A DNA stretch of 64,000 nt. Origin: Hygrocybe punicea (lineage: Eukaryota > Basidiomycota > Agaricomycetes > Agaricales > Hygrophoraceae). Of this stretch, positions 1 to 64,000 are shown piece by piece. The notes under the pieces were generated by a model, which saw only the letters and a list, made by a program, of their open reading frames with translations, had not been told where the DNA came from and made no database searches. The stretch spans positions 6,262,001 through 6,326,000 of the forward strand of contig OY744468.1 of NCBI GenBank assembly GCA_963556145.1, in the 5' to 3' direction. Within the stretch, counting starts at the first letter, position 1; every line of letters begins with the position of its first letter. The translations under genes and the position numbers were made by a program.

Positions 1-370
1 CTTTTTGTAGTTGCAAGGTCATGATTCTAATATACATGGTGAAATTCTCAAGAGCATTGTGAATAGTTTAACTGCATTGGCACATAAGTTTATGGATGTG
101 CTACTTTTCAGTAATTGGGATATGATGAAAGAATGGGGAAAGGGCCAGAAGGCACAGGAATGGCTAAGAAAGGGTTGTAAGGGGCAGGAAAGGTTGTGGG
201 AGGGTGTAAGAGGGAGTCAGGGAGGTTAAGAAGAACTTGGTTAGGGTGTGAAAGGTGCAGGAGAGTGTGAGAGGACTTGGGGAGGTTTAGAGGGCTCAGG
301 GGAGGACAGGGAGGACCTGGAGGAGGCCAGAGTGTAGGGAAGAGCAGGAGGTGGGCTCAGGTGAGTTGGG

Positions 371-2156
371 ATGGGTGACTGGAGTGGTGCAGGATGTTTG
401 TCAGCAAATACTATTATGCACACATTACTCTATCCCTCCACTGTTTGCCTTACACATCCACATCACATGATGTGATGATCATGAGGAGAGTATTGTCAAG
501 AGTGAGGAGAACCACTTGAAGAGGGCAACAAGTCACATCACAGTGTGTTCCACATTTGACAATTTGACAGTCTGGATTTCATTGTCCTATGCCACTTTCT
601 CACCAATTTCAACCTCCACTACTTGTACATTATGCTTTCCAACACCTCCTGCACTTCTTCCCTGGAATGTATGCCTTGCTCATACACTTTACAGCTATAC
701 TTTCCCCACCCCTCAAATCAGCTGTCGTTCACAATGGACCTGACCATTCATTATTCATGAGAAGTATTATGAAAGTGCAAGCTGCAAGTTTACCTTTCAC
801 ACCTGTTTTTGCAGCCTCAGTAACTAATGAGCTCCCCACAGATTGTTTGCAACTCCACTACCCTACCCTGCCCTTCCCTTCTCTATGCCTTGTGTCCTCA
901 CACACACCCTTCCCATGCACTCCCATACCCCTTGCACCCTCCCTCACAAGGACTATCATGGGTATGCTGACACCTGAATGACCTGCAGGTCAGTGAGGGG
1001 TTGGGTGCAATGGGTGTACCCTTGCATAGGTATGGGGTGGTGTGTGGGTCACCTGCAGGTTGCCAACACATTGGTGTCTCCCCACTCTTTCTAGCATTTA
1101 TCATGATGTAGAGGCTCTGGACTGTCTGGAATCATATCCTCTTCATGTCCCACATTGTTCCCATCCACTTCCACTCCAATATCATTGATTCCACTCCTTT
1201 CCACCGATTCCACTCTGGATTCCACCTCTGAAATTGTTCCTACCCATGATGTGATGTTCCTAATGACTTAGAATCAGTATATATATACTTGTACATCACA
1301 TATCTTCATTTCCCATCTCTCAGTACATAGGTCTCTTCTCCTATCTACCTCCTCACTTCACCGCTATCAGTTACTTCCTTTGCCTATAGTATACAGCACA
1401 AGATTCTCTCCAGTAGTATAGAAGTTGTGCTTTTACACTACAAAATATAGCTTATTACCACACTTCAGATCTACCATTTAGTACCCTCATTGTATCTCCC
1501 ATATTCCTCTTCATCTTCCCCCTACATTTCCCCTCTGTTCCAGAACCCCCAGATCTTGGTTGGATTAATTACGACAACCTATACAAGACCTAAGACTCCT
1601 CAGATCACTTTCTAGCTAGTCACCCTTACTGTAGATTCCTATCCAGGTCTACACTGACACTTGCCATCACAACGACTTGGTAATTACATAACGGGTTCCA
1701 CAGGTGCAGGTCAGGGTCACCAACTGGCCACCCACTGCCACACCACACCCTTATGATGATGGTAACAGGTCACAACCACCAAGAAGAAAGCAGTGCAAAC
1801 CAAACCAAACAGGCATTGAGGGTGATGACTGCAACTGCCATGACCACAACCAAACCACAACCACAACCACAATGACTGCAATGGTGACCACACCAACAAC
1901 AGTTACAGTACAATGGCAAAAAGGGTTGGAGGTGTGGTGTGCCTGCACTCCAACCCAGGTACATTTTATTTTTCTTCAACATAGATCTCTCACCTCCCCC
2001 CCAGATACCGCTCAAGATTACCTCATGAATACAGAACACATCAAATGTGCTTTCAAGGTGATGGCAATGAGGGTAACAAAGAGGCACCAGAACTGCAGCA
2101 CCAGTGCTTCCCTGCGCCATCCAACCCCCTGAACATCTCACAACCCCTCTGTCCTT
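371..2156. other. Interior of the left transposon, no gene supported
   Basis: Short open frames on both strands lack family features and are rich in low-complexity Thr/His/Pro. Visible structure is a TATATATATA run at 1278-1287, CCTGCAGGT palindromes near 981 and 1051, and a CAC/CAA-rich tract at 1845-1905. The stretch 1240-1700 has an AT-rich start followed by pyrimidine-rich sequence like a fungal promoter or LTR leader, but no matching second copy was found. Confidence 0.4.
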
Positions 2157-2434
2157 AGTGTATTGCATGGGTAACCCCCAGGTATTTTTAGCTGTACCCA
2201 TACCTGCACCCGTTGGTACAATACCTGCAGGTTCACCTGTCATTTTAAGCCCTGGATATGCTTAAAATACAAGAATAAAGTATTTTAAGCATATCTAGCT
2301 CAATACTTGACCATTGTGGATGATCCAGGGCTTCAAAAAGAGCTGGTGGGTCCAAGAATCTGTGCCTGTGCCTGTACCTGAGGCTATACGTGTGGCAAAA
2401 CCTGCAGGTTTACCCATACCCATGCAATACACTA
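2157..2434. mobile_element. Small inverted-repeat element (MITE-like) nested in the transposon
   Basis: AGTGTATTGCATGGGTA at the left is mirrored by TACCCATGCAATACACT at the right, giving a ~278-bp unit with short terminal inverted repeats. No clear target duplication was found. A related terminus (GTGTATTGCACAGGTATGGG in reverse) occurs near 43850-43885, so the family is present more than once. Confidence 0.55.
2255..2295. repeat. Perfect 16-bp hairpin
   Basis: GATATGCTTAAAATAC (2255-2270) and its exact reverse complement (2280-2295) are separated by a 9-base loop. It lies in the middle of the nested 2157-2434 element. It may be part of the transposition substrate; a role as terminator or RNA hairpin is unsupported. 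Confidence 0.6.
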
Positions 2435-2646
2435 CCTGGCCTCTCACACCCTTGCATGGCCTCCCCCTGAGCTCACCTGAGCCTGCCCCTGCCCTTCCCT
2501 GCACTTTGGCCCTCCCTGGCCCCTCTAAACCTCCCCGACTCCCTCTTGCACCCTCCATAACCTTTCCTGCCCCTTCCAACCCTTTCTTAGCCATTCCTGT
2601 GCCTTCTGGCCCTTTCCTCATTCTTTTATCATATCCTAATTACTTA

Positions 2647-2867
2647 CACTGCAAACATCAAGGGATTTGTAAATTTGACATATGCTAAAATAATCTATAA
2701 ACATATTAATAATTTGTAAGATACTCAACAAATTCATAAAATATTGAACCTTTTATTTTTATAAATGGCAATCATTGCTTTATTTGGAATGAATTTTTGG
2801 AGTTTGCCAACTTTCTTAACAATTATTGGATTATGTCAAATTTACAAATCCCTTCATATTTGCAGTG
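2647..2867. mobile_element. 221-bp MITE with TTA target duplication
   Basis: Terminal inverted repeats begin CACTGCAAA and run on into AAGGGATTTGTAAATTTGACAT and its mirror image. TTA flanks both sides (2644-2646 and 2868-2870). The left arm of the host transposon preserves an uninterrupted version of the site (around 109-117), which shows that this is an insertion into the right arm. A 3-bp TTA duplication fits PIF/Harbinger-type movement; that assignment is inference. Confidence 0.75.
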
Positions 2868-3334
2868 TTAAAAGTAGCACATATAAACTTATGCGCCAAT
2901 GTAGTTAAACTACTCACAATGCTTTTGAGAATTTCACCATGTATATTAGAATCATGACCTTGCAACTACAAAAAGAGACTTGTGAATGTAGTAATAGACA
3001 TTATGTACATTGATAAAGAAAAAGTACACGGGGTCCATACACTATCACCTTCGGCTATCACACATTGTGTCACGGTTTTTGAGCAGGTCAGTCTCGGTTT
3101 CCATAGAACTGCAAAACGGACACTACCGACAGTCCTGTCCAGTTGATGATATTACCAGGATTGTGTTGGGAGTAGGTGAGTAAAGTTTTGGTCTGGCCCT
3201 GGCTATGTCACTTATTACTACTGACTTTACTTGGTTTTGGCTGATGACATTGACAATGAAGCTTAATGAAGACCAGGCGGATCCAAATTGGAGCCGAGTA
3301 AGCTCAAGAACCAGTCGATTCTTCGGCCGCAGGC

Positions 3335-3342
3335 TATTTATA
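3335..3342 (+). promoter_or_regulatory. Possible TATA element for the UstYa-like gene
   Basis: TATTTATA lies 42 bp upstream of the proposed ATG at 3384. This is a usual fungal spacing, but the element is judged by position and composition alone. Confidence 0.35.
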
Positions 3343-3383
3343 CTCAGGCTTAATGCTGAAGGACGCCTCGCCCAGTTCACACC

Positions 3384-4348
3384 ATGTCCCGGGACTCTAT
3401 CGACAGTCAACCTCTCCTGCCTACGACGGCGTCTACATTGGGAAAACTTGAATATCAAGAACCGAAACCGACTAGTTCATGGCGACGAACTGCTCTAGTA
3501 GCCACTTCCGTCGCCCTGAATGTCGTTTTCATCCTGGGCTATACAATGTCGTTGCATAGAGAGCCCAGATGTGCCCCGCAGCTGTACTGTTAGTCCCACG
3601 CTCGCATCCCCCGTACTTTATGTTCTGAAGTCTAAAGGATTACGAGCAGCGCCGGCCCAAGATGTTGTGGAGTATGTGCCGAAATCATTCGGTAGTATAT
3701 GGGATAAATCCATATATGCTGCCCCGCCTTCACCTGAAGTCGATGAAGCATGGGAAAATTTGTATAGTTGTGAGTAGTTCATTGCCATATGTCCCTCGCA
3801 TTTCTCGCTAACGGTCACCCAAGTTGGAGTCATGCAGTTACCGAAGAGTCAAGCTGCCCTTCTTCCCAACAGGACGGCACCTATCCCAGGCGACGAACAA
3901 AACTATATTCTCACATTCGATGTATTCCACCAGTTGCACTGTCTTGTATGTTGCTCCGAAATTGTGCTTTCTAACCTCATTGACATCTCATCACACACAG
4001 AACATGATAAGGCAGGCCCTCTCCCCCGAGTATTACGATTCTGCGTATTACATACAGAAGGGTACACCTTCCCCGCTGCACTTACATGTGGAGGGGCATG
4101 ACGATTTCGACCACGCGGCTCACTGTATCGACAGTCTACGAGAAACGCTCACGTGCACTGCGGACTTGACGCCAATCCTCTGGACCTGGGACGATAGACG
4201 CCAGCGATCAACGCCGACTTTAGAAAGCGTGAACCACGTCTGCCGGAACTTTGAAAAGATTACGGATTGGGTCAGAGCGCACACACTTCGCACGTATTTC
4301 AATGCTACGGTGCATCTCGAAGACGATTTGAAGTTTCAGAAAGCTTGA
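3384..4348 (+). CDS. UstYa-like (DUF3328) membrane oxidase, 258 aa, 4 exons
   Basis: Exons 3384-3570, 3650-3769, 3824-3945 and 4001-4348 join in frame to 258 residues. Introns are 79, 54 and 55 bp; the second has a CTAAC branch site. The protein has a short cytosolic tail, one membrane segment (about residues 37-57), then the family signature: SPAQDVVEY, PPSPEVDEAW, IPGDE, HQLHC and HAAHC. The two HxxHC motifs are the proposed active-site/metal ligands of UstYa enzymes, which act in the secretory pathway and cyclise ribosomal peptides (ustiloxin, phomopsin, asperipin type). No break is seen. Unspliced, the frame is lost at 3594, so exon 1 depends on the predicted 79-bp intron, whose 3' site is the least certain of the three. 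The gene lies 0.9 kb upstream of, and in the same direction as, a repeat-type secreted precursor, which suggests a shared pathway. Family call is firm; substrate is inference. Confidence 0.88.
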
Positions 4349-5231
4349 ATAGTGCCTTACATGTAAGAAAACTTCTGCGTAATATGCAATCTCTTCTCCC
4401 GTTTGAGGAAATCCGCTAAATATGTAATCAAGGCAGAGAAATCGGTGGGCGGGCTTTCGTGGCCGATACTTCCATGGCGCATGAGAATTAAAATTCAACC
4501 CACTCATTCATGGGGATTCTCCGATCATTTCAATCAATCATCGATATTAATAATCATCAATTGTCCCAGCGCAAATACTCAAATTTCTCGTTCTCAACTC
4601 TCCCGCATGCCGTTCAAAGTTGCGACTTATGGAAAGTCATCCACTAAAGGTGATCGACTGGGGAGCATGAGGCAATGGCTACTACGTAATCAGATACAGT
4701 GAAGGAATCCAATCTACATTCTGAAAACAGATCGCCAGTCGTAGGGGAAGATACCACCGGATGAACGCGAGACTACAGGTGGAAGACTTGCTCCTCCGCT
4801 CGCGTCGGCGTGTTTAGCGTGGTCTTTGCAGCTTGAACTGGAACCAAGATTCCTGGCTGATATGTGGCTTGGAGCAGGGGATCCAGATATCATGACGGAT
4901 CAACATAAATCACACCCCGTGTAACTCTAAAGTATTCTTCGAGAACAATAGAACATCAGCATTGGGTGAGTATGAATTTGCATTCTTACCAGATATACTC
5001 ATGCTTTCGTAGCTGCAGTTGGCCGGCAACCGCTTTCCCTGTCGAATCCCCGAACTGAAGACGACGGAACTTCCGCGGTATTATCGCGTATCCAGAGAGA
5101 GGCGACGGCGAAGTCGTTTTTGCAACTATGGAAATGCCGTCAGATGTTTGGTCGATACGTATAAGTATTCTATAAAACGGCGAACGCTTTGGAGTTTCCA
5201 ACCTCTGTCCTGACATTTTCCCTCACTCATC
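4349..5231 (+). other. Spacer between UstYa-like gene and precursor gene
   Basis: There is no open frame with protein-like features. It should hold the 3' end of the oxidase gene and the promoter of the precursor. TATAAAAC lies at 5171-5178, about 55 bp before the precursor ATG, followed by a pyrimidine-rich leader (5200-5231). Confidence 0.5.
5171..5178 (+). promoter_or_regulatory. TATA box of the precursor gene
   Basis: TATAAAAC is 54 bp upstream of the ATG at 5232 and is followed by a CT-rich leader ending TCACTCATC before the ATG. Spacing and composition fit a strong, regulated fungal promoter. Confidence 0.5.
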
Positions 5232-6456
5232 ATGCAGTTCAAGTTGGCATCGGCATTTATTGCCCTTAGTATTGTTGTATCCGCTGTCACGGCTGCTCCT
5301 GTGACGGATGCCCCAACCGCTGAGTCTAAGGTATATTACAAACTCTTTGATTTCTCCCTTAATACTGATAGATGCCCCAGGGAACAGACCTTGCCTTTGC
5401 TGATTATAAAGCACGCGAGGACCAGCCTGAGGTATGTTCAAATTCTGGCAACACATTTTCATTATTCCTTGATACTGATGTTCACGAAGCCCCAAGGGGT
5501 AGATATTGCTTATAAGCGAGAGGAAAGGCCGGAAGTATGTCCTGGCAACACATTGGATTCTCTTTTAATACTGATAGTTGCGATGCCCCACTGGCAGGGA
5601 ACCGATATTGTCTTTGACAGTTACAAAGTGCGCGAGGACCAACCTGAAGTATGTTCAAATTCTGGCAATGCGTTTCCATACTGATGCTCGCGAAGCCCCA
5701 AGGGGTAGATATTGCTTATAAGAAGAGAGAGGAAAAGCCGGAGGTGTGTTCTGGGAACACATTGAATTCTCTTTTAATACTGATAGTCGCGATGCCCCAG
5801 GGAACAGACATTGTCTTTGACAGGTATAAGGCGCGCGAGGACCACCCCGTGGTATGTTCAAAGTCTGGCCACTCCCTTGATACTGATGCTCGCGAAGCCC
5901 CAAGGGGTAGATATTGCTTATAAGAAGAGAGAGGAAAAGCCGGAGGTGTGTTCTGGGAACACATTGAATTCTCTTTTAATACTGATAGTCGCGATGCCCC
6001 AGGGAACAGACATTGTCTTTGACAGGTATAAGGCGCGCGAGGACCACCCCGTGGTATGTTCAAAGTCTGGCCACTCCCTTGATACTGATGCTCGCGAAGC
6101 CCCAAGGGGTAGATATGGCAACTTTCGCTTATAAGCGAGAGGAAAAGCCGGAAGTGCGTTCTGGCAACACATGTGGATCCCTTTTTTTAAATACTGATAG
6201 TTGCGATGCCCCAGGGAACGGATATTGTCTTCGACCGTTATAAAGCGCGCGAGGACCAGCCTGAGGTATGTTCAAAGTCTGGCCACTCCCTTTTTTTAAA
6301 ATACTGATAGTTGCGATGCCCCAGGGAACGGATATTGTCTTTGACCGATATAAAGCGCGCGAGGACCAGCCTGAGGTATGTTCAAATTCTGGCAACGCGT
6401 TTTCCTCCTTGACACTGATGTCCGCGAAGCCCCAAGGAGTGGATATTGCTTATTAG
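5232..6456 (+). CDS. Secreted repeat-peptide precursor (candidate RiPP / kexin-processed), 208 aa, 12 exons
   Basis: Exon 1 (5232-5330) encodes a signal peptide and short leader (33 aa; cleavage likely near VTAAPV). Eleven further exons follow: 5381-5431, 5490-5534, 5598-5648, 5696-5743, 5801-5851, 5898-5945, 6003-6053, 6100-6153, 6215-6265, 6325-6375, 6430-6456. All eleven introns (46-63 bp) are phase 0, start GTATGT, GTGTGT, GTGCGT or GTATAT, and carry an ACTGAT branch motif. Each exon encodes one repeat. Type A is G-T-D-I-V-F-D-R-Y-K-A-R-E-D-Q-P-E (17 aa); type B is P-Q-G-V-D-I-A-Y-K-(K)R-E-E-K-P-E (15-18 aa). They alternate A/B except for two adjacent A copies near the end. Type B has a KR or KKR kexin site after Tyr; the last exon stops at GVDIAY. 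With the UstYa-like neighbour this matches the UstA/dikaritin plan. I infer Tyr-ended core peptides; the mature product is unknown. Confidence 0.8.
5696..6099 (+). repeat. Perfect tandem duplication of a 202-bp exon-intron cassette
   Basis: Bases 5696-5897 and 5898-6099 appear identical. Each unit holds one type B exon, an intron of 57 bp, one type A exon and an intron of 46 bp. The duplication adds two repeat peptides without changing frame, because every junction is phase 0. Identity of introns as well as exons indicates a very recent unequal exchange. Confidence 0.85.
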
Positions 6457-7268
6457 ACACGGCAGGAGGCCCTAGCACTTTCTTCTCCGTTGAAGCCGAT
6501 TCTAGTTGGAGGCTGCCTCGCCTTCCGACACTTTTTTGCAATATTCGGCTAATATCCTGGTCTTTGATATCTGTTACTACACAAAACAAAATTGCAAGCA
6601 TATCTTTCTCCTTAGTTTGACCGAATTTACTAAGTATATTTGTTGCGATAATTTGGCATGCTGATTATTAGTAGTTACATCATGATCCCTCCCAGCGGCA
6701 ATATTTACTATTACCACGAGCCATTGCCGCTGGTTCAAGCGGAATTCTCCACGTAAAGGAAAAGAAGGAGATAAGCAAATGCCATTATGTACAACTCGAT
6801 CATGTATCTTTATAGCTTTATATGTAACAGTAATAACGTGAAATGCGGAAGAGAAGGAGGGTTTGACCAACTTCCACAGAGTTGCTCAAACAACATACCC
6901 ATTCTGCTTGACCCTTGTATCAAGTCTTTGTACACGATACAGGTGAATGAAACTCACTTTTTCCAACACCTCATTGGTGCTCGTGATGGTAGTTTCAGTC
7001 ATCTCAATGGAGACGGCTGGCGCGGGCTAGCCGTTGAAGAATTAGAAACCATCTGTCCGAGAAGTAAGTGTGTAACTGAGGGTTGATACATACTGTAAAG
7101 AGTGGTTGCACACTTGGTGGTATATATGCCTTGGACAATCGGGTGGCGTTTATTGTGGCCATTGTTTGCCGAAGATCGAGCCGGGCATTGAGACTTTTCA
7201 CAAACACGAGACGGGTAATCATAAGCTGCAACGAAAGACAGAAGAAAAAAAAGAGCAGAGATAACTCC
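6457..7268. other. Spacer with a doubtful small open frame
   Basis: This is the 3' region of the precursor gene followed by sequence without recognisable genes. A plus-strand frame at 6787-7086 (99 codons, ATG start) has two Cys-containing segments but no signal peptide, family motif or splice pattern, and I do not treat it as a gene. The far end is the convergent 3' flank of the DUF6534 gene. Confidence 0.4.
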
Positions 7269-8554
7269 TCACGATGCAACGAGCGAGTTTGAATACACTG
7301 GGGCAACGTGAGTAAACATGACAATTAACAGTTCAGAGTCAATCTCGTTACGTACGTTTGGCGAGGAATGTGTAGATTGCGAGCCAGACGACTGAAAATT
7401 CCATTAAAATTTTTCAAAAGAAAGTAGGGGAGATATCAGTAACTGACAGTTATAACGCATCACCTGGAACTATTTTAAAAAAAAACCAATCTCAGAATTA
7501 ACTGACTACGTAGAATACATCATTAACTCACGCAGATGACCATCGATACAGCGGCGATGCTTGAAATCGTGGTTAGCGGGTGTATTGTGTGACGAGACGA
7601 TATCAGAAATACCTCGTAATCAAACCGGTTTCTAAACAATGTGCATTGAACCATGGATGAATGAAAAGGAAAGTGACGTACGTAATGTCCAAGCAACCAG
7701 GCGATCCAGCGCCCTCGTCGTTCTAAAAATATAAAAGATGAGAATGGCGCAACAACAAAAAACAGTCAGACGTATGTCCTGCCTTGCATGCATAGCAGTA
7801 TCGCGGTGAGTTTTAAGAAAGTAGCAAAGAGAAACTGCGATGATGATATCCACAGAAGCGCTGGACACGAGGACAGTGGTTATAAGCCAGTTCCAGCGAG
7901 TAGCAAATGCTGTGATGGATTCGGATTTAAATGCTTCAATTCCTGCTATCACGCTGCCTATGAAACGGGAAATGGCTATAACCCAACACAAGACGCCAAT
8001 AATGGATCGATTCATTAATTTCCAGATGCGGAAGGTCATGAAGATCTGAAAACATAGCCAACCAATATCAGTAGCTAGGTTGAGGTCATATAAAAAGGGT
8101 CCAGCGAAGCGAACCTGCACAATAAGGGTAATGAGGGCGCCAAACAAGATAGTGGCATATAAGCTTGGGAGCTTGGTTAGACTCTCCGGATGGCCATAGA
8201 ATGTTATCGTATTCGAGTAGAGTAGATATGATATCAATGAGGTGTGGCCCAGATCTAGGAGCCTAAAGTGACCCCCGATTATCAGACTCAAATTTCGTTT
8301 TATTAATAACAAAAAGAAATATCAGGCATACCAGACAGAGCCGACCTAACATGTGGTGCGAACAGAGTCAAGTCTCGTGTACGATGAGATACATGTTATT
8401 CACTCACCAATGTCTTGATATACCATCGATCTTGAGGAAACTTGTTCAAGTATAAGGCAACTTGAACAGTGACAATCCCGAATAGGAAGGTTGAAACCAG
8501 GATGCCAAGCTCTAATGCCCCAAGAGTGGCATGAACGTTGAAGTCGGTCGACAT
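7269..8554 (-). CDS. DUF6534-family multi-pass membrane protein, 245 aa, 10 exons
   Basis: Exons (minus strand) 8554-8408, 8345-8332, 8262-8115, 8045-7783, 7722-7682, 7631-7613, 7559-7532, 7469-7457, 7391-7356 and 7297-7269 join in one frame of 246 codons including the stop. The start reads M-S-T-D-F-N-V-H-A-T-L-G-A-L-E-L-G, which is typical of the family, and later landmarks are YLNKFPQDRWYIKTL, LLDLGH, ALDRLVAWTL and KLYSNSLVAS. There are about seven hydrophobic segments. DUF6534 proteins are a large agaric family resembling 7-TM receptors; no function is proven. Four exons are 13-28 nt, and the intron 7782-7723 must use a GC donor to keep frame. The protein ends right after the YSNSL motif, earlier than usual relatives, so the last stop could be premature. 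Confidence 0.75.
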
Positions 8555-9955
8555 GTGAAGAAGTCTCAAGAGAATTTGACCAAAGAATTCACAGACCTGG
8601 GGGGGGAGGTCACGGTTCCATCATTTCAAGCCTTAAGAGCCCACCCGTCGGCCGCGGCTCTCTCAGCAAATTCCCAGAAACCGGAAATGAGTACAAATGA
8701 AGAGGTGGCAACTGCGTTGACAGCGCAACTTGATCCCGCACTGCAGCTCGTTACAGAGACGCCATCTCGTTTCGTGAACCAGAATGGCCTGCATCCCGTG
8801 TACCGGTACCGGCGATCAACTTTCAATGCCTTATGGGAGTAAGGATGATATCACCTAAACGAAAGATTTTTCGTGCCTGGGCTTACTAGTTAGTCGTAGA
8901 TTCTGTCTCGTCAAGAACTGGCCGCCAGTGGCTTGCCAGGTATTATAATAACATTCAGAGATACCGATGGCAAAACGCTGTACGGAATCCGAGCGGCCGA
9001 GTCACTGGCAATGAGCTTGAAAGTTGAAACGAGTTACTTGTGGAGCGGAAATAAGAATAGTTATAGACAAACCAGGAACCCATACACTCAGGCTCGTCCT
9101 GGCAGCCCGTTGTCATTGATGGTTTTACCGCAAGAAAGTTGAAACAACCCACAGTAATAATTAGCCGCGCGCTACTATGTGGACGACCTCCGTATAGTCG
9201 TATTCATCACACCGGCAACAATTTAGCGGTTCCGGCTTCCATTCACTGCTAATAATATACGCCTGCACACTGTGTCCCGGATTTTCGATTTTATCAGACC
9301 AGGCAGCCGAGCTCTATGAATGGGTGACTCGTTTCGGAAAGCCCAGGACGGTTGTTTTTGCACATCATAGAGAAAGTACCAAGGAGACGCGATACAACTG
9401 TACAATATTTCGAGTGTGAACGTCTACTGGCGGTGTACGCTCTCGCCGCTGCACTGGGATTGCTGATGCGCTCTGGCATTCATCATCTTCGTGAACAGGT
9501 GCGTCTCCTACTGAATACTTTGCTATCATCCTTGCCATTGACCTGTGCACATTGCAAGACTCTTAGAAACCGCCTTGATTATCGCATCCAACCTGTTAGT
9601 ATCGTTGCTGGAATCGAACCGTAGTGCGTAGGGCCAAATAGAGTCCTACTCTTCTTTCAAAGTTGTTCTAACCGATTTTACCCTTCTGTAGCCTTGTCTC
9701 GTACGCCGATCCAGTCAGTAATGATGTAGTCCCCCCGCCTCATTAATCAAATCCACCGCCTGGATTTACTGTACATGTGGAGGTGAGACACAGGTTTGCA
9801 CGCAAGCACGACCAAAAATTGACGAACATGAAACGCAAAGGCAAAAATAACCATGAAGCCAAGTAATTAATTCTTTCCCGAGAGCAAGGTATAAATGATG
9901 GTGCAGAAAAGACTAGAGCATCGAAAGCAAACCCATTTCCGAAATGAGAGACTAC
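8555..9955. other. Intergenic region, no gene supported
   Basis: This is the upstream region of the DUF6534 gene, then 3' flank of the phosphotransferase gene. Open frames at 8531-8842 and 9352-9624 (plus) overlap promoter sequence or lack codon-like composition and family features. No repeat or RNA gene was recognised. Confidence 0.4.
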
Positions 9956-11183
9956 CTATTTCTTTGTTAATGTTGGGAGCACCAAAGCGAGGATTCCTTC
10001 GCGCAAGCTTGCATCATATTGCTCTGTGTCTTCGAGAATACCCAAATCGAGCTCGTCTTCTGAATCTCTAGCAGCCCTCAAGCTTCTAACGCCAGCATCG
10101 AGCACCCGTTCTCTCGAAGATTCATCCAACTCGCTAGCGAGAAACTGACAGGAATTCACGAGCTCGCGTCCATGGGCGATAAGGGCCTGCCGTTTGAAAT
10201 GAAACGATGGGGCAGGCGCGTGGCTAGCGTAGCTACGGAGCAGGATAGTAATGAACGAAGTTGTGTTCCTCAATGCGCTCTTCGAAGACTGGGTGTTCAA
10301 GAGGATCAAATGTAAATGCGCAACTTTGCACTTTTTTTAGCATAAGGGGTACGCTCGAGGGAATGGAACTAGGAGGAAAAATTGACTTGCCTAGCATCCC
10401 TAGTTCGCCGCTTGCACTAGACAATCCGAAATACTCCCAGTCTACTAAACCACAACTTCCATCTGCATCGACAAGGATACTTCCCGGCCAGAGATCGACC
10501 ATGCCAAGGCAAGCCTCTACCGTAGCATTGATTTTCAATGCCTGTTCGGCATTCTCAGCTAGTATTTCTGCATCGACGATGCCCGCGCCAGTGAGAATTT
10601 GCTTGGTTACAGAGGCAAGAAACGAGTGAATCTCAGAGGTATGGCTGGGATTAGAAAAGATGCGCAATGTTTCTTCGGATGGATTACGGGTCGCAATGAA
10701 GAACGCGGCAAGGAATTCGCCCAAAGTGGCAGCAATGCGCTCGACATCCTGCAGAGGAGCAGAGGTTAAATATTTGGCAAGAATCTGCGTCTCACTCAGA
10801 TCCGTCATCCAAAGCACATTACGCTCCTTGTCGTGATAGATGAGCTTCGGGATCCGTATAGTTGGGAATTTGGCTAGAACAGCGCTGATAGCTGGCATTG
10901 CGAATCCTGAAAGAAGATCCAACGCTTCCGCTTCGATGACCTGTCGGTAAACCGACATGGGTTGTGTTGGGTCTGTTGCCATGAAAGGAGGAGCATATTT
11001 AAGCACGAGAGTGTTGAAGGACTGAGATTGACTAGTTGCGAGTTGGGACAAGTTGCAAGGGGGCGAGAAAGTCGCTCGGACTGTCACGTTGGTATAGCCT
11101 CCAGCGAGCACCTGAATGCTTATCTGTTCTGGAGGCAAGAAGAGTACCGACGCGATATAGGATGAAAAGTCGAAGAGACCCAT
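9956..11183 (-). CDS. Aminoglycoside/choline-kinase-like (APH-fold) phosphotransferase with altered catalytic loop, 386 aa, 2 exons
   Basis: Exon 1 is 11183-10391 and exon 2 is 10323-9956, joined across a 67-bp GC-AG intron (donor GCAAGT) in phase 1. The N-terminal lobe has the nucleotide loop LAGGYTNVTVRA and LVLKYAPP with the likely Lys. The catalytic-loop region, about residue 226 on, reads M-V-D-L-W-P-G-S-I-L-V, then LVDWEY near residue 248. The usual APH loop is HGDxxxxN. Here the Asp of the loop and the DWE Asp are kept, but His is Met and Asn is Ser. Relatives phosphorylate small molecules; this one could be weakened or a pseudokinase. Exon 2 is helical (GRELVNSCQF). It reads divergently from the downstream DUF6534 pseudogene. 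The substrate is unknown. Confidence 0.72.
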
Positions 11184-11783
11184 GAGTGTAGGCCTGAGGG
11201 TTACACAAGCGCTTGCTTACTTCAATCAGTCTACGGCGCTCCCTCTCCTCTGGCTCATTTTATAAAGCCCGACTCAAAATAATAATTATGCTTCTCTCGT
11301 TTCCATCAATGGCTGGGGAGAGGGTGGGAGCGCTACAAGCACCTCAGGCGTTGAGGGTGACAACAGCAAACACATACTCGCCCAAACTTTTAGGCTTGGA
11401 GTGCAACTAGCCAACAGGACTCAAAGTTGACGTGACCGCCGATTTGATTACTGTAGGTTCAAAATTCAAATACACAGCCAACCGGCTACTCGAAGCAATT
11501 CACCTTGCACCTCTCTCTTGACTCGGACCATCCAATGCTCCAGACCTATCCAACGACAACTTGAAGCTTAAAGCCAACGGCCGATCGGAAAGAGGAAAGT
11601 AATTCATCACTTTGTACCATATTGCCACAAACATAACTTTTTTTATTTTCTGTTTATAGGCGACGATGGCTGATATTGTTGCCCAAGGCTGTGATCTAAT
11701 AGTCACCTCGGTATTATATGTATGGAGGTATTACGAATGATGCCAATCACTAGGATACTGAGTCTTAGTATCCTGAACTCGCC
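11184..11783. other. Divergent promoter region
   Basis: This lies between the minus-strand phosphotransferase gene and the plus-strand DUF6534 pseudogene. It contains short frames only, and no motif that I would name as an operator. Confidence 0.4.
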
Positions 11784-13554
11784 ATGGTCCCTCCGATCGT
11801 ACAGGCGTTTACCCTCGGTTCGTGCTGCTCCGACCACCGCTAACGTCTCCCACCATGTATATCGTGCAGGTCCTTATTTTGGCAGTGTCTTCACCACAAT
11901 GTGTGTATCCTCCACTCTTAGACTACGTTTTGAGAATTCTGACGATGAATATTGCAATACTAAGAGACTGTATGTAGCCGTAAGTCGTGATAGGATGTCA
12001 CTATGCCACAATTAAGCTAACCGAATTTGCTTTTAGACCTCTATGCAGGTACACCAGTACTACAACAACTTTGGCTCAGACCCCATCTTGTTTAAAGGCA
12101 AGCATTCGGCTGACTCTACACTTTCCAACCTGAGTATGCTTACTTCTCCATGGGTACAAGCCCTCGTAAGTCTCAATGACCATGCCCTTGAATAATATTG
12201 ACTCGTTGTCATCCCAGGTGGCCTTCATATTGTAAGATTTCGACTCGCTCAGATGTTGTACGTGCCCTTATGAGCACACGCTTCCGACACGGCGCACATT
12301 GTCATACTTACTTCCTACATCCACAATCGCTTGATCCAGCATTATGGTGAATTGGAATACCTGGTGACAGAAGTCGGCGAGTGAGTGTATGTTATCCAGA
12401 TACCCTTCTTCTTTCTTTTCAATTCCATTCTATGGGATAGAGGTCTCCAGGTGAACGTCGCGATTGTGCCTGCGTCCATGGCTCACCAAACCGGGATCAG
12501 GCGGTTGTCATTATAGGGGTTGGTCCCTTACAACTGAAATAGACTATCTCACCCTTGACCTGGCGCTCTCTAGCTCGTGATAGCGTGGACTGTGAACCAG
12601 TACGTCCCATTGCTGAGTGTGTCATTTCCGTTCACCAAATTGTTCTGCCTCAGGTTCTTTGTCTATCGAATTTACCTGCGTACGTGGCAACATTTAAACT
12701 GTTCCCATTCCGAATGCTGATGATGACGCTCAGTCAGCAATAAGAACCTATGGCTATCCGGTATCATTGTGAGCAGAAACAGTCGAAATATGGAGTCATG
12801 ATCTGAAGTCTTGCTCACCTACAGGGTATTCTAGCCACCATTCGGCCCGGTGAGCCTCATCTATATCCATATACTTCGAATTCTCAAACTCAGATTTCTA
12901 AATAGCGTTTGGAATCAGTATGTTCACATTTGTATCTGATGGGCTGCAATTTACAGGCAAGGCTTATATGAATATCTGATCTTCTTTCTCTCATGGGTCG
13001 TGGCCCATTCAGCTTTATTTATCATGACTGGGTTACCTACCAGGCACATGCGGAGTGGATGATCGTCACCGGTGTTATGATGGAACTCATTGTCGATGGC
13101 TTGATCGCCATTTGTATTTCCTACTTTCTCCTCAGAGGTCGAAAGAAGACAGACATCACCTCGTGCGTACTCGCTGGAATACAGTGCCTCTCACAGGAAC
13201 ATTGCTAATCCACTGACGCAGCACTCGTAATATGTACAACACTCTCGTGACGTATACTCTAAATACTGGAGGCATTCTGATGTGCAAAGTATTGTTAGAC
13301 TTCTTTTAGGCCGTCATGCTAACTGTCTATCACTAGGATTGTAAAGTCATGGCAGTGAGTATCACGATACAAGGTTGATATATCAACGGACTTATGCCCG
13401 TGCATCGCCCACGTAGATCTTCGGCTGGCCGCACACGGCTACCTTATCAGGACCTCTTCCAGTCCAGGTTCAGCGTGCGTGTTTGTTTCCTCGCTACGGA
13501 AAGCCACTGCTTACTCCCAAACCAGTCTATGCCAATTGTTTATTGACCACGTAA
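11784..13554 (+). pseudogene. Decayed DUF6534-family membrane protein gene
   Basis: Pieces in the right order match the DUF6534 plan. The start is VPPIVQAFTL joined by an intron (about 11815-11870) to GPYFGSVFTTM. Next come VHQYYNNFGSDPILFK (near 12055-12100), HYGELEYL (near 12340), ELIVDGLIAICISYFLLRG (near 13090-13140) and NTLVTYTLNTGG (near 13235). It ends YANCLLTT with TAA at 13552-13554. The equivalent of the second membrane segment (near 12220) runs into a stop, and the middle third lacks a clean reading frame. I infer a pseudogene; with transcript data some breaks might prove to be introns. It is a diverged relative of the gene at 7269-8554. Confidence 0.6.
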
Positions 13555-14372
13555 AGCTATTTTCTCCCATCTACCATCGTGATCTGAACTTGCGTCTACG
13601 ACCCCCGTAGCCTCAATACACGCCAAGTGTTCCGCGACGGACGCGCACGTCTTCCACTGGTATCCATGGCTGGTGTGGCCGAGCACCACGACGGGACCCA
13701 GAATAAAAGTCGACACTCTGGGCCGGTCCTGCCAGTGGAAATCAAGGCCGAAGCTTGGGTGAGCACAAACGGGGTGGACAGTGTGGACGATATAAGCTTG
13801 GAGAAGTATCGTGTTCCAGAACCGTAACATTCTCTGATTCCTTACTTCGTCCCATGGCTGCTGTGCATCTGCGTGTTTTAATTTTATATCAGTTGATTTG
13901 TAACCTTCAAAGTGTCTTGGCTTAACGGGTGTTGGAGCTGACGGTGTCTCCAAATCACATGTAGGCGTGGACATGGATCCATGGAGGTGTACACGACACG
14001 ATGTTGTCCCATCCGGGTAGGTGAGCATTGTACCCAAGCGCCTCAGCGTTGTATTGAGCCATACGAGAAGGCAGGCCCGGGGGCGCAAAGTAGGCTGGTG
14101 ACAACATCTCCAGCCGTAGTCCAATTCCATAGGGGGGCTGTTTTTGAGGACGACTTGGGGATCCCGACAAGGTAGGTCTAAATAATACCTCAGAATATTT
14201 TCAAGTTTAGGTATTCAGAAACCGGTGGGAAATCGAGAGGGCTTTCGTTTTACTTACAAGGAAGGCTCCATACTCGTCACCAAAGCCACATGTACTGTAC
14301 ATTGACCCCATGCATATGAATAGAAAGTCGAAAGAACAAGCCATGATACGAACAGACAGAATCTCGTGGTCA
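13555..14372. other. Spacer with uncertain minus-strand frames
   Basis: Two overlapping minus-strand frames (14130-13540, 196 codons, and 14170-13955) have no membrane segment, signal peptide or family motif, and the longer one overlaps the end of the DUF6534 pseudogene. A CpG-rich stretch at 13950-14110 could be coding in origin. No product is proposed. Confidence 0.3.
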
Positions 14373-15690
14373 TCAAATATGTGATTGTACCGTTACCAAA
14401 CCCACCAGAATCGCGGTTACCAAAGTCACTCGTACATTACTGACCACAAAGAACATACCCTCTCCTCGCCAACCCCGGGCACTCGAAGTGCAATTGAAAG
14501 GACTGGAGACATTGGCCGAGAAGGTGGATCCACAAGGGACAAATACAGAATCGTAGCCAAGGACAGTGAGCGGTTGATTTGATATCAAGGGGAAGCCTTG
14601 ACTGAAATTGATCTCACCAATCAGACTGTTGAGTACACACCGCAAAAGGTTGCTTACCCGTTCCCAAGATCTATGGTCCCCTGCGTCCGCTTGTATTGCA
14701 CATGCGCAATCAACGCACCCTGGCAAGCAAACATCCATGATTAGATTATTGTGGAAGGATATGGAACACACGATTTGTCCGGGTGCAATCATGATCCCGA
14801 CAGCTTGCGATTGCTCGGTGGTTCTCGTCCGAGACCAAGAGAAACCAACTTTTGGGCCTACATCCAGCTCCCCGAATGTGATCCCAATGGAGTCGGTAAA
14901 ACTCCATGCATCTGATAGACTGATCGTTCCAGTGATTGTATCTGTGTTGGGCGAAGTCGCATGCGGATCACAATTGTAGACGGGGGACCCGACAATCAGA
15001 TCAAAAGTCATGATCGGCAAGTTGTCCTGTGAAGTAAACGACATCGCATATACATGATGCATATCAGACAGAAGTGTAACGTACCGCAGGAGCGAACGTG
15101 CATTTGCCAGTGCCGCATGGTTGGCAATGGAGCAACTGCGAAAGCACGGGGGCTGTTGTTGTTGCCGTTGTCGGCTGTGCGGAAGTGGTGGAAGTCCGCG
15201 AAAGCGTGGAGGCTGTTGTCGTCGCCTGTGCGGAAGTGATGGAAGGATTGACTTGGTAATTGAAGGTAAGTTCCCCTTTCGAAACGTCGTTATCTGAGGG
15301 GTAATTAAAAGGGACGCTGCCACAGACAGTGCAATTGTGGTCGGTGATGTAATGGGCAATACGTTGGATATCACTGCCCGTGGCTCCGCTCGGCATGTGC
15401 TGCAAAAGAGCGCAGACGTAATCAAGACTGCCTAAAATACGTTGGCCTTGGCACGCAATCATTTCGCCGTTGTTGTACAATTGATTGGGGTCAATGCCCA
15501 TAATGGTGGTGACGAGGGATTGTGCGGTCGTGGGGTGAAAGTGAAGGCAGAAATGGTCACCTTGGCAATTGATCCCGAAGGCAGCGACGGTGTTCATCGG
15601 GAACACCAGCGAATGAAGTACAGCAAGGACAGTCATGAAGTACAATGTAGACCCGTACCACCCGTGGGATATTGGCGCGGGATCTGACAT
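14373..15690 (-). CDS. Secreted KP4 killer-toxin-domain protein with C-terminal extension, 419 aa, 2 exons
   Basis: Exon 1 is 15690-15085 and exon 2 is 15026-14373, with a 58-bp GT-AG intron in phase 0. After an N-terminal hydrophobic signal segment (about residues 13-37) comes a region with KP4 hallmarks: INCQG, IMGIDPNQLYNNGE, IACQG, HNCTVCGSVPFNYP and NDVSKGELTFNY, with the spaced cysteines of the fold. A Thr/Ser/Ala linker (about 150-185) leads to a second, Cys-containing beta-rich domain of ~200 residues that I do not recognise (DNLPIMTFDLIVGSP to GYDSVFVPCGSTF) and a hydrophobic C-terminus. KP4 proteins are small secreted toxins that block calcium channels of competing fungi, and genomic homologues are widespread. 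This protein is much longer than the ~120-residue stand-alone toxin. No break seen; activity unproven. Confidence 0.75.
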
Positions 15691-16250
15691 GACTGTGCTT
15701 GTGTTAGCGCGGCGATGTCAACGTGGCTGGGTGAGAGAATGGGCGTTGGTGACGGTAGTGCGTACGTGAAGGACGAATGGCTTGGTGGCGTCGGGATGCC
15801 GACGCAACTGGGTAAAAGGGCAGGGAATGTTTAGCCCAATGTGGGGTTGAGGTAATATTCCGCCTGAACTCGCGATCATTGTGAGTGCGGATGGTAGGAA
15901 CATACCTGAGGGTGTGGATTACGGAGGGAGCAGCGGTGGGCGACAGGGATACAAGCCTCCTACTTGGAAGGAAGGGGATCAGTGCCAACGAGCCCATTCC
16001 TTTAGGACCTTCTGACTCGGATCATTGCACCAGGCTGGGTTAGTGCATTTGCTACAGCCTACAGCATCCCTCATGCACACCGGGAGTTTCAATATTTAAC
16101 CCCAGTGAGGATAGGACAATAGGCTAAAGGGCGTTAGCGGATACAGAGTAGCGGTAAAGGATGGGGACGTTGGGGGACAGCGAATATGTTTAGCGGAGAT
16201 CATCAGGAAAGGCTGGTTTTTCCAGGCGGAGTTGATAAGTGATATTCATG
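15691..16250. other. Upstream region of the KP4-domain gene
   Basis: No separate gene is supported. A minus-strand frame at 15997-15704 is Ser/Arg/Pro-rich and probably lies in the 5' leader or promoter of the KP4-domain gene. Confidence 0.4.
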
Positions 16251-16254
16251 TTGC

Positions 16255-16600
16255 CGGCAACTCACAATGCTATACCTAGTTTTATCTATGGTTATAATGA
16301 GCCTGAAATTATTCCAGATAATGACCATTGGCTACTGCATTGGCAAATATGTGTCAAGGTATATGATGTCTCTGCCAGAATTATACATGTTGACAATTAC
16401 ATGGCTAGGTCAATGCCAGCATGTAGTGATGGTCAGATTCGGTTCGGTTCGGTTCAGGCCAAAAAAATCTGAACCTGGAACTGAACCTGAGGTTCGGTTC
16501 AGCTCATATGCTGAACCTTGAATTGAACCTTTGGTTCAGGTTCAGATAGGTTCAGTTCAGGTTCAGGCCAGGCTGAACTTGAACTGAACCTGTGAAAATA
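16255..16600. repeat. Repeat terminus with GGTTCA/TGAACC microrepeats
   Basis: Bases 16430-16595 are a run of GGTTCGGTTC, GAACCTGAACC and similar inverted units. The flank 16270-16420 is an inverted copy of 43920-44060 (for example ATAATTTCAGGCTCAT), so the same repeat family end occurs beside the first foldback element. It looks like a solo or decayed element end with palindromic subterminal sites. Confidence 0.6.
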
Positions 16601-17039
16601 CAAGTATACTAGCTAATCAATTTTCTCAATCCAAATTTTTCCTTTATTTCCTACCACTCTACATTGTTGTTGTGCTAATGGTTTGACTCTTCAATTACAT
16701 GTACTGTGTCCATGTTCACTGTGAATGAATCAATAGAATCTTGTGTTAGATGTGTCTGAAGCACAGTAAGCATGAAATTTCCTGGACAACTGTTCAGATG
16801 GTCATTGCAAATGTTTTGCCATATTTTAACAGGAAGGAAAGACCTTGCAATCAGTATAACTGAATCACACAACATGGCATCCTAGGCTGAATTTCAACTT
16901 TACATTTTAAAATATATTTAAGTTTGCAAATATTTGTGTTACAGAAGCACTAATTGCAACCATATAAACTCTAACTAATCTAGATTCTGTTATTAATGGT
17001 GCTGAAATTTCAAGTCAGTAAATAGTTGGACCAAAACTA

Positions 17040-17470
17040 AGTCTCTAGGATGGGGATGATGAGGACGAGGATAGGGACGACGAGGACGAGGACGGGGACA
17101 ATGAGGATGAGGACGATGATGGGGACGAGGATGAGGACGATGGCGGGGACAACAACAACAACAACAACAGGATGAGGATAGTCAAGGCCATGGCCACCAC
17201 CATCCTGTCCCCCCCCCTCCCACTGTCCCTGCCCCCTCTCCCCCTCTCCCCCTTTCCCCCTCCCCCTTCCCCCTCCCCCTCCCCCTCCCCCCTCCCTTCC
17301 CCTTCTCCCCCTCCCCCCCTCTCCCCTCCCCTGTCCCTCCCCCTTCTCCCACTCTCCTCCTCCCACTCCCCCCTCCCTCCCCCTTCTCCCACTCTCCTCC
17401 TCCCACTCCCCCCTCCCTCCCCCTTCTCCCACTCTCCTCCCACTCCCATCTCTCTCTCCCCCTTCCACAG
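17040..17470. repeat. Low-complexity GAGGAC tract followed by CCCCCT tract
   Basis: GAnGAC/GGGGAC hexamer-like repeats (17050-17165) switch to nearly pure pyrimidine CCCCCTCC/CTTCTCCC repeats (17210-17465). Long frames here on both strands come only from the composition. The same GAC/GTC-type repeat is the cargo of the foldback elements further right, so this may be a decayed fragment. Confidence 0.6.
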
Positions 17471-17589
17471 TAATTAAATTAATTAAATTAATTAAATTGA
17501 ATTGAATTTTGTCTTATTATCTATTAATATGTATGCATCTAAGTAAATGGCAAAAACAAAATACCTCAGTACTTGGGCACTACTTGGGC

Positions 17590-17775
17590 ACACTTACCTG
17601 TGGAAACCTGTAATTAGCTGCAGCTTAGCTGCCAACTACAGCTAAGGTTTTGAGGTAGCTGTAGCTGGTAGCTGGTCATTAGCCTTTAGCTTAGCTGGAC
17701 CCCAGCTAAGCTAAATTCAGCTAAGCTAGCAGCTACTAGCTGACCGTTAGCCTTAGCTGTGGCAACACTACTCAC
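17590..17775. repeat. AGCT-rich palindromic microrepeat terminus
   Basis: There are many copies of TAGCT/AGCTA in both orientations, ending CTGTGGCAACACTACT. A related tract ends GCCACGGTAACACTACT at 50704. I take both as ends of one transposon family with clustered palindromic binding sites; the mate ends were not identified. Confidence 0.55.
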
Positions 17776-18690
17776 AAGGGCATTTTGGGATGACTCCAAA
17801 TGTTCCTTGCGACAAGAACCTGGGCAGTGTGATCATTTCCTTGTTTCCACATTCTTGCCCATCAGTTCATCACCACTCTCCCCTCTGTCAAGCATCTCCA
17901 GGGTCGTCAGACCATTGATAACTGGTACGTGCTATAAATTTATGTGGTTGCAGAGTGCAAGAATTTCAGTTTCTGCAAGCATTAAATTGACACCTGCAGC
18001 AACCTTTTTGAGCACGCAAACATCACAGCATGGGATAATGAGTTCTATAGGAAATTTAGAAATGGATGGAACATACAAAAAAAAGTACCTTCCAGTGGAC
18101 CATGGTGGGTTTCTGAAGTAGCTGTTGGAAATGGCAGATCCCCTGGGGAGTGTTTCAATCCACTTCCACATCCCCTCCTCCACCTTCTTCTGGTATCTAG
18201 TGTCTGCACCACTGGCTTGCCATGTATGATTTTCTCCATCTTCACCATCCCCTTCACCATCATCTTCACCTTCATCATCATCATCCAATTCTCCAGCTTT
18301 CTTCAGTGGTTTCTGCAATTTATATACTGATGGTTCAATGAGAAGAATGACGACTGCAGGCCCTCCAGATCTTCCGGTGTCATGACCCCAAGTGTTTTTG
18401 GGTGTAATGTCATGGGTTTACCATTGGACCACAGACTTAGATATTTAAGTGCAACACTATGGATGCACACCTACACTCATTAGTACCCATTCTATACCTT
18501 TCCACATTACGCATGCTAGTGAACAGACACAGATAGCATTTATGCTTACCTTTATATCATTTATTATGGCTTCACTAGCAATGCCCAGACTTAGCCGTCT
18601 ATGTATGGTGCACAGAGGCACATCCCCCGCTCATTAGTATTTATTATATATTTCTCTGTATTGCACGTGCAAGGAGACAAGCCCAACTAG
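17776..18690. other. Repeat-derived spacer, no gene supported
   Basis: A minus-strand frame (18318-17932) begins with a Lys/Asp-rich acidic stretch but shows no domain. Bases 18430-18560 and 18590-18715 are imperfect tandem copies, each with CATTAGTA, a GCATT box and TTACCT at matching spacing. Confidence 0.35.
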
Positions 18691-19318
18691 CATTCTTACC
18701 TGTATTAGCAGTAATGGATTGATTACAAATCTTGTTTACTTGTATTGATCAAAAGCGGCTCAGCTAGATAATGGGAGATGATTAGATAAGATGTGAACAA
18801 GAGGATGATAAGATAATGATAAGATAGGATGCATCAGAGAGTGATTGTGATAGTCTGCTTACATAAAGACAATGGTCTATTGTTCTGAGCAGTCCTTTGT
18901 TCTAAACAGTCCAAATGGAGATAGAGCCCATTGTTCACAGCCTCTTTGATGCCATCCATTGTTCTCATGACTCAGTCCTATTGTTCTCACTTTCCCATTG
19001 TTCTCAGTCCCCCATTGTTCTCCAACAGTATAAATAGGGCCCCCAAATTCCAGTAGTCAGTAGGATTTCCCCCCTCACCACTCAGTAGTCACTCTCAGTT
19101 GGGTTCACACAGTGTGATCCCTCATTCTCTTAGTACTAGTAGTTACTCATTGTAGTAGCTAGTGCTTGCAATCCAGTCTAGTTCACTCTTATTCTATAAT
19201 TCTCTGAGTTCCCCTTGTCATCAAGGAGAATTCACCCAGTTCACTCAGTCCAATCAATTCATTAGTCAGCATTAGTCAGCTAGATACACTTCTAAGGTTA
19301 AGGTTTCATCCTAAACAA
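18690..19318 (+). repeat. Possible solo LTR or promoter-bearing repeat
   Basis: AT-rich sequence leads to repeated CATTGTTCTC motifs, a TATAAATAGGG box near 19030, a pyrimidine-rich leader and an end ...CCTAAACAAAACA near 19318. The order resembles a fungal LTR. No second copy or target duplication was found, so the limits are approximate. Confidence 0.35.
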
Positions 19319-19759
19319 AACAGAGTATTCAAAAGGTATTAAAGATATCCCTGAACTAGTAGCCAATGTGCATTTGAAGCTTCGGATTTAAGTCAGATAT
19401 TATAATACCCAGAGATACTCTTGATTGAATAGGCCCTGTAGCCAAAACAGTCCATATTCAACTGGTGAATATTGTTATCAGTATTCATGGGGTTGGGCAA
19501 TCCCTGTAACACGTGACACGGGTCACAGATTGTCACATAGCGTTACAGGCCTCCACCTATTGACCCAGTCGTTTACAGCTTCAAAACTCCCTGTATTTAA
19601 AAAGTGTTAAGTGTAAAAGATGTCCGAAATGATTGTGGGCATCCATCCCAGAAATAAAATCCAGTGTAAACTGTAGCTGAACAATGCTATTCCGCCATCT
19701 CTCAAATGTCACACTGACTCCCAGCCAAATGTAGCAAAAAACTCAAATCTTCATAGACT

Positions 19760-20381
19760 CACTCGATTCAAATGATGGGGCTTAACTTTGGCTGAGCCAA
19801 ATGCTTCGTTTGCATATTAGAATATTTTGTTCAAGACCAAACTTTTTTATCATTGCTAGTTGCCGAGATATAGTAGAAATTTCGCATTATCTCAACGGCC
19901 AGAGTGAATTTATAATTTCTGTTTTGAACAAAAGTTTCTAACATCTAAATGAAACATTTCTCTCAGCCAAAGCTAAGCTCCGAAATTTAATTTGAGTGAT
20001 TCTATAGACGAAGAAGGTGTTACATCCTAATACTGCAGCATAGCCACAGCAGGATTAGCATCGGACACTCGATTCAAATGATGGGGCTTAACTTTGGCTG
20101 AGCCAAATGCTTCGTTTGCATATTAGAATATTTCGTTCAAGACCAAACTTTTTTATCATTGCTAGTTGCCGAGATATAGTAGAAATTTCGCATTATCTCA
20201 ATGGCCAGAGTGAATTTAAATTTTCTGTTTTGAACAAAAGTTTCTAACATCTAAATGAAACATTTCTCTCAGCCAAAGCTAAGCTCCGAAATTTAATTTG
20301 AGTGATTCTATAGACGAAGAAGGTGTTGCATCCCAAAATAGTGCATACTGCAGCATAGCCACAGCAGGATTAGCATCGGAA
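19760..20381. repeat. Tandem duplication of ~310 bp containing a foldback MITE-like unit
   Basis: 19760-20065 and 20066-20381 are near-identical direct copies. Each begins CACTCGATTCAAATGATGGG and ends CAGCAGGATTAGCATCGGA. Inside each copy GGGGCTTAACTTTGGCTGAG and its partner CTCAGCCAAAGCTAAGCTCC form an inverted pair ~200 bp apart. It lies in the 5' half of the transposon, upstream of the gene. Confidence 0.75.
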
Positions 20382-20688
20382 ATGCTGTGCTGGGCCCTCT
20401 TGTTCAGCTACCACTACATTGCACCCACACCACACCAGTTCTCCAGTTCTCCTGCTTCTCTTGTGGCCCTCACCTACCACTATCCACCACCAGCACAATC
20501 TCCATCCCCCTAGGGACTGTAGGGACAAATTGTACCTAAATACAGTAGTCAGTAGTTGAGCCTGAACGGTTGGGATTGTGTCCTTCAGTGGACCAATCTT
20601 AAGCTGACTCCAGAAGATCCTGGTAACCCCAGTGACTGGTGCGGTGTAACAACTGCGGGCGACAGTGGAAGAAGAATCGGTTCAAATT

Positions 20689-20802
20689 TGCCTTCCTCTC
20701 TTTGTCAGAGACAGGTTTATCCCCTTGGAGTCTTGGCTGAAGAACTGCCTTCCTCTCTTTGCCAGAGACAGGTTTATCCTCTTGGGGTCTTGGCTGAAGA
20801 AC
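20689..20802. repeat. 57-bp tandem repeat, two copies
   Basis: 20689-20745 and 20746-20802 differ at only a few bases (TTGTC/TTGCC, CCCCTTGGA/CTCTTGGGG). 57 is a multiple of 3, and frames stay open on both strands: a minus-strand frame 20868-20599 would repeat a Lys/Gln-rich unit (KAVLQPRPQEDKPVSGKER). It may be a small coding exon of the transposon, but neither strand can be proved. Confidence 0.5.
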
Positions 20803-21081
20803 TGCCTTCCTCATCATTTCCAACTTCTGCTGTATTTTCAGCTGCAATTGGGCCTCCCTCCTCCTCATTTTCTGTCTTACCAGCCTGGTAAGTGATTAAA
20901 TATAGAAATATATTACAGTATCACTAGTTTAACTATAAGTTGTATTAATACTTGATTTTATAGAGTACAGTCCTGCCAACTGCAAGAATAATCAACAACC
21001 ATTTCATTTGTAGTTCTAGTCACTGTAAGTGATATTGAGAAACATTGAGACTTTACTTAATTATACCTGTTGTAGCCTCTT

Positions 21082-24078
21082 ATGCCTCCAAAAACTTCTT
21101 CTAGGAGTGTTTCTCAGAGGCAACAATTATCTCTAGCAAGAGAAAACAAGTCTACCACACCTCCATTGACCTTAGAAGATGTTCAGAAGCTGTTGTTAGC
21201 ATCTGAAAAGAAGGTTGCAGAGTTAACAGCTGCATTGGAAAAAGAGTGTCAGAAGTGTATGATTCTGGAAAAGGAGTTTGGGAAGAAAACTGCCAAATGT
21301 GATAAATTGGCACACCAACTTGTTTTGGAGAAAAGGATCTCAGACAAGTGGTACACTGCCCTCCGAGTGGAAAGACGTGCACACCAGAGAGGAAAGGCTA
21401 GGAAGGGCATTCTTGAGGAGCAGATAAAGCTTCTGCAGTCATCTGGTCACTTGCTCTCAGATGAGCTGACTGGTGTCAAAAGTAGTGCATCAAAGGCAAT
21501 TGATGCATTATTGAAGTTGGAGAAGGAGAAATCCACTTTGCAAAGTGAACTCTCAAAATGCATGGAGAGATGCAAAATTGAGATAGGCAGAGCACAAAAC
21601 AAAGCAAAACTGATTGGACAGAAGTTGAAAGAATCTGGGATGCTAGCTGCACGATTGCAGAAACGCTGTAGTCAGGCTATAGCTGTTAAGGAGAGGGCAA
21701 CATACAAAGCAAGGGAAAAGGCTATCAAAGAAAGAAGTGTTCACAACCTTCTGAAGAAGGAAATTTACACAGAGCAAACTCGCAGCCTTATCCGCCTTCT
21801 AGTTCAAGCTGGATGTTCTAGAGAATATGTTGGAGATATTATTCACAAAATATTCAGAACAGCTGGGATATCTGTCATAGGACATGTTAGCAGACGCACA
21901 GTGTCTCAAATTGTGGTGGAGGGTTATTATGCTGCACAAGTGCAATTGGGATATGAGATGCAAAACACTACAGGAATGACATTCAGTGCAGATGGCACAA
22001 CTCATCGGGCTATTAACTATACATCTCGACATGTCAATCTCAAAGCAGAATCATATAAAACTGATGGTCAAGACACAGGGATGACACATACCACACGTCT
22101 TCTTGGTGTTCATTCTGCATTAGATGGAAGTAGTGAAGAGTCTGTTAAGGCTTGGAAGAATCTTCTTGGAAACATTGCAGATATCTATAATGAAAGTCCT
22201 CTTGGAAAGCGTGTAGGGCATTTGCTCAGAGTGGTGGATATCTTTGTGAAGTTGGCTGGGATGCACAGTGACCACTGTTCAAAAGAAAAGAAGGATGTCC
22301 GCCTTCTAGAGAAGGAGAAAATGTTAGCAACATATCAATCTCTCGGAGAGGACCAGATTGTTGAAAGGTCAAACCAAGAGCTCCTTCCATATTTTTTGGA
22401 GGCACAGGAGAGAATGATAGAACAGGCTGGAGGGAAAAATATATGGGATAAGCTTTCTGAAGAAGGCAAAGCAGAGAGGCATGCTTCCTCCATGGAACAA
22501 TTGACAAAGGATTTGGGAAAGGATCATTATGACAATTTGTCAGATGATGAAAAAAGAATTTTCAAGCTTTTCATCTGGGCTGGGTGTGGCTGTCACAAAG
22601 ATCTTAACACAGTGCGAGGTGGGAATACAGCTATGATGGCTTGGTGGAAGGATAATGGTGTTGAGCCTCCAACCTTGTTGGCTAACAGGGATAATGCAGC
22701 AGTTTTGAAGGAAAAGATGTTGGCCAGTGATATTTCAACACCAGCTCAGGAGAGAGCATTCCAAATGACAACTCATGGTGGTGTGAAAGCAGCACAACTT
22801 GCAGGAGAGATTTTCAACAATAAGAATGATAAGAAAGGACATCATGATTCATTCCGTTGGTGGTGGAAGACCAATGTGGGATTACCATTTACATTTCCTG
22901 ACACCTCCAACAACCGGTTCCAGTCACACTGTGAAGCAGCAGCAGCAATTATACAGCACCTGCCCAAATTCATCATGTTCCTGCAGTTTGTGAAGGAGAA
23001 AAAGCAAACCATGAGATTCAGTCATATGGAGGAGAATCTTTGGAAAGCATTGCATTGTACTGCAACCAAGACTGAGCTTGCAGTGCTAGCATTATATGCT
23101 CAAGCCATAACACATCCATACATGAGAGCTATTCGTGCACCAAAGGTTGAAAAGGTCAATATGTTGGATTTGGGCCCTTTACACCAAAAAGTCTATGCAC
23201 ACATGCAGAGGATTATACAAGATCCAAGCTTTCTTATTGGGTCCTCAGTCACTTGGGAGACTGGTTCCTTAGATGGACAGATGTGGCAGACACCAGCAAC
23301 AATTGAAGCTGTGCTGAATATTGCACCATCCCTGCCTCATTTGAGACCAGTGCTGGTTGCCTTCTTTAAAGGAGCAGCTGTAACATGGAAGCGGTTCACT
23401 TCTGAATTTGCTCCTGGTGGTTTAATTGATGAGGCTACCACAGGTAAAAGAGAATTAGCTTGGATGCCTCCCACAAATGATGTGAATGAAGGTGCACTTG
23501 GGTCATTCCGGGTTCTTATGCGCTGCCAGCCACACCTTACATCACTGCAATATAATGCTCAAGCTATGTATGCACGCAATGAAACCCAAGCATTTATGGA
23601 GAAGAAGTTTCAGTCTGAGGACCACACATACGTTCGTCAACTTGCTCGTGCAGATGAAGCAAAAGGGTTGGAACAAGCCAGAAAGAAGGCAATTGTGGAA
23701 CATGCACAAGCTAAAATAGACAAGCGCAAAACAGCAAGAGCAGTGAGATTGGAGAAAGCAGCTCAAGCAGCTGGACGAGTAGCTGCAGTCAAGTTGATCT
23801 TTGACAAGGAACAAATCAAGAAGCTCAAAGGGCAAAATCTGAAGGACCATTTGCAGGCATTTCAAAGGGCTGGTGCTCCAAACTTGCAAAATATACCACT
23901 TCGCACACCTGTGGCCCAGATAAGAGAAGGGCTCATGGAATCAATTGACCTCTGTAATTCTGGCCAGTGGAAACCCAACACAGATGTAGGCCTTGATCTG
24001 GTCTCAGAGGGATCAGAATCTGGTGAAGAATTTGACTTTGATGAAGTGGAAAATGATTGGGAGGATGTTGAAGAATAA
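21082..24078 (+). CDS. Coiled-coil transposase-like protein of an uncharacterised agaric family, 998 aa
   Basis: This is a single open frame with no stops, ATG preceded by an intron-like stretch ending TTGTAG. Residues ~25-240 are a Lys/Glu-rich coiled coil with a basic patch (about 195-225). A conserved globular part follows with FSADGTTHR (D304), MHSDHCSKEKK (D397), WAGCGCHKDLN (C502, C504, H505), FTFPDTSNNRF and DVNEGALGSFR (E803). A basic coiled segment and an acidic tail (about 960-998) close the protein. I know this family as multi-copy in mushroom genomes without an assigned function. The order Asp...Asp...Glu over ~500 residues, with an inserted Cys/His motif, would suit an RNase-H-fold DDE transposase; this is inference. 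It sits inside inverted repeats with a 9-bp duplication, which supports a mobility role. It could be autonomous, as nothing looks broken. Confidence 0.7.
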   Translation: MPPKTSSRSVSQRQQLSLARENKSTTPPLTLEDVQKLLLASEKKVAELTAALEKECQKCMILEKEFGKKTAKCDKLAHQLVLEKRISDKWYTALRVERRAHQRGKARKGILEEQIKLLQSSGHLLSDELTGVKSSASKAIDALLKLEKEKSTLQSELSKCMERCKIEIGRAQNKAKLIGQKLKESGMLAARLQKRCSQAIAVKERATYKAREKAIKERSVHNLLKKEIYTEQTRSLIRLLVQAGCSREYVGDIIHKIFRTAGISVIGHVSRRTVSQIVVEGYYAAQVQLGYEMQNTTGMTFSADGTTHRAINYTSRHVNLKAESYKTDGQDTGMTHTTRLLGVHSALDGSSEESVKAWKNLLGNIADIYNESPLGKRVGHLLRVVDIFVKLAGMHSDHCSKEKKDVRLLEKEKMLATYQSLGEDQIVERSNQELLPYFLEAQERMIEQAGGKNIWDKLSEEGKAERHASSMEQLTKDLGKDHYDNLSDDEKRIFKLFIWAGCGCHKDLNTVRGGNTAMMAWWKDNGVEPPTLLANRDNAAVLKEKMLASDISTPAQERAFQMTTHGGVKAAQLAGEIFNNKNDKKGHHDSFRWWWKTNVGLPFTFPDTSNNRFQSHCEAAAAIIQHLPKFIMFLQFVKEKKQTMRFSHMEENLWKALHCTATKTELAVLALYAQAITHPYMRAIRAPKVEKVNMLDLGPLHQKVYAHMQRIIQDPSFLIGSSVTWETGSLDGQMWQTPATIEAVLNIAPSLPHLRPVLVAFFKGAAVTWKRFTSEFAPGGLIDEATTGKRELAWMPPTNDVNEGALGSFRVLMRCQPHLTSLQYNAQAMYARNETQAFMEKKFQSEDHTYVRQLARADEAKGLEQARKKAIVEHAQAKIDKRKTARAVRLEKAAQAAGRVAAVKLIFDKEQIKKLKGQNLKDHLQAFQRAGAPNLQNIPLRTPVAQIREGLMESIDLCNSGQWKPNTDVGLDLVSEGSESGEEFDFDEVENDWEDVEE

Positions 24079-24305
24079 TGTAAAATTTCCTTTGTTTTCT
24101 ATACTATATCAGCTTCCAATTTTATGCACAAGTATCCCTGAAGTGTCTATGATGTATATACATTTTAAATGGCAACAAAAAGCCAAGTTCTCGCCATTTC
24201 CGAGGCCAATCATGCAGTGGGTCACCATTTGTCACGCTTCGTGTCACAGCCCGTTACGTCACGCTGCCGCGTCACAGTACAGTATTGCCCAACCCCAGTA
24301 TTCAT

Positions 24306-24544
24306 TAGTTCATATTTTTATATTCCAGTAGTGAATATTAGTGTTTTCAGTACATCACACACCCAATTGCTATTCATACCCACTCAAAGTCTCAATTCTT
24401 AATTGAAGAGACCTCACTATTACATTCTATTGATTCATATAGTACATATACCCACAAACCCCTTCCTGATAGGTTATTTAGATTTTAGAAACCCACGAAC
24501 AACAAGAAGGTACCTGAACAAAGTCAACTCCGGTAATTCTTGGT
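24306..24544. other. Spacer between the DNA transposon and the helicase pseudogene
   Basis: AT-rich sequence without an open frame or repeat that I can name. Confidence 0.4.
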
Positions 24545-25342
24545 GAAACAAACATTCACATAACACCGGCATGGCCTAGAAGTTGTGTCCAGACAGAGAG
24601 GGAAGACAGGACCATGTATTGAATGATGTGGGAGACATCAGGAATATCCATACCCTAAGTAGCAAACAGATGTATCAGTAGGCCAAATTAGAAGTCATTA
24701 CAATCATGTACCATGCCAGCTACTTCTGTGGCACAGAGAATATCTGTCTCCCCTTGCTGGAAATCCTTCATAATTTTTTGTCTCGCTCATTTTGTCTGAC
24801 CAGCATGCAGGAATGCAATTTTATGCTGGTCTGTTGCAGGAACAAGTTGTTGAAGGTGCTTGCACCCTTTGTGTGCAAGATTGGCCTCTGCAATGGCAAA
24901 GTTCAAGGCATTGAGATCTCTGGCTGCACCATGCATGCGGCAGACTATGGGTGTGATATTGGGTCGATCATTACCTAAATTTACGGTATACGTTCGCGTC
25001 TCTGAGAAGCCCAACTTGAGTTGGACATCATTCAAGATGTGAGGGGGCATGGTTGCCGATGTTGCCAAGATTGGAACAGAATTTGGAACAAATGATCATA
25101 GTTTTCCAAGGTTGCCATATCATTTTCAAAACTTGTCACCCCACTGCGAGATGCAATGTACTTCGTCGACTACAAATGTTAGAATATCTTGGGTGAATTC
25201 TGGTACACGCATGAGTTTTGAGAATCTTGGATGATTGAGGCACATTTTGGGTGACATTAAAATGACTCTATGTTTGTGGTTTTCAACTTCCTATATAAAA
25301 TTAAAATGAATTTGTATTTATTTAGAATAGTTTTTTAAACGT
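24545..25342 (-). pseudogene. RecQ-like DEVH helicase pseudogene, 3' part
   Basis: Reading the minus strand from 25342, after a short intron, gives EVENHKHRVILMSPKMC, then FVVDEVHCISQWGDKF (the DEVH box), ILATSATMPPHI (motif III), LGNDRPNITPIVCRM and KIAFLHAG. A later exon has GMDIPDVSHIIQYMV and SVWTQLLGHAG (motif VI region). Three in-frame TGA codons (25126-25128, 25120-25122, 25096-25098) fall within about 12 codons after the DEVH box, and more stops follow. The 5' part is at 42119-42587, on the other side of a 16.8 kb retroelement nest. This SF2 helicase family is repeated in agaric genomes; the copy is dead. Confidence 0.8.
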
Positions 25343-26136
25343 TGTAAAGGCAAGGTCGGGGTGGCTGCAGAATAATAATCCTAAGCCTGTGGGGGTCAGC
25401 ATGAAAGTGACTAGGAATAGTCTAGCGAGCTTCAGTAAGATGATAGGATATAAATGATAAGAAGCCGCCAAGTAAATTACTGAAATCTATCGAGGCTGGT
25501 CGAAGCTGATGAAGCCGATGGTGTCGGGTACGGCGGGTCGGGTGTCGGGTGACGAGAAACGTAGAGATTAAGACGGTAGAAGGATGGGGAGAGCGTCGAG
25601 GAAACCGACGAGTAGTGTGTGCGATGGATTTTACTGAGAGGCTGATTCTCAGAGAGAGGAAACGGGGGAACTGGTTTCATATTATGAGATGGCGCTTGGG
25701 CACCGTTTTTATACTACAAATTTCTGTACCTAGCTTCGGATGAGAGTCCTCGGCCGATGAGAGAAAACAAAGTAGAATAAAAATGGACAAGTAGGAAGAG
25801 GGTTGCGAGGCGACCATGACAGGGAAAATGGGTGGAAGATATAAAAACCGTAAAAGATGTAATATACTTTACTGTATCTCCATAAGGGAGACGCTAGGCG
25901 TGAATAAGGCAAGTCCGATGTCGGGATCCCAGTCCGATGAGATCTATCTTTGATATTTGAAGTTCCGTGAGTTTAGGAGATGGACCGACCAGGTACATGA
26001 GCGGCCGTGCTAGTCGGTATGCATCGGGTTGCGTCAGGTTGCGTCGGGTTCGAGCGTAGATTGCTAGAGACGTCGGGTTCGAGCGGATTCGCGAGAGATC
26101 GATGTTACGGCCTCAGAGGGTCGAGGACCCTCTACA
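25343..26136 (-). repeat. 3' LTR of the minus-strand gypsy element
   Basis: Direct copy of 41325-42118, with C/T and A/G differences (for example CAAGG/CGAGG near the start, GCCGCC/GCTGCC, CCTCGG/CCTTGG). It is followed on the plus strand by the antisense gene at 26297. Confidence 0.93.
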
Positions 26137-26296
26137 TCTCCTTGGGTCTTCTAATAGAGACCATCGGTGGTCGAGAATATGGGGTCTCCAAATGCGGGTA
26201 GCGAATGTGGCCAATCACGTGAGCGGCCAAACAACGGCAAAGTAAAAAAAATACAAAAATCTTGTTGTTGATCCGACCTTTCCTCTACACCATCAC

Positions 26297-27702
26297 ATGC
26301 CCACCATGTCCCAAGTCTATGACAATTTCCTCACCTTCGTCGAAAGCATTGAACCCGATGTCCGGGCGGACTACGAAGAGGCCGTTAACGCGGTCACCGT
26401 GTTTCACAGCGACGATCTCGTTACGATGGTAGACGGCAATGAGGGGATGGCCCAGCAATGGTTAAGCGGCCGCAAGAAAGCGCTGGTGAGTTTCTCGATT
26501 GATTACGCGTGTCCTAAGATAGCTCATGTCGTCCCACTAGCGTGCCTATCATGGAATCGTCGCGGAACTCCGAGCTGGTGGTACAAGGCCAGTAATGCCA
26601 CTGCTATGGGCCGACCGCCAATCGTACGCTAACAATGTCGAAGAGTGGCTGAAAGAAGTGGCGGACCAAGAGAGGCAGGAAAAGGAAGAAGCTAGACGGT
26701 GGGCGGATGAGGAAGCAGCTACGTGGGAAGAGGAGGCCAGATGGTTGGCAGAGGCAAAGGCACGAGCGGAGGCGGAGAAAAGGCGAAAGGCGGCAGAGGA
26801 AAGGCAGGAGCGGCTTAGAATAGAACAGCATGGGCAGCACTGGACTCAAGAAGCGGACCAGGTTGAAAGGGATGGAGCCGCATATCGGCGGCAGCTCAGC
26901 GAGGAACGGCAAGCTGAAGCAAACGCATCGGTCGCAGGTGAACCAGGGACTGAGTCGATTCCGGAAGGCGATGTCGCAGTTGAGCCAGAGGAAGGCCCCA
27001 TCGACCCGGCACCAGAGACACCGGCCGATGTAGAAGACGTAGATACGCCGGGCGTAGAGACCAGAGACCTGGCTGGTACGACGGTGAGTTCCTGTGTCGG
27101 TTCATTTGTTCTTTAGTCACTGATCCTGGTAACAGTTCACCGGGCTGTTTCCCCTACAAGCCTGCACCAACTGCGTCAAGGCTCAAGAGGCGTGTTGAGG
27201 CGTCACGGGCTACGTGTGCGAACGATGCCGGAGGCTGAAGAAAATATGTACTAACGCTACACACCGGACAGGCGGGGGTCGGCGCAAGGTGGATACCGGA
27301 AAGGGCAAAGAGGTCGCGGTCGGCATGAGGAAGCCGTTGTCGTTCTCGACAAAGCCGATCCGCAGTAGGCCTGCCCGGGCCTCAACAAGCAAACCGCGGG
27401 TCGAGGATGTGGAATCGGTCGAGGACGATGACGAAGACGAGGAGGAGTCAGAGGAAAAGCGGCCAACGAAAAGGCTTAGGGCGGCCTCGGCAGCAAACCC
27501 GTTTGTCTTGACGATGGAGTATTATGAGCAAGTGTCGGCGTGGCTAGCGGTCCTTACGGAGGAGCTGGGAGCCCTGGGCACCAACGTCAACCGTCACCTC
27601 GTCCACTTCGGTCAAGAGTTCCAGCGGCTCCGCGTCGATCTCGAACGGTCGACCTCAAGGTTGGCGATGTTGAAGCGGGATTACGAGACCGGCCGCCTGT
27701 AA
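26297..27702 (+). pseudogene. Antisense accessory gene: coiled coil plus Zn2Cys6 cluster, one in-frame stop
   Basis: The gene lies between pol and the 3' LTR of the minus-strand gypsy element, opposite to pol. Exons 26297-26485, 26541-27083 and 27136-27702 join in phase 0 (introns 55 and 52 bp, branch CTAAG and CTGAT). The predicted product is 432 codons. It has an N-terminal domain (YDNFLTFVESIEPDVRADY), then a long Glu/Arg/Ala coiled coil. The cysteine cluster C-x2-C-x6-C-x7-C-x2-C-x6-C follows (TGC at 27163 to about 27252), then a basic/acidic tail and a C-terminal helical part (EYYEQVSAWLAVLTEELG). A single TGA at 27196-27198 sits in the loop between the two cysteine triplets; a CGA-to-TGA change would explain it. 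The spacing is that of fungal Zn2Cys6 DNA-binding proteins. A role in regulating or tethering the element is inference. Confidence 0.75.
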
Positions 27703-27720
27703 TATATACAAATAACGAGC

Positions 27721-27760
27721 CCGTTGTATATATATATATATATATATATATAAATATATC
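27721..27760. repeat. TA microsatellite
   Basis: A run of about 14 TA dinucleotides stands just after the stop of the antisense gene and before the convergent 3' end of pol (27919). The two transcripts would end here tail to tail. Confidence 0.8.
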
Positions 27761-27918
27761 GTGTACATAAAAGACGTGTCAGCTTGTTCACCCAGCTAAG
27801 GAAAGCCGATCGGCTCCCGAAGACATAGGACTATTCGCATCATTCGTCATATCGTTAGAAAACTAAGAGGAACTAAATAAAATGGGGGTATAACGTGGAC
27901 AGAATATAAATGAAATGC

Positions 27919-30411
27919 TTAATCGTCGTCGGGTGAGGAGTCTAAGGAGGGCGGGTACATCGGATCATCAAGATCATTTGAATCGGTATCGTCGGCATCG
28001 GGATATTGTAAGAAATCATCCAATGGTATTGATATTTTTGAACAGGCGTGGTAGGGTACGACTCGGAAAGCGGCAAATCGGGATTTGGAAACCGCACCGT
28101 CGAGTTCAGCGAGTATGTAGGATTCGCCTTCTGTTTTCCTGATGACAACCATGGGTCCAAAGTACCGCGGCTTTGCTTTACGATCGAGAGACATTTCGAT
28201 ACGTGAATTTCGGACAAGAACGAGGTTACCGGGTTCGAAGTCGAAAACTTTGATCGTGTTGGCGTATTTCTGCTCGAATTGCTGGGCGGACGTGAGCCGA
28301 GATTTGGTAAGCTTTTCTTTGACCCGATTGAGGTCGGCTTCTCGTTTACGAAGTTGTCAGGCGCGGATGACTATGAGGTCGGTCGTAGACATTGTATCTT
28401 GCATCGGAACCATGTACGTAGCTTCGGCAAAATTGAATGGAAAAAGCGGTTCTACTCCGTGTGCGATGTAGTAGGACGAGTATCCGAGGCTTTTGTGTGT
28501 AGTGACCTGTTCGGCCCAAAATACGGAGTGGGTTACGGTATGCCATTTCTTTTCATCTCCGTCACAACTTTTCATAATGGCCTCCCGGACATCTAGGTGG
28601 TGACGCTCAACGGGTCCGTTCGCTTGTGAGTTATAGGGCAAAATGCGGATGTGCCGGATACCGTAGCGGGAGGCGAGATAGTCGAGTGCTTCTACGAACG
28701 GCTTGCTGTTGTCGTTAACGATTTCTTCGAGAGCGCCCCAACGGCATAAGATGTCTTCGAACAAGAACGTGCCGATGGTGGAGCCAGTCTCATGGCGTAA
28801 CATGCGGAACTCAGGGTAAGCGGACAGGGAACAACGGGCTTGGACAATGTATTGATAGCCGCCGGATCGTGGCATAAACATTGTGTCGACATATGCTTTA
28901 CGGAATAGTGAGGCCGGTGTAGCGACGGTCGGCGGAATGTGGTGATAATGCATTTGCCGTACTTGGCACTGATGGCAAGACTGGACGTACCACTTAATGT
29001 CGTGGTCGAGGTGCGGCCACCAGAAACAATCGAGTAGCCGAGCGCAGATGGAGAATATATCTTTGTGGCCGAGAGAGTCGTGGGTATGACGAGTTTGTGC
29101 TTTCCGTGACGGTCTTTGCGCCAAAGCTTGTTATCGGTGACGAAGAATTCAAGGGCGTATCGTAAGAACAGACGGTATTCTTCATCCATGAGGTTCACGG
29201 GTCGGGTTAGATCTCATAACCAAGTCTCGACGAGGGCAAGACGAATGTCGGCCGCGCGGGCTTTATCGGATCACGGTATGTCAGAAACAGCTTCCTGATT
29301 TGTGTAGATGAGGATGGCCGGTAATTCTTGGAGTCGGTCGGCTGTGGCACGGCAGCGGCCGCATACAGCAATCGGCTTAGACGGTATGGGGACGGGTTGG
29401 TAGTTGACGACTTCCATAAAGAAACCGTAGGAGTGATTGAGCCAATCGTCGGAGTCATCAATCTCCTCGGGGTCTTCTGCAGTGCGGGGGCGTCTGGAGA
29501 GTCCGTCGGGTGCACCGTGTGTGGAAGTGGGTACGTGAACGAGTCTAAAGTCAAATAAGAGCACGCCGGCTATCCATCGGTTGATCGTTGCATTGGGCTG
29601 AATGTCAGGGTTGTTGAGCATCCCTTTTATGTACTTCACGTCGACTTCGACGGTGAGGTTGCGGACACCGATGATAAAGATTCGGTAGGTGTGGAGGGCC
29701 CTGAAGAGGCCGTAGAGTTCGAGCTTGGACTGGGAGTATCGGGCTTCACGTTCGTTCCACGATATTGAACCAAAGCGATTCGGATAACGTTTTCCGTCAG
29801 TGCGGATTTGCATGAGAACAAAGCCGACTCCAAGGACGGATGAATCAACGGCGAGAATCACTTCCCATTCACGCGTGTAGTCAATAGCGCGCAGCGCTGG
29901 TGATGTAATGACGGCGTTTTTGAGGTAGTCGATGGCAGTCTCTTCTTCTTCACCAAATTCGAAGGGTATACCTTTGCGGGTAAGACGGATGAGGGGTCGG
30001 GAGTGGAGCGAGAAGTCCTTGATAAAAATACGCAAGACGCCGCAGATACCGAGAAAGGCGTGAACTTCGGTGAGGTTGGTCGGCAGTGGCCAATCGCGAA
30101 TCTTCTGTACTTTGGAGTCGTTGGCTACTCTTCCTTCGTATGTGCATCGGTGGCCAACAACGATGACTGAGGGTTGACACAACTCAAGTTTCTTGCCGTT
30201 AAAGGTACCGCCGACATAGCGGAAATGTTGGATGACGCGGTTGACACCTTGGAAGTGCTCCCAAATGAAACGTCGGATTGCCGGGTTCTCGGGTATGGTC
30301 TTGTAGGTACCGTCGGGTTGCTCGTAGCGGGTTGGAGGCCCTTTGACGGGAATATTGTCCATATACGGAACAGCAAGGTGAGGGATTTCGTCACGGAGGA
30401 TGTACGTGGAG
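27919..30411 (-). pseudogene. pol 3' half of the minus-strand gypsy element (end of RT, RNase H, integrase)
   Basis: This continues the reverse transcriptase broken at 37449. From 30411 it reads STYILRDEIPH, then YMDNIPVKGP where YxDD is expected, so the second catalytic Asp is Asn. RNase H follows (AVDSSVLGVG, SQSKLELYGL). After a stop at 29271 and frame changes near 29200 and 29080 come the HHCC zinc region (HTHDSLGHKD...CHQCQ) and integrase core with YVDTMF, IVNDNSKPF and GPVERHH (the D,D,E triad kept). The C-terminal part at 28194-27919 (RYFGPMVVIRKTEG) is in another frame. Several frameshifts plus the RT mutation make this copy inactive. Confidence 0.88.
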
Positions 30412-30967
30412 TGTCATATCCCATGCAGCTCCGCCGGATTCCGACGAACTCCGCTCCGGACTTTTCCGCCGACTTATCTTATCTTATCTTATCTTATCTT
30501 CTCACGTACGTTATTGTTCTTCTCTTGTTAATTACTATTCTTCCCCATCTCCGTTTACTCCGACCTCCTTTTCTCTTCCTCCCCTTTGTTTACTTGTCAC
30601 CGTACATAGCAACCTTTTATCCCTTTTATTTTCTTCCGAACTCCGGTCCTCTTTCCGGAGTTCATATTGTCTTCACGTCTCCAAGGACATGACAATTAGT
30701 CTACCAAGTATATAAACTAGAACTACAATGTCCTGTAACTCCGTTCAGAAAATTAACTTGAGTTCCTTATTTCTTACCCACTCTCAAACTTAAGGCTTTC
30801 CCTTAAGCTCATTAGTTATCTTAGTACTTAGTCCGGAACTCCGGACTAACTCCGCTCCGTCCACGTCTTCTCAATACGACTTAAGGAAGTAGTGAACCTA
30901 CTTCAAGAGTTGACGTCTCCGCTCCTCCGAAGAACTCCGATCCTTCCGGAGTTGCACGCCTCTAACA
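30412..30967 (+). repeat. 5' LTR of the chromovirus
   Basis: 556 bp. It contains a CTTAT pentamer run (about 30475-30500), pyrimidine-rich U3-like sequence and a TATATAAAC box near 30709-30717 as likely promoter core. Preceded by TGGAG. Confidence 0.95.
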
Positions 30968-31013
30968 GTATTTTCTGAACAACTCTTGAGTCGTATTCCC
31001 TTTACATTTGATC

Positions 31014-32186
31014 ATGTCTTTCCAAGGCTTCTCCCAACGAAGAACCCCCACACGTTATCGACTTACACGACCGGCAAACACCTCATCCCAACGCCCAACG
31101 ATAACCCCGGTCTCTCCGTTAGAAGAAACTCACACTCCGAGACACGAACCGTTTCCGCGCCCAGTCTTCGAAGAGAACAATCCTCTCGGACCGGGCAATC
31201 CTAATCGCGATGATACCAACCTTGCTGAGGCCATCGCTCTTCTAGCCACTACTCTCCGAAACAAAGGAGACGACAAGCAACGCACCAAAGTCCGAGAACC
31301 GGACACGTTTGACGCCTCCGATCCGACAAAACTCCGCCCTTTCCTGGTTCAGTGTCAACTGAACTTCAATGATTGACCAACCGCTTTCCAAACGGACGGC
31401 GCCAAAGTCAACTTCGCCCTCTCCTACCTCAAGGGGATCGCACTTGCGTGGTTCGAGCCTTACCTTTTGGAGAACCCGGATATCGATACCTATCCGCCAG
31501 ACTTCATGTCCGATTACGGAGATTTCTGCACGGAGTTGCAGAATAATTTCGGACCTCTGGACCCTAAAGGTAGCGCCGAGAGCGAGTTGGAAAACCTTGT
31601 AATGAAGGATAACCAACGAATTGCGAAGTATATCGTTAACTTCAATCGTCTCGCTACGCAGACTGGCTGGGACATTGGTGCCTTACGGCATTCTTTTTAC
31701 CGAGGACTTCCGGATCGCCTCAAAGATCAACTTGCCCAATCCGAGAAACCAAAGAACCTCTACGAACTGAAGGATAAGGCTCAACTCCTTGACGCCCGGT
31801 ATTGGGAACGGAAATCGGAGATTTCCCGCGCTTCAGGATCCTCTTCTGCTAAAGCCTCTATTTCCGAGGCCAAGTCTTCGACCGAAAAAGCTTCCGAGAA
31901 GAAGTCCCCTGCCAAAACTACCAACTCCGGTAGTATCTCCTCCACCACTCCGAAAACCCCTCCTGTCTACGCCGATAAGCTAGGCAAGGATGGTAAACTC
32001 AAGCCCGCGGAACGTCAACGCCGCATCGACAATAAACTCTGCATTATATGCGGAGGAGCCGGACACATGGCCAAGGATTGCACCAAGGCCAAATATTCGT
32101 CCACTCGCGTTGCCGCCCGCGCCGCCTCCACTTCCTCCACACCTCCGGTCTCTAGTTCCGATTCTCTAGAGGAGCCGGAAAAATAG
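31014..32186 (+). pseudogene. gag of the chromovirus with one in-frame TGA
   Basis: ATG at 31014 (SFQGFSQRR...) gives 390 codons. The frame is open but for TGA at 31374-31376, between LNFND and PTAFQTDGAK. Downstream are the capsid region (KGIALAWFEPYLLENP, FNRLATQTGW) and one zinc knuckle C-x2-C-x4-H-x4-C (CIICGGAGHMAKDC, near 32038-32080). Relatives commonly have Arg at this place, so CGA to TGA (a CpG change) is the simple explanation; readthrough is possible but unsupported. It ends GAAAAATAG at 32186, where the pol frame overlaps. Confidence 0.85.
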
Positions 32187-35100
32187 AGAGCAGTCTGCAT
32201 ACTCCGGCACAGGATGTAGGCTGCGTTGAACCTGACTGTGCGCTACCGGAAGTAAAACTCAACGCGTCCGCTCTTTCTAACGATTCCTTGACGATTTCTC
32301 TTTATCATTCTACTACGCTTATCGTTACCCTTGTGGATTGTGGATCGACGCATTGTTTCATTGACCCGGAATTTTGTTCCCTTCACAATCTTCCTATTTT
32401 TCCTACTGCTCCGAAACGCCTCCGCTTGTTTGATGGTTCCTCCGGTGGAATCATTGACAAATGTGTATCTATCTCTGTCCGTTTTTCTACTGGTGAAATT
32501 CTAATCTTAGAATTTTTGGTCACTCCGTTGGATCCGTCTGTTTCCGCAGTTCTTGGATATAGCTGGCTCGCCAAATACAATCCGTTGATTGACTGGGTCG
32601 AGCATAGCGTTAAATTCCGTTCTTCTGATTCCGCGCCTCCGTTGTCGACTCCGGTGCCTAGCGAGGCACCACTTCCGGACCTTCCAGTACGACCTCCGTC
32701 CCCTCCGTCCTCTCCGTCTACTCCGCCTGAACCTTCTTCACCATCCGCTTCGAAGCCTGACATCTCCTTTGTCAGCGCTCAAGCCTTTTTGCGTGGTTGC
32801 AAAGTACCCGGCACTCAGGTCTTCCATATGGAAGTCCGATTACCTGACGCCACCGGTCGCTCTGCAAGCTACGGCCCTCCGGAGTCCTCCGAACCCTCCG
32901 TGGACCTTCACAATATCCCTGAAGAGTATCACGAATTCGCTGACGTCTTTAGCAAAACGAAGGCTTGGAACCTCCCTGAACACCGTCCTTACGACCTCAA
33001 AATTAATTTGGAGGATGGTGCAAAACCTCCTTTTGGCCCGATTTACTCTATTTCACCCTTAGAGCTCGAGACCCTTCGGGAATTCCTTGACAAGAATCTC
33101 CAGGCGGGTTTCATCCGCTCCTCCCGTTCTCCCTGCGGAGCTCCCATTCTTTTCTCTCGGAAGAAAAATGGAAGTCTTCGACTTTGCGTAGATTTCCGAG
33201 GACTCAATCGTATCACGAGGAAGGACCGCTATCCTATCCCTCTTACGGCGGACCTTCTCGACGCTCCCCGGACTGCGCGCATTTACACTAAAATTGACCT
33301 TAAACACGCCTACCATTTAGTCCGGATTGCCGAAGGTGATGAGTGGAAAACAGCTTTCCGCACTCGCTATGGCTCGTTTGAATGGTTGGTAATTCCGGAA
33401 GGTCTTACTAACGCCCCGGCGGCCTTCCAACACTTCGTCAACGATATTTTTTCCGACCTCCTTGACGTCTCTGTCATTGTTTACCTTGACGACATCCTCA
33501 TCTATTCCGATGACCCCGCTGATCATGTAGACCATGTCCGCGAGGTCCTCCGACGACTCCGGAAACACGGCCTCTATGCCAACGCCGAGAAGTGCTCTTT
33601 TGGCGTTGACACGGTGGAATACTTGGGTTACATTCTTTCCCCCCAAGGCCTTTCTATGGATCCTGCCAAGGTCCAAACTATCCAGGATTGGCCGGAACCC
33701 CGGAGGATCAAAGATGTTCAATCCTTCCTTGGATTCGCCAATTTTTACCGGCGTTTCATTCCGGACTATTCCTCCATCACTATTCCACTTACCTGGCTCA
33801 CTCGTAAAGGGTTACAATGGAATTTCGATGATAAGTGTCGTTCCGCCTTCAATGACTTGAAATCCGCTTTCATTTCCGCCCCAATCCTTTCCCATTGGTC
33901 ACCCGAGTTTGACACTCTGGTGGAGACTGATGCTTCCAATTACGCCGTTGCTTCCATTCTCTCCGTACGCCATCCTGACGGTGAAATTCATCCGGTTGCT
34001 TTCCGGTCTCGTACCCTTTTGGACTCGGAGTTGAACTACGATACCCATGACAAGGAACTCCTTGCCATCTTCAACGCTTTCACTGCCTGGCGGCATTATT
34101 TGGAAGGTACTGCTACTCCGGTCAACGTTATCACCGATCACAAAAATTTGGAGTACTTCTCCACCGTCCGCTTGCTTACCCGCCGTCAAGCCCGCTGGTC
34201 GGAGTTCCTTTCCCGCTTCAACTTTGTTATCCGCTTTCGCCCAGGCAAGCTTGGCACTAAGCCCGATACCCTTACTCGACGCTGGGACGTCTACGCTAAA
34301 GGGGGAGATAGCGACTACGCCAAAGCCAATCCTCACAATTTCCGCCCTGTTTTTGGGCCGGATCAATTGGCTTCGTCCCTCCGAGCGACTTCCCTCGAAG
34401 ATGTAGTCCTTGGCGCCGGATTCACCATAGACGTCGATTCCCTTCACTCCGATATCATCTCCGGACTACAGGTTGATCCTATTGCCTCCGGACATGTTTC
34501 CCGTACCACCTCCGGCCCAGATCCTCGATGGTCTATCAATGATTTAGGTTTTCTACGCCTCGATAATCGTATCTATGTCCCCGATGTCAATGACCTACGA
34601 CTCCGGATTTTGCGTTCCAAACATGATCATCCTACTGCAGGACACTTCGGGCAAAATAAGACTCTCGAAATCATCCGGCGGGAATACACCTGGCCCGGAC
34701 TCCGGACTTTTGTCCGTGATTACTGCAAGTCTTGCACAACCTGCGCGAGATCCAAAACCCCTCGGCATCGTCCTTACGGATTGCTTAAGCAGCTCCCTAT
34801 TCCGGAGAAACCATGGAATTCAATTTCCATGGATTTCATCGAACAACTTCCGGACTCCGAAGGATTTACGGCCATCCTAGTTGTGGTTGACCGTCTTTCC
34901 AAGCAAGGGATCTTTATTCCAACTTACGATACGATTACTTCCCCCCAACTCGCACATCTTTTCCTTATTCACGTTTTTTCTAAGCACGGAGTTCCTAGTC
35001 ACGTCACCTCCGATAGAGGCACGGAATTTGTTTCCCATTTTTTCCGGTCTCTCGGAAAGGCCCTCGACATGAAACTCCACTTTACCTCCGGTTATCATCC

Positions 35101-35905
35101 TGAAGGCGATGGCCAAACGGAACGCGTCAATCAAACCCTTGAGCAATATCTCCGCGTTTATTGCAATTATCAGCAAGATAATTGGTCGTCTCTCCTTCCT
35201 CTTGCGGAATTTGCTTACAACAATGCTCCAAACGCCACTACCGGAGTTTCTCCTTTCTTTGCCAATAAAGGTTACCACCCTAACCTTTCCGTTCACCCGG
35301 AGCGCGACCTCTCCTCCGCCCACGCACGAAAATTCGCTGTGGACCTCGATGAGTTACATCAACAACTTCGACAAACCATCTCTGAGGCACAACAACGTTA
35401 TCGACACTACGCGGACTTGAAGCGCGCTCCGCCTCCGAACTTCAAGGTTTCGGATTCCGTCTACGTCAAAGCTGAGCATTTCCGGACTACTAGACCCTCC
35501 AAGAAACTTTCTGAGAAGAACTTGGGGCCTTTTGAAGTTATTGCTAAGGCCGGTACTCACTCATATACCCTCCGTCTTCCGGAGGCTCTCCGCTCTGTTC
35601 ACCCGGTCTATCATGTCTCTCAGCTCGAACCGGCGACTCCGAATACCATTCCTAACCGTGTCCAACCTCTGCCTCCTCCGATCGTTGTCGACGGAGAACC
35701 GGAGTTTGAGATCTCCGAAATACTCGATTCCAAGATCGACAACCGCCGTCGTGCTTGCAAGCTACTGTACCTTGTACGTTGGGAGGGCTACGAAGGCACT
35801 GACGAAGAAACTTCTTGGATCTTGGCCTCTGAACTTGGACATGCTACTGAGCTCGTTTCGGACTTTCACTCCGCTTATCCTTCGAAACCGGGCCCGTCCT
35901 ATTAA
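32187..35905 (+). CDS. pol polyprotein of the chromovirus: protease, RT, RNase H, integrase, chromodomain
   Basis: The frame is open through the gag stop (-1 relative to gag) and runs to 35905 without a stop; counting from 32288 it has 1205 codons. In order, by residue from 32288: aspartic protease (LVDCGSTHCFID, about 17-28), reverse transcriptase with VYLDDILIY (YLDD 399-402), RNase H (ETDASNYAV, about 545; TDHKNLEYF), integrase zinc region (HDHPTAGHFG...CTTCARSK, about 780-820), core with SMDFIEQLP, TSDRGTEF and GDGQTERVNQ (D,D,E), and a C-terminal chromodomain (EISEILDSK...LVRWEGYEGTDEETSW, about 1140-1195). No ATG starts this frame near the gag end, so frameshifting or a fused translation is needed. 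Looks functional. Confidence 0.93.
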
Positions 35906-35936
35906 TTCTGTCTATTTACGATTTTCGCAGACTGTT

Positions 35937-36770
35937 TCAAGGTTTTCCTCCTTTCCCCAAAAAATCCCCCTCTTCCCACTCCGTTTCCGTCTCCTCCGGC
36001 GCGATGTCCTCGGACTCCGGAGTGTACTTCCGGAGCTCGTATGAATTATCTCTGAGGAACTCTAAGTTCCTCAGATGGTCGGCCCATTGAGCCGCATGTT
36101 CGCGGAGATCCTCCACGGTGTCCCATACCCCCTCGCATGCCTCCGCGACCCGTCCCAACATCGCCGTGTTTTCTTCTGTCGCCCAGAGCAGCTTGTGAAG
36201 AAGCTGCTCCGTCCTCGTCAGCGGTTTCTTTACCGCGGGCTCCACTCCGCGGTACTCCGATCCGGATTCCTCCTTTTCCTCCTTTTTCTTTTTCTTCTTC
36301 ACTCCACCCTCTTCACCATCTACCTCGCATCGCGCTTTTCTCTTCTTGCATGCATCGCAACTCCGTGCCTTTCCGGACGCGGGCCACACGCAGTTTTCCC
36401 GGCGTTCCGCGCACGCCTTGCATTGTACGGCCCTGCTTCTGTAGTCAACTCCGGTCTTTCATTTATGTGCCTTTGCTTACCCGTCTCTTTTTCTCTTCCC
36501 CTTCTCCGCACTTGAGGGCCCCTCCTCCGCCGCCTCCACTTTCTTTTTCTCCTCCTCCGCCGCCGTTTTCTTCTTCATTTCCTCCTCCACCCTTTTCATC
36601 GCCTCCGCCTGGATCTTCTGTCTCCTCTCCTCTTCCGCCTTCTTCCTCTCGTCCTCCGCTTTTCTCCGTTCTTCTGCCTCCTCTTTCGCCCTCATTTCGG
36701 CGAATTCGCGCTCCATCTCCTTGATGCGCGCGGCTATCTCTTGCGAGGACGATAATTGCGAGGACGACAT
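35937..36770 (-). CDS. Antisense accessory gene of the chromovirus: coiled coil plus Zn2Cys6 cluster, 263 aa, 2 exons
   Basis: The gene lies between pol and the 3' LTR on the opposite strand. Exon 1 (36770-36481) is ATG followed by a Lys/Glu/Ala coiled coil (about residues 12-80) and a basic KGKRKRD patch. A 42-bp intron (36480-36439; GTAAGC to CTACAG) joins it to exon 2 (36438-35937). Splicing creates the cluster C-K-A-C-x6-C-x10-C-D-A-C-x6-C, the exact spacing of a fungal Zn2Cys6 binuclear cluster. A poly-Lys stretch and a C-terminal helical, acidic part (TRTEQLLHKLLWATEEN) follow. No stop or frameshift is present. Its 3' end is 31 bases from the end of pol, so the transcripts converge. A second, diverged gene with the same plan sits at the same place in the older element. 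I infer a DNA-binding accessory factor, perhaps for LTR control or targeting; no function is shown. Confidence 0.82.
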
Positions 36771-36892
36771 TTTTTGGGTTGTCTCCTGGCCAGGAGTTTG
36801 TTTTATACCGTAGGCCCTCCGCTTTGAACTCCGCTGCGGTTCTCCCTTTGTTCCACAGGCGTCTCAAGGGTTCGACGCTAAGGGGGAGATAC

Positions 36893-37448
36893 TGTCATAT
36901 CCCATGCAGCTCCGCCGGATTCCGACGAACTCCGCTCCGGACTTTTCCGCCGACTTATCTTATCTTATCTTATCTTATCTTCTCGCGTACGTTATTGTTC
37001 TTCTCTTGTTAATTACTATTCTTCCCCATCTCCGTTTACTCCGACCTCCTTTTCTCTTCCTCCCCTTTGTTTACTTGTCACCGTACATAGCAACCTTTTA
37101 TCCCTTTTATTTTCTTCCGAACTCCGGTCCTCTTTCCGGAGTTCATATTGTCTTCACGTCTCCAAGGACATGACAATTAGTCTACCAAGTATATAAACTA
37201 GAACTACAATGTCCTGTAACTCCGTTCAGAAAATTAACTTGAGTTCCTTATTTCTTACCCACTCTCAAACTTAAGGCTTTCCCTTAAGCTCATTAGTTAT
37301 CTTAGTACTTAGTCCGGAACTCCGGACTAACTCCGCTCCGTCCACGTCTTCTCAATACGACTTAAGGAAGTAGTGAACCTACTTCAAGAGTTGACGTCTC
37401 CGCTCCTCCGAAGAACTCCGATCCTTCCGGAGTTGCACGCCTCTAACA
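36893..37448 (+). repeat. 3' LTR of the chromovirus
   Basis: 556 bp, one base different from the 5' LTR; followed by TGGAG. The antisense gene starts about 120 bp upstream of it, so its promoter must lie in 36771-36892 or in the LTR on the minus strand. Confidence 0.95.
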
Positions 37449-38607
37449 TGGAGTCACTGTGTAAGATCTGCGGGGAATTTGCGTATCCCATAGCGATCCG
37501 CGTAAGTCGAAGCGTTCCGAGTGGAGACTGAAACGTCATATAGTCCTGAGACGAGGCGTGGACGAGGCGTTGGTCGAAAGAGACGAAGAGGTCGAAAGAA
37601 GCATAGCAAGAGTGGCCGCCAAAGGCCTGGGCCAAGTGCTCGGTCATGGGCAGTATGGCGGGATCGCGGATAGTGACGGCGTTAAGCGGCTGTAGATCGT
37701 GGATGATTCGAAGGGACTTCCCATCCTTTTTCAAAACACAGAACCAGTGGGAGCGGTATGACAAATTCGAGGGTTCATAGGTACCGGCGTTAATTTTGTC
37801 TTTGATGATGCCGATGACTTCGTTAAGGATACTGGGTGGGATTGGGATATTGCGATGGACCCACGGGTCGTGTGGTACAGTGGGAATGTGGATTGGTGGG
37901 AAGTAGTCGGTGTTGAATTGCCCTTTCTCGGATTTGTTCCAGGCAAAAGCGGCTTCTTGCGTTTTGATGATATGGTGGCCGAGTTTCTCTTCCTCAGGCC
38001 AAAGGAATCCATCCGGGTTCATCGGCATCGCGTTGTGTCGTTCCTGGGTATAGCGGGTGCCGGGTGTAAAGTCAGGCGGGTGAGTCGGGAGCGTGGGTAA
38101 ATCGGCTAGCGGGTCGCCGGTGATCTTGCGTATGATTCGGCATTCGTCGGGGAGAGTGGTAGAAATTGGGCGGATACGATCGGCTACCTTCTTATACTTT
38201 TTCTTGGTAACGACTCCTTTTAGGTCCCTGGTAGGGGGGGTGGTATACAAGATATAAGTAGCGTGTTCAGTAGAGGCTTTGTTACAAATATTCGAAGAAG
38301 AAATAGGTGACGTGGGAGTGGAGATGGAACAAGACGAAGGAAGGGTATCGGTAGTACGTAGCTGATTTTGTACATCGGTCAACAATGAAATGTACTGGGC
38401 GGCAGTCTGAGGCTGAGACGAAGAGAAATCTAAATTGATAGAAAAACATAAGTCCTCTTCTAAGGGAAATGGCAAAAGGGAAGAATAGTTCGTGGTATAG
38501 GTGTGGTCACTTTCGAGTGGCGGCTTCTCATCTCCCGGTGTGTCCTTCCCGAGAGGTATCTCCGGGTCCTCGACTTCTAAAAATCCAGCTTTCCGGCGTC
38601 GGACCAC
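37449..38607 (-). pseudogene. pol 5' half of the minus-strand gypsy element (linker and RT N-terminal part)
   Basis: It overlaps the gag-protease frame by about 30 bases (-1 frame). A Ser/Thr-rich linker leads to RT motifs: SHWFCVLKKDGKSLRIIHDLQPLN (read near 37750-37680), ASFDLFVSFDQ (the first RT Asp), and FQSPLGTLRLTRIAMGYANSPQ (in pieces). It then breaks exactly at the chromovirus insertion; codons resume at 30411. LTR sequence supplies a false end for the frame. Confidence 0.88.
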
Positions 38608-41288
38608 TCTCGTCGGTTCTTTTGGTTGTGCTCAATGGTGGGCAGGGTGACGACGGCGCCGGTGTTTGGATCCGTGATCGTGACTTGTTGCTCTCCGTTT
38701 TTATAATCCTTCGTAAGGGCCTCGGAAAGCGTGAAGAACGGGCGGCCGATGAGGATCTTGTAGGGGGCGTCGTCGACGACTTGGACTTGTAGGAATAGAT
38801 CGACATCGCCAAAAGTAAATTTTAGGTTGGCGATCCGGCCGAGGGTGTCGTTGTTGCTTTTATTTGCCGACTGCATCCGCATCTTCATGTTTTGGAGGCC
38901 GTAACCGAGTTTCTCCCAAATATCGCGTCGCATGCCGATGATCATGGAACCGTTGTCGAGGACGCACTCAAATATGAACTTGCCGTTGATGAGTGGGTAG
39001 ACCGCACGAAGAGGGACTGAGTCCCGGCCGACGATGAGTGGGATGTTTTCCTGACAATGTTGGCAGGCGCGGGTAGGGATTTCGGGTGCGTGAAAATGGA
39101 AGACCTCGACGTTGTTACTCTCGGCGGTGACCTTTTTCGAAGTAGTGAGGTCCTTCATGTGATGGCGGGCGTCGGACGACATGGCTAAAAGTTCTCGTTG
39201 CGAAATGCAGACTTGAGAATCGAGCACGCGGTCGATGACAGATTTGGTGATACCGGGATCTTCGATGGGGGCCTGGTAGCAGTACTGGGGGTGCGACGTG
39301 GGAAGGTTCTGGGGAGTGCGCGGCACGAACGCGGTCGGTTCGGTCGGCCGTGTGTTCGAAGGGGGGACTATGGTGATCGGCTGCTCGTTGATAGGTCTGG
39401 CCATTTTCTTGGCGGGTTTCGTGATGGGTACGGATGTAGAGGCAGCAGGCGGGTTAGGGTACGACTCTCTGGACTTTCCTTTCGCTTTAGAGGGGATCTC
39501 TACACCGTCAAATCTAACCTGTTTACGAAGCCGCTGCACTTCGGCTTCCAGAACCTTGATTTGTTCGTTGTCGTTGTCGATGTCGGATGTCGTGGACTGA
39601 AAGATGTCGGCGTACTCGGTGGTGACCTCTGGTTCATAGGTGGGTACTTCGACGGCGGAGACAAAGTTAGCTTTGACATGAGGCAGCGGGTCGCGTTGGA
39701 ACGGTTCTGTGGGGTTGCGGGCAGGGGGAGCGTGGTTGCCGGGGTTCTGTGCATGCCACGCGTCGAAGCGATCCTTCATATTTTTGGCGACGATAGCCTT
39801 TGGAAGATACATTCTGTTAGGCAATACGATGCGGCTGTGCTCGTTCTTGCGGCATATCCCGTCTCGAGTGTACTGCTCGCAAATAGGACAATCGCATATA
39901 CGATGGAACGGGTCGTCGCCAAAGAGGCAGTTGAAATTGGTGAAACCCTGTCCCACGGTGGTTGGCTCGGCCCTATTTGCACACGGCTTTGGGGGGTTGT
40001 TACGTTCGGTGAGGGCTTGCGTGAGGACGGCGAGTTATTGCGAAACGAGACAAACGAGGTCGGATACGTTAGGTTCAACCGGTTCCGCTTTAGGAATGAC
40101 TGGGTCATAGCGAGTGGGTGGCGGGTAGCGGGTGGCGGATTCTATTGGAGTCGAGTACCGGATGGCGGCAGGCAATGTTGACAATAGACGAGAGACGGTG
40201 GACGGTTCGGCTGCGGTTCCGGCCAGCAGGAAGTGGGCGCAATTGTGGAAGTCCTGGAAGTCGTAAGGACTGCTATGGAAATGGTTCGGTTTTTGGTACT
40301 GCAGATGGGTTTTGATGTCCTTTTTAAGCTCGAGATGGAAGCCGTTCTCGTACGCGATGTTGCGTTCTCGAGGAGAGATTCGACCCTTGTATAAGAGGAA
40401 TCCTGAGATCTGAATGAACTCGCGGTAATATTCGCCAAGTTCGGCGCAGGTATGGATACCGTAAGCGGTTTGGGTGTGCGTCAGATGGTCGAGATCCGCC
40501 ATAGTGTACCGGTGATCGTCTTCCATGCCTGGGTATAGCACGAGTACGCTCCTTTTGAATGCGGCATAATCGACACCGGTCACGCTAGGTAAACTCGCCC
40601 AAAGCTCATAGTCGCTAAGCGACGCATAGCGCAGACTATGCTTAATGTGTCCTGCGTCGTCGAGAGCGGCATTGGCAGCAAGTATCTTGACTTCTTCGAA
40701 GAAGCGGTTTAAATTGAGCGGGTTCCCGTCGAAGGTCGGGGCCGTGGAGTGACCGCGAGCGGGCATCTGTTGAGGAGTAACATGGGGAATGGTAGCAGTC
40801 GAGGATCCGGCAGTCGAAGTCATTGTGGGTGGAAGGCGCTGAGATGTCGATGAAGCGGTTGTTGGGTGTATGATGAGCGGGTCGGGTAACATGGATGATG
40901 ACGGCGTGGACGAAGACGAAGATGGGGACGACGACGATGATGGAGTTTTCGATGTCGAGAGCGAAGATGTGGATGGGGGTTCTAACGAGGTCGAAGTCGG
41001 GGACGTAGGCGATGCGGGTGTCGAACTGAGATCGGATGAGTTGGGTGTTATGGTAATTATCGGTATATCGACCGATTCGAGACTGTCGGATGAAAGATAT
41101 AGGGGGGTGTTTGACCCTGAGACGAGTGGGAGATTGTTATGTCGAGCGAGGTGGTCGGGTACTAGCTGGAAGAAGTCGTCGTCGATTGTCGGGTCGAAGG
41201 CGGCTAAAGAGAGTTCTTGTTGAAGAGTTCTTCGAGGAAGATCTCGAAGACGACGGTCAGAGGGAGGGATACGGGAAGAGGAAGCTAT
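38577..41288 (-). pseudogene. gag-protease of the minus-strand gypsy element, start codon and one internal codon lost
   Basis: One frame of 904 codons runs from 41288 to 38577. The expected first codon is ATA (41288-41286) followed by ASSSRIPPSDRRLRDLP, and the only internal stop is TAA at 40037-40035, between VCLVSQ and LAVLTQALTERN. Visible parts are a Ser/Thr/Pro-rich region, the capsid-like gag (FDGNPLNLNRFFEEV, LWASLPSVTG), a Cys-rich motif near 39925-39845 (CDCPICEQYTRDGIC) and an aspartic protease (VLDNGSM...ILIGRPFF). Both lesions can be explained by a CpA-to-TpA change on one strand. The pol frame follows in -1. Confidence 0.85.
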
Positions 41289-41324
41289 GGTGGTGCTAGA
41301 CTATTCCTCACGGTGGGCTCCAGA

Positions 41325-42118
41325 TGTAAAGGCGAGGTCGGGGTGGCTGCAGAATAATAATCCTAAGCCTGTGGGGGTCAGCATGAAAGTGACTAGGAAT
41401 AGTCTAGCGAGCTTCAGTAAGATGATAGGATATAAATGATAAGAAGCTGCCAAGTAAACTACTGAAATCTATCGAGGCCGGTCGAAGCTGATGAAGCCGA
41501 TGGTGTCGGGTACGGTGGGTCGGGTGTCGGGTGACGAGAAACGTAGAGATTAAGACGGTAGAAGGATGGGGAGAGCGTTGAGGAAACCGACGAGTAGTGT
41601 GTGCGATGGATTTTACTGAGAGGCTGATTCTCAGAGAGAGGAAACGGGGGAACTGGTTTCTTATTATGAGACAGCGCTTGGGCACCGTTTTTATACTACA
41701 AATTTCTGTACCTAGCTTCGGATGAGAGTCCTTGGCCGATGAGAGAAAACAAAGGAGAATAAAAATGGACAAGTAGGAAGAGGGTTGCGAGGTGACCATG
41801 ACAGGGAAAATGGGTGGAAGATATAAAAACCGTAAAAGATGTAATATACTTTACTGTATCTCCATAAGGGAGACGCTAGGCGTGAATAAGGCAAGTCCGA
41901 TGTCGGGATCCCAGTCCGATGAGATCTATCTTTGATATTTGAAGTTCCGTGAGTTTAGGAGATGGACCGACCAGGTACGTGAGCGGCCGTGCTAGTCGGT
42001 ATGCATCGGGTTGCGTCAGGTTGCGTCGGGTTCGAGCGTAGATTGCTAGAGACGTCGGGTTCGAGCGGATTTGCGAGATATCGATGTTACGGCCTCAGAG
42101 GGTCGAGGACCCTCTACA
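41325..42118 (-). repeat. 5' LTR of the minus-strand gypsy element
   Basis: 794 bp, pairs with 25343-26136. In element orientation it starts TGTAGAGGGTCC and ends CCTTTACA, followed after two bases by the TGGAGCCCAC primer-binding site. Confidence 0.93.
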
Positions 42119-42587
42119 ACGTACATTGTGAAGCTGGTGTCCATACACATCAGCATTCACTGTGGTGGCCATAAGACCAAATTGATGGAATCTTTCAGCC
42201 TAGGTGAAAAGGGTTTACAGAAATAAATAGATGGGTTAGTAACTTCCATATTACTAATGGATAGGCTTGCCTGCTCGACCTCAAGTTCATTGAGAGGCAA
42301 AATGACAACTACCGATTTGTTCTGTACTTCATCCAGAAGAAGCGGCATTCCACAGGGCATTGTCTTGCCAGCTCTGGTCCCAGCAATTACAAGGCAGTCC
42401 AGCCCAAGCAAAATGGCTTCCATAACATCAATCTGCCAGTCATAAGTGGCCTTTCCATCAAAAGCTGCCTTGAATTTCTCTCCAATATTCAAGTTGCTGT
42501 TGAGTTGTATTTCTGAGATAATGTTGCAGCCTCATGGGAAAGCTTCAATACATCAGTAGCATCATCTAAGGCAAGTTGAGAGGACAT
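42119..42587 (-). pseudogene. RecQ-like DEVH helicase pseudogene, 5' part
   Basis: ATG at 42587 (SSQLALDDATDVLKL) runs to a frameshift near 42497, where frame moves to LNIGEKFKAAF. Then come the Q-like motif ATYDWQIDVMEAILLGLD, Walker A AGTRAGKTMP and VVILPLNELEV (motif Ia). The sequence stops at the ACGT target site; the DEVH box and later motifs follow at 25342. Relatives usually have GTGAGKT, so the third residue of the loop is also changed. Confidence 0.8.
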
Positions 42588-42614
42588 AGCTGCCCAAATG
42601 CAAAGCAAAGTAGA

Positions 42615-42790
42615 CAACAGTTGTAGTTTAATTGCTGTATATTCAACGCATCGAGGTCACATGATGTATGATCTACACCCGCTGTACCGAATGTCACCAG
42701 ACATTCTACACATCCCTGCGCAAATGTTTTTTGCACTCTGCTCAGGTTCCCCCATGGTACGTGAATGAACACCTGGGTTCGAGACTAAGG
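42615..42790. repeat. Dispersed repeat, first copy (second at 55835-56005)
   Basis: About 170 bp is shared in the same orientation with 55835-56005, including TTTAATTGCTGTATATTCAA, GATCTACACCCGCTGTAC and CAAATGTTTTTTGCACTC. Both copies sit directly upstream of a minus-strand gene start (helicase and DUF6589), so they may be promoter-side remnants of one mobile family. Confidence 0.65.
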
Positions 42791-43904
42791 ACTTTCAACA
42801 TTTAGTCAGGATCTAAAGTTATTTCTAAAGTTAGCAGCAAAATATAATCTTTGGATTTACAATCTAAATATTGAATTTAAGTCATGAATAAATAACTGTC
42901 CAAATTATTGTGTTTGTCATGTGACTTTGCGGTCATGCAGAGAATGCACCAACACTGTAGGCTGGAATGCAATTGCTCTATCTCCCTCAATCCTCAACCT
43001 ATCGACTAGCCATTTGGGCCATGAGATGCCACACCCGTATGCTTGGTGTGAGGGACTTTACAGATCCTAATATGCATTTTTCAAAATCTCACTTTTTTGC
43101 ACCCTCCATCCTCGTCCAACGCCTCTTATGATTGCCAGGAGCAACCTGGCGACCAGCAAATGGTAAGATTACATTTCCCACATCGCCATTGTCAACTTCA
43201 CTTGAATGTCGTGTTGGCTTTGACTTTGACCCTCATTGCCCTTGGTGAGACCTGAAATTGGAGGGGGTAGATTTGTCAACCTGGCCATTTTTTCCTTTGA
43301 AGCCCCAGAATTCCAAGGTCGTCTTGACTCTCTCATTGTCCTGTCTCTTGTACCAGAAATCCAACAGAGCGGTTGCATTTTGTTTTGTTAGTTTCAATGG
43401 ATCTCAAAGTTGAAACCCAGCTGGCAAATACTCACTGGATAGATATTGGTCCTGATGCTAGCCAATGTCACCCCAAGGCACCAATGCTGAGTTATCACCA
43501 GACCATATCTCTGTAGTTATGTGAATAATGATTTCTATGATGGCCAAATGACTTACGGTAATGGCAGTTAATGAAGTCCCAGATCAACGTCTTCATTTCA
43601 TCCAGGTTGGGTCTGCTCATCCCTGAGAATGCTGGTAGTCTCAGAACACCCTTGACATCTAAGTGGACCTTCGGCTTTTTGACCGAAACTGTTTCTCGTT
43701 CACCATCATTATCCCGGTCATCCAAATTTCCTGTGCTGTTGTTGTGGTCATCGTGGTTGGATTGTCGCGTTGCGGTTGTGGTTGTGGGTGAAATGCGAAG
43801 CATCACTTGTGTGACTGGATGTCATGGGTTACCTGCAGCAAAACCCGTGGGTTTACCCATACCTGTGCAATACACTGACTATGATTACAAGGGATAATGT
43901 TCAA
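42791..43904. other. Spacer, no gene supported
   Basis: Minus-strand frames (43378-43169, 43806-43495) look like fragments of coding sequence (for example KPKVHLDVKGVLRLPAF) but match no family I can name. A MITE-like terminus related to 2157-2434 lies near 43850-43885. Confidence 0.35.
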
Positions 43905-44156
43905 TCCAGAAATATGGCAAGCCATTGGTCAGAGTGTGTAATTCTGGTAGAACATTATACACCTTGACACATACTTGCCAATGTGGTATCAAATGAATCA
44001 TATGCTACAATAATTTCAGGCTCATAATAACTATAAATAATATGACTGTCATGCTGGTAGTGATGGTACAGTTCGGTTCTGAACCTGGGTTTGAACCTGA
44101 ACCTACATGAACCGAACCTAAGTTCAGTTCAAGGTTCAGGGTAATGCCTGAACCGA
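43905..44156. repeat. Repeat end with GGTTCA microrepeats, left border of foldback element 1
   Basis: 43920-44060 is an inverted copy of 16270-16420. It is followed by GTTCGGTTCTGAACCTGG-type microrepeats (44074-44150). A matching GAACC/GGTTC tract stands at the right border (49981-50062). Confidence 0.65.
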
Positions 44157-44239
44157 CAGTAGACCCAGTCGTTTTGTTTAACCCAATCACAGATAGAGCT
44201 GCGATTGGTAGGTACACATAGCGCAGTTATTGCTGCAGG

Positions 44240-45370
44240 GGTAGGTTGACCCAAATTACAGCTCTTGCTGTGGAACTGTGTTGGGGTAGGTTGACCCAGG
44301 TACAGCTCTTGCTGGTAAATGGCTGCTGGGTAGGTCAACCTGCTGTCAGCTCTGCCATGCAGGGGTTAACCCGGAACAGGTATTGCTGGATATATGGGTT
44401 GACCCAGGGCCAGCTGTTCATGGAATGTAGGTTGACCTGGCTTCAGCTGTTGCTGGAGGACTGGGTAGACCATGGTCCAGCTCTTGCTGCAGGAGTGGGT
44501 TGACCCGGGTCCAGCTCTTGCTGTGGGGTAGGTTGACCTGGGTCCAGCTATTGCTGCAGGATTCGGTTGACCGAGTTCCAGCTCTTGCTGCGGGATCAGG
44601 TTGACCAGGGCCCAGCTATTGCTGCAGCACCGGGTTGACGCAGGTCCAAATATTGCTGCAGGATTGGGTTGACCGGCTTCCAGTTCTTGCTCCAGGATTG
44701 GGTTGACCGGGTTGCAGCTATTGCTGCAGCACCAGGTTGACCTGGGTCCAGCTCTTGCTGCGGGGTAGGTTGACCTGGGTCCAGCTCTTGCTGCCAGGTA
44801 GGTTGACCTGGTGGCAGCTATTGCTGCGGGATTGGGTTGACCAGGGTCCAGCTATTGCTGCAGCACCGGGTTGACCTGGGTCCAGCGCTTGCTGCGGGGT
44901 AGGTTGACCCAGGTCCAGCTATTGCTGTGGGATTGGGTTGACCCAGGCCCAGTTCTTGCTGCAGCACCAGGTTGACCTGGGTTCAGCTCTTGCTGCCAGG
45001 TAGGTTGACTTGATGGCAGCTACTGCTGCAGGATTGGGTTGACCAGGGCCCAGCTCTTGCAGCAGCACCAGGTTGACCTGGGCTCCAGCTCTTGCTGCGG
45101 GGTAGGTTGACCTGGGTCCAGCTATTGCTGCGGGACTGGGTTGACCAGGTTCCAGCTCTTGCTGCGGGATCAGGTTGACCTGGGTCCAGCTATTGCTGCA
45201 GCACCGGGTTGACCTGGGTCCAGCGCTTGCTGCGGGGTAGGTTGACCCGGGTCCAGCTATTGCTGCGGGATTGGGTTGACCCAGGCCCAGTTCTTGTTGC
45301 AGCACCGGGTTGACCTGCGTCCAGCTCTGGCCACCGGATTGGGCTGACTGGGGTCCCGCTCTTGCTGTAA
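44240..45370. repeat. 34-bp tandem array, left arm
   Basis: The unit is close to GTTGACCTGGGTCCAGCT followed by (A/C)TTGCTGCxGGxTTGG. Period 34 is not a multiple of 3, so long frames come from composition (102-base superperiod). The inverted partner is 48767-49897. Confidence 0.9.
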
Positions 45371-45825
45371 CTGGACCCCATGTTGGTCCACAGGCTTGTG
45401 CGATGTATCAATCTGCCTGTTTGTACACAATGTTGACAACATTCAATGGCAGTGCTTACAACAGATCAAACCAATATTTATTCAGACACTGTGATATAAA
45501 GTCAAGACCATGCGTCAGTCTGTTCATTACACAAATGTAATATAATTTGAAATGCAATTATGCAAAGCACAGGGAATACCCACATTACAAAATTATTCTT
45601 TCGAAAATGCACAATATCTCACTCTTAGCTTCATCACTCACAGGAGCTACTTCTTCCCAAAGAACATTTATACCACAATCAGTAATTACCCCACTTAGAA
45701 TTTTGTCTTTTTATTTAATATTACTCCACTCTCAATTGGAATCATTACATATCCATATCCACTCACTATTACTGAGAATGGAAATATCAATTTTATTATT
45801 ATTTTATCCAAAATACATAATTAAA

Positions 45826-46772
45826 TCATACAGGGATTGGGACTGGGTGTGGGTGTGGATGTGGATGTGGATGAGGGTGTGGGTGTGGGTGTGGGTGTAG
45901 GAGGAGGCTGTGGGAGGAGGCTGTGGCAGTGGCAGCAGGGAGAGGGTCTGGGAGAAGGGGAGGGCAGGGAGGCGTGAAGGGCAGCATGGAGTGGGAGAGG
46001 GAGAGGGAGAGGGAGAGGGAGAGGGAGAGGGAGAGGGAGAGGGAGGAGGGGTGGCATGTACATACCTCTCTCGTTCCCGTCGTCCTCGTCCTCGTCGTCT
46101 GCGTATCCGCCGTCCTTGTCCTTGTCGTCTGCGTCTCCGCCGTCCTTGTCCTCGTCGTCTTCGTATCCGCCGTCCTCGTCCCCGTCGTCCCTGTCCCTGT
46201 CGTTCCCGTTCCCGTCGTTCCTGTCGTCATCGTCATCGTCCTCGTTCTCATCGTCCTCGTTCTCATCGTCATCCGCGTCTCCGTCCCCGTCCTCGTCCTC
46301 GTCGTCCCCTGGATGGTTGTCGTCGGCCGCTGGACGGTCGTCCTGATGGTCGTCGTCGTCTCCGTCGTCCTGTCGTCCCGTCGTCGTCCCCTGGTCGGCC
46401 GTCTCTGCCTTCGTCGTCTTTGTCGTCATCGTTGCCTGCCATCCGTCGTTTCGGCCCTTGAGTTGGGCATTGACGTGACGTGGCGCGGCTGTGCGTGTTG
46501 CGAGGCATTCCCGGCGTGGCAGTGAGAAAGTTCTACATGAAAATAACACTATTAGTTAGCATAGTAATAGATAGTAAGTTTTGAGACTTGTACTTACCTT
46601 CTACTTGATGTTGTTGCTGTCGCCATTCTCGTGGACGCATCGTGGAGTACGCGACAATTTGAACCCACGCCGGAAGTAGCCGATTGCCCAAACGGGCGCG
46701 AGTTGCCTTATATGTAACCAAGATCTTACTTTTCTCAGTGTAATTGCATGGAGCACAACAACTGTGTAACAC
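45826..46772 (-). other. Cargo frame of foldback element 1, left arm (spliced, acidic low complexity)
   Basis: A minus-strand exon (about 46772-46598) contains R-A-R-L-G-N-R-L-L-P and ends at a consensus donor (GTAAGT). A 65-bp intron (46597-46533) leads to an exon rich in Asp/Glu/Gly/Asn (DDDGDDDDHQDDRPAADDN; 46460-46070) and a Pro/Leu-rich tail. A donor-like GTATGTACAT follows near 46066. Whether a protein is made is unknown; the composition is driven by GAC repeats. Confidence 0.4.
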
Positions 46773-47365
46773 ATTTCAGACCATGAGGGGATAGAATTAG
46801 CCTATAAATACATCCTCCCCAAATTTTGTATTTTATTATGGCCTACATAGAGAGATATCCATGATTCATTGATACCTCCCTGCCAATTTCAGACCCTTAA
46901 AGTGCAACTTTACCAATAATGCTCTGAAAAATATGAGAATAATTGTGAAACTACTATGTAAAGTATCTATTGTATTGATAATCAGTGCCTGGCACTTGGT
47001 GGTCCCAGACATCTGTTGTAGCCAAGAAAGTTTCGACAGGTTCAAAGTTAAAGCAGTTTGGACTTTGGCTGGGTCAGCCACAATGCACAATTCTGTGCAT
47101 TTGCCGGCTGCAACATAGGTCCTGGTCCAGCAACAATCAGGCACTTTTGTGTACACCAATGAGTACTTATTCAAGTACTCCTTAGATTAATTTCAGATTT
47201 TTAAGACCAAGTTATATCATTAAAGGTCCAATTCTGGCAGGGGAATGGAATAAATTGTGGATAGCTCTTGATGCAGGGCAAAATAAAATACAAAATTTGA
47301 CATGAGAGTAGGTATACTATATTTACATCTTTTGAGGATCTCACTTTGGGTATGCATGCATTGTT

Positions 47366-48316
47366 GTGCATGCCAGAAGATTCAAAAGCTTCAGCCACAC
47401 TTCCATGTTTGACTCGAACCCGTTTGGGAAATCGGCAACCGCCGGTTGGCGGCGAGTTCAAACGACTCGTTTTCAACAACGCGTCAACAACAGGAGACGG
47501 GTGCAGAGGAGCACCCGAGGTAAATTTCTGATTTTAACTTTCTTGTGTTCTTTACTAATTGTTGACCTTTTGCAGCTACCCCACGCCAAACAGGCGATTC
47601 CGAACACCCAACAGCAGAACACAACGCGCCAGCGAACAGAACGGAAGCCGAAGAAAACGGCCACCGCGAGGATGGCGGAAACGAGGCCGCGACGCCGGGC
47701 ACGAGGATGCCCCAACGGCCAGGACAGAGTGCCGAGACAACCACAGCGGCAACGACGAGGACAGAGGCCACGAGGACACAGACGGCCAGCGAGGGGACGG
47801 GGACGGGGACGAAGGCGGACAGCGACGGCACGACAGGGCGACGGAGACCACGACGACATTCCAGGGGACGACGAGGACAACGACGGGGAAGGAGACGGAG
47901 ATGACGATGACAACGAGGACGAGAGGACAAGGACAACGAGGACGGTGACGAGGACGACGGGAACAGGAACGACGGCGACGGGAACGACGGGGATGGGGAC
48001 GATGGCGACCACGGGAAAGGGAACGACGGGGAGGAGGACGGCGGGTCGAAGACGAAGACGACGAGGACGACGGGAACGCGATAAGTATGTACATCCCACC
48101 TGTCCGCCCTCTTCTCCTGCCTCTTCCTCTCCCACTCCCACTCCCTGCTGCCCTTCCCTCCTCCCTTCCCTCCTCCCCTTCTCCCACACCCTTTCCCTGC
48201 TGCCACTCCCACAGCCTCCTACACCCACACCCATACCCACGCCCACACCCACACCCACACCCTCATCCACATCCACATCCACACCCACACCCAGTCCCAA
48301 TCCCTGTATGATTTAA
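47366..48316 (+). other. Cargo frame of foldback element 1, right arm (mirror copy of the left cargo)
   Basis: The plus-strand exon has TRLGNRQPPVGGEF (near 47415-47460). It ends at GAG|GTAAAT; a 56-bp intron (47520-47575) with a CTAAT branch leads to a GAC/ACG-repeat exon (47576-48085) and a Pro-rich tail. It is the inverted counterpart of 45826-46772 but far more diverged than the outer arms. Three frames stay open because of the repeat, so the translated frame cannot be chosen. Confidence 0.4.
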
Positions 48317-48766
48317 TTATGTATTTTGGATAAAATAATAATAAAATTGATATTTCCATTCTCAGTAATAGTGAGTGGATATGGATATGTAATGATTCCA
48401 ATTGAGAGTGGAGTAATATTAAATAAAAAGACAAAATTCCAAGTGGGGTAATTACTGATTGTGGTATAAATGTTCTTTGGGAAGAAGTAGCTCCTGTGAG
48501 TGATGAAGCTAAGAGTGAGATATTGTGCATTTTCGAAAGAATAATTTTGTAATGTGGGTATTCCCTGTGCTTTGCATAATTGCATTTCAAATTATATTAC
48601 ATTTGTGTAATGAACAGACTGACGCATGGTCTTGACTTTATATCACAGTGTCTGAATAAATATTGGTTTGATCTGTTGTAAGCACTGCCATTGAATGTTG
48701 TCAACATTGTGTACAAACAGGCAGATTGATACATCGCACAAGCCTGTGGACCAACATGGGGTCCAG

Positions 48767-49897
48767 TTACAGCAAGAGCGGGACCCCAGTCAGCCCAATC
48801 CGGTGGCCAGAGCTGGACGCAGGTCAACCCGGTGCTGCAACAAGAACTGGGCCTGGGTCAACCCAATCCCGCAGCAATAGCTGGACCCGGGTCAACCTAC
48901 CCCGCAGCAAGCGCTGGACCCAGGTCAACCTGGTGCTGCAGCAATAGCTGGACCCAGGTCAACCTGATCCCGCAGCAAGAGCTGGAACCTGGTCAACCCA
49001 GTCCCGCAGCAATAGCTGGACCCAGGTCAACCTACCCCGCAGCAAGAGCTGGAGCCCAGGTCAACCTGGTGCTGCTGCAAGAGCTGGGCCCTGGTCAACC
49101 CAATCCTGCAGCAGTAGCTGCCATCAAGTCAACCTACCTGGCAGCAAGAGCTGAACCCAGGTCAACCTGGTGCTGCAGCAAGAACTGGGCCTGGGTCAAC
49201 CCAATCCCGCAGCAATAGCTGGACCTGGGTCAACCTACCCCGCAGCAAGCGCTGGACCCAGGTCAACCCAGTGCTGCAGCAATAGCTGGACCCTGGTCAA
49301 CCCAATCCCGCAGCAATAGCTGCCACCAGGTCAACCTACCTGGCAGCAAGAGCTGGACCCAGGTCAACCTACCCCGCAGCAAGAGCTGGACCCAGGTCAA
49401 CCTGGTGCTGCAGCAATAGCTGCAACCCGGTCAACCCAATCCTGGAGCAAGAACTGGAAGCCGGTCAACCCAATCCTGCAGCAATATTTGGACCTGCGTC
49501 AACCCGGTGCTGCAGCAATAGCTGGGCCCTGGTCAACCTGATCCCGCAGCAAGAGCTGGAACTCGGTCAACCGAATCCTGCAGCAATAGCTGGACCCAGG
49601 TCAACCTACCCCACAGCAAGAGCTGGACCCGGGTCAACCCACTCCTGCAGCAAGAGCTGGACCATGGTCTACCCAGTCCTCCAGCAACAGCTGAAGCCAG
49701 GTCAACCTACATTCCATGAACAGCTGGCCCTGGGTCAACCCATATATCCAGCAATACCTGTTCCGGGTTAACCCCTGCATGGCAGAGCTGACAGCAGGTT
49801 GACCTACCCAGCAGCCATTTACCAGCAAGAGCTGTACCTGGGTCAACCTACCCCAACACAGTTCCACAGCAAGAGCTGTAATTTGGGTCAACCTACC
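48767..49897. repeat. 34-bp tandem array, right arm
   Basis: Reverse complement of 44240-45370, near identical unit by unit, including the order of variant units. Confidence 0.9.
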
Positions 49898-49980
49898 CCT
49901 GCAGCAATAACTGCGCTATGTGTACCTACCAATCGCAGCTCTATCTGTGATTGGGTTAACCAAAACAACTGGGTCTACTG

Positions 49981-50340
49981 GAACCGAACCTTAGGTTCAG
50001 TTCAAGGTTCAGTCAAGGATGGAATCTTATGAACCTGGTTCGAACTGGTTTGAACCTGAACCTAATCTTTCACATATTAGTCTAATTTCTGCTGAGTCGT
50101 CCTCGTCTTCCCCATCCTCGTCCTCATCCCCGTCCTTGTTGTCCTTGTTGTCCTTGTCCCCCTTGTCCTTGTCCCTGTCCTTGTTGTCCTTGTCCCCGTC
50201 CTTGTTGTCCTTGTCCTTGTTGTTGCCATGGCAGTGGTGGTGGTGGCCATCCTCATCCACCGTCCTCGTCCTTGTGTCGTCTGCGGAGGGTCTCGCCACC
50301 CGTTGTTATTGTCCTCCTCCTCATCCTCCTCGTCGGTGTT
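49981..50340. repeat. GGTTCA microrepeat border and CCT/GTC-rich low-complexity tract
   Basis: 49981-50062 carries GAACC and GGTTC boxes in both directions. 50095-50340 is TCCTCGTCC/TTGTTGTCC repeat sequence similar in type to the cargo of foldback element 1 and to 17050-17165. Confidence 0.6.
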
Positions 50341-50560
50341 GGTGTTGGTCAGTCATGACATGTTCAGAGACGTGTGACCGCATCTGTTGAAGTGTGACCA
50401 AGTGACCAAAAAAGTCACATGGTCCATGCACCCTTTGAATCCCTATATAAGGGGCTCAAAATCCCCCAATCCCTTCAAAAATATTATTTCGTAAGTATTT
50501 ACTTAGTAATGATATTAAAATCATAATAGTATATTATACAAAGTACTTTAGTAAAATATA
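50341..50560. other. Spacer with TATA-like sequence
   Basis: CTATATAAGGGG lies at 50443-50454 with GTGACC-type boxes upstream (50375-50415). This resembles a promoter, but no gene start follows at a useful distance. Confidence 0.3.
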
Positions 50561-50561
50561 T

Positions 50562-50706
50562 CCCAGCTATGGTTGTTGGCTGTAGCTGACCTTAGCTGGC
50601 TATGCATGTCTAGTGGCTTCAACTAAGGAAAATTAAGAAATTAGCTTAGCCTTAGCTGAAGCTAACTTGGCCAGCCCACAGCTAGCTTAGCCACGGTAAC
50701 ACTACT
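50562..50706. repeat. AGCT microrepeat terminus, second copy
   Basis: Clustered TAGCTG/CAGCTA units end GCCACGGTAACACTACT, matching the end of the tract at 17590-17775. Confidence 0.55.
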
Positions 50707-50839
50707 TGTGAGCTGGTGAATGAAAATGTGGCAATTGGACTTCAAGGACTGTGTGTGGGGGCCAAATGTTCTATTGCCTGATCCTGTTCTGAGCAAATTG
50801 GCCACTTGAGCCCAAATCAAGACCCTTAATGATATCAAG

Positions 50840-51298
50840 ATGGAGATTCCAGAATGGATCTTGGCGGATGGATATGGTGAGGTAATCCTCAACATCTTGG
50901 CACCAATCGATAATGCATGGCATGAGGAGAACAAGCAAAAGAAAGTGGAGAATAAGGCCCAGCATGCAAAATTTACTGCAGAGAATAAGGCCAAATGTGA
51001 CAAGGAATGCCTTGTGCAGGCCTGTGAAGCAACAGTGCAATGTCAGGCAGCTTATTGCATTGCACTTCAATCTGTCCACCCTGCCCCTCAATGGGTTCCT
51101 CACTATCTCCCACACCCAGTGCAATATGTACCCCAGCTTGCTGTCCATCAACATGCTCATCATCCTCCACAATATGTACCTCAGCTTTCACATCCACAAT
51201 ATCAACATTATCCAGCATACCCTCTGCAAAGTGTACTACCTCCTGCCCCATTCTCATTTCCATTCCCCAATCCTTACATGCCTACAAATGCTTGGTAA
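50840..51298 (+). CDS. Hypothetical protein, 152 aa, possibly a 3' exon
   Basis: This is an open frame from ATG. The first half is a Lys/Glu/Ala helical region (WHEENKQKKVENKAQHAKF); the second half is Pro/His/Gln/Tyr-rich with repeats of HPQYVPQL type. Upstream bases 50780-50839 could be an exon end. No family is recognised. It is tail to tail with the DUF6589 pseudogene and next to an AGCT-type transposon end, so it may belong to a mobile element. The regular His/Pro composition could also be chance. Confidence 0.3.
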   Translation: MEIPEWILADGYGEVILNILAPIDNAWHEENKQKKVENKAQHAKFTAENKAKCDKECLVQACEATVQCQAAYCIALQSVHPAPQWVPHYLPHPVQYVPQLAVHQHAHHPPQYVPQLSHPQYQHYPAYPLQSVLPPAPFSFPFPNPYMPTNAW

Positions 51299-51369
51299 CA
51301 TTGTGTCACATTGAACAAATAGAATGAATAAACATTTTACCAATAATCTATCCAGTCTTTGCTGTTTGA

Positions 51370-54300
51370 CCATTGAGACATCCGATTTGCTGCCCAATTC
51401 TCTATTGTTTTGATAAGCTTATTCCCTTCCAATCCCACCATCATGACGTCGGATACCTTGTCCTTCACATTGAGCTTTCATCCAGGTCTGTTAACGTGGA
51501 TTTTTGAAGCATGGTACGAAGCCTGCAAGTTAGCAAGATCCCCTTCCTTCCCAGGCAATGAATGAGCCTTGCCACAGAAAAAGTGATTGATATTATTTTC
51601 AATGTGGTCCTTGATCTTGCGCTAACAGGGGATCAATGCTGAAGTTTGACCAATGTAATCCCAATCAGCGTAAGGTCCATTAGTGGCAAAGGTGTGCTAT
51701 ATATTTTGATCAACACATGATCTATACAGTAAAAAAGTAACTGACCTTGATATCACAGACATTGTGTTCTTGAAGTAGGTTGATAGGATGGGTTTGCCGG
51801 TAGTGTTTGCCAGCCAGCAGTATTTAAGGATGTGATTTCTAGACAAAATATAGGATAAATATTGAAGATCAAAGCATACTTACTTGAGATCAGGAGGCCA
51901 TTCCCAGTGCAAACCCTGCATAAGCTCCAGAATCTCGATTGCATTGTTCTTGTTCTTTCCACCAGCAAATCGGAACAGTAGCCATGGCAATAAATTTTGT
52001 AAGGGTCCGACATCACCAAGTTTCATAGACTCATCAAAATTGAGATAATCAAGTAGATCACAGGCCATCTGTGTCGACTGGTAAAGCAATTCATCCTTAT
52101 GTGATTTCTTGATCACAATTTTTTGCAGAGCCACAGTGGATGCATAGTCGTTGACAATTGTCATCGCTAAGGCAGGAAGTGCATGTGGAGAGTGGTTGTG
52201 CAGTCCTTCGAGTGTGTTGACTTTGCCTACAACACACCAGAGGTCTCGAAAGCATGCCTCTGCAACATGGAGTAAGCCCTCTTTCAAATGGTGATGGAAT
52301 GTGCCTTGTACAGTGGCCGAGTGAAGACCTTTTCAGTTGAGGAGATCAAAGGCATGAACAAGTCCAAAGCCGAGTTGAATGCCATAATACTGTGAGTGAA
52401 GTGAATGTTCAAAGGCAATTTGTGTGTGAAACCAGCCAAATACTTCCTTAAGGAACCTGAGCTGCTCGAAGGAATTAAGATCCTTGCACCAAAACTTTTG
52501 AAGCCCTCAAAGTCGAGAAACAGTAAGTTGGTCACCAGCCCAGGCAATGACAAAATCTTCTCCAAGAGGCTTCCACTTTTCAGGTGAGTCTATTTCAAGC
52601 TGTCGCAACCATTCTCCAAGTACATGGTCATTTCCCTCATAAGACGCTTCCTCGATATGTACCATGTTGAGCATATACTGGCAGGTGGTATGTGCTGGAC
52701 TGCTGGGTAATTGCTGGACAGGTAGGGGAGGGTTGAACAATCTGTGATCTTTATGACTGTAGGTGTTGAAGCTGAATTCTGGTGAGGCTGTTAGGATTGA
52801 AAGAACCCGATGGATAGCATGAGTGTTAATATGGGGACTTGCATCCTTTTCAAGTTTGATGATATCCCCATATTTGATGATGTTGATCACACCGAGTACT
52901 CTCTGTTGTTGGAAAGTGTGATTGTTGGGCCAGATAGCACTTGGGTCCTTGATTATGAGAATGGTCGCTGCTGTGCCGCTGTCAAAATGGGATAAATTGT
53001 CGAGTCGTTGCTCATACACCCTAAACAGCAGGTTGATATTGTCATGAGTACCAAACCAGGGGTATTTTTTGATGTCATTCAACAGTGCAAGGCAGCCTAG
53101 TTCAGAGAGTTTTTAAATGCCGCAGTAAGCCCACTTTTGACTCATTGTGATCCCAAGGGCATGGAGCATGTCAAATGCTTTTGCAGCCAGTCCACAGCTC
53201 TTGAAATAAATGGTGAGTAACTTGGCAAGTTTGCAGCGATGGTGGGAATGAGATAATGATGCCATCGATATCATCATAAGAATTGCCTAGCAACCAAAAA
53301 GACTTAAATCAGCTGAGCAGCAAGTAAGACGATATCAATCAGAACCACATCAGGGTCCTTGGATTTATTTCAAGATTCTTGCTTTTGCATAACTAGAGCA
53401 TGATGGAAAGTTTCCAGATCACGGGCACTAGGTTTTTGACCTGTGGTATCAGATCTCTCCAGCTAATGGCAAGAAGGGCTTCTTCAGACATATGCTCCTG
53501 TGGGAAGAGCATCGTTGGCCTCAAGGTGGACATCTCTTCATTGATGGTGTCACAGATAGTTGCTAGTGCCCGGTGTAGTAGGGACTAGGGGTCCCTACTG
53601 GTGCCTCAGTGGTCTCAGGGTGGTGTGACAAGCTGAAGTCTCATAAGCTATCTCCTCAAAAGGTAATCCTATGGAACAGTCATGTGATCTACTAGTAGTA
53701 GTGGGGCACTACCCACTACTACATGTACCCCCCTTGAAAAAAACAGTGGTGTCCTCACCACTGTGGAGCCAAAAAACCAACACTCACAAAAACTCCCAAA
53801 CTCCAACTCAAAACTCCAACTCTGTCGAGGACTTATGAAACGCTGCTGACAGTGATATGCCCCCCAGTGGACGCCACCACCAGCTCAAGATATCGCCTGC
53901 CGACCGAATCACCTGTGCTTAGAGTGTAACTCTCAAAGGGACGTGAAAAACTTGTAACGTGTTGGTGTGGCATGGGGTAGGGGTACTAGATACGGGGAAT
54001 AATGAATGGGGACAATGACAATGTAGGCTAGATGGAGGGTAATGGGTAACAAAACGAAAATGGGCATATGGGGTGATGAGACGGTATGGTGGTAGGTTAA
54101 AAAAGGACAACTTTGGTTCGATTCGGTGAACTTGGGGTAACGGTGGGTCGTCGGGTGTTGAACGGGCTGTGGGGAGTCAAAAGAGTGAATGCGGGACGGG
54201 GAACTTACAAAAAAACTAGGTGGACTGGCGATAACTCGGCTCTATGACAAAATATGGGGCTATGCGGGGTGACGAGGGGCGAACACGAGGTTCTCCGGCC

Positions 54301-55797
54301 TTGCGCGTGGGTTTATGGGATGTAACGGGGTATGTGGGGCTTGGGGTGGTGAAAAACGGGGGTCGGACTCTGGGTGATGCAGCGTGTCTGTGGGGTGGCC
54401 ATAAAGGCGGGCGACTGCTCGTCTGGGATGGTGCGAGCGAACGGGGATGTCTGGTACGTTGAATGAGGGCCTGTGGGGTCGGTTGCAGGCTTGGCTACGC
54501 GAAAACGGGGGATGGGGGTGTGGTGACGTGGCGGTGGCCAGAAAGGCCGGCGACCGTTCGTTTGGGACGACGACGAATGGGAGCGGAGGGCTCGGGTAGG
54601 TTGAACGAGGGCACGGGGGTGTAACATGTATGTGTAGGGCTTTAACTGACGGGAATGGGGTGCTAACGAAGATGACGTGGCATGACGCAGGGGCTCTAAA
54701 ACGGCGAGGTTGGCTCGTGTGGGCATACACGGGGGTGCGCGGGCTCTAGGACGTGTGTCATGAGTGCTAAGGGCACTTCAAGCATGCATACATTGCTTGA
54801 GAACTGTAAAAAAATGTTTTGGGATAATGTGACGTGAAAAAGGTATCCTGGCCGTGAAGACGCACGTGATTGGTGCAATGCGGCTTAGCGTGGGTCTTGG
54901 GGGCATTTAGCGTAGGCGTGGGGGCTTGTATGAGTGTGTCTTGGTGGTGAACTATGAAAAATGTCGCTTGAACACGGTGACGTGGCGGTGCACGTGTTGG
55001 CCATTTTGCCCCGTAAAAGGAGCGGTGACGGCACTTCGTGAGACGCGAGGGCTTGTGGGCTGTCTGGCAAGGATGTGGGTGGCCGTGTAGCTGGGCATGG
55101 GCAAAAAATGGGGGTTGTCCTGCAACTGGGTGGTGAGACCGCGTGAAAAAAGTTGTAGTCACGAGAAAACTGGTAGAAAAGCTCAAAAAAGCTCAAAAAA
55201 GCTGGAGAATGGTGAGAACAGCAAACGTGAGACGAATCACACACTCATCACCAGGTGTAGTAGGGACTAGGGGTCCCTACTGGTGCTCAGTGGTCTCGGG
55301 GTGGTGTGACAAGCTGAAGTCTCATAAGCTATCTACACAAAAGGTAATCCTACGGAACAGTCACGTGATCTACTAGTAGTAGTGGGGCACTACCCACTAC
55401 TACACCGGTCATTAATTGCCTGTTGAGCTGCCTTTGTATGTATTCCTAAGCCATGAGAATGAGAAGGTCAATACCAGTTTGCTAAAATTCCTGGGAGCTC
55501 ATCGCTAAGCATCAGTGCAGTTCTTGAACATCGGACATGGCTATTGGAGATGAGTTCCAGGACATTCCAGCTAATAGCCCACAGAAATAGTGGCAGATTA
55601 AGGTGCAGTGAGTTCATCAAGGAGAAAACCTGTAGAACCTGCTTGACTATGTTGCCAGTAGCATCAAGAAACCTTTGGCAGCCTTGGAGGTGAGGGTTGG
55701 CACTCAGGACTCGCTGGTGTGTGCCAAATAGTGGTTCCTCGGTGTCAGAATCTGAGCTAGATGTGTCTGAGCCTGAGCCATTGTCGTTTGAAAGCAT
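51370..55797 (-). pseudogene. DUF6589-family gene, interrupted by a TRIM-like insertion
   Basis: Read on the minus strand from 55797: LSNDNGSGSDTSSSDSDTEE, LHLNLPLFLWAISWNVLEL and CSRTALMLSDELPGILANW. After the insertion (53574-55404) it continues with ALATICDTINEEM, LGITMSQKWAY, GTHDNINLLFRV, WAGDQLTVSRLRG, VNDYASTVAL, LLPWLLFRFAGGKN, AIEILELMQGLHWEWP and HSLPGKEGDLANLQASYHASK near 51560-51510. This order is that of DUF6589 proteins, large and abundant in agarics, probably transposon-related. Stops (for example after WAYCGI near 53117 and near 52310) and the insertion make it a pseudogene. The 3' limit is approximate. Confidence 0.7.
53574..55404 (-). mobile_element. TRIM-like non-autonomous LTR element, 1831 bp
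   Basis: Short LTRs lie at 53574-53723 (150 bp) and 55256-55404 (149 bp). They begin TGTAGTAGGGACTAGGGG and end CACTACCCACTACTACA, and differ at a few bases. CCGG stands on both sides (53570-53573 and 55405-55408). On the minus strand CC-TGGTGATGAGTG follows the LTR at 55255 as a primer-binding site, and AAGGGGGG precedes the LTR at 53723 as a polypurine tract, so the element points left. The 1.5 kb interior encodes nothing recognisable. It interrupts the DUF6589 gene, whose frame resumes across the duplication. Confidence 0.85.
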
Positions 55798-55834
55798 AGA
55801 ATCCTTCAGGAAGCAGGATAATCACATCAAAAAC

Positions 55835-56005
55835 TTGTAGTTTAATTGCTGTATATTCAACTCGTCGAGGTCATATGATATATGATCTACACCCGCTGTA
55901 CTGAATGTCACCAGATGTTCTACATGATACCTATGCAAATGTTTTTTGCACTCCGCTCGGGTTCCCCCAGGGCATCGTGAATGAACATCTGGGTTTGAGA
56001 CTACA
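55835..56005. repeat. Dispersed repeat, second copy (first at 42615-42790)
   Basis: See 42615-42790 for the shared landmarks. This copy lies just upstream of the DUF6589 start. Confidence 0.65.
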
Positions 56006-57485
56006 TCAGCAAAACCTGTTTCCCACCATAGACAAGGCTTATTTCCATAACAAGGTCATAGCAGTCATAGCACTGAACCTAGGCTCCATAGCAAGTTGTA
56101 GCACTTGGTAGCCGTGAGCGACATCTAGACAGCAGTCAATAGAGCATGGTTGTCTTTTCATAGCAGTGTACAACACTTTACACTGAGCCACACATTCCTG
56201 TGGAATGAAACCTTTTTTTGTAGAGTACTACCAATTTTAATATTCTGATCGGATTCCGAGTGAATTCTGCTCGGAATGGTCATTTTTTCGGATTTTCATT
56301 GGTTTTCATAGGGTATGCTTATTTACAAGGAATCATGTGGAATCCACTCGGAATCCTGCCAAGTTTTTCAAAAGCATCGGCTTTTTTTGACTTTTTTGCA
56401 TTTTTCTCACTTAATTTTGTAAATAAAACAATTCTGACACTATATGGCATTAGGTATACAATGGGCATGCTAACCAAATTAGGCAGTATTTTCCCACACT
56501 CCATATTTGGTGGGAATTCTGAGTGGAGTCCGAGTGGAGTCCGAGTGGATTCCCTGCAAAACATTGTAAATGTATCACTTTATTGCTGCATTCCTCATAT
56601 ATTCAAATATACAGCCAGATAATAAATAACTGTTAAGGTATTTCTACACTCCTACCTTTCCTTTTCCTTTTCCTTCTTTACTTTGTCACCACCATGATAC
56701 ACATGCCTTTCCTCTCCACTTCATTGTTAGGCTTTGTCCTATGAACAGCATCCCTTTCTGTATATGTTTCTTTCACCATTCCAAGGCACATAGCCTGTTC
56801 CTTTCCCAATATGTTGCCTTCCTTTCAATTTTCTTTTTTTCTATATTCATTTCCTTGTCCATGGTATGCAGCCTTTATCTCTATCTCTATTCACATATAT
56901 ATAGCACATAGTTTACTGCATGTACTTCAGACTCTAAAATTTGTATCACTTGCTTTACTCTATTTCCACTCTCTTCCATCACTGTCTATGGAGCAGGACT
57001 ATCCATATCCACCTGGTGGTCCTATTATTAATGATATTTCCAAACTTAACCAAGCAATCACCAGTCCATGAGAGGCCAGATTGTTTCCACATCAAAGAAT
57101 CAAAGGGTATGATGTAATTGGATCAACAGCTTTCTGATCTGATCATAAGGCTGAGTTTTATAAACCACTTTTTGAAGCCATGGACTATCATCTCCAAAGA
57201 TGACAACATACATCCTGAGACTTTCACCAGAATGCATATTTCTTTGAACCCCTTTTCATTTCTTCTTGTCCATCTATTTTTAATACTTTTCTGACCATAT
57301 TTAAACTGTTGCCTGTATAAACCAATCTAAAGTTCTGACAAGATTGAAGGTCCTCTATTTGTTTACTTCCATCTAGATCAGTAGTAGAGTTATCAAACAC
57401 CTGAATCACTTATTTCAATCTGCAAACATTTAGATGGAGTTTGTAAGGGGACAACCCATTCTGCACACCTTACAGCATATCTTTT
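56006..57485. other. Spacer with a CGGAATCC/GGATTCC repeat, no gene supported
   Basis: At 56235-56565 blocks such as GGATTCCGAGTG and GAATCCACTCGGAATCC occur in both directions, with three direct GAGTGGAGTCC-like copies at 56520-56552; this looks like another small element with palindromic microrepeats. Frames at 56811-57071 and nearby show no domain. Confidence 0.45.
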
Positions 57486-57599
57486 CCACAAGACATGGCT
57501 CAGCCGAGATGGACAATTCCCACTCTGAGTGGGCCAGCCAATCTCGGCCGACCAATATCTTTCTCCAGGGGAGATGGCTTGGCCGAGGGGTCTATGTTC

Positions 57600-58260
57600 T
57601 GAGGGACATGAGTTGGCCGAAGCAGGGGGATATATTGGCCAACCGGTCTGGGTATCTTGGCTGGCCATGGGAGGTGGATTGGCTGACGGGTCTGGGTATT
57701 TCGGCTGGCCATGGAACATGGATTGGCCGACGGGTCTGGGTATTTCGGCTGGCCATGGAGCATGGATGGGCTGACTGCACTGGGTATATCAGCTGGCCAT
57801 GGAACATGGATTGGCCGACCGGTCTGGGTATTTTGGTTGGCCATGGAACATGGGTTGGCCGATGGGTCTGGGTATTTCGGCTGGCCATGGAACATGGATT
57901 GGCCAACTGCACTGGGTATGTCAGCTGGCCATGCACCATGGGTTGGCTGACTAGTCTGGGCATTTCCGCTGGCCATGGAACATGGATTGGTCGACCACAC
58001 TGGGTATTTCCACTGGCCATGGAACATGGATTGGCCAACCAGTCTGGGTATTTTGGCTGGCCATGAAAGGTAGATTGAACAATGGAACTGGGTATTTTGG
58101 CTGGCCATGGAAAATGAATTGGCCGACCGCAATAGGTATTTTCGCTGGCCATGGGAGGTGCATTGGCCAATCTGTATTGGTATATTGGCTGGCTATGGTG
58201 CATGAGTTGGCCAAATCTCTGGGTATATTAGCTGGCTATAGAACTTTAGTCAGCTGAAGC
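57600..58260. repeat. 44-bp tandem array, left arm of foldback element 2
   Basis: About 15 units close to CTGGGTATTTCGGCTGGCC followed by ATGGAACATGGATTGGCCGAC. TGGGTAT recurs at 57693, 57737 and 57781. Each unit has the palindromes TGGCCA and CCATGG. Confidence 0.88.
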
Positions 58261-59223
58261 GGGTGGGTACGCAGGCTGGCCCGAGGAAGGACATGGGCTA
58301 ATGTTAGGGATATTCCAGTTGTACATGGAACACAAATTGACAACAGTTTGTGGTATATTGGGCTCGCCATAGGACATAGTCATCATAGGTTGGCCAATCC
58401 TCCTTAGTATATTGGCCGATCACACATGGGTCACTTGCTCCTTTGAGTCTTTTGGCTGCTCATGCGACATGGGTTGGCCAATGTTATGGATACATCAGCT
58501 GCCCATGGGGTTAGCCTACACTAGGAATACATTGGCTGGTCATGGGACATGATTTAGCTGATCCTATCAAGTCTTTTGTTGGCTGTGGGCCATGGAGTGG
58601 CCGGCCTGAGATATATTGGCCAGCCATGATATGGTTGGCTGACAATCTGACTTAAGGTTTGGTTGAGGCCGATAACATTCAATACATTCATTCTAAGCCA
58701 GTCACAGCTTAACACTACAACAAGTACTGCTACTGTGAATTCACAAACACATCTGAAAGGACCAAAAGCAAGACCCCAAAGCCATTCAGTCTTGATCTCA
58801 AAGGAGGCTCTCCTCCTTCTTGATCAAGACTGACTGACAAAGAAAACACTACCAAAATCTTTGCAAACACATAACCAAAAATATGTTGACATAAACACTC
58901 ATATCAACCACACTAAGAACATTACCTGGTCTCAATGTCACTAATGGGAGGCTTACAAATAATGATGAGGTTTACCTGGTCAAATTTCAATGATTCCACC
59001 AGGCCCACTACCAGTAGCTTGCCTGGCAAGGGAATCAGGGGAGTTCTCCTGCTCTTTCATTCTTGGAGGCCTGTACAGTGGCAAGCAGTACTTTCTGGGG
59101 GCCAGACACCAACAGTTGGCACGCAAAGATGCCACAATATTCATTCACGTTGAATAGCTCAGTTCAAAAAAAGACACTGTCAGTAATGGGATAATACACA
59201 TTAATCTCTCATCTGCATGCAAA

Positions 59224-59598
59224 CACAGGAGACAGATGAGGATTTTTTGCCATCAAAGAATATTGCGATCTCCACTCAAATATTGAAATTATTTTTGTTG
59301 TTATTATAAGTCTGAAAAATATTGTAAAAAGTAAGGTTAGTATTCACACCAAAGATAGTGCAGCAAAATTTTAGATTATTTACTCTCCAGATGTTCGGGC
59401 ACAAAGCCACATGCTTGAATGTCTGGAGACCAAATAGTTTAAAATTTTGCCTGCACTGTCTTCAGTGTGAATACCACTTTTAGATAACCTTATTGTTTAC
59501 AACCTTTTCAGACTTATGATAACAACACAAATAATTTCAATATTTAAGTGGATATCGCAATATTCTTTGATGGCAAAAATCCTCATCTGTCTCCTGTG
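59224..59598. mobile_element. 375-bp MITE inserted in the left arm of foldback element 2
   Basis: CACAGGAGACAGATGAGGAT begins the element and its mirror image ends it; the inverted repeats extend ~95 bp and continue, diverged, toward the middle. AAA stands on both sides. The right arm (near 62770-62790) lacks it, so it arrived after the arms were formed. Confidence 0.75.
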
Positions 59599-59839
59599 AA
59601 ATATAACAATGAACATATCACAATAATAAAGTAGTCGGTGAAGTGATGAATATGAGGGAGGAAATCACATACCAGTTAAGACAATAACACTCCAGAATCT
59701 CTGGTTATTGCCTGGTACAATAACCAAGGATCCTATAGTGTCACCAAAGGTGGTAGTAGTAGTTGTGAGGTAAGAAGAAAATAACCATGTTTGATGGTCT
59801 TGTACTCATTTGTTCATGTGACTTAACGTGTTTGTTGAT

Positions 59840-59905
59840 CACATGTCACAAAGTGTGATGTCACGTTGGGTCGTCCAAACGTTACATCACACTTGTGACA
59901 TGTCG
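59840..59905. repeat. Hairpin of CATGTCACAAAGTGTGATGT type
   Basis: CATGTCACAAAGTGTGATGT and ACATCACACTTGTGACATG are inverted about 20 bases apart. The same hairpin is at 62427-62490 in the right arm. Confidence 0.7.
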
Positions 59906-59981
59906 CGTCTCATCAATCATGTGACCTGTCGCGTCGCATTAATCATGTGACACGTGAGTGGTAATAATCATCATATTCCGA

Positions 59982-60073
59982 GGGCAGGAATCCTGCCCTC
60001 GTCTCACTATGTATAATAGGTACAAAATACAATAATAATGATATAACGAGGGCAGGGAATCACCCTGCCCTCA
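59982..60073. repeat. Paired GAGGGCAGG hairpins at the cargo border, left
   Basis: CGAGGGCAGGAATCCTGCCCTCG and GAGGGCAGGGAATCACCCTG with its closing arm stand ~45 bases apart. The same pair lies at 62235-62335 on the right. They bracket the cargo exactly. Confidence 0.75.
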
Positions 60074-60107
60074 TCTCATTGCTGAGCCACCCCGACGGTC
60101 GGGTTCA

Positions 60108-60289
60108 TTACCACCGCTGCTGCTGCCGTTGCCGTTGTCGTGTCTGCTGCTGCTGCTGCGGTTCACGCTGCTGGTGCTGCTGGTGCTGCCATTGCTGTTG
60201 CCGCTGCTGCTGCTGCTGCTGCTGCTGCCATCATTGCTGCTGCTGCTGCTGTTGCTGCTGTTGCCATTGCTGCTGTTGCTGCCGTCGTC

Positions 60290-60322
<33 letters not shown>

Positions 60323-60545
60323 ACCGTTGCCGTTGTCGTTGTCGTGTCTGCTGTTGCTGGTGCTGCAGTTCGTGCTGCTGCCGTTGCCATTGCCGCCATT
60401 GCCATTGCCATCGCGGCTGCTGCTGCTGTTCACGCTGCTGGTGCTGCTGCCATGGCCGGTGCGGCTGCTGTTGCCGTTCCCGGTCCCGGTCCCGCTGCTG
60501 CTGCCGTTCCCGCTCCTGGTCCTGGTCCTGGTCCTGCCACTGCCT
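60108..60545. repeat. GCTGCTGYTGCC triplet-repeat tract
   Basis: CTG/GCC triplets in nearly pure runs give open frames in five or six frames (poly-Leu, -Ala, -Cys; on the minus strand poly-Ser, -Gln). 61310-61815 and 61925-62195 contain the CAG-type equivalent on the plus strand, inverted relative to this tract. I do not call a protein. Confidence 0.85.
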
Positions 60546-60568
60546 CGCCGTCTTTGTTGCTGTCCTCA

Positions 60569-62245
60569 ATATGGCAATTCGGCCCCATTTAGGAAATCGG
60601 CAAACGCCAGTTGAAATTCTCGCGCGAGTTCAAGCCACGTCACTCTTCATCTCGACTTTGATGAGCACGTAGCTTAAGTTTTCATTTTATGTTTCTTTTG
60701 TTTACTCTACTAACTCATTCCACATAGTTTTTAGGTCTTTTCCGCCAACGTCGCGTCAGACGACCATGACAACTGTCACACCAACAGCAATGCCAGGATG
60801 GAAGCCAACGACGCGATGCCCATAACAGAAGGACACGGACGATGATCGTGAACGCGATGGGTCCGGGAAAGGCTACGTGGCGGGGTCGAACGAGGCCCAG
60901 AACGACGACGGCAAACTACGCAGGGGACCGGAATGACGAGAACGGAAACCGGAGCGACGAGAACAGGGTCCGGAACGTCAACAACGGGGACCGGAAACAC
61001 GGCAACGGGGATGGCAATGACAGCGGAGACCGGAACGACGAGAACAGGGATGGCAATGACGGACATGGGGACCGGAACGACGAGAATGAGGACGATGATG
61101 AGAGAGGGGAACCACATTGGTATGGGGACGGCGCGGACGATGGAGCCCGGGTCGGTGGAGACACAGACGGGGACGACCCAGATGCGGATGTGGTCGACGA
61201 CGACGAAGACCCAGACGTGGACGACGACGACGAAGAAATGGATGACAACGGTAAGTCGTATGTATTTTTTTCTTATTTTATGTACTAGTCAAATTATGCT
61301 TTTCAGTTGTTACTGCGCCAGCAGCAGCAACAGGACTGGCAGCACAGCGGCAACAGCACCCATGGCAGTGGCAGCAGCAATGGCAGCAATGGCAATGGCA
61401 GCCGAAGCAGCAGCGGGACCGGGACCGTGAACAGGAGCAGCAGTGTAACCGGGTCCGGGAACGGCAGCAGCAGCAGGACCAGGACCAGGACCAGGAACAG
61501 CAGCGGCAGCAGGACCATGACCGTGAATGGCAGCAGCAACGTAACTGGGTCCAGGAACGACAGCAGCAGCAGGACCCGGACCGGGAATGGCAGCAGCAGT
61601 GGGACCAGGACCAGGAACGGCAACAGCAGCTGCACCGGCCACGGCAGCCGCAGCAGCAGCGGGAACGGCAGCAGCAGCCACAGCAGCAGCGGGAACGGCA
61701 GCAGCAGCCGCAATGGCAGCAGGGACGGCAACGGCAGCAGCAGTAGCAGCAACGGCAGTAGCAGCAACGGCAACGGCAACGGCAGCAACGGCAAGGGCAG
61801 CAGCAGCAGTGATGGGCAGCAGCAGACGCGGACGACGGCAACGAAGAAAAGGATGACATGTATGGTAAGTCATCAGTGTTTTTTTGCTTATTTTATGTAC
61901 TACTACTACCTTGCAGTTGTTACTGCGCCAAGACGAAGCCTGCAGCCGCAACGGCAATGGCAACAGCAACGGCAACGGCAACGGCAATGGCAGCAGCAGC
62001 CCGAACAGCACCAGCAGCAGCGGCAGCGATGGCAACGGCAGCAGCAGTGGGAACGGCTGGAGCGGCAGCAGCAGCCGCAACGGCAATGGCAACATCAGCA
62101 GCAGCAGCGATGGCAACGGCAGCAACAGCAGCAGCAGCGACGGCAACAGCAGCAGCAGCAGCAGCGGGAACGGCAGCAGCAGCGACGGCAACGGTGGTCA
62201 TGAACCCAACCGTCAGGGTGGATCAGCGACGAGACGAGGGCAGGG
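60569..62245 (+). other. Cargo frame of foldback element 2 (spliced, acidic then Gln/Ser/Asn-rich)
   Basis: An exon near 60569-60668 reads AIRPHLGNRQTPVEILARV. A likely intron (to TTTTAG at 60734, CTAAC branch) leads to exons with Asn/Asp/Gly/Arg repeats (DENRVRNVNNGDRKHGNGD) and DDDEDPDVDDDDEEMDDN (to 61249). GTAAGT donors at 61250 and 61864 are each followed by an intron of ~60 bp, then TTGTTACTGCGCCA and CAG-repeat sequence. The two donor-intron-exon blocks are copies of each other. The layout equals the cargo of foldback element 1. Translation is unproven. Confidence 0.4.
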
Positions 62246-63479
62246 AATCACCCTGCCCTCGTCATATCGTTATTATTATTTTTCTTTTGTATTATACATA
62301 GTGAGACGAGGGCAAGGTGATTCCCTGCCCTCGTCGTATCATTATTTTTTTTATTTTGTACCTATTATATATAGTGAGATGAGGTCAGGAATATGACTCG
62401 CGTGTCACATGATTATTGAGACGCGACATGTCACAAATGTGACGTAACGTTTGGACGGCCCAACGTGACATCACACTTTGTGACATGTGATCAACAAACA
62501 CGTTAAGTCACATGAACAAATAAGTACAAGCCCATCAAACACGGTTGAGATTTTCTCCTTACCTCACAACCACCACTACCACTTTTGATGACACTGCAGG
62601 ATCCTTGGTTATTGTACCGGGCAACAACCAGAGATTCTGGAGTGTCATAGTCTTAACTGGTAGGTGATTTCCTCAGGCTTTGTTGCTCACGTCTGTTCAC
62701 TTCACAGGACTACTTGATTATTGTGGTATGTTCTTCTTTTTCACCGTCAGGTATCTTCTTTGGTATGTTTGCATCCAGATGAGTGATTAATTTGTATTAC
62801 CCCATTACTGACAGTATCTTTTGTTGAAGTTATCTGTTCAACTTGAATGAACATTGTGGCATCTCTGCGTGCCAACTGTTGGTGTCTGGTCCTCAGAAAT
62901 GAGTGCTTGTCACTGTACAGGTCTTCAGGAATGAAAGGGCGGGTGAATCCCCCTGATTTCCTTGCTGGGCAACCTACTTGTAGTGGGCCTGGTGGCATCA
63001 TTGAAAGTTGACCAGGTAAGTCTCATTATTACTTTTAAGCCTTCCTTTAGTGACATTGAGACCAGGTAATATTGTTAGTTTAGTTGATTTCAGTATCCAT
63101 TTTTGGTTATTTGTTCGCAAAATTTTTGTTAGTATTTTCTTTGTCAGTTAGTCTTGATCAAGAAGGAGAAGAGCTCCTCCTTTGAGATCAAGACTGAATG
63201 GCGTTGGTGTCTTGCTTATTATCCTTTCAGAGGCATTTGTGACACAGTAGCAGTACTTGCGTTATGTTAAGCTGTCAATGTCTTAGAAGGAATTTATTGC
63301 ATTTTATCGGTGTAAACCCTAACCCTATGTCACAAGGTCAGCGGTATCATGGCTGGCCGTTATATCTCTGGCACTGGTCAATCCATGACCCACAACTAGC
63401 CAAAGACCCATTAGGAACAGCCAACCAATGTGCCATGACCAGCCAATGTATTCTGAGTGTTGGCCAATGCATATCATGT

Positions 63480-64000
63480 TGACAGCTGATGTAATTAGAG
63501 CTGTGGCCATCCCAATGGAGCTGGAGCTTTGGCCAACCCAGGTGCTATGGCCATGTCATATAACCAAAGCTTTGGCCAACCCATGTTCCATGGCTACACC
63601 CAGTACAGTCAGCCAATCCATGTCTCATGGCCAGCCAATAAACACACAGAGGTCAGCCAATCCATGTTCCATGGCCAGCCAAAATACCCAGACCATCGGC
63701 CAATCCATAGCCTAAATACCCAGACCTGTTGGCCAATCCATCTCCCATGGCCAGCCAAAATACCCAGACCATTCGGCCAACCCATGTTCCATGGCCAAGT
63801 GAAATACCGAGACTGGTCGGCCAATCCATGTTCCATGGCAAGCCGAAATACCCAGACCCATCGGCCAACCAATGTTGCATGGCCAACCAAGATACCCAGA
63901 CCGGTCAGCCAATCCACTTCCCATGGCCAGTGGAAATACCTAGCCCGGTCAGCCAATCCATGTTCCATGGCCAGCCAAAAGACCTAGCCCGGTTGGCCAA
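63480..64000. repeat. 44-bp tandem array, right arm of foldback element 2 (cut by window)
   Basis: Units such as TTGGCCAATCCATGTTCC followed by ATGGCCAGCCAAAATACCCAGACC are the reverse complement of the left array at 57600-58260. The array runs off the window end. Confidence 0.85.

What the first reader, a model, noticed from the sequence alone, without database searches (positions are those of the whole stretch)
3384..6456. Candidate ribosomal-peptide (dikaritin-like) locus in a basidiomycete: UstYa-type oxidase plus repeat precursor
Seen: a complete DUF3328 gene with both HxxHC motifs, and 0.9 kb downstream in the same direction a signal-peptide protein made of eleven short repeats with Tyr before KR/KKR. 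Known: ustiloxin, phomopsin and asperipin pathways pair a repeat precursor cut by kexin with UstYa enzymes. Inference: this is an uncharacterised member with new core sequences (GVDIAY and GTDIVFDRY types). Known examples are mainly from ascomycetes, as far as I recall.
Basis: partly seen in the sequence, partly recalled or inferred. Interest (0 to 1): 0.93.

Follow-up and report, generated by a model that had tools for sequence, protein, structure and literature searches.

The report
Mushroom ribosomal-peptide gene pair (dikaritin-like)
A bolete-type mushroom carries, side by side, a gene for a repetitive secreted peptide precursor and a gene for an enzyme of the kind that ties such peptides into rings; this looks like a new, compact member of a known fungal peptide pathway that has hardly been studied in mushrooms.

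Summary
Window 3384-4348 (+) is an intact four-exon UstYa/DUF3328 gene (264 aa, E 9e-55, both HxxHC motifs). Starting 883 bp downstream, 5232-6456 (+), a twelve-exon model encodes a 208-aa repeat protein: a leader exon, then eleven exons of one Tyr-containing repeat each (six GTD(I/L)..F..Y, five GVD(I/M)..AY). Correction: Tyr precedes KR/KKR in 4 of 11 repeats; the six GTD types have Tyr-Lys-Ala/Val-Arg and the last ends Tyr-stop. Kex2 cutting at KR alone would give five fragments, each with both core types. The UstYa falls in a supported Boletales clade. The 92-Mb genome showed two UstYa genes (a lower bound) and a decayed precursor relative on another contig. No protein homologue of the precursor was found, by word-based searches. 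Best reading: a minimal dikaritin-type RiPP locus. Such KEP-DUF3328 pairs are already catalogued in Basidiomycota (103 of 1680 KEPs, Umemura 2020), so this is a new member of a known kind, with a one-exon-per-core design not met in the papers searched. Splicing, cleavage and cyclisation are inferred, not shown.

The parts
3384..4348 (+). UstYa/DUF3328 oxidase gene (264 aa), exons 3384-3588, 3650-3769, 3824-3945, 4001-4348; hydrophobic stretch (likely N-terminal membrane anchor) at residues ~37-57, HQLHC at 144 and HAAHC at 187
   Evidence: spliced model; PF11807 E 9.3e-55; motifs and hydropathy; 49-63% identity to the seven named Boletales proteins P0002-P0008; invariant residues
5170..5176 (+). 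TATA-like element (CTATAAA at -62) upstream of the precursor ATG; the decayed relative on contig C41 has TATAAAA at the aligned place
   Evidence: pattern match and pairwise alignment
5232..5330 (+). Precursor exon 1: leader with signal-peptide-like hydrophobic core, then APVTDAPTAESK
   Evidence: hydropathy peak 2.67 over 12 residues; no signal-peptide predictor was available
5381..6375 (+). Ten internal precursor exons, each one repeat, all phase 0-0: GTD type 5381-5431, 5598-5648, 5801-5851, 6003-6053, 6215-6265, 6325-6375; GVD type 5490-5534, 5696-5743, 5898-5945, 6100-6153
6430..6456 (+). Last precursor exon PQGVDIAY-stop: the last core ends the protein, needing no C-terminal cut
5678..6116 (+). 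Recent duplication inside the array: a 237-bp exact run repeated at 202-bp spacing, holding one GVD and one GTD exon with introns

Best explanation
A two-gene dikaritin-type RiPP locus of a Boletales mushroom. Shown from sequence: an intact UstYa oxidase gene and, next to it on the same strand, a model of a Kex2-processed-repeat-protein (KEP) gene with one Tyr-containing core per exon. Inferred: the precursor enters the ER. In the Golgi, Kex2 cuts after the four KR sites and Kex1 trims the basic residues. This gives five peptides that end in the Tyr of a GVDIAY (or GVDMATFAY) core, with one or two GTDIVFDRY-type cores upstream in each. Cutting after the single Arg of Tyr-Lys-Ala/Val-Arg, or exopeptidase trimming, may separate the two core types. 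The membrane-anchored UstYa then oxidatively links the Tyr of a core to a nearby aliphatic residue, most simply the Ile of G-V-D-I-A-Y, giving a small cyclic secreted peptide. Sub-claims: real, functional KEP gene about 0.9; partner of this UstYa about 0.8; oxidative side-chain cyclisation of at least one core about 0.7.
For: UstYa intact, with the 20 residues invariant among 20 aligned sequences kept. Precursor: 12 exons, GT-AG introns, phase 0, no internal stop, hydrophobic leader, Tyr in 11 of 11 repeats, third-position bias. Adjacency: same strand, 883 bp apart, in a 92.2-Mb genome where PF11807 rang at two genes (a lower bound). Proprotein-convertase P-domain matches are present twice on contig C2 (not read further). 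DUF3328 genes peak at the gene next to KEP genes, and 65.6% of the repeat sequences of DUF3328-linked KEPs contain Tyr against 38.2% of the others (PMC7329392 passages). Agaricomycete KEPs expressed in Pichia gave products apparently cut after single Arg (PMC9769878 passage), which fits the Tyr-Lys-Ala/Val-Arg sites. In victorin the link is described as C-terminal aromatic side chain to an internal Leu (review PMC9233826 passage), the same layout as ...I-A-Y ending a Kex2/Kex1 fragment. A decayed relative with the same leader and GTD-type exon-like pieces exists on contig C41, so the precursor family is older than this array.
Against: No RNA or peptide data. Only 4 of 11 repeats are followed by a dibasic site. 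No homologue of the precursor among proteins, so co-conservation with UstYa in other boletes could not be tested. No tyrosinase, transporter or second UstYa found nearby (MFS scoring incomplete). The C41 relative has no UstYa match on its contig, so a precursor of this family can lie without one. [quoted passage not shown]
Confidence: 0.72

Rival explanations
1. A KEP giving linear, at most trimmed secreted peptides (signalling or repellent-like), with the UstYa acting on something else.
For: Most basidiomycete KEPs have no DUF3328 gene nearby (103 of 1680 do), and the KEP peptides detected by MS in Coprinopsis, Lentinula and Pleurotus are called minimally modified (PMC9769878 passages). The C41 relative has no UstYa match on its contig.
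Against: Two UstYa genes found in 92.2 Mb and one lies 883 bp from this gene on the same strand; Tyr is kept in 11 of 11 repeats.
Confidence: 0.18
2. A variant inside the best explanation (its odds overlap with it): both genes act, but the product is one long (about 28-30 residue) peptide per Kex2 fragment, the GTD Tyr and the GVD Tyr both being modified, rather than separate short rings.
For: Strict KR cutting gives five fragments, each with both core types.
Against: The characterised dikaritins and epichloecyclins are described as small cyclic peptides, and cutting after single Arg was suggested for agaricomycete KEPs.
Confidence: 0.2
3. Gene-model artefact or recent pseudogene: tandem DNA repeats that merely look like exons.
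For: The array is young and in part exactly duplicated (237-bp run), in a transposon-rich stretch; no protein homologue found; the relative on C41 has decayed.
Against: All 12 exons in frame with 11 GT-AG introns; leader kept at 78% protein identity on C41; third-position bias.
Confidence: 0.06

Closest known systems
Epichloecyclins (GigA + UstYa-like cyclase, Epichloe; ascomycete)
   Same: Secreted repeat precursor with kexin sites, clustered with a UstYa-like gene (PMC8982410 passage); imperfect repeats giving several related cyclic peptides with a Tyr-Ile link (PMC9233826 passage). A repeat unit of 27 aa there is recalled; here about 33 aa per GVD+GTD pair.
   Different: Ascomycete; Ile N-terminal and Tyr internal there, Tyr at the end of the core here; homology not tested; here two alternating core types and one exon per core. 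The GigA intron structure was not seen in any call.
Victorin pathway (Cochliobolus victoriae)
   Same: Link described between the C-terminal aromatic side chain and an internal aliphatic residue (review passage); the GVDIAY core would end Kex2/Kex1 fragments in the same way. Further core similarity is recalled only.
   Different: Victorin is chlorinated and extensively modified; no such genes were found or sought here beyond. Primary paper not held.
Ustiloxins, phomopsins, asperipin-2a (dikaritins)
   Same: KEP precursor plus DUF3328 protein; the asperipin-2a cluster has just one DUF3328 gene.
   Different: Tyr is described as N-terminal in ustiloxin and phomopsin cores, here at the end of the core. 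Tyrosinase, required for ustiloxins and phomopsins, not found near this locus.
Basidiomycete KEPs with DUF3328 nearby (Umemura 2020), e.g. the Tyr-containing Sistotremastrum type S-5
   Same: Same gene pairing in Agaricomycetes; 8 of 12 S-5 KEPs have DUF3328 nearby. Sistotremastrum UstYa proteins group with the Boletales ones in a 14-row clade (99/96).
   Different: 'Boletales' and four bolete genera looked for give no hit in the main text (supplements not read); S-5 sequences not compared.

Membership tests
UstYa/DUF3328 oxidase | PF11807 domain over its full length | tested here: met
   positions 2-220 of 220, E 9.3e-55, 186 bits against a cut-off of 25
UstYa/DUF3328 oxidase | Two HxxHC motifs (named as the marker of RiPP-related DUF3328 proteins in PMC12048977, passage) | tested here: met
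   HQLHC at 144, HAAHC at 187; both His and the Cys of each motif invariant in 20 aligned sequences; among 56 relatives the first His of the second motif is only nearly invariant
KEX2-processed repeat protein (KEP) | N-terminal signal peptide | tested here: inconclusive
   strong hydrophobic core followed by small residues; hydropathy only, no signal-peptide predictor available
KEX2-processed repeat protein (KEP) | Near-identical repeats separated by dibasic sites | tested here: met
   11 repeats, 4 KR sites, five fragments each with one or two GTD and one GVD core. Only 4 of 11 single repeats are directly followed by a dibasic site.
Dikaritin RiPP | KEP gene near a DUF3328 gene | tested here: met
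   same strand, 883 bp apart, no other gene seen between them
Dikaritin RiPP | Side-chain cyclised product made by the DUF3328 enzyme | not testable with these tools
   needs LC-MS and gene removal
Ustiloxin/phomopsin subtype | Tyrosinase in the cluster | tested here: not met
   PF00264 matches (8 of 8 candidates scored) lie on C1, C33, C34 near 42 kb and C40, none in C34:6.2-6.33 Mb; six-frame search, exon by exon
Epichloecyclin | Homology to GigA | not tested
   GigA sequence not held; none fetched

The most novel reading that the evidence does not exclude
A basidiomycete dikaritin made by just two clustered genes, whose precursor is built as one exon per core with every internal exon symmetric (phase 0-0). 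Exon duplication, loss or skipping could then change the set and order of cores without breaking the frame, and two alternating core types would give two different rings, one released by dibasic cutting and the other by monobasic cutting.
Probability: 0.2. Interest if true: 0.65.

Novelty: new member of a known kind. Interest (0 to 1): 0.42.

Why it matters
In the passages seen here the characterised UstYa-dependent ribosomal peptides are all from ascomycetes (reviews PMC9233826 and PMC12048977), while Pleurotus alone has 16 UstYa-family genes, only 'probably' tied to dikaritins (PMC8893723 passage). A two-gene locus with readable cores gives exact masses to look for in a mushroom, and would test whether UstYa enzymes cyclise ribosomal peptides in Basidiomycota. 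The exon-per-core gene may also explain why automatic annotation would miss such precursors (an inference, in line with no protein hit).

Tried and rejected
Precursor homologues: full precursor (407 candidates, none at E <= 1e-3) and a 123-aa part (7 candidates, none at E <= 10); both searches see only proteins that share short exact words and a similar length. DNA copies in the genome: only itself; that search did not ring at the C41 relative either, so it is not sensitive. The precursor protein search (E <= 10) gave 18 matches: 11 on the locus itself, one on C41, and six at E 2.1 on C7 and C35 (34% identity over 47 residues in long open frames), not followed. The UstYa protein search (E <= 1) found only the gene itself and missed the C40 gene that the family search found, so distant UstYa genes may be missed.

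Pfam matches of the precursor above cut-off (Cytochrome_P460, Colicin_Pyocin) were rejected as repeat-summing artefacts because a single 33-aa unit has none; Umemura 2020 lists similar oddities for KEP types. A solved UstYa structure: no sequence match at E <= 1.

A KEP beside the second UstYa gene on C40: a script filter (at least 4 KR/RR with alike flanks in one open frame) printed none in 30 kb there, and four Arg-rich low-complexity frames around our locus. The filter does not see exon-split genes; it missed our own precursor too, so it excludes only unsplit KEPs. The 54-nt x4 repeat there shows no dibasic KR/RR array by that filter.

Recent horizontal origin from ascomycetes: rejected, since the UstYa sits in a Boletales clade (9 rows, 100/99). 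That tree has the query and 61 of the 115 hits; 54 hits, unnamed or surplus, were left out by hand. Its deep forks are partly open, and neither phylum is one clade (4 and 3 changes).

Tailoring genes nearby by family search: none, MFS and P450 scored in part. ORFs of 180 aa or more near the pair were scanned in part (16 window or flank frames); short exons of other genes would escape. Literature on exon-per-core precursors: searches returned no paper, one search gave 66 papers of which the 20 listed look unrelated by title; this library lacks most subscription papers.

Full report
What is there. The window is C34:6262001-6326000 of a 92.2-Mb genome in 42 contigs. The best named relatives of the UstYa protein are P0002-P0008 from Gyrodon, Hydnomerulius and Phlebopus (49-63% identity), which I know as Boletales, so the host is most likely a bolete-type mushroom; the species is not known to me. 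At 3384-4348 (+) lies a four-exon gene for a 264-aa protein that matches PF11807 (UstYa) over its full length, E 9.3e-55. It has a hydrophobic, anchor-like stretch near residues 37-57, and HQLHC and HAAHC motifs. In an alignment of 20 sequences 20 positions are invariant, both motifs' His and Cys among them. In 56 relatives 14 are invariant and the first His of the second motif is nearly so.

The precursor. From 5232 to 6456 (+), 883 bp after the UstYa stop, a model of twelve exons with eleven GT-AG introns of 46-63 nt, all phase 0, encodes 208 aa. Exon 1 is a hydrophobic leader. The next eleven exons are one repeat each: six of GTDIVFDRY type (variants GTDLAFADY and GTDIVFDSY) and five of PQGVDIAY type (one variant GVDMATFAY). 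The last exon stops right after the Tyr. Tyr is present in 11 of 11. A KR or KKR follows the Tyr in 4 of 11; the six GTD repeats continue Lys-Ala/Val-Arg. Cutting at KR alone gives five fragments with one or two GTD cores and one C-terminal GVD core each. The array is young: a 237-bp run repeats exactly at 202-bp spacing. Among the six GTD exons variable columns fall 2, 5 and 11 on codon positions 1, 2 and 3 (p 0.014, rough because the copies are related).

Elsewhere in the genome. PF11807 rings at two UstYa genes, this one and one on C40; the search is exon by exon, and a search with our UstYa protein missed the C40 gene, so this is a lower bound. A protein search with the precursor finds, besides itself and six weak matches at E 2.1, a leader with 78% identity on C41 (E 0.011). 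Reading that place shows the same leader, a TATA element at the aligned place, then three GTD-type exon-like pieces; one has lost its donor site and one has slipped frame: a decayed, diverged relative. No UstYa match lies on C41. A DNA search finds only the locus itself. Proprotein-convertase P-domain matches occur twice on C2. No protein relative of the precursor was found, within the limits of word-based searches.

Neighbourhood. Left of the pair lie a stretch of 2.98 kb with inverted arms, a gene with an NPHP3_N (NACHT-like) domain and WD40 repeats, a PrpF-like gene and a CxC4 frame of the kind found with KDZ transposases; right of it lie an APH-like kinase frame and a KP4-like frame, then Ty3-type pieces. 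Tyrosinase, MFS and P450 searches put none within C34:6.21-6.33 Mb (MFS 9 of 93 and P450 92 of 152 candidates scored). So the cluster, as far as seen, is two genes.

Origin. In a tree of the query and 61 of its 115 hits the query joins an unnamed metagenome protein (99/91), then the Boletales proteins (9 rows, 100/99), with Athelia, Piloderma and Sistotremastrum proteins in the next set (14 rows, 99/96; their own grouping 96/76). This argues for an old resident of Agaricomycetes, not a recent arrival from ascomycetes. The deep forks are partly open.

How it most likely works (inferred). Secretion, Kex2 cutting after KR and Kex1 trimming would leave peptides ending in the core Tyr. The lumen-facing UstYa could then link Tyr to a nearby aliphatic residue. 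For victorin the reviewed layout is C-terminal aromatic side chain to internal Leu (PMC9233826 passage), which is the layout of GVDIAY. The GTD cores need cutting after a single Arg or trimming; products apparently cut after single Arg were reported for agaricomycete KEPs expressed in Pichia (PMC9769878 passage). Expression, splicing, cutting and cyclisation are all unshown.

What is known already. KEPs and their link to DUF3328 genes were surveyed in PMC7329392 (passages read): 1647 of 5372 ascomycete and 103 of 1680 basidiomycete KEPs have a DUF3328 gene within 15 genes. Pleurotus has 16 UstYa-family genes (PMC8893723 passage). One DUF3328 gene of Pisolithus microcarpus, a bolete relative (recalled), appears in a table of symbiosis-regulated genes (PMC12409109 passage). 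The pairing itself is therefore known; these core sequences were not searched for in print, and a Boletales case and an exon-per-core gene were not met in the listings and passages seen, in a library without most subscription papers.

Verdict. A sound finding with one overstated detail: a new member of a known kind, worth a targeted LC-MS look.

Noticed in passing
C41:4171642-4172181 (L020 1501-2040): Decayed, diverged relative of the precursor: leader 78% identical, three GTD-type exon-like pieces, one donor site lost and one frame slip; no UstYa match on that contig.
   Followed up: yes
C40:5695666-5704720 (L009 8666 to L010 7720): The genome's second UstYa gene (PF11807) has a tyrosinase domain about 7.6 kb upstream (five places with tyrosinase matches in the genome) and a 54-nt x4 tandem repeat about 0.6 kb upstream; possibly another UstYa-tyrosinase cluster.
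   Followed up: partly
window 15067-15717 (-): Open frame with a KP4-like domain (PF09044, E 3e-30).
   Followed up: no
window 1-2975: Stretch with long inverted arms (93 nt, 96%; inner 90 nt, 94%) just upstream of the UstYa gene, transposon-like; its frames were not scanned for domains.
   Followed up: partly
C34:6257614-6261659 (L008 5614-9659): NPHP3_N (NACHT-like) domain followed by WD40 repeats (15 stretches) in two overlapping open frames, NLR-like gene left of the window.
   Followed up: no
window 32156-35902 (+): Long open frame of a Ty3-type retrotransposon (reverse transcriptase, RNase H, integrase, chromo domain).
   Followed up: no
P0002, P0005, P0007: Gyrodon lividus has at least three close UstYa relatives, two of them on contigs of the same length (235,940 bases), so copy number may vary among boletes.
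   Followed up: no
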